DNA from: Lysobacteraceae bacterium
GTDB taxonomy: Bacteria > Pseudomonadota > Gammaproteobacteria > Xanthomonadales > Wenzhouxiangellaceae
NCBI GenBank assembly: GCA_020201235.1
Contig: JAIVHD010000256.1
Span: 3,935-17,967 of the forward strand
DNA length: 14,033 nucleotides
Reading direction: 5' to 3'
Shown here: one piece after another, positions 1-14,033 of the stretch
How the letters are laid out: every line of letters begins with the position of its first letter
Numbering within the stretch: position 1 is the first letter of the stretch
Position numbers and translations under genes: made by a program
The notes under the pieces: model-generated
Told to the model about the DNA's origin: nothing
The model's input: the letters and a program-made list of their open reading frames with translations, nothing else
Database searches by the model: none

Positions 1-595
1 AAAGGTGCCTTGCGGCATCCGCTCATTCGGTATCGAAGGGGTTCGGGCCAGCCCAGATCGATTGCACGATCGACCTGATCAATCGCAGAACAGTCGGATT
101 CAGTGACGTACGCGCTGAATGCTGCGGGAAACTCGGGAGATTGGGCAAACTGCACCATTTTGACTGGGCTCCATGAAAAACAAAAACGTTCTCATGAGAC
201 CGGTCGAGGGTGGAAGCATTCAGGCGTGTGGCACCAGGTCAATGCAACCACTCATCTTTTCGAAAGCGTTGAATCTTTCGCAGGATTTGGCACCGTTATA
301 ATGGATAGACCTGCATCCAAGATAGGTTGCCCCGGCTTCTAAGGGCCTGTCCCTCAGCCGGTCTCGATGAGTTTATATGTTGAAGATACAGAATCGTTTG
401 ACTGCGGTCAAAGAAGCAATTGTTATATTATTTTATTTACCAAACATTCTGATCTATAGGCCGAAGATGAGCCAAACTTCACCCTTGACAATACTGTCGT
501 ATTACCCAATTATGATTACAGCGCCGATTTGGAGCCAGCTTGCGGGCGCACGATAAATCCAGCTAAAGCGGCCGGCCACGCGCTGACCCGCCCGC
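1..595. other. Non-coding left flank, no supported gene
   Basis: I find no convincing gene here. The longest plus-strand frame (103-342) opens at GTG, has no ribosome binding site, and its product resembles nothing I know. The stretch from about 360 to 530 is visibly richer in A and T than the rest of the window, as expected for intergenic DNA or decayed sequence. Nested short inverted repeats lie at 58-85. A perfect TTGACA at 485-490 with AATTAT at 508-513 (17-base spacer) could be a sigma-70 promoter reading toward cysB, with a leader of about 160 bases. Confidence 0.5.
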
Positions 596-623
596 TTGTG
601 AACGACCCGCAACTCTGTATAAG
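596..623 (+). promoter_or_regulatory. Candidate cysB promoter
   Basis: TTGTGA (596-601) and TATAAG (618-623) are separated by 16 bases, and the -10 box is preceded by TG one base upstream. Transcription would start near 630, leaving a leader of about 50 bases before cysB. The match is moderate. The TTGACA at 485-490 is a competing upstream promoter. CysB proteins commonly repress their own gene, so an operator may overlap this site, but I cannot delimit one. Confidence 0.35.
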
Positions 624-680
624 GGTGACAAAATCACCGACTCTCGTATCGAACTCCATTCGCCTGGATACAACGGTTAA

Positions 681-1691
681 ATGAAATTACAGCAAATACG
701 TTTCCTGCTGGCGGTTGTCGAAAACGACCTCAACATCACCAGCGCCGCCGACGCGCTGTTTACCTCTCAGCCCGGTGTCAGCAAGCAGATTCGTCTGCTT
801 GAAGAAGAGCTGGGCCTCTCGCTTTTCGTTCGCAAGGGCAAGCGCATCGAATCCCTGACCAGCGCCGGGACAACGGTGGTTGAGCACGCTCTTCGCATTC
901 GAAACGAAGTTGAACAAATCAAGTCGCTGGCCGAAACGCTGCGTGGCGACGGTGCCGGCACCTTATCACTGGCGACTACACAAACCCAGGCCCGTTACGT
1001 GTTGCCAGACGTCATCGGCGAGTTCAGGCAGCGTTTCGAGCAAGTCGATATCGCACTTCATCAGGGTACCAGCGAACAGATTGCGCGAATGATGGACGAC
1101 CGCCAGATCGATTTCGCCATTGTCAGCGGATCGACCAAGCCTTTCCCCGACGTGATCGCCCTGCCCGTATACCAGTGGGACCGGGTCCTGATCGTGCCGC
1201 GCGACCATGCGCTGGCCACCTTGGGCGAACCGCCAAGTCTGACTGAGCTTGCCAGATGGCCGTTGGTGACCTATCTGTTCAGCGACCGCCCCGAATCATC
1301 GCTTATGAGCGCCTTCAACGCCGAGCAGCTGCAACCGCGTATCGCGTTCACCGCGCGAGACGCAGATATTATCAAAACCTACGTACGCACCGGCTTTGGA
1401 GTCGGCATCCTGGCCGGCATGGCGATCGAATCCGGGGTCGATGATGATCTGACCGTGATCGAGGTTCCGGGCCTGTTCCCCCGCCTTACGACCTGGATCG
1501 GCTTTCCACGGGACTTGCTGCTCAAGCACTACCATTGCGAATTCATTCGCCAACTGGCACCGCAGTACACCGAAGCAATGCTCGAAGACCTTTGCCGCAA
1601 TAGCCCGCCGCCGGACCTCGACGAATGGCTGGCCGAGATCGACGTGCCGCTTAGAAACCGCAGTGACACCGACCCAACAATGCCGCGCTGA
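681..1691 (+). CDS. cysB: CysB-type LysR transcriptional regulator
   Basis: This 336-residue protein is a LysR-type regulator of the CysB group, which activates sulfate assimilation genes with N-acetylserine or O-acetylserine as inducer and is antagonised by sulfide or thiosulfate. The winged helix-turn-helix fills residues 1-60 (TSAADALFTSQPGVSKQIRL is the recognition region). The ligand-binding part begins near residue 92. The stretch ATTQTQARYVLP, with Thr100 and Thr102, matches the sulfate/inducer-binding loop of enteric CysB, and FTARDADIIKTYVRTGFGVG is typical of the C-terminal half. The loop after PLVTY differs from the E. coli protein. The length fits the family (about 324), with a short extra tail. 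The ribosome binding site is weak. The gene ends 15 bases before the cysH stop codon, tail to tail with the operon it should control. Confidence 0.93.
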   Translation: MKLQQIRFLLAVVENDLNITSAADALFTSQPGVSKQIRLLEEELGLSLFVRKGKRIESLTSAGTTVVEHALRIRNEVEQIKSLAETLRGDGAGTLSLATTQTQARYVLPDVIGEFRQRFEQVDIALHQGTSEQIARMMDDRQIDFAIVSGSTKPFPDVIALPVYQWDRVLIVPRDHALATLGEPPSLTELARWPLVTYLFSDRPESSLMSAFNAEQLQPRIAFTARDADIIKTYVRTGFGVGILAGMAIESGVDDDLTVIEVPGLFPRLTTWIGFPRDLLLKHYHCEFIRQLAPQYTEAMLEDLCRNSPPPDLDEWLAEIDVPLRNRSDTDPTMPR

Positions 1692-1706
1692 TTGAAACGC
1701 CGGGGT

Positions 1707-2432
1707 TTACGAGCCGACCTGGTGTAATCCGCACTCGCGCGCCAGGCCGAAAAAGCGCAGCTGGTCGGTATCATCGCCAACTTCATGTACCGATCGAGTG
1801 GTGTGCCAGTCGCCGATGCTCAGATAGCCTTTTTCGCGCAACGGATGATAGGGAAGATCATGCCGGCTCAGGTACTGGTGCACATCACGATCGCCCCAGT
1901 CCGCGACTGGGTGAATCTTGTAGCATTGCCACTGGCGTTCAATGAAATGCACGCCCGCCCGGCTCGACGACTGGCCTCGGCGCAAACCACTGAACCAGGT
2001 TGAGGCACCGAGTTCGCGCAGTGCCCGCTGCATCGGCTCAACCTTGTTTTCATGGTTGTAGCTCTGGATTCCAGACAAACCCTGCTCCCAGCGCTTGCCG
2101 TGACGCGCCTCCTGCCAGGCCGGGCTGGTCGGGGAGCGAAAGACGTTCAGGTTCAATTTTAGCCGCTCGCTGAGCTGATCGACAAACCGGTAGGTTTCGG
2201 CAAAGTGATAGCCGGTGTCGATGAAAACGATCGGCATTTCCGGACGAACCTGGGTGACCAGATGCAGCATCAGCGCTGCCTGCATGCCGAAGCTTGAAGA
2301 CAGCACGGCAGTTTCGGGCAAATGCTCCAGCGCGCATTCGATACGCCGAGTCGGACTCAGCGATAACCAGCTGCGGTTGAGCACATCCAAATCAAGTACC
2401 TGTGCATCGGCGTGTAGCGTGCAAGTCGCCAT
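1707..2432 (-). CDS. cysH: Phosphoadenosine phosphosulfate (PAPS) reductase
   Basis: CysH (241 residues) reduces PAPS to sulfite and adenosine 3',5'-bisphosphate in the cytoplasm, using thioredoxin or glutaredoxin. The PP-loop SSSFG is at residues 45-49 and IDTGYHFAETY at 71-81. WFSGLRRGQSSSRA is at 146-159. The C-terminal ARECGLH carries the catalytic cysteine (Cys234), as in E. coli KRECGLH. The two cysteine pairs that hold the iron-sulfur cluster of APS reductases are absent, so the substrate should be PAPS rather than APS. The length is close to E. coli CysH (244). The start codon shares one base with the cysI stop (TAATG), so translation is probably coupled. It is the last gene of cysJIH. 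Confidence 0.95.
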   Translation of the reverse strand: MATCTLHADAQVLDLDVLNRSWLSLSPTRRIECALEHLPETAVLSSSFGMQAALMLHLVTQVRPEMPIVFIDTGYHFAETYRFVDQLSERLKLNLNVFRSPTSPAWQEARHGKRWEQGLSGIQSYNHENKVEPMQRALRELGASTWFSGLRRGQSSSRAGVHFIERQWQCYKIHPVADWGDRDVHQYLSRHDLPYHPLREKGYLSIGDWHTTRSVHEVGDDTDQLRFFGLARECGLHQVGS

Positions 2433-3952
2433 TATGCGTGTACCTCGCTGCCATGCACGACCGCCGCGACCAGCCCGGAACGCACCGCAAAGTCACCCAA
2501 AGCCTCGTCGGGCTGGCGTTCAGCCGCATAGCGTTCAAACCAGCCGTCGATTGAATCCAGAATAGCCGCTTCATCGGCATTATCAAGCACCAGCTTGCTC
2601 AGCCGTTCGCCGCTGAAGGCCGCGCCCAGATACAAGTTGTAGCGGCCCGGCGCACGCCCAACCAGACCGATTTCGCCCAGGAACGGCCGCGAGCAGCCAT
2701 TCGGACAACCGCTCATGCGCACCATGACGGGCTGCTCGGAAATGCCGTGGCGGGCGGCCAGTTCCTCGATACGGGAAATCAGGTCGGGCAGGTAGCGCTC
2801 GGCCTCGGCCATGGCAAGGCCGCAGGTTGGCATTGCGACACAGGCCATCGAGTGGCGCCGAATGGGCGAGATATCCGCACCATCTTCGAGCCTTTCAATG
2901 AACACAACAAACTGCCAGCGCCCGTCGACTCCTTTGGTCCAGCCATAGCGATCGCTGCTTTGGATGAGTTCGAACGGCTCCGCAGCACTCGGACGAATGC
3001 CGCATCGATGCTCGATCTCGTCGACCAGCCAGTCGGCGCTGCGATCGTCAAGGGTGTATTTAAAACGAGCGTGCTTGCGGTTTTCACGATCGCCAAAATC
3101 ACGCTGTGTGGTGACAATCGCCTCGGCGACCGGCAGCAGCTGCTCAGGCGTAATGAATCCAATCATCTGGCCCAACAGCGGGAAGGTCTCGAGCTCACCG
3201 TGGGAGCAACCCATTCCGCCGCCGGCAATCACATTGAAGCCGGCCAGCGCGCCGTCGCGCGCGATCGCCACCAGGCCGATATCCTGAGAATAAACGTCGA
3301 CATCATTGTAAGGTGCCACCGCAATGCCGATCTTGAACTTGCGCGGCAGATAGCGTTTGCCGTAAATGGGCTCGTCCTCGAGCTCTTCGGTGTCGGCTTT
3401 TTTGCCGTCGATCCAGATTTCGCGCCAGGCGTTTGTGGCCGGGGTCAGGTGCTTGCTCAAACGCTCCGACCAGCGCAGCGTCTCGGCATGAAGCGGTCCG
3501 AGCTCGGGCTGTACATGGCACATCACGTTGCGGTTGACATCGCCGCATGCGGCCAGCGAGTCCATGCCGACGGCATCAATTCCGCGGATCAGGTCATGCA
3601 GCGATTGGCGCGCTACGCCATGGTATTGAATCGCCTGACGGGTCGTCAGGCGCAGGCTGCCGTTGCCGGGGTCGTCAGCCAGGCGGTCGAGCGCATCCCA
3701 TTGCGCACGCGTCACCCGGCCACCGGGCACCCGAACACGCAACATAAAGGAATACAAAGGCTCCAGCCGCGCTTCGCGCCGGGATGCGCGCAGGTCGCGA
3801 TCATCCTGCTGGTATAGGCCGTGAAACTTGCTGACCACGGTATCGGCTTCCCGAATCGCCCCGGTGGTCGGGTCATTCAGGCTCTCGATCAGCGTGCCGC
3901 GCAGGTTGCGGCTTTCGGACTTGATTTTTTCGATATCCAATCCCGCGCTCAT
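2432..3952 (-). CDS. cysI: Sulfite reductase hemoprotein subunit with a large internal deletion
   Basis: CysI carries siroheme and a 4Fe-4S cluster and reduces sulfite to sulfide with electrons from CysJ. The N-terminal half is well conserved (FHGLYQQDDRD near 44-54, LRLTTRQAIQYHG near 100-112, YLPRKFK with the substrate lysines at 205 and 207). The cluster cysteines are present: CVAMPTC (371, 377) and CPNGC (416, 420). I chose the ATG at 3952, which overlaps the cysJ stop as TGATG, has AAAGGA about nine bases upstream, and is better than the TTG one codon earlier. The protein has 506 residues against 570 in E. coli. About 50 residues are missing between VVFIERLEDG and SPIRRHSMAC, around base 2875, which removes most of the second ferredoxin-like half-domain. 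The frame stays open, so the gene is not obviously dead, but enzyme activity is doubtful. Confidence 0.9.
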   Translation of the reverse strand: MSAGLDIEKIKSESRNLRGTLIESLNDPTTGAIREADTVVSKFHGLYQQDDRDLRASRREARLEPLYSFMLRVRVPGGRVTRAQWDALDRLADDPGNGSLRLTTRQAIQYHGVARQSLHDLIRGIDAVGMDSLAACGDVNRNVMCHVQPELGPLHAETLRWSERLSKHLTPATNAWREIWIDGKKADTEELEDEPIYGKRYLPRKFKIGIAVAPYNDVDVYSQDIGLVAIARDGALAGFNVIAGGGMGCSHGELETFPLLGQMIGFITPEQLLPVAEAIVTTQRDFGDRENRKHARFKYTLDDRSADWLVDEIEHRCGIRPSAAEPFELIQSSDRYGWTKGVDGRWQFVVFIERLEDGADISPIRRHSMACVAMPTCGLAMAEAERYLPDLISRIEELAARHGISEQPVMVRMSGCPNGCSRPFLGEIGLVGRAPGRYNLYLGAAFSGERLSKLVLDNADEAAILDSIDGWFERYAAERQPDEALGDFAVRSGLVAAVVHGSEVHA

Positions 3953-5733
3953 CAATACACATCCTTTTGATAGCGTTTGTCGGTCTTCATCGTTTCCAGA
4001 TAGGCCTCGGCGCGCCCGGCATCCAGACCAGCGTGTTCAGCCACGACTTCGGCCAGCGCCTGGTGAACATCGACCGCCATGGCCTGGCCATCGCCGCACA
4101 CGTAGACATGCGCACCACGCTCAAGCCAATCGAACAGCTCGCGGCCCTGCTCGCGAATCCGCTGCTGCACATAAATCTTGTTTTCCTGATCGCGCGAAAA
4201 TGCGACCGAAAGTCGATCCAGCCCACCCTGGCGGCAATAGCGCTGCCATTCGATCTGGTAGAGAAAATCGGTGCTGCGGTTACGGGCACCAAAAAACAGC
4301 CAGTTCTCGCCGCTGCCGCCGAGCGCCCGGCGTTGTTGGATAAACGCCCGGAACGGCGCCACGCCGGTGCCAGGACCGATCATGATGATGGGCCGCGACG
4401 GATCCTCGGGCAGGCGAAAACGCGGATTCGATTCGATGTAGACCGGCACCCGCTGGCCCGGCTGGACGGTCTCGGTCAGCTGCCAGGAGGCCACCCCTGC
4501 GCGCAGTTGCTGTCGGGCATTCAGCCCGCCGACTCGCTTGACCGTAAGGTGGACCTCGTCTTCGTACTCCAGCGGGCTGGAGGCAATCGAATACAGGCGC
4601 GGTGCGATTCCGCGAAGCGCGTTGACGAAACGTTCTCCATCGACCTCGGCCGGATATTCGCGCAGTACGTCGATGACCTGGTGGCCGGCAACCCAACGGC
4701 TCAGCGCATCGCGATTATCGAGAATCGCGCGCAGCTCGGAATTGCGGCTCAAATCGCACCAGGCATCCAGAAACGGGCGCGCCAGCTGGGTCAGTTCGAG
4801 GCGGCCACCCAGCCAATCCGAAACGCTGAGGCTCTCGCCCTTGCGGGCGACGACCGCATCGCCGTCGAGCTTGCAGACTGCGATGATTTCATCGACCAGC
4901 CGGGCATCGTTGCGTGGCCAGATCCCGACCGAATCACCGGGTTGCCACTGCAGCGTACTGTCTTCCAGCAGCAATTCGACATGATGCACCGGACTGGTCG
5001 AGGGCGACACCGTCAGCGGTGCGATTTCCAGAACCTCGGCCTGATAGGGATTGCGGCGATCGAAGCGCTGGGCACCGGGCGTGCCCTGTACCAGCTGCAG
5101 GTGCGGAGTCGCGGCGCCGCCGGTTTGCAGAACTTCGCCCACCTTTTCCAGCACCCGATTGCGCCACTGGTCTTCGGCCGGCTCGAAGTCGACATCGACA
5201 TCGACCCGGTCTAGCAATCGCGTAGCACCCAATTGATCCAGCCGCGCATCGAAGTCGCGGCCGGTCTGGCAGAAATCGGGATAGCTGGAATCGCCAAGCG
5301 CAAATACCGCGTAGCGAAGGCTGTCCAGGCGCGGCGCGCGCTCGGACTGGATCAGCTTGTGCAGCGCCTCGGCATCTTCCGGCGGATCACCCTCGCCGTG
5401 CGTGCTCATCACCAGCAACAGCACGCTGACCTTGGCGATTGAGCGCGGCTGGATATCGGCGCTGCTTGCGAGCTCGACCGTGTATCCATGCGAGCGCGCC
5501 TCAGCCGCCAAACGTTCGGCAACGCCACGTCCGTTGCCGGTCTCGGAGCCGTACCAGATCGTCAGAGTCTCGCTGGTCGCGGAAGCGGCTGCGGTCGTAA
5601 CTGCGCCGCCACGGGCCGACGCGGCACCGGCAAGGTATCCCGAAGCCCAGACCAGCTCCTTGTCGTTCAACGATCGCGAAAGCGGCTCAAGCTGCGCTTC
5701 GAGATTCTGTTTTTCAGCCGCCGACAGATCCAT
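3952..5733 (-). CDS. cysJ: NADPH-sulfite reductase flavoprotein subunit
   Basis: CysJ (593 residues; E. coli 599) takes electrons from NADPH through FAD and FMN and passes them to CysI. An FMN-binding flavodoxin domain spans about 57-200 (YGSETGNGRG at 61-70, MSTHGEGDPPEDAE, ALGDSSYPDFC). The FAD domain follows, with RLYSIASSP at 379-387 and RAGVASWQL at 411-419. The NADPH part contains GPGTGVAPFRAFIQQR at 453-468 and YVCGDGQAMAVDVHQAL at 544-560. The C-terminus KRYQKDVY matches the family ending, so the protein looks intact. GAGG lies ten bases before the ATG. It is the first gene of cysJIH and overlaps the start of cysI. Confidence 0.95.
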   Translation of the reverse strand: MDLSAAEKQNLEAQLEPLSRSLNDKELVWASGYLAGAASARGGAVTTAAASATSETLTIWYGSETGNGRGVAERLAAEARSHGYTVELASSADIQPRSIAKVSVLLLVMSTHGEGDPPEDAEALHKLIQSERAPRLDSLRYAVFALGDSSYPDFCQTGRDFDARLDQLGATRLLDRVDVDVDFEPAEDQWRNRVLEKVGEVLQTGGAATPHLQLVQGTPGAQRFDRRNPYQAEVLEIAPLTVSPSTSPVHHVELLLEDSTLQWQPGDSVGIWPRNDARLVDEIIAVCKLDGDAVVARKGESLSVSDWLGGRLELTQLARPFLDAWCDLSRNSELRAILDNRDALSRWVAGHQVIDVLREYPAEVDGERFVNALRGIAPRLYSIASSPLEYEDEVHLTVKRVGGLNARQQLRAGVASWQLTETVQPGQRVPVYIESNPRFRLPEDPSRPIIMIGPGTGVAPFRAFIQQRRALGGSGENWLFFGARNRSTDFLYQIEWQRYCRQGGLDRLSVAFSRDQENKIYVQQRIREQGRELFDWLERGAHVYVCGDGQAMAVDVHQALAEVVAEHAGLDAGRAEAYLETMKTDKRYQKDVY

Positions 5734-5906
5734 GCGGGAAATACCTCTAGTCCTCGGAATACCATGAAGACTAGCGCCGGCGACAGCCTATTGGAACGAT
5801 TTGCTGGTTATACCTTTATATTCGAAACGTTGATGCGTCGCTGGAATCAGGGCCTGCGGCAGACAAATGAAGAGGGTGCGCCAGGCCATGACAATCATGT
5901 TAACCA
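5734..5906 (-). promoter_or_regulatory. Intergenic region expected to hold the cysJIH promoter
   Basis: These 173 bases separate the end of the broken phosphotransferase gene from cysJ. On the minus strand an AT-rich segment (about 5790-5825) contains TATAAAGGTATAACC, which could supply a -10 box, but no good -35 box stands in front of it. That is typical of CysB-activated promoters. The CysB binding site itself is not well enough defined to mark. An inverted repeat CATGA-CAA-TCATG lies at 5887-5899, just after the upstream gene. It has no T-run, so I do not call it a terminator. Confidence 0.4.
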
Positions 5907-6823
5907 TCAGCCGGGCGAATTGCGAATGACGCGCCGGCAACGCCAGAGCAGGTAATTGACCGCGATCCAAAAGCGCTTAAACGCCGGATTACGAGTCTGG
6001 TGCTTGTGGTATCGGTAATAGATCTGTTGCGCGATGACGGCCAGACGGAACAGCCCATAGACCTCGTAAAACGCCCAGTTGGTGGCCGAGTAGCCCATCC
6101 GTCCGCAGTAATACTCAACGACTTCGGCACGCCTGAACATGCCGGGAAGATGCGTTGGCTGGCGGCGGAAGTTCTTGAAATAGCGATCATCGTCGGCCTC
6201 TACCCAATAGAGGTACGGGCCTTTCGGAGGCGCTCCGACCAGCCCGTGATCTGGCGCCGGTTATAGCCCGCACCCTTTGCCAACCCGGCCAGACCGGCGG
6301 CATTGACATCGACCGAATGCAATTCGATCAGCGTATCAATTGCGTTGCGACACAGTGTGCGCGCCTGGTTCTCATCCAGCACCAGCCCCTTCGGCAGGTT
6401 GGCGCGCGGAATGATACCCTCCAGCCGCTGCATGACATAGAAGTCCGAGCCGATCACCGAATGGTCCTCGCACACCGCCAGCATTTCCGGAACATACGGA
6501 AAGACAGGCTTCAACGCGCTCTGGATGCGAAATTCGCGTACCACGTCGTGCGCCGACCGGGCCTTGGTACCGGACGGCGGCCGGCGCAGGATCAAGTCGC
6601 GCCCGGGATAGCGCAGCCGATAGGTCAGGTTTGACGCGCCTTTCGGAAACTGCTCAAGCTCCGGCAAGCCGTGCAGTCCGCCAATCCGCTTTTTAAGCCA
6701 GGCATCCAGCGCGAGCAGCTCGAACCGGTCCTCGTCGCGAACCGCACGCGGCTGATCGATCAACCCAGGCGCCGAGGGGCTCGCCTGATCTGAATCGTCT
6801 GAACCATCTGGATCGCCTGCCAT
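5907..6823 (-). pseudogene. Broken APH-family phosphotransferase (ACAD10/11 kinase-like)
   Basis: Two pieces of one kinase-like gene lie in different frames. The first, from the ATG at 6823 (GAGG eight bases upstream; better than the ATG at 6877), has the nucleotide-binding strand FPKGASNLTYRLRYPGRD, LRRPPSGTKARSAHD and FYVMQRLEG, and runs to GWSERLRKART before a stop at 6200-6202. The second frame takes up at YWVEADDDRYF and FRRQPTHLPGM and continues through VEYYCGRMGYSATNWAFYEV and GLFRLAVIAQQIYYRYH to the stop at 5907. In intact relatives some 60-70 residues lie between these points and hold the catalytic HND loop and the DWE/DPL metal-binding motif. Neither motif is present here, so a deletion of about 200 bases plus a frame change has removed the active site. 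The family phosphorylates small molecules; the ACAD10/11 and LvaA branch acts on 4-hydroxyacyl-CoA. Assembly error is an alternative explanation. Confidence 0.85.
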
Positions 6824-6872
6824 CCTGAATACCTCGCTCGTTTTCGACAAATGATCGACACCAGCCGACCGC

Positions 6873-6905
6873 TCCACGTGGACACTTCAAGCCCGATTCT
6901 ATCGG
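6873..6905. promoter_or_regulatory. Two palindromes upstream of the phosphotransferase gene
   Basis: A perfect ten-base palindrome TCCACGTGGA (6873-6882) lies about 50 bases before the preferred start at 6823. A second one, CCGAT-TCT-ATCGG (6893-6905), lies 10 bases further upstream. Their place between the response regulator gene and the phosphotransferase start fits operators of a local repressor, but no such repressor is encoded in the window. The second could also form a small hairpin. Neither is followed by a T-run in the minus direction, so a terminator is unlikely. Confidence 0.3.
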
Positions 6906-6983
6906 AAAAACCGGGCCTTTAAGAGCGCAGCGGAACGCCATTGAATACCGACGCCGGCGCGCCGAAAAACCCAAGCCGGTCCG

Positions 6984-8396
6984 TCAATCGCCTGCCCCGG
7001 GCCTGCCCTTTTCGGAATCTTCGGCAGCGACGTCCAGCCAACGGTAAAGGGTGCGTCGGCCGACGCCCAGAAGTGCCGCAGCCCGACGCTTGTTGCCGCC
7101 GGTGCGCTGCAGCACGTACTGCACGTAACGCGCGCGCAGCTCGTCAAGGGTCAGCAGCATGTCCTGGTCGAGCAATTCCGACGGCAAGCCGGCCGTCATG
7201 GGGGCCGGGGGCTTGTGGGCTGCCTTTCGAATCCTGGCCGGCAGGTCCCGGGCAGAAACGACTTCGCTCCGGCAGAAGGTCACGGCACGCTCCATCGCGT
7301 TGCTCAGTTCCCGAACATTGCCCGGCCAGTCGTGGCTTTCGAGACATTCCAGCGCGGCCGGATCGAGGCGGCGCGAGGAGCAATCGTTGGCGGCGGCGAA
7401 CTTAAGCAGAAAATGCTGGGCCAGCAGCCCGATGTCGTCGCCGCGCTGCGACAGCGGCGGCACCTCGAGATGGAAGGTCTCGAGCCGATAGAACAGATCC
7501 TTACGAAACGAACCCTCGGCAACACAGCGGCAAAGATCCTGGTTCGATGCGGCGATGACGCGCACATCAACCTGGATCTCGCGTTCGGTACCGACCGGCC
7601 GGATGTGGCCGTCTTGCAGCGCACGCAGCAGTCGGGCCTGCAGTTTCAGGGGCATTTCGCTGACTTCATCGAGAAACAACGTGCCGTTGTCGGCTTCGCG
7701 AAACAGGCCCGGTCGAGCGCGATCGGCACCGGTGAAGGCACCCGCGACGTGACCGAAAAATTCGCTTTCGAGCAAATCCGAAGGCACAGCCGCGCAGTTG
7801 ACAATCAGGAATGGTTTCTCCGATCGCCGGCTTTCCTGGTGCAAGGCGCGCGCGACTCCTTCCTTGCCGACGCCTGACGGACCGCTGATCAGGACCGGGC
7901 CGTCTGCCCGCGCTACGCGCACAAGCACATCGAACAACTCCCGCATGGCTTTACTGCGGCCGATCATGCCGTGGAAGTCGGATGTCTCCTTCAGGGCCCG
8001 ATAACCTTCCAGTTCGTCACGCACCCGGCGATATTCGAACAGCCGTCTGCAACTGATCAGCAGATGTTCAATATCCAGCGGCTTAGTCAGGAAGTGATCA
8101 GCGCCGGCCTTGAGCGCCTCGACCGCGCGCTCGACGGTACCGAAGGCCGTGATCATCAGCACCGCAGGCGGTCGCGGACGCTGCATCAGCTCTCGCAAAA
8201 GCGCCATGCCGTCGGCCTTGGGCAGTTGCAGATCCGTCACGACCAGGTCGGGCTGGAAGGCATCGAACCTTTCGCTAGCGGCCTCGGCCGAGCGCCCAGT
8301 CGCGACGGTCCAACCATCGGCCGTCAGCTCTTCGGCCAGCATCTCATTTAACGTTGCGTCGTCCTCGACCACCAGCACACGCGGCTTACGATTCAT
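6984..8396 (-). CDS. Sigma-54-dependent response regulator (NtrC/ZraR family)
   Basis: This 470-residue protein is a cytoplasmic transcription activator. The receiver domain (5-115) has the acidic pocket EDD (11-13), phospho-acceptor Asp55, Thr83 and Lys105. The AAA+ domain (about 142-380) has Walker A GPSGVGKE (172-179), the sigma-54 contact loop GAFTGA (219-224), Walker B TLFLDE (239-244) and LFYRLETFHLEVPPL (301-315). A Fis-type helix-turn-helix closes the protein (NKRRAAALLGVGRRTLYRWL, 435-454). It therefore opens sigma-54 promoters when phosphorylated. Its ATG overlaps the kinase stop codon by four bases (ATGA), so the two are a cognate pair. A likely target is the -24/-12 promoter before the neighbouring DUF4168 gene. 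Which named regulator it equals cannot be decided from sequence alone. Confidence 0.93.
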   Translation of the reverse strand: MNRKPRVLVVEDDATLNEMLAEELTADGWTVATGRSAEAASERFDAFQPDLVVTDLQLPKADGMALLRELMQRPRPPAVLMITAFGTVERAVEALKAGADHFLTKPLDIEHLLISCRRLFEYRRVRDELEGYRALKETSDFHGMIGRSKAMRELFDVLVRVARADGPVLISGPSGVGKEGVARALHQESRRSEKPFLIVNCAAVPSDLLESEFFGHVAGAFTGADRARPGLFREADNGTLFLDEVSEMPLKLQARLLRALQDGHIRPVGTEREIQVDVRVIAASNQDLCRCVAEGSFRKDLFYRLETFHLEVPPLSQRGDDIGLLAQHFLLKFAAANDCSSRRLDPAALECLESHDWPGNVRELSNAMERAVTFCRSEVVSARDLPARIRKAAHKPPAPMTAGLPSELLDQDMLLTLDELRARYVQYVLQRTGGNKRRAAALLGVGRRTLYRWLDVAAEDSEKGRPGAGD

Positions 8397-9865
8397 TCGA
8401 TATCCTCGGCCAGTGGCAGGCGCATTTCGAAACGGCCACCAGTGAGGTTCCGTCCAGCCGATACGGTAACGCTGCCGCCGTGCAGCTCGGCGACGGTGCG
8501 CACGATGGTCAGGCCCAGGCCGGTGCCCTGGCCGGATTCGCGCCGGCTTTCAAACGGCGCAAAGATTTCTTTCCGACGCTCGACGGCCACGCCGGGCCCA
8601 TCGTCTTCGACCACGATCACGGCCATATCCTGCCCGGTACTAAGGCTCATTTGCACGCGACTCTCCGCAGCTTGGATCGCGTTGCGCAACAGATTGAGGA
8701 CCGCATGCTCGACGCGGATGGCGAATCCGGTGCTCGCGAGACTGCGGGACTCTGTGTATTCGAGCGCGATGCCCCGGCTTTCCGCCTCAGGGGTTGCGCC
8801 GCGTGCGGCGCGCGCCAGGACCGCGCCCAGATCGAAGCGCCGGGCTTCGGCGGATTTCTCACGGACCAGGCCCATCAATTGCTCGATCAACTGCCGGGTG
8901 CGTTCGAGCTGCTCGCGGATGCGTTTAAGCCTGCGCCGGCCCTCTTTGTCGGCAATGCTTTGCTGCAGTCTTCGGACATCAGCCTGGATGACCGTCAACG
9001 GCGCTCCGAGCTCGTGCGCGACCCCGGCCGAGAATCGTCCCAGCGCCGCTTCGGCTTCTTGCTGCTGAATACGCTGGTTTAGACGCTGCTGATCGATACG
9101 GTGACGCGCGACCTCGGCCACGGCGCGCTCGAGCGCGTCCAGCATATTATTCAGCCCCCCGGCCAACTGGGCCAGTTCGAGCGGCGCGCCGATTTCTGCA
9201 CGCCAGTCGCGATCGCCACGCTCGACCCGCCGCATGTCGGCAAGCAAGCGCTGCACCGGCCTCATCAGCGCCATGCGGTGTCCAACCAGCATCACCCCAA
9301 GGATCAGAATCAGGACACCCAGCAAAAACAGGCTTCCGATCCGGCGAATCCGTTCCAGACGAAGCTTGATTTCGCTTTCTTCGCGAACCACCTGCAGCAG
9401 GCCGTCGATGCGACCCAGTGTTGGCGACAGCGGCACGAAATAGGAATAAACGGCCTGACCGGCAAAATTCGCATATTCGCCGTGCTCCTCGCCGAGCGCA
9501 ACCAGCTCGGCGGCCTGGAGCTGCTCTGCGGCACCGGGCCGACCTTCACCGGCCACGGCCACCCTGCGGCCTTCGGCATTGTAAACGGCCGCACCGTAGA
9601 CCCGACCAATCTCGGCCACCGCACCCAGCGCATCGCGCAGACGCTCGGGATCAGCCTCACGCAGCGCGCCCTCCACCGGCATTCGCAACGAGCGCGCGAC
9701 CAACTCGATTTCTTTTTGCAAACGGTTTTCAACCAGGCTTTCCACATTCGCAAACGTAGTCCAGACCAGCGCCGTGGTCAAAACAGCGACCGGCAACAGA
9801 ACATAGACAATCAGTTGTATGCGAAGGCTTTTCAATTGCATTGCATGGAATAACTCATGCGCCAT
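8393..9865 (-). CDS. Membrane sensor histidine kinase, partner of the sigma-54 regulator
   Basis: This 490-residue inner-membrane kinase has a first transmembrane helix at about 16-36, a periplasmic sensor segment (about 37-175) with no cysteines and no recognisable metal-binding cluster, and a second helix at about 177-196. A HAMP-like linker follows (198-250), then a coiled stretch. The phospho-acceptor is His284 in HELGAPL, a variant of the common HEINNPL. The ATPase domain shows the N box LLRNAIQAA (392-400), G1 DDGPGV (421-426) and G2 GTGLGL (447-452). No ribosome binding site is clear at the ATG at 9865, and the ATG at 9841 (MQLKSLRIQL) is a possible alternative start. It is translated together with the response regulator and is divergent from the DUF4168 gene. 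The layout is ZraS-like; the signal sensed is unknown. Confidence 0.92.
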   Translation of the reverse strand: MAHELFHAMQLKSLRIQLIVYVLLPVAVLTTALVWTTFANVESLVENRLQKEIELVARSLRMPVEGALREADPERLRDALGAVAEIGRVYGAAVYNAEGRRVAVAGEGRPGAAEQLQAAELVALGEEHGEYANFAGQAVYSYFVPLSPTLGRIDGLLQVVREESEIKLRLERIRRIGSLFLLGVLILILGVMLVGHRMALMRPVQRLLADMRRVERGDRDWRAEIGAPLELAQLAGGLNNMLDALERAVAEVARHRIDQQRLNQRIQQQEAEAALGRFSAGVAHELGAPLTVIQADVRRLQQSIADKEGRRRLKRIREQLERTRQLIEQLMGLVREKSAEARRFDLGAVLARAARGATPEAESRGIALEYTESRSLASTGFAIRVEHAVLNLLRNAIQAAESRVQMSLSTGQDMAVIVVEDDGPGVAVERRKEIFAPFESRRESGQGTGLGLTIVRTVAELHGGSVTVSAGRNLTGGRFEMRLPLAEDIE

Positions 9866-9937
9866 TATGACACATCAAGCGCGAAGCCCCGCGTTCGGCA
9901 GATTGCCAAGTCATTGATTTCTGGATTCAACTACTTT

Positions 9938-9953
9938 TGGCTCTGATCTTGCA
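9938..9953 (+). promoter_or_regulatory. Sigma-54 (-24/-12) promoter of the DUF4168 gene
   Basis: TGGCTCT, four bases, then TTGCA fits the sigma-54 consensus TGGCACG-N4-TTGCW with exact spacing. The invariant GG (9939-9940) and GC (9951-9952) fall at -24 and -12. Transcription would start near 9964 and give a leader of about 39 bases to the ATG at 10003. The promoter faces away from a sigma-54-activator operon that begins only 73 bases to the left. A small inverted repeat GGCA-GAT-TGCC (9897-9907) lies upstream and could be an activator half-site, though it is close to the promoter for an enhancer. Confidence 0.72.
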
Positions 9954-10002
9954 AGTACCGGCTTGTACGACGATCAAACTCACACATGAAAGAGGAAACA
10001 GC

Positions 10003-10377
10003 ATGAAAATCTTCAACTTGAAACTCGTTCATTTAACGCTCGCATCGATTTTCGCTGCATCCATGGCGCTTTCGGGCGCAAGCGTCGCGCAACAGGCACC
10101 GGAGCAGCCGCAAGCGGCCACCCATGTCAGCGAAGCCGACCTCGAACGTTTCGCCGTCGCGCGCGAGTCCATCGTCTCGATACAGGAAGACTACTCGGCC
10201 CGCCTGCAGGGCGCTGGCGATCCCGAAGAGGCTGGCAAGCTGCAACAGCAAGCCAATGAAGAAATGATTGGCGCAGTCGACCAAGCCGGGCTGGATGTCG
10301 AATCGTTCAATGCGATCGCGATGGCCTTGCAGGGTAATCCTGAATTGCAGCAGAAGCTGGAACAAGTCGCACCCTGA
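10003..10377 (+). CDS. Small exported DUF4168-domain protein
   Basis: The product has 124 residues. The start at 10003 is fixed by GAGGAA six bases before the ATG and by the signal peptide that follows. The longer frame from 9937 would begin inside the promoter. Residues 1-29 form a signal peptide (LTLASIFAASMALSGASVA) with likely cleavage before QQ at 30. The mature part is charged, without cysteine or transmembrane segments, and mostly helical. The pattern of ERFAVARESIVSIQEDY followed by a helix ending in NPELQQKLEQ matches the DUF4168 family of bacterial periplasmic proteins of unknown function. A sigma-54 promoter precedes it and a strong terminator follows it, so it is a single-gene unit divergent from the kinase-regulator pair. 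By position it could be the output or the feedback regulator of that system; this is inference. Confidence 0.82.
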   Translation: MKIFNLKLVHLTLASIFAASMALSGASVAQQAPEQPQAATHVSEADLERFAVARESIVSIQEDYSARLQGAGDPEEAGKLQQQANEEMIGAVDQAGLDVESFNAIAMALQGNPELQQKLEQVAP

Positions 10378-10437
10378 AGCATGCGCAGTGAGCAACGCCG
10401 TCATTTGAAGGCGAGCGCGAAATCTCTCAACCCAAAA

Positions 10438-10465
10438 GACACCGGGCAACCGGTGTCTTTTTTTT
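10438..10465 (+). terminator. Rho-independent terminator after the DUF4168 gene
   Basis: A perfect eight-base-pair stem GACACCGG / CCGGTGTC with a GCAA loop (10438-10457) is followed by eight T (10458-10465). Four A precede the stem (10434-10437), so it could also terminate minus-strand transcripts of the acyl-CoA dehydrogenase gene, which ends at 10484 in the opposite direction. It is the strongest terminator in the window. Confidence 0.93.
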
Positions 10466-10483
10466 ATCCCGGATGATCCATGA

Positions 10484-11692
10484 TCAGCTCCGATAGCGAG
10501 CCAGTTCGTGGCGCGCAACCAGCATCTTGTGAACCTCGTCCGGCCCATCGGCCAAGCGCAAGGCGCGCATGCCGGCCCAAGCCTGGGCCAGCGGGAAGTC
10601 CTCGCACATTCCGGCACCGCCGTGCAGTTGCATAGCCATGTCGATGACCTCCAGCGCCATGCGCGGCACAGCGACCTTGATCTGCGAAACTTCGTTCATC
10701 ACGCGATCGATGCCCTTCTCGTCCAGCGTCCAGGCCGCTTTCAGAACCAGCAGTCGTGCCTGCTCGATGGCAATGCGCGCATCGGCGATGCGCTCGGCGT
10801 TACCGCCCAGCCGGGCCAGTGGCTTGCCGAAAGCCTGGCGCGACAGCGAGCGCCGGCAGGCTAGTTCAAGCGCCGTTTCGGCCAGGCCGATGGAACGCAT
10901 ACAATGATGGATTCGGCCCGGCCCGAGCCGGCCCTGAGCAATTTCGAAGCCTCGGCCCGGCCCGGCAATCACTGCCGACCCTGGTAGCCGAACGTCGTTA
11001 AACGTCACTTCACCGTGCCCGTAGGGTGCATCGTCGAAGCCCATGGCGTGCAGCATGCGCTCGATTCTTACGCCTTCTGCATGAAGCGGCACCACAACCA
11101 TCGAATGACGTCTGTGGCGACCTGCTTGCGGGTCGGTCAGCCCCATGAAGATCAGCACCTTGCAGTCTGGATGTCCCAGGCCGGTTGACCACCACTTGCG
11201 CCCGTTGAGCCGCACCTCATCGCCTTCGATCGCAGCGGTGGCCTGCATATTGGTTGCATCCGAAGAGGCCACCGCGGGCTCGGTCATGCAAAACGCCGAA
11301 CGGATCTTGCCTTCCAGCAACGGCTTGAGCCACTGCTCCCTATGCGCCTCGGAGCCGTAGTGATAAAGCACCTCCATATTGCCGGTATCTGGTGCATTGC
11401 AGTTGAACACCTCGGGCGCGATCAATGACCGTCCCATAACCTCGGCCAGCGGCGCGTATTCAAGCGTAGTCAGGCCCGCACCCAACTCGGCATCGGGCAA
11501 AAACAGGTTCCACAAGCCCTGCTCGCGCGCGGCCTGTTTCAGCTCGGCCATGCCGTCCGGCACCTGCCAGCGGTCGGCACCCTGCTGGATGCGCTGCTGA
11601 ATCTCGCGCTCGAACGGCACAACCCGCTCGCTGACAAATGCTTCGAGTTTCTTCTGGAGCTCACGGGATCGATCTGACTGGGTCAGGTTCAT
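10484..11692 (-). CDS. Acyl-CoA dehydrogenase, ACAD10/ACAD11-like
   Basis: This 402-residue flavoenzyme has the usual order: N-terminal helical domain (about 1-130), beta domain with FCMTEPAVASSDATN (134-148) and RLNGRKWWSTG (161-171), and C-terminal helical domain. The segments GPGRIHHCMRSIGLAETALE (257-276), QAFGKPLARL and LRLADGPDEVH (378-388) are typical of the ACAD10/ACAD11 branch. In that branch Asp382 of ADGPDE stands where medium-chain dehydrogenases have the catalytic Glu of YEGT. In animals this domain is fused to an APH-type kinase and acts on 4-hydroxyacyl-CoA. A kinase of that family lies 3.7 kb away, broken. The start at 11692 lacks a good ribosome binding site but gives the right length. 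It converges on the DUF4168 gene. The exact substrate cannot be read from sequence. Confidence 0.92.
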   Translation of the reverse strand: MNLTQSDRSRELQKKLEAFVSERVVPFEREIQQRIQQGADRWQVPDGMAELKQAAREQGLWNLFLPDAELGAGLTTLEYAPLAEVMGRSLIAPEVFNCNAPDTGNMEVLYHYGSEAHREQWLKPLLEGKIRSAFCMTEPAVASSDATNMQATAAIEGDEVRLNGRKWWSTGLGHPDCKVLIFMGLTDPQAGRHRRHSMVVVPLHAEGVRIERMLHAMGFDDAPYGHGEVTFNDVRLPGSAVIAGPGRGFEIAQGRLGPGRIHHCMRSIGLAETALELACRRSLSRQAFGKPLARLGGNAERIADARIAIEQARLLVLKAAWTLDEKGIDRVMNEVSQIKVAVPRMALEVIDMAMQLHGGAGMCEDFPLAQAWAGMRALRLADGPDEVHKMLVARHELARYRS

Positions 11693-11730
11693 GATCTGGG
11701 TTTCCGGTTTCGGGATTAACAGCTTTTGGT

Positions 11731-11746
11731 AACAAACTCGGTGCCA
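11731..11746 (-). promoter_or_regulatory. Sigma-54-like element before the acyl-CoA dehydrogenase
   Basis: Read on the minus strand, TGGCACC, four bases, then TTGTT has a perfect -24 box and the correct spacing, but the -12 box has GT where GC is nearly invariant. A start near 11720 would give a leader of about 27 bases to the ATG at 11692. The mismatch makes it weaker evidence than the site before the DUF4168 gene, and a sigma-70 promoter elsewhere in the region is equally possible. Confidence 0.35.
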
Positions 11747-11759
11747 GGTTGATCAAACT

Positions 11760-11771
11760 GATGTGCACATC
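11760..11771. promoter_or_regulatory. Perfect 12-base palindrome, candidate operator
   Basis: GATGTGCACATC is a perfect palindrome 68-79 bases upstream of the acyl-CoA dehydrogenase start and just upstream of the sigma-54-like element. TTGATCAA (11749-11756) is a second short palindrome beside it. Paired palindromes in a promoter region suggest binding of a dimeric regulator. I cannot assign the protein. Confidence 0.4.
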
Positions 11772-11806
11772 CTGGCCGGCTTGCTCAGTCGCGAAACTCC
11801 ACATTC

Positions 11807-11825
11807 AAAAGGCCCGAAGACCCCG
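11807..11825 (-). terminator. Weak hairpin after the SYLF lipoprotein gene
   Basis: On the minus strand GGGGTC-TTCG-GGCCTT can form a short stem, partly G-U pairs, capped by a stable C(UUCG)G tetraloop, and it runs into TTTT. It begins 30 bases after the stop codon of the SYLF gene. The stem is short, so termination is possible but not certain. Confidence 0.35.
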
Positions 11826-11855
11826 CACGACCGACGCATGGTGAGTAAAACGGTG

Positions 11856-12413
11856 TTACAGCGGGCTGTAGGAAAACTTCTGGCCCCCGACCGAGGCTTC
11901 TGCCATCAAGCCGCCCTTCGCCATCATGAACACGGCGACGCCTTTTTCGTAGCTGGTGGTCGAGGCCGTGCCGGCGGTCACGGCAACGGCGGTGGCCTGG
12001 GCGGAGAATTCATAGTTGCCGCGCTGGAAGGTTCGCAAGGCTGCGTCGTCCTGGAAAAAAATGACCTGGGCAAAATTCTGCGCGCCGATCTGCGCCCCAA
12101 AAGTCGCCTGAACAATGCTGGTACGACCGACCGGCTCGCCGCGCTCGAATACGATTCCGCGTCCGTATGAGCCACCCACTCCGAAGCCACCCTTGCCAAC
12201 GCTCGGGAACACAGCGTAGCCATAGGCATGGTCGACCCAATCTCTGAGGCCCGGATCACGGTCAAGAAAGCGCACAATCGATGCTCGCGAATCGGCGATC
12301 AGCACGCTGTTGGACGGCGCCGAGGCACACGCCGCCAATGCGACCACCATCAGCCCCGCAAGAATGATTTTAGGCAAAAGAAGGCGAAAACAATTTGTTG
12401 GAAACTGACGCAT
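11856..12413 (-). CDS. SYLF (YSC84/DUF500) domain lipoprotein
   Basis: This 185-residue protein begins with a lipoprotein signal: basic N-terminus, hydrophobic stretch IILAGLMVVALAAC and lipobox LAAC with Cys29. The residue after the cysteine is Ala, so outer-membrane sorting by Lol is expected. The rest is a SYLF domain, a lipid-binding fold: HAYGYAVFPSVGKGGFGVGG (62-81), then GRGIVFERGEPVG, TFGAQIGAQNFAQVIFF and a C-terminal EASVGGQKFSYSPL. Length and layout match common proteobacterial YSC84-related lipoproteins, whose role is not established. AAGGA eight bases before the ATG supports the start. It lies 99 bases downstream of the ABC transporter gene on the same strand and may be cotranscribed or use its own promoter. 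Confidence 0.88.
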   Translation of the reverse strand: MRQFPTNCFRLLLPKIILAGLMVVALAACASAPSNSVLIADSRASIVRFLDRDPGLRDWVDHAYGYAVFPSVGKGGFGVGGSYGRGIVFERGEPVGRTSIVQATFGAQIGAQNFAQVIFFQDDAALRTFQRGNYEFSAQATAVAVTAGTASTTSYEKGVAVFMMAKGGLMAEASVGGQKFSYSPL

Positions 12414-12447
12414 GGCGGTAATCCTTGATTGGAGTTTTAGGATTCTG

Positions 12448-12474
12448 ATTGTAGCGCGAATCCAGCGATTTCAA
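12448..12474 (-). promoter_or_regulatory. Candidate promoter of the SYLF lipoprotein gene
   Basis: On the minus strand TACAAT (12448-12453) is a good -10 box. TTGAAA (12469-12474) stands 15 bases upstream, a short spacer, so the pairing is imperfect. Transcription would begin about 30 bases before the ATG at 12413. It fits a separate unit for this gene downstream of the ABC transporter. Confidence 0.38.
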
Positions 12475-12512
12475 TGATTCTGGACTGTTCCTTTCGATGC
12501 AGTCCGTGCGCC

Positions 12513-14033
12513 TCAACCCGCCTTGTTCACCACCCCTCCGTCAGAGCTGCCGACAGGTGCCGCCAGTTCCTCGTGCGTCCCTTCGTCGACCAGCCGGCCC
12601 TGCTCGATCACCAGGATGCGATCAGCGCGCCGGACCGTGGCCAGTCGGTGGGCGATGACCAGCACGGTGCGGTCGCGGCTGGCCGCATCAATGGCCTGCT
12701 GCACCAAGCACTCGCTTTCGGCATCGAGGCTGGCAGTCGCCTCGTCGAGCAGCAGCACGCTTGGCGTTTTGACCAGCGCGCGGGCAATAGCCAGACGCTG
12801 GCGCTGGCCGCCCGAGAGGCGAACGCCACGCTCACCCAGAAAGGCGTCATAGCCGCACGGCAATGCATCGATGAATGCGTGCGCGTGGGCCTGCTCTGCG
12901 GCGCGCCGGATCTGGCTAAAATCAGCCTCAGGGGCACCGTAGCGAACATTGTCTGCGGCCGACCCGGAAAACAGCACGATGTCCTGCGAGACCAGCCCCA
13001 GGGCTGCGCGCAAATCAACCGGATTGAACTCGCGAATGTCGTGGTCATACAGACGCAGTTGTCCCGAATCGGGGTCGTAGAACCTCAGGATCAACTGAAA
13101 AATCGTACTCTTCCCGGCCCCCGATGGACCGACCAGCGCAACCGTCTGGCCAGGCTCGACCCGAAAGGACAGATCGCGCAGCACCGGCTCGTCCGGCCGC
13201 GACGGATAGGCAAAGCAGACATCGACAAACTCCAGTCCGGCAGGCCCGTCGGGCACCGCCAGCGGCGTTTCCGGCGCGGCCAGCACCGCCCTTGCGGTCA
13301 GCAATTCGGCCAGTCGCTCAGTCGCGCCGGCGGCGCGCTGAACCCCACCCCAAACTTCGCTGAGCGAGGCCGTCGATGCAGCTGCCAGCAGCGCATACAG
13401 CACAAATTGGCTCAACTGGCCCGGCGTCAGCGTGTTTTCGAGAACCGCGCGGGCACCGAGCCACAACACGAAAGTAACCGACCCGAAGGTCAGCACAATC
13501 ACCAGCACGATCAAGATGGTGGTCGCCAGAATTCGCGCTTTCTGGGCATCGAAGGCATCTTCAACCTGGCGGGCAAACACATCAGCCTCACGTTTTTCCT
13601 GGGCGAAGGCCTGGACCGTTGATACTGCATTGATGGTTTCGTCGCCATGGGCGGAAAAATCGGCAACGCGATCCTGCGCACTTCGCGACAACCGCCGCAC
13701 CCAACGTCCGAGCACCGCTACTGGCAACATGACCAGCGCAATCATCGCACCGATGACGCCGGCCAGCGACGGAGCAGTCACGACCAGCAGGATCGAGCTG
13801 CCGATCAGCATTAGCAGGTTTCTGATCGCGATCGAGGCACTGGAGCCGATCAGGGCCTCAACCAGCGTCGTATCGGTGTTGAGCCGAGACAGCACCTCGC
13901 CGGTGCGCGTCGTGGCGAAGAATTCCGGCCCCAGCGTGATCACGCGCGCGTAGATATCGCGCCGCAGGTCGGTCACGATTCGCTGTCCCAGCCACGAAAC
14001 CCAGTAAAAACGCATACCACCGGCTACAGCCAT
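12513..14033 (-). CDS. MsbA-like ABC half-transporter, N-terminus beyond the window
   Basis: This is an ABC exporter half-molecule with a membrane domain fused to its ATPase. 506 residues are visible. The family usually has about 580-600, so roughly 80-90 N-terminal residues with the first membrane helices lie outside, and the ATG at the right edge is internal. Helices are visible at about 70-86, 90-108 and 170-195. LGPEFFATTRTGEVLSRLNT is the usual first cytoplasmic segment. The ATPase has Walker A GPSGAGKS (302-309), Q-loop Gln350, signature LSGGQ (406-410), Walker B VLLLDE (426-431) and the switch His462, so it is complete and probably active as a dimer. The sequence resembles MsbA-related exporters of lipids or drugs; the substrate is not determined. 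The C-terminal tail after EEL is short. Confidence 0.92.
   Translation of the reverse strand: MAVAGGMRFYWVSWLGQRIVTDLRRDIYARVITLGPEFFATTRTGEVLSRLNTDTTLVEALIGSSASIAIRNLLMLIGSSILLVVTAPSLAGVIGAMIALVMLPVAVLGRWVRRLSRSAQDRVADFSAHGDETINAVSTVQAFAQEKREADVFARQVEDAFDAQKARILATTILIVLVIVLTFGSVTFVLWLGARAVLENTLTPGQLSQFVLYALLAAASTASLSEVWGGVQRAAGATERLAELLTARAVLAAPETPLAVPDGPAGLEFVDVCFAYPSRPDEPVLRDLSFRVEPGQTVALVGPSGAGKSTIFQLILRFYDPDSGQLRLYDHDIREFNPVDLRAALGLVSQDIVLFSGSAADNVRYGAPEADFSQIRRAAEQAHAHAFIDALPCGYDAFLGERGVRLSGGQRQRLAIARALVKTPSVLLLDEATASLDAESECLVQQAIDAASRDRTVLVIAHRLATVRRADRILVIEQGRLVDEGTHEELAAPVGSSDGGVVNKAG

Follow-up and report, generated by a model that had tools for sequence, protein, structure and literature searches.

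A DUF4168 Protein as the Likely Main Output of a Sigma-54-Dependent Kinase-Regulator Pair in Wenzhouxiangellaceae

Introduction

Among the closest described counterparts of the locus studied here is the ZraPSR system of Escherichia coli, for which the accessible text of PMC8249747 lists ZraR as a single-target regulator and ZraP as the accessory protein of the pathway, and reports that ZraR controls zraSR too. ZraP and CpxP are both reported to bind and damp their kinases in the accessible part of PMC10848872, where CpxP, a small periplasmic protein, appears as a negative regulator of the envelope kinase system CpxAR. The same part describes Zra2 of Vibrio cholerae (VC_1314-1316), in which a Zra-like kinase lies beside a small gene dissimilar to zraP and cpxP; its response regulator (158 aa) is compared with CpxR, and DUF4168 is not mentioned for Zra2 there.

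Here we analyze a stretch of 14,033 nucleotides from a member of the Wenzhouxiangellaceae (GCA_020201235.1, contig JAIVHD010000256.1; hereafter the window), in which a DUF4168 gene diverges from a kinase-regulator pair. A search of the open-licence literature, with supplements and subscription journals outside its reach, gave no match for 'DUF4168' or 'PF13767'; nor did the open-licence literature match Wenzhouxiangella with sigma-54, or ZraP joined with sigma54, divergent and DUF.

Results and Discussion

Organization of the Locus

The minus strand of the window encodes a sigma-54-dependent response regulator of 470 aa (RR, positions 6984-8396) and a membrane histidine kinase of 482 aa (HK, 8393-9841, in a frame open to 9865). 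The two genes share the ATGA at 8393-8396, which contains the HK stop and the RR start and bears out the four-base overlap of the original prediction. RR has the features of NtrC-family sigma-54 activators, namely a receiver, a sigma-54 AAA+ domain and a Fis-type HTH (PF00072, PF00158, PF25601 and PF02954), with the GAFTGA motif present in the translation. According to Pfam and an alignment of 17 orthologues, HK combines a periplasmic sensor with HAMP, HisKA and HATPase_c domains (predicted structure: mean pLDDT 76, pTM 0.41). Its true start is most likely 9841 (MQLKSLRIQ) rather than the listed 9865, since the latter falls within the dyad described below; many orthologues have M at the position of the 9841 start, and the longer reading is broken by a stop codon in two genomes (G023 and G033).

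On the plus strand, positions 10003-10377 encode a DUF4168 protein of 124 aa, which scores 59.4 bits with PF13767 against a Pfam gathering cut-off of 25.8. Alignments indicate a Sec-type signal peptide, with A-Q conserved after the hydrophobic stretch, followed by a helical mature domain (predicted structure: mean pLDDT 82.7, pTM 0.65); neither solved relatives nor confident fold matches yielded a function. The most likely start is ATG 10003, because the alternative TTG 9937 sits upstream of the promoter. Downstream, a hairpin resembling an intrinsic terminator (10434-10461, plus strand) has a stem of 12 pairs and then a T run; its support is modest, as the scan averages 1.0 such sites in shuffles.

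Three elements lie between the divergent genes. The plus-strand -24/-12 site TGGCTCTGATCTTGCA at 9938-9953 scores 21/23 against a weighted sigma-54 promoter consensus, which confirms the anticipated small signal-peptide gene behind such a promoter. The putative activator-binding dyad TGCGCCATTATGACACA, a UAS at 9858-9874, fits all 14/14 consensus positions of the 17-bp pattern TGYGYCA-N3-TGRCRCA and lies 17 nt upstream of the likely HK start. Between them, the IHF-type site CAAGTCATTGATT (9907-9919) matches 9/9 positions of the IHF consensus YAANNNNTTGATW; sites of at least 8/9 occur in 22/27 upstream regions of the family versus 3.7% of mononucleotide shuffles.

Comparison with Known Systems

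The locus was originally predicted to be a ZraPSR-like module, a description that holds for its layout but finds no support as to kinship. As in E. coli, a small exported protein is encoded divergently from a kinase pair with a sigma-54 activator, the divergent sigma-54 promoter lies on the small-protein side, and the target range appears narrow, ZraR being a single-target regulator in the accessible text of PMC8249747. A genuine ZraPSR whose ZraP has diverged past recognition is nevertheless highly improbable. RR reaches 360.3 bits with the curated ZraR model (cut-off 760) and HK 102.5 bits with that of ZraS (cut-off 479), in the kinase part only; BLASTP aligns HK with ZraS at 29% over 236 columns of the kinase core, and the sensor halves do not align. 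The DUF4168 protein has no Pfam match to Metal_resist (PF13801), a model that E. coli ZraP matches at 82 bits, and profile comparison detected no relation to ZraP (hhalign probability 0.7%).

The control of the pair also differs: the dyad lies just before the kinase start, and none of 27 family upstream regions (~170 nt each) contains a kinase-facing sigma-54 site of at least 19.5 (highest 17.5). In E. coli, by contrast, ZraR reportedly controls zraSR too (PMC8249747, accessible text). Sigma-54 autoregulation of the HK-RR pair was discarded on the strength of these upstream regions.

The best curated models are those of AtoSC and NtrBC (AtoC 425.5 and NtrC 401 bits for RR; AtoS 131.7 bits for HK), yet all remain below their cut-offs. 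These two systems have other targets. The close counterparts also include CpxP and Spy, small periplasmic proteins with a helical fold, but DUF4168 lacks an LTXXQ match in Pfam, and CpxR is not known to be a sigma-54 activator.

Conservation in the Family

Divergent HK and DUF4168 genes are neighbours in 24/24 family genomes having both; the pairing originally predicted is therefore conserved among relatives. Among the 37 family genomes, these 24 are accompanied by 11 with neither gene, one with DUF4168 alone and one (G029) whose kinase lies at a contig end. Three genomes of the same genus (G001, G002 and G003) show the site without the HK-RR-DUF4168 trio. Loss of rpoN was rejected as the cause of the module's absence, since 10/11 family genomes with neither gene have it. 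The presence of rpoN is in keeping with sigma-54 control of the locus; against it stands G036 (73% complete), which carries the module but gave no rpoN match.

A sigma-54-like site scoring at least 18 precedes DUF4168 at 28/30 loci fetched, of which one (L026) was set aside as belonging to another family and lacking GG. Counting -24/-12 sites, as had been proposed, gave scores of at least 19 at 26 of the remaining 27 family loci versus 68/1520 control ORFs, which were picked mechanically and may include DUF4168 or kinase genes. The -12 element is imperfect at two loci (L012 and L029). The dyad lies 62-65 nt before the -24 element at 27/27 family DUF4168 genes tested, among them three copies without an adjacent kinase (L003, L012 and L028).

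Target Range of the Regulator

The dyad of the window is the sole exact match in the 2.9-Mb assembly, and across 25 kinase genomes 25/28 exact matches fall at these loci. DUF4168 is thus very likely the main output of the HK-RR pair in this lineage, a claim of the original prediction that now draws support from the conserved dyad and sigma-54 promoter, the single exact dyad, strict co-occurrence, and gain and loss as one unit. It is perhaps even the only direct target in this genome. Weaker targets may exist, since the assembly holds four further dyads with one mismatch and, once up to two mismatches are tolerated, 111 sites versus 57 for a control pattern. A composite of half-dyad and promoter proved too loose as a regulon finder, with 53 matches in 61 genomes, 38 of them in the family and 21/38 at DUF4168; its reversed control gave 6.

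HK-RR might instead regulate the envelope in general and have several outputs, DUF4168 being merely its most visible neighbour, a reading that we regard as doubtful. Besides the one-mismatch dyads, it gains from three genomes of another family (f182, probably Halomonadaceae), in which a dyad and a sigma-54 site precede an acyltransferase-like gene convergent with the HK-RR pair and seemingly driven by it, and from weak sites before small acidic lipoprotein-like genes in other genomes. It is countered by the uniqueness of the exact dyad here and by the finding that only 3/28 exact dyads in the kinase genomes lie elsewhere, even if weak sites could escape so strict a pattern.

Distribution beyond the Family

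Outside the family, dyad and promoter occur together at 12/17 kinase-linked DUF4168 genes, 1/74 unlinked ones and 7/1520 of the above control ORFs, which carry the same caveat; the count omits the window's row, rows of the class that recur in the list for the phylum, and second same-frame matches (G709, G439 and G697). The five linked loci missed in the preset window (L138, L139, L148, one of two L153 copies and L284) comprise two with no promoter and three more with no dyad of at least 11; a post hoc hand search found candidate sites at L138, L139 and L148, which were kept out of the counts. Because 74/92 DUF4168 places examined outside the family have no such pair beside them and promoter plus dyad mark only 1/74 of these, the predicted role for the DUF4168 family would hold for kinase-linked members and not for the unlinked majority.

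The same figures bear on the suggestion that another sigma-54 activator drives DUF4168 beside a coincidental pair. Some unlinked DUF4168 genes, such as those of three f96 genomes, do have sigma-54-like sites without the dyad, but promoter and dyad track the HK-RR pair, and pair and DUF4168 come and go jointly, so that we give this suggestion very little credence. A single origin of the linked clade was not retained: a tree built from 93 short domains gives no clear answer, with 15 label changes and starred branches forcing at least four.

DUF4168 is present in 23/23 further genomes with a full-length kinase (distinct genomes drawn from 12 of the class and 13 of the phylum, the window's own apart), including those where the genes are not adjacent. 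Against an exclusive link, the kinase is not adjacent to DUF4168 in eight f182 genomes, among them the three with the acyltransferase-like gene, and the DUF4168 upstream regions there lack a -24/-12 site.

Such co-occurrence, together with the narrow wiring and the likeness in layout to zraP/zraSR, where ZraP is the pathway's accessory protein (PMC8249747, accessible text), lends some weight to the idea that DUF4168 also feeds back, binding the HK periplasmic domain and damping the kinase as reported for ZraP and CpxP. A plain output gene would co-occur equally, however, and no His or Cys is conserved at 90% or more in the DUF4168 alignment, which makes zinc binding, a zinc response and a zinc-dependent mechanism of the ZraP type unlikely. 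Feedback is a tentative possibility, somewhat less probable than its absence.

Proposed Mechanism

We consider it quite probable, on comparative grounds, that HK, RR and DUF4168 form a three-gene signalling unit that works as follows. To judge from its domains, HK would perceive an envelope signal and phosphorylate RR, which would bind the dyad at 9858-9874; a bend at the IHF-type site would carry RR to sigma-54 polymerase at 9938-9953, driving DUF4168 probably as a one-gene transcript. The exported, mostly helical product would then act in the periplasm, where it would most likely protect the envelope or serve as an accessory protein. Dyad-bound RR may also restrain its own operon, given the position of the dyad 17 nt before the HK start and the lack of a strong kinase-facing sigma-54 site.

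A bolder and rather unlikely extension is an independently evolved Zra-like feedback circuit, in which DUF4168 would be both the main sigma-54 output and a ligand of the HK periplasmic domain; dyad and promoter would have been re-used for the Halomonadaceae acyltransferase, making kinase, dyad and promoter an exchangeable cassette for envelope-maintenance genes.

Conclusions

The DNA control signals shared among relatives indicate that the HK-RR pair serves mainly to switch on DUF4168. Part of the DUF4168 family thereby gains a specific regulator, a putative binding site and a promoter, all directly testable. The comparison also suggests that the zraP-type layout, in which a sigma-54 kinase pair has a small exported protein for its chief product, arose on more than one occasion from unrelated proteins, and that such pairs can exchange their output gene.

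Genes and Regulatory Elements of the Module

In the window, the genes of the sigma-54-dependent response regulator (RR; 6984-8396, minus strand) and of the membrane histidine kinase (HK; 8393-9865 in its longer reading, minus strand) overlap through the sequence ATGA, and the start of the divergent DUF4168 gene (plus strand) is best placed at ATG 10003. Ahead of the latter lie a putative activator-binding dyad (9858-9874), an IHF-type site (9907-9919) that fits 9 of 9 positions of the IHF consensus, and the -24/-12 site TGGCTCTGATCTTGCA (9938-9953), scored with weights of our own against the sigma-54 consensus TGGCACGNNNNTTGCW. The HK start itself is best placed at 9841, because a methionine occupies the same place in many orthologues, the longer reading crosses the dyad, and this reading contains a stop in two related genomes (G023 and G033). 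A terminator-like hairpin follows the DUF4168 gene (10434-10461; shuffled sequences yield one such site on average), and rpoN is present in the assembly (2.89 Mb in 439 contigs, 83% complete).

DUF4168 proteins carry in alignments a signal peptide followed by a conserved A-Q and form a helical domain in the predicted model; the translation, read by eye, is acidic. No His or Cys is conserved at 90% or more in the alignment, and a fold search gave no confident match. A tentative structural model (pTM 0.41) points to a small periplasmic domain of alpha/beta type as the probable HK sensor, whose CHASE8 match is below the cut-off.

Among the neighbors, the APH-fold phosphotransferase gene adjoining the module (5907-6877, minus strand) is broken into pieces in two reading frames, which may reflect a pseudogene or a fault in the assembly; the gap between the matched parts is smaller than that in loci L064, L074, and L312-L314. 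The region 681-5733 is an ordinary sulfate assimilation cluster with, by domain, a LysR regulator, PAPS reductase, and the sulfite reductase haemoprotein and flavoprotein. Profile searches also identify a Ysc84-domain protein with a lipoprotein-like N-terminus (11856-12413, minus strand).

Conservation of the Trio within Its Family

The expectation that relatives keep the HK-DUF4168 pairing holds in the window's own family (f1, 37 genomes, named loci mostly Wenzhouxiangella), in which the two genes are adjacent and divergent in all 24 genomes having both. DUF4168 occurs in 25 of the 37 genomes and HK, at 50% identity or more, also in 25; 11 have neither and one (G009) has DUF4168 alone, while in G029 the HK gene, with the dyad beside it, lies at a contig end, so that its DUF4168 status cannot be judged. 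Several of the genomes are incomplete, and part of the absences may be gaps. Extra DUF4168 copies lacking an adjoining kinase are found in G017 (L003), G034 (L028), and G011 (L012), the last with a weak third match; a fragment is present in G025 at the edge of a contig.

Three genomes of the window's genus (G001, G002, and G003) lack both DUF4168 and HK; there an acyl-CoA dehydrogenase gene adjoins the APH-fold gene, with 130-390 nt between matched parts and no RR match at the site. The trio of HK, RR, and DUF4168 sits between these same two genes in G000, G004, and G005, and this comparison of occupied and empty sites shows that it was gained or lost as a single unit.

The dyad (TGYGYCA-N3-TGRCRCA) was first seen on lining up f1 upstream regions, and its consensus was written after class-level upstreams with a promoter score of at least 19 had also been viewed. 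At all 27 f1 genes, the extra copies L003, L012, and L028 included, a dyad fitting 13 or 14 of the 14 positions stands 62-65 nt upstream of the -24 element. L026, which belongs to another family and lacks GG at -24, is left out of this count, as are L025 and L030, for which no promoter was found (L030 starts within the gene). The -12 element is imperfect in two (L012 and L029), and an IHF-type site of at least 8/9 is present in 22 of the 27 upstreams, versus 3.7% of mononucleotide shuffles.

The exact dyad has one match in the window's assembly, at the HK/DUF4168 locus. Weak sites may exist elsewhere, given four sites with one mismatch and 111 with at most two, compared with 57 when the pattern is reversed. 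In 61 relatives, an exact search with a slightly altered pattern found 37 matches (reversed control, 11). The 25 kinase genomes account for 28 of these, 25 of which lie at the start of DUF4168 or HK, and the other 36 genomes for nine. A less strict pattern, combining a half-dyad with a promoter, matched 53 times, 38 of them in f1, including 21 at DUF4168.

Kinase-Linked DUF4168 Genes in Other Families

Counting the window's own genome, DUF4168 is present in 35 of 369 genomes of the class and 40 of 398 of the phylum (38 over the cut-off). Full-length HK orthologues (E 1e-53 or better) occur in at least 13 and 14 of these, respectively, counts that are lower bounds since up to four candidates per genome were scored. 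Beyond the window, at least 23 distinct genomes have a full-length HK, and all 23 have DUF4168, which is absent from six class genomes matching the kinase half only (E 7e-31 to 1e-33). The HK-RR pair lies less than 5 kb from DUF4168 in 15 of the 23, in divergent or colinear (HK-RR-DUF4168) layouts.

Promoters and dyads were compared, at preset thresholds (sigma-54 score at least 19; dyad at least 11/14), for 91 DUF4168 places from the class and phylum lists plus L102. The original prediction had proposed counting -24/-12 sites at DUF4168 genes beside such pairs, and the count favors it: the promoter threshold is reached at 15 of 17 linked versus 14 of 74 unlinked places (control ORFs, 68/1520). 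Promoter and dyad together occur at 12 of 17 versus 1 of 74 (control ORFs, 7/1520; dinucleotide shuffles, at most 0.2%). The five phylum-level linked loci, unseen when the consensus was written, have best dyads of 13, 12, 11, 11, and 10 of 14.

In G078 (L145), an RR orthologue with dyad and promoter is divergent from DUF4168 and no HK gene stands beside it; the receiver N-terminus of this RR looks atypical. Five DUF4168 genes of family f96 (L163, L164, L166, L167, and L171) have good sigma-54-like sites and no such dyad, and some lie near a different kinase; another activator may serve these genes.

Possible Other Outputs of the Pair

The remaining eight of the 23 HK genomes belong to family f182, which is probably Halomonadaceae, as the tree places Salinicola with it. 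Their DUF4168 upstreams reach a sigma-54 score of 16 at best. DUF4168 lies about 10-19 kb from HK on the same contig in five, and is located elsewhere in the other three (G330, G758, and G712). In these three (L337, L330, and L331) the HK-RR pair is convergent with an acyltransferase-like gene preceded by a sigma-54 site scoring 21.0 and a dyad of 12-13/14. A domain scan of the G330 gene identified Acyl_transf_3 (73 bits), and the other two resemble it at the N-terminus. The ten stretches scanned hold three further promoter-dyad pairs, all weaker; two of these precede no gene, and the third precedes a lipoprotein-like gene. Also in f182, L328, L334, and L335 have a small acidic lipoprotein-like gene near HK-RR, with promoter matches at most weak.

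The dyad and sigma-54 site before the acyltransferase-like gene suggest that the output of the pair can differ, and the f182 results count against DUF4168 being its exclusive output. The proposed role for the entire DUF4168 family is not sustained, since most sampled members are unlinked and without dyad plus promoter, which leaves the whole Pfam family unexplained.

Relation to Known Systems

An enhancer dyad, an IHF-type site, a -24/-12 promoter, and an adjoining sigma-54 activator constitute standard NtrC-family control. This cis-structure and the linkage are conserved in the sequences compared, whereas RR binding, phosphorylation, an inducer, and function are inferred.

One article describes ZraR as acting on a single target, the zraP/zraSR spacer, while noting that a different study names additional ones (PMC8249747); a second article gives zraP, zraSR, and mgtA as direct targets (PMC7657598). 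In Vibrio cholerae, a Zra-like kinase is described beside a small gene unlike zraP (PMC10848872), so that layouts with unrelated small proteins are already known. Of the ZraPSR likeness originally proposed, the wiring stands and membership does not: although not a member by the features tested, the module is wired alike, and zraP/zraSR is its closest analogue.
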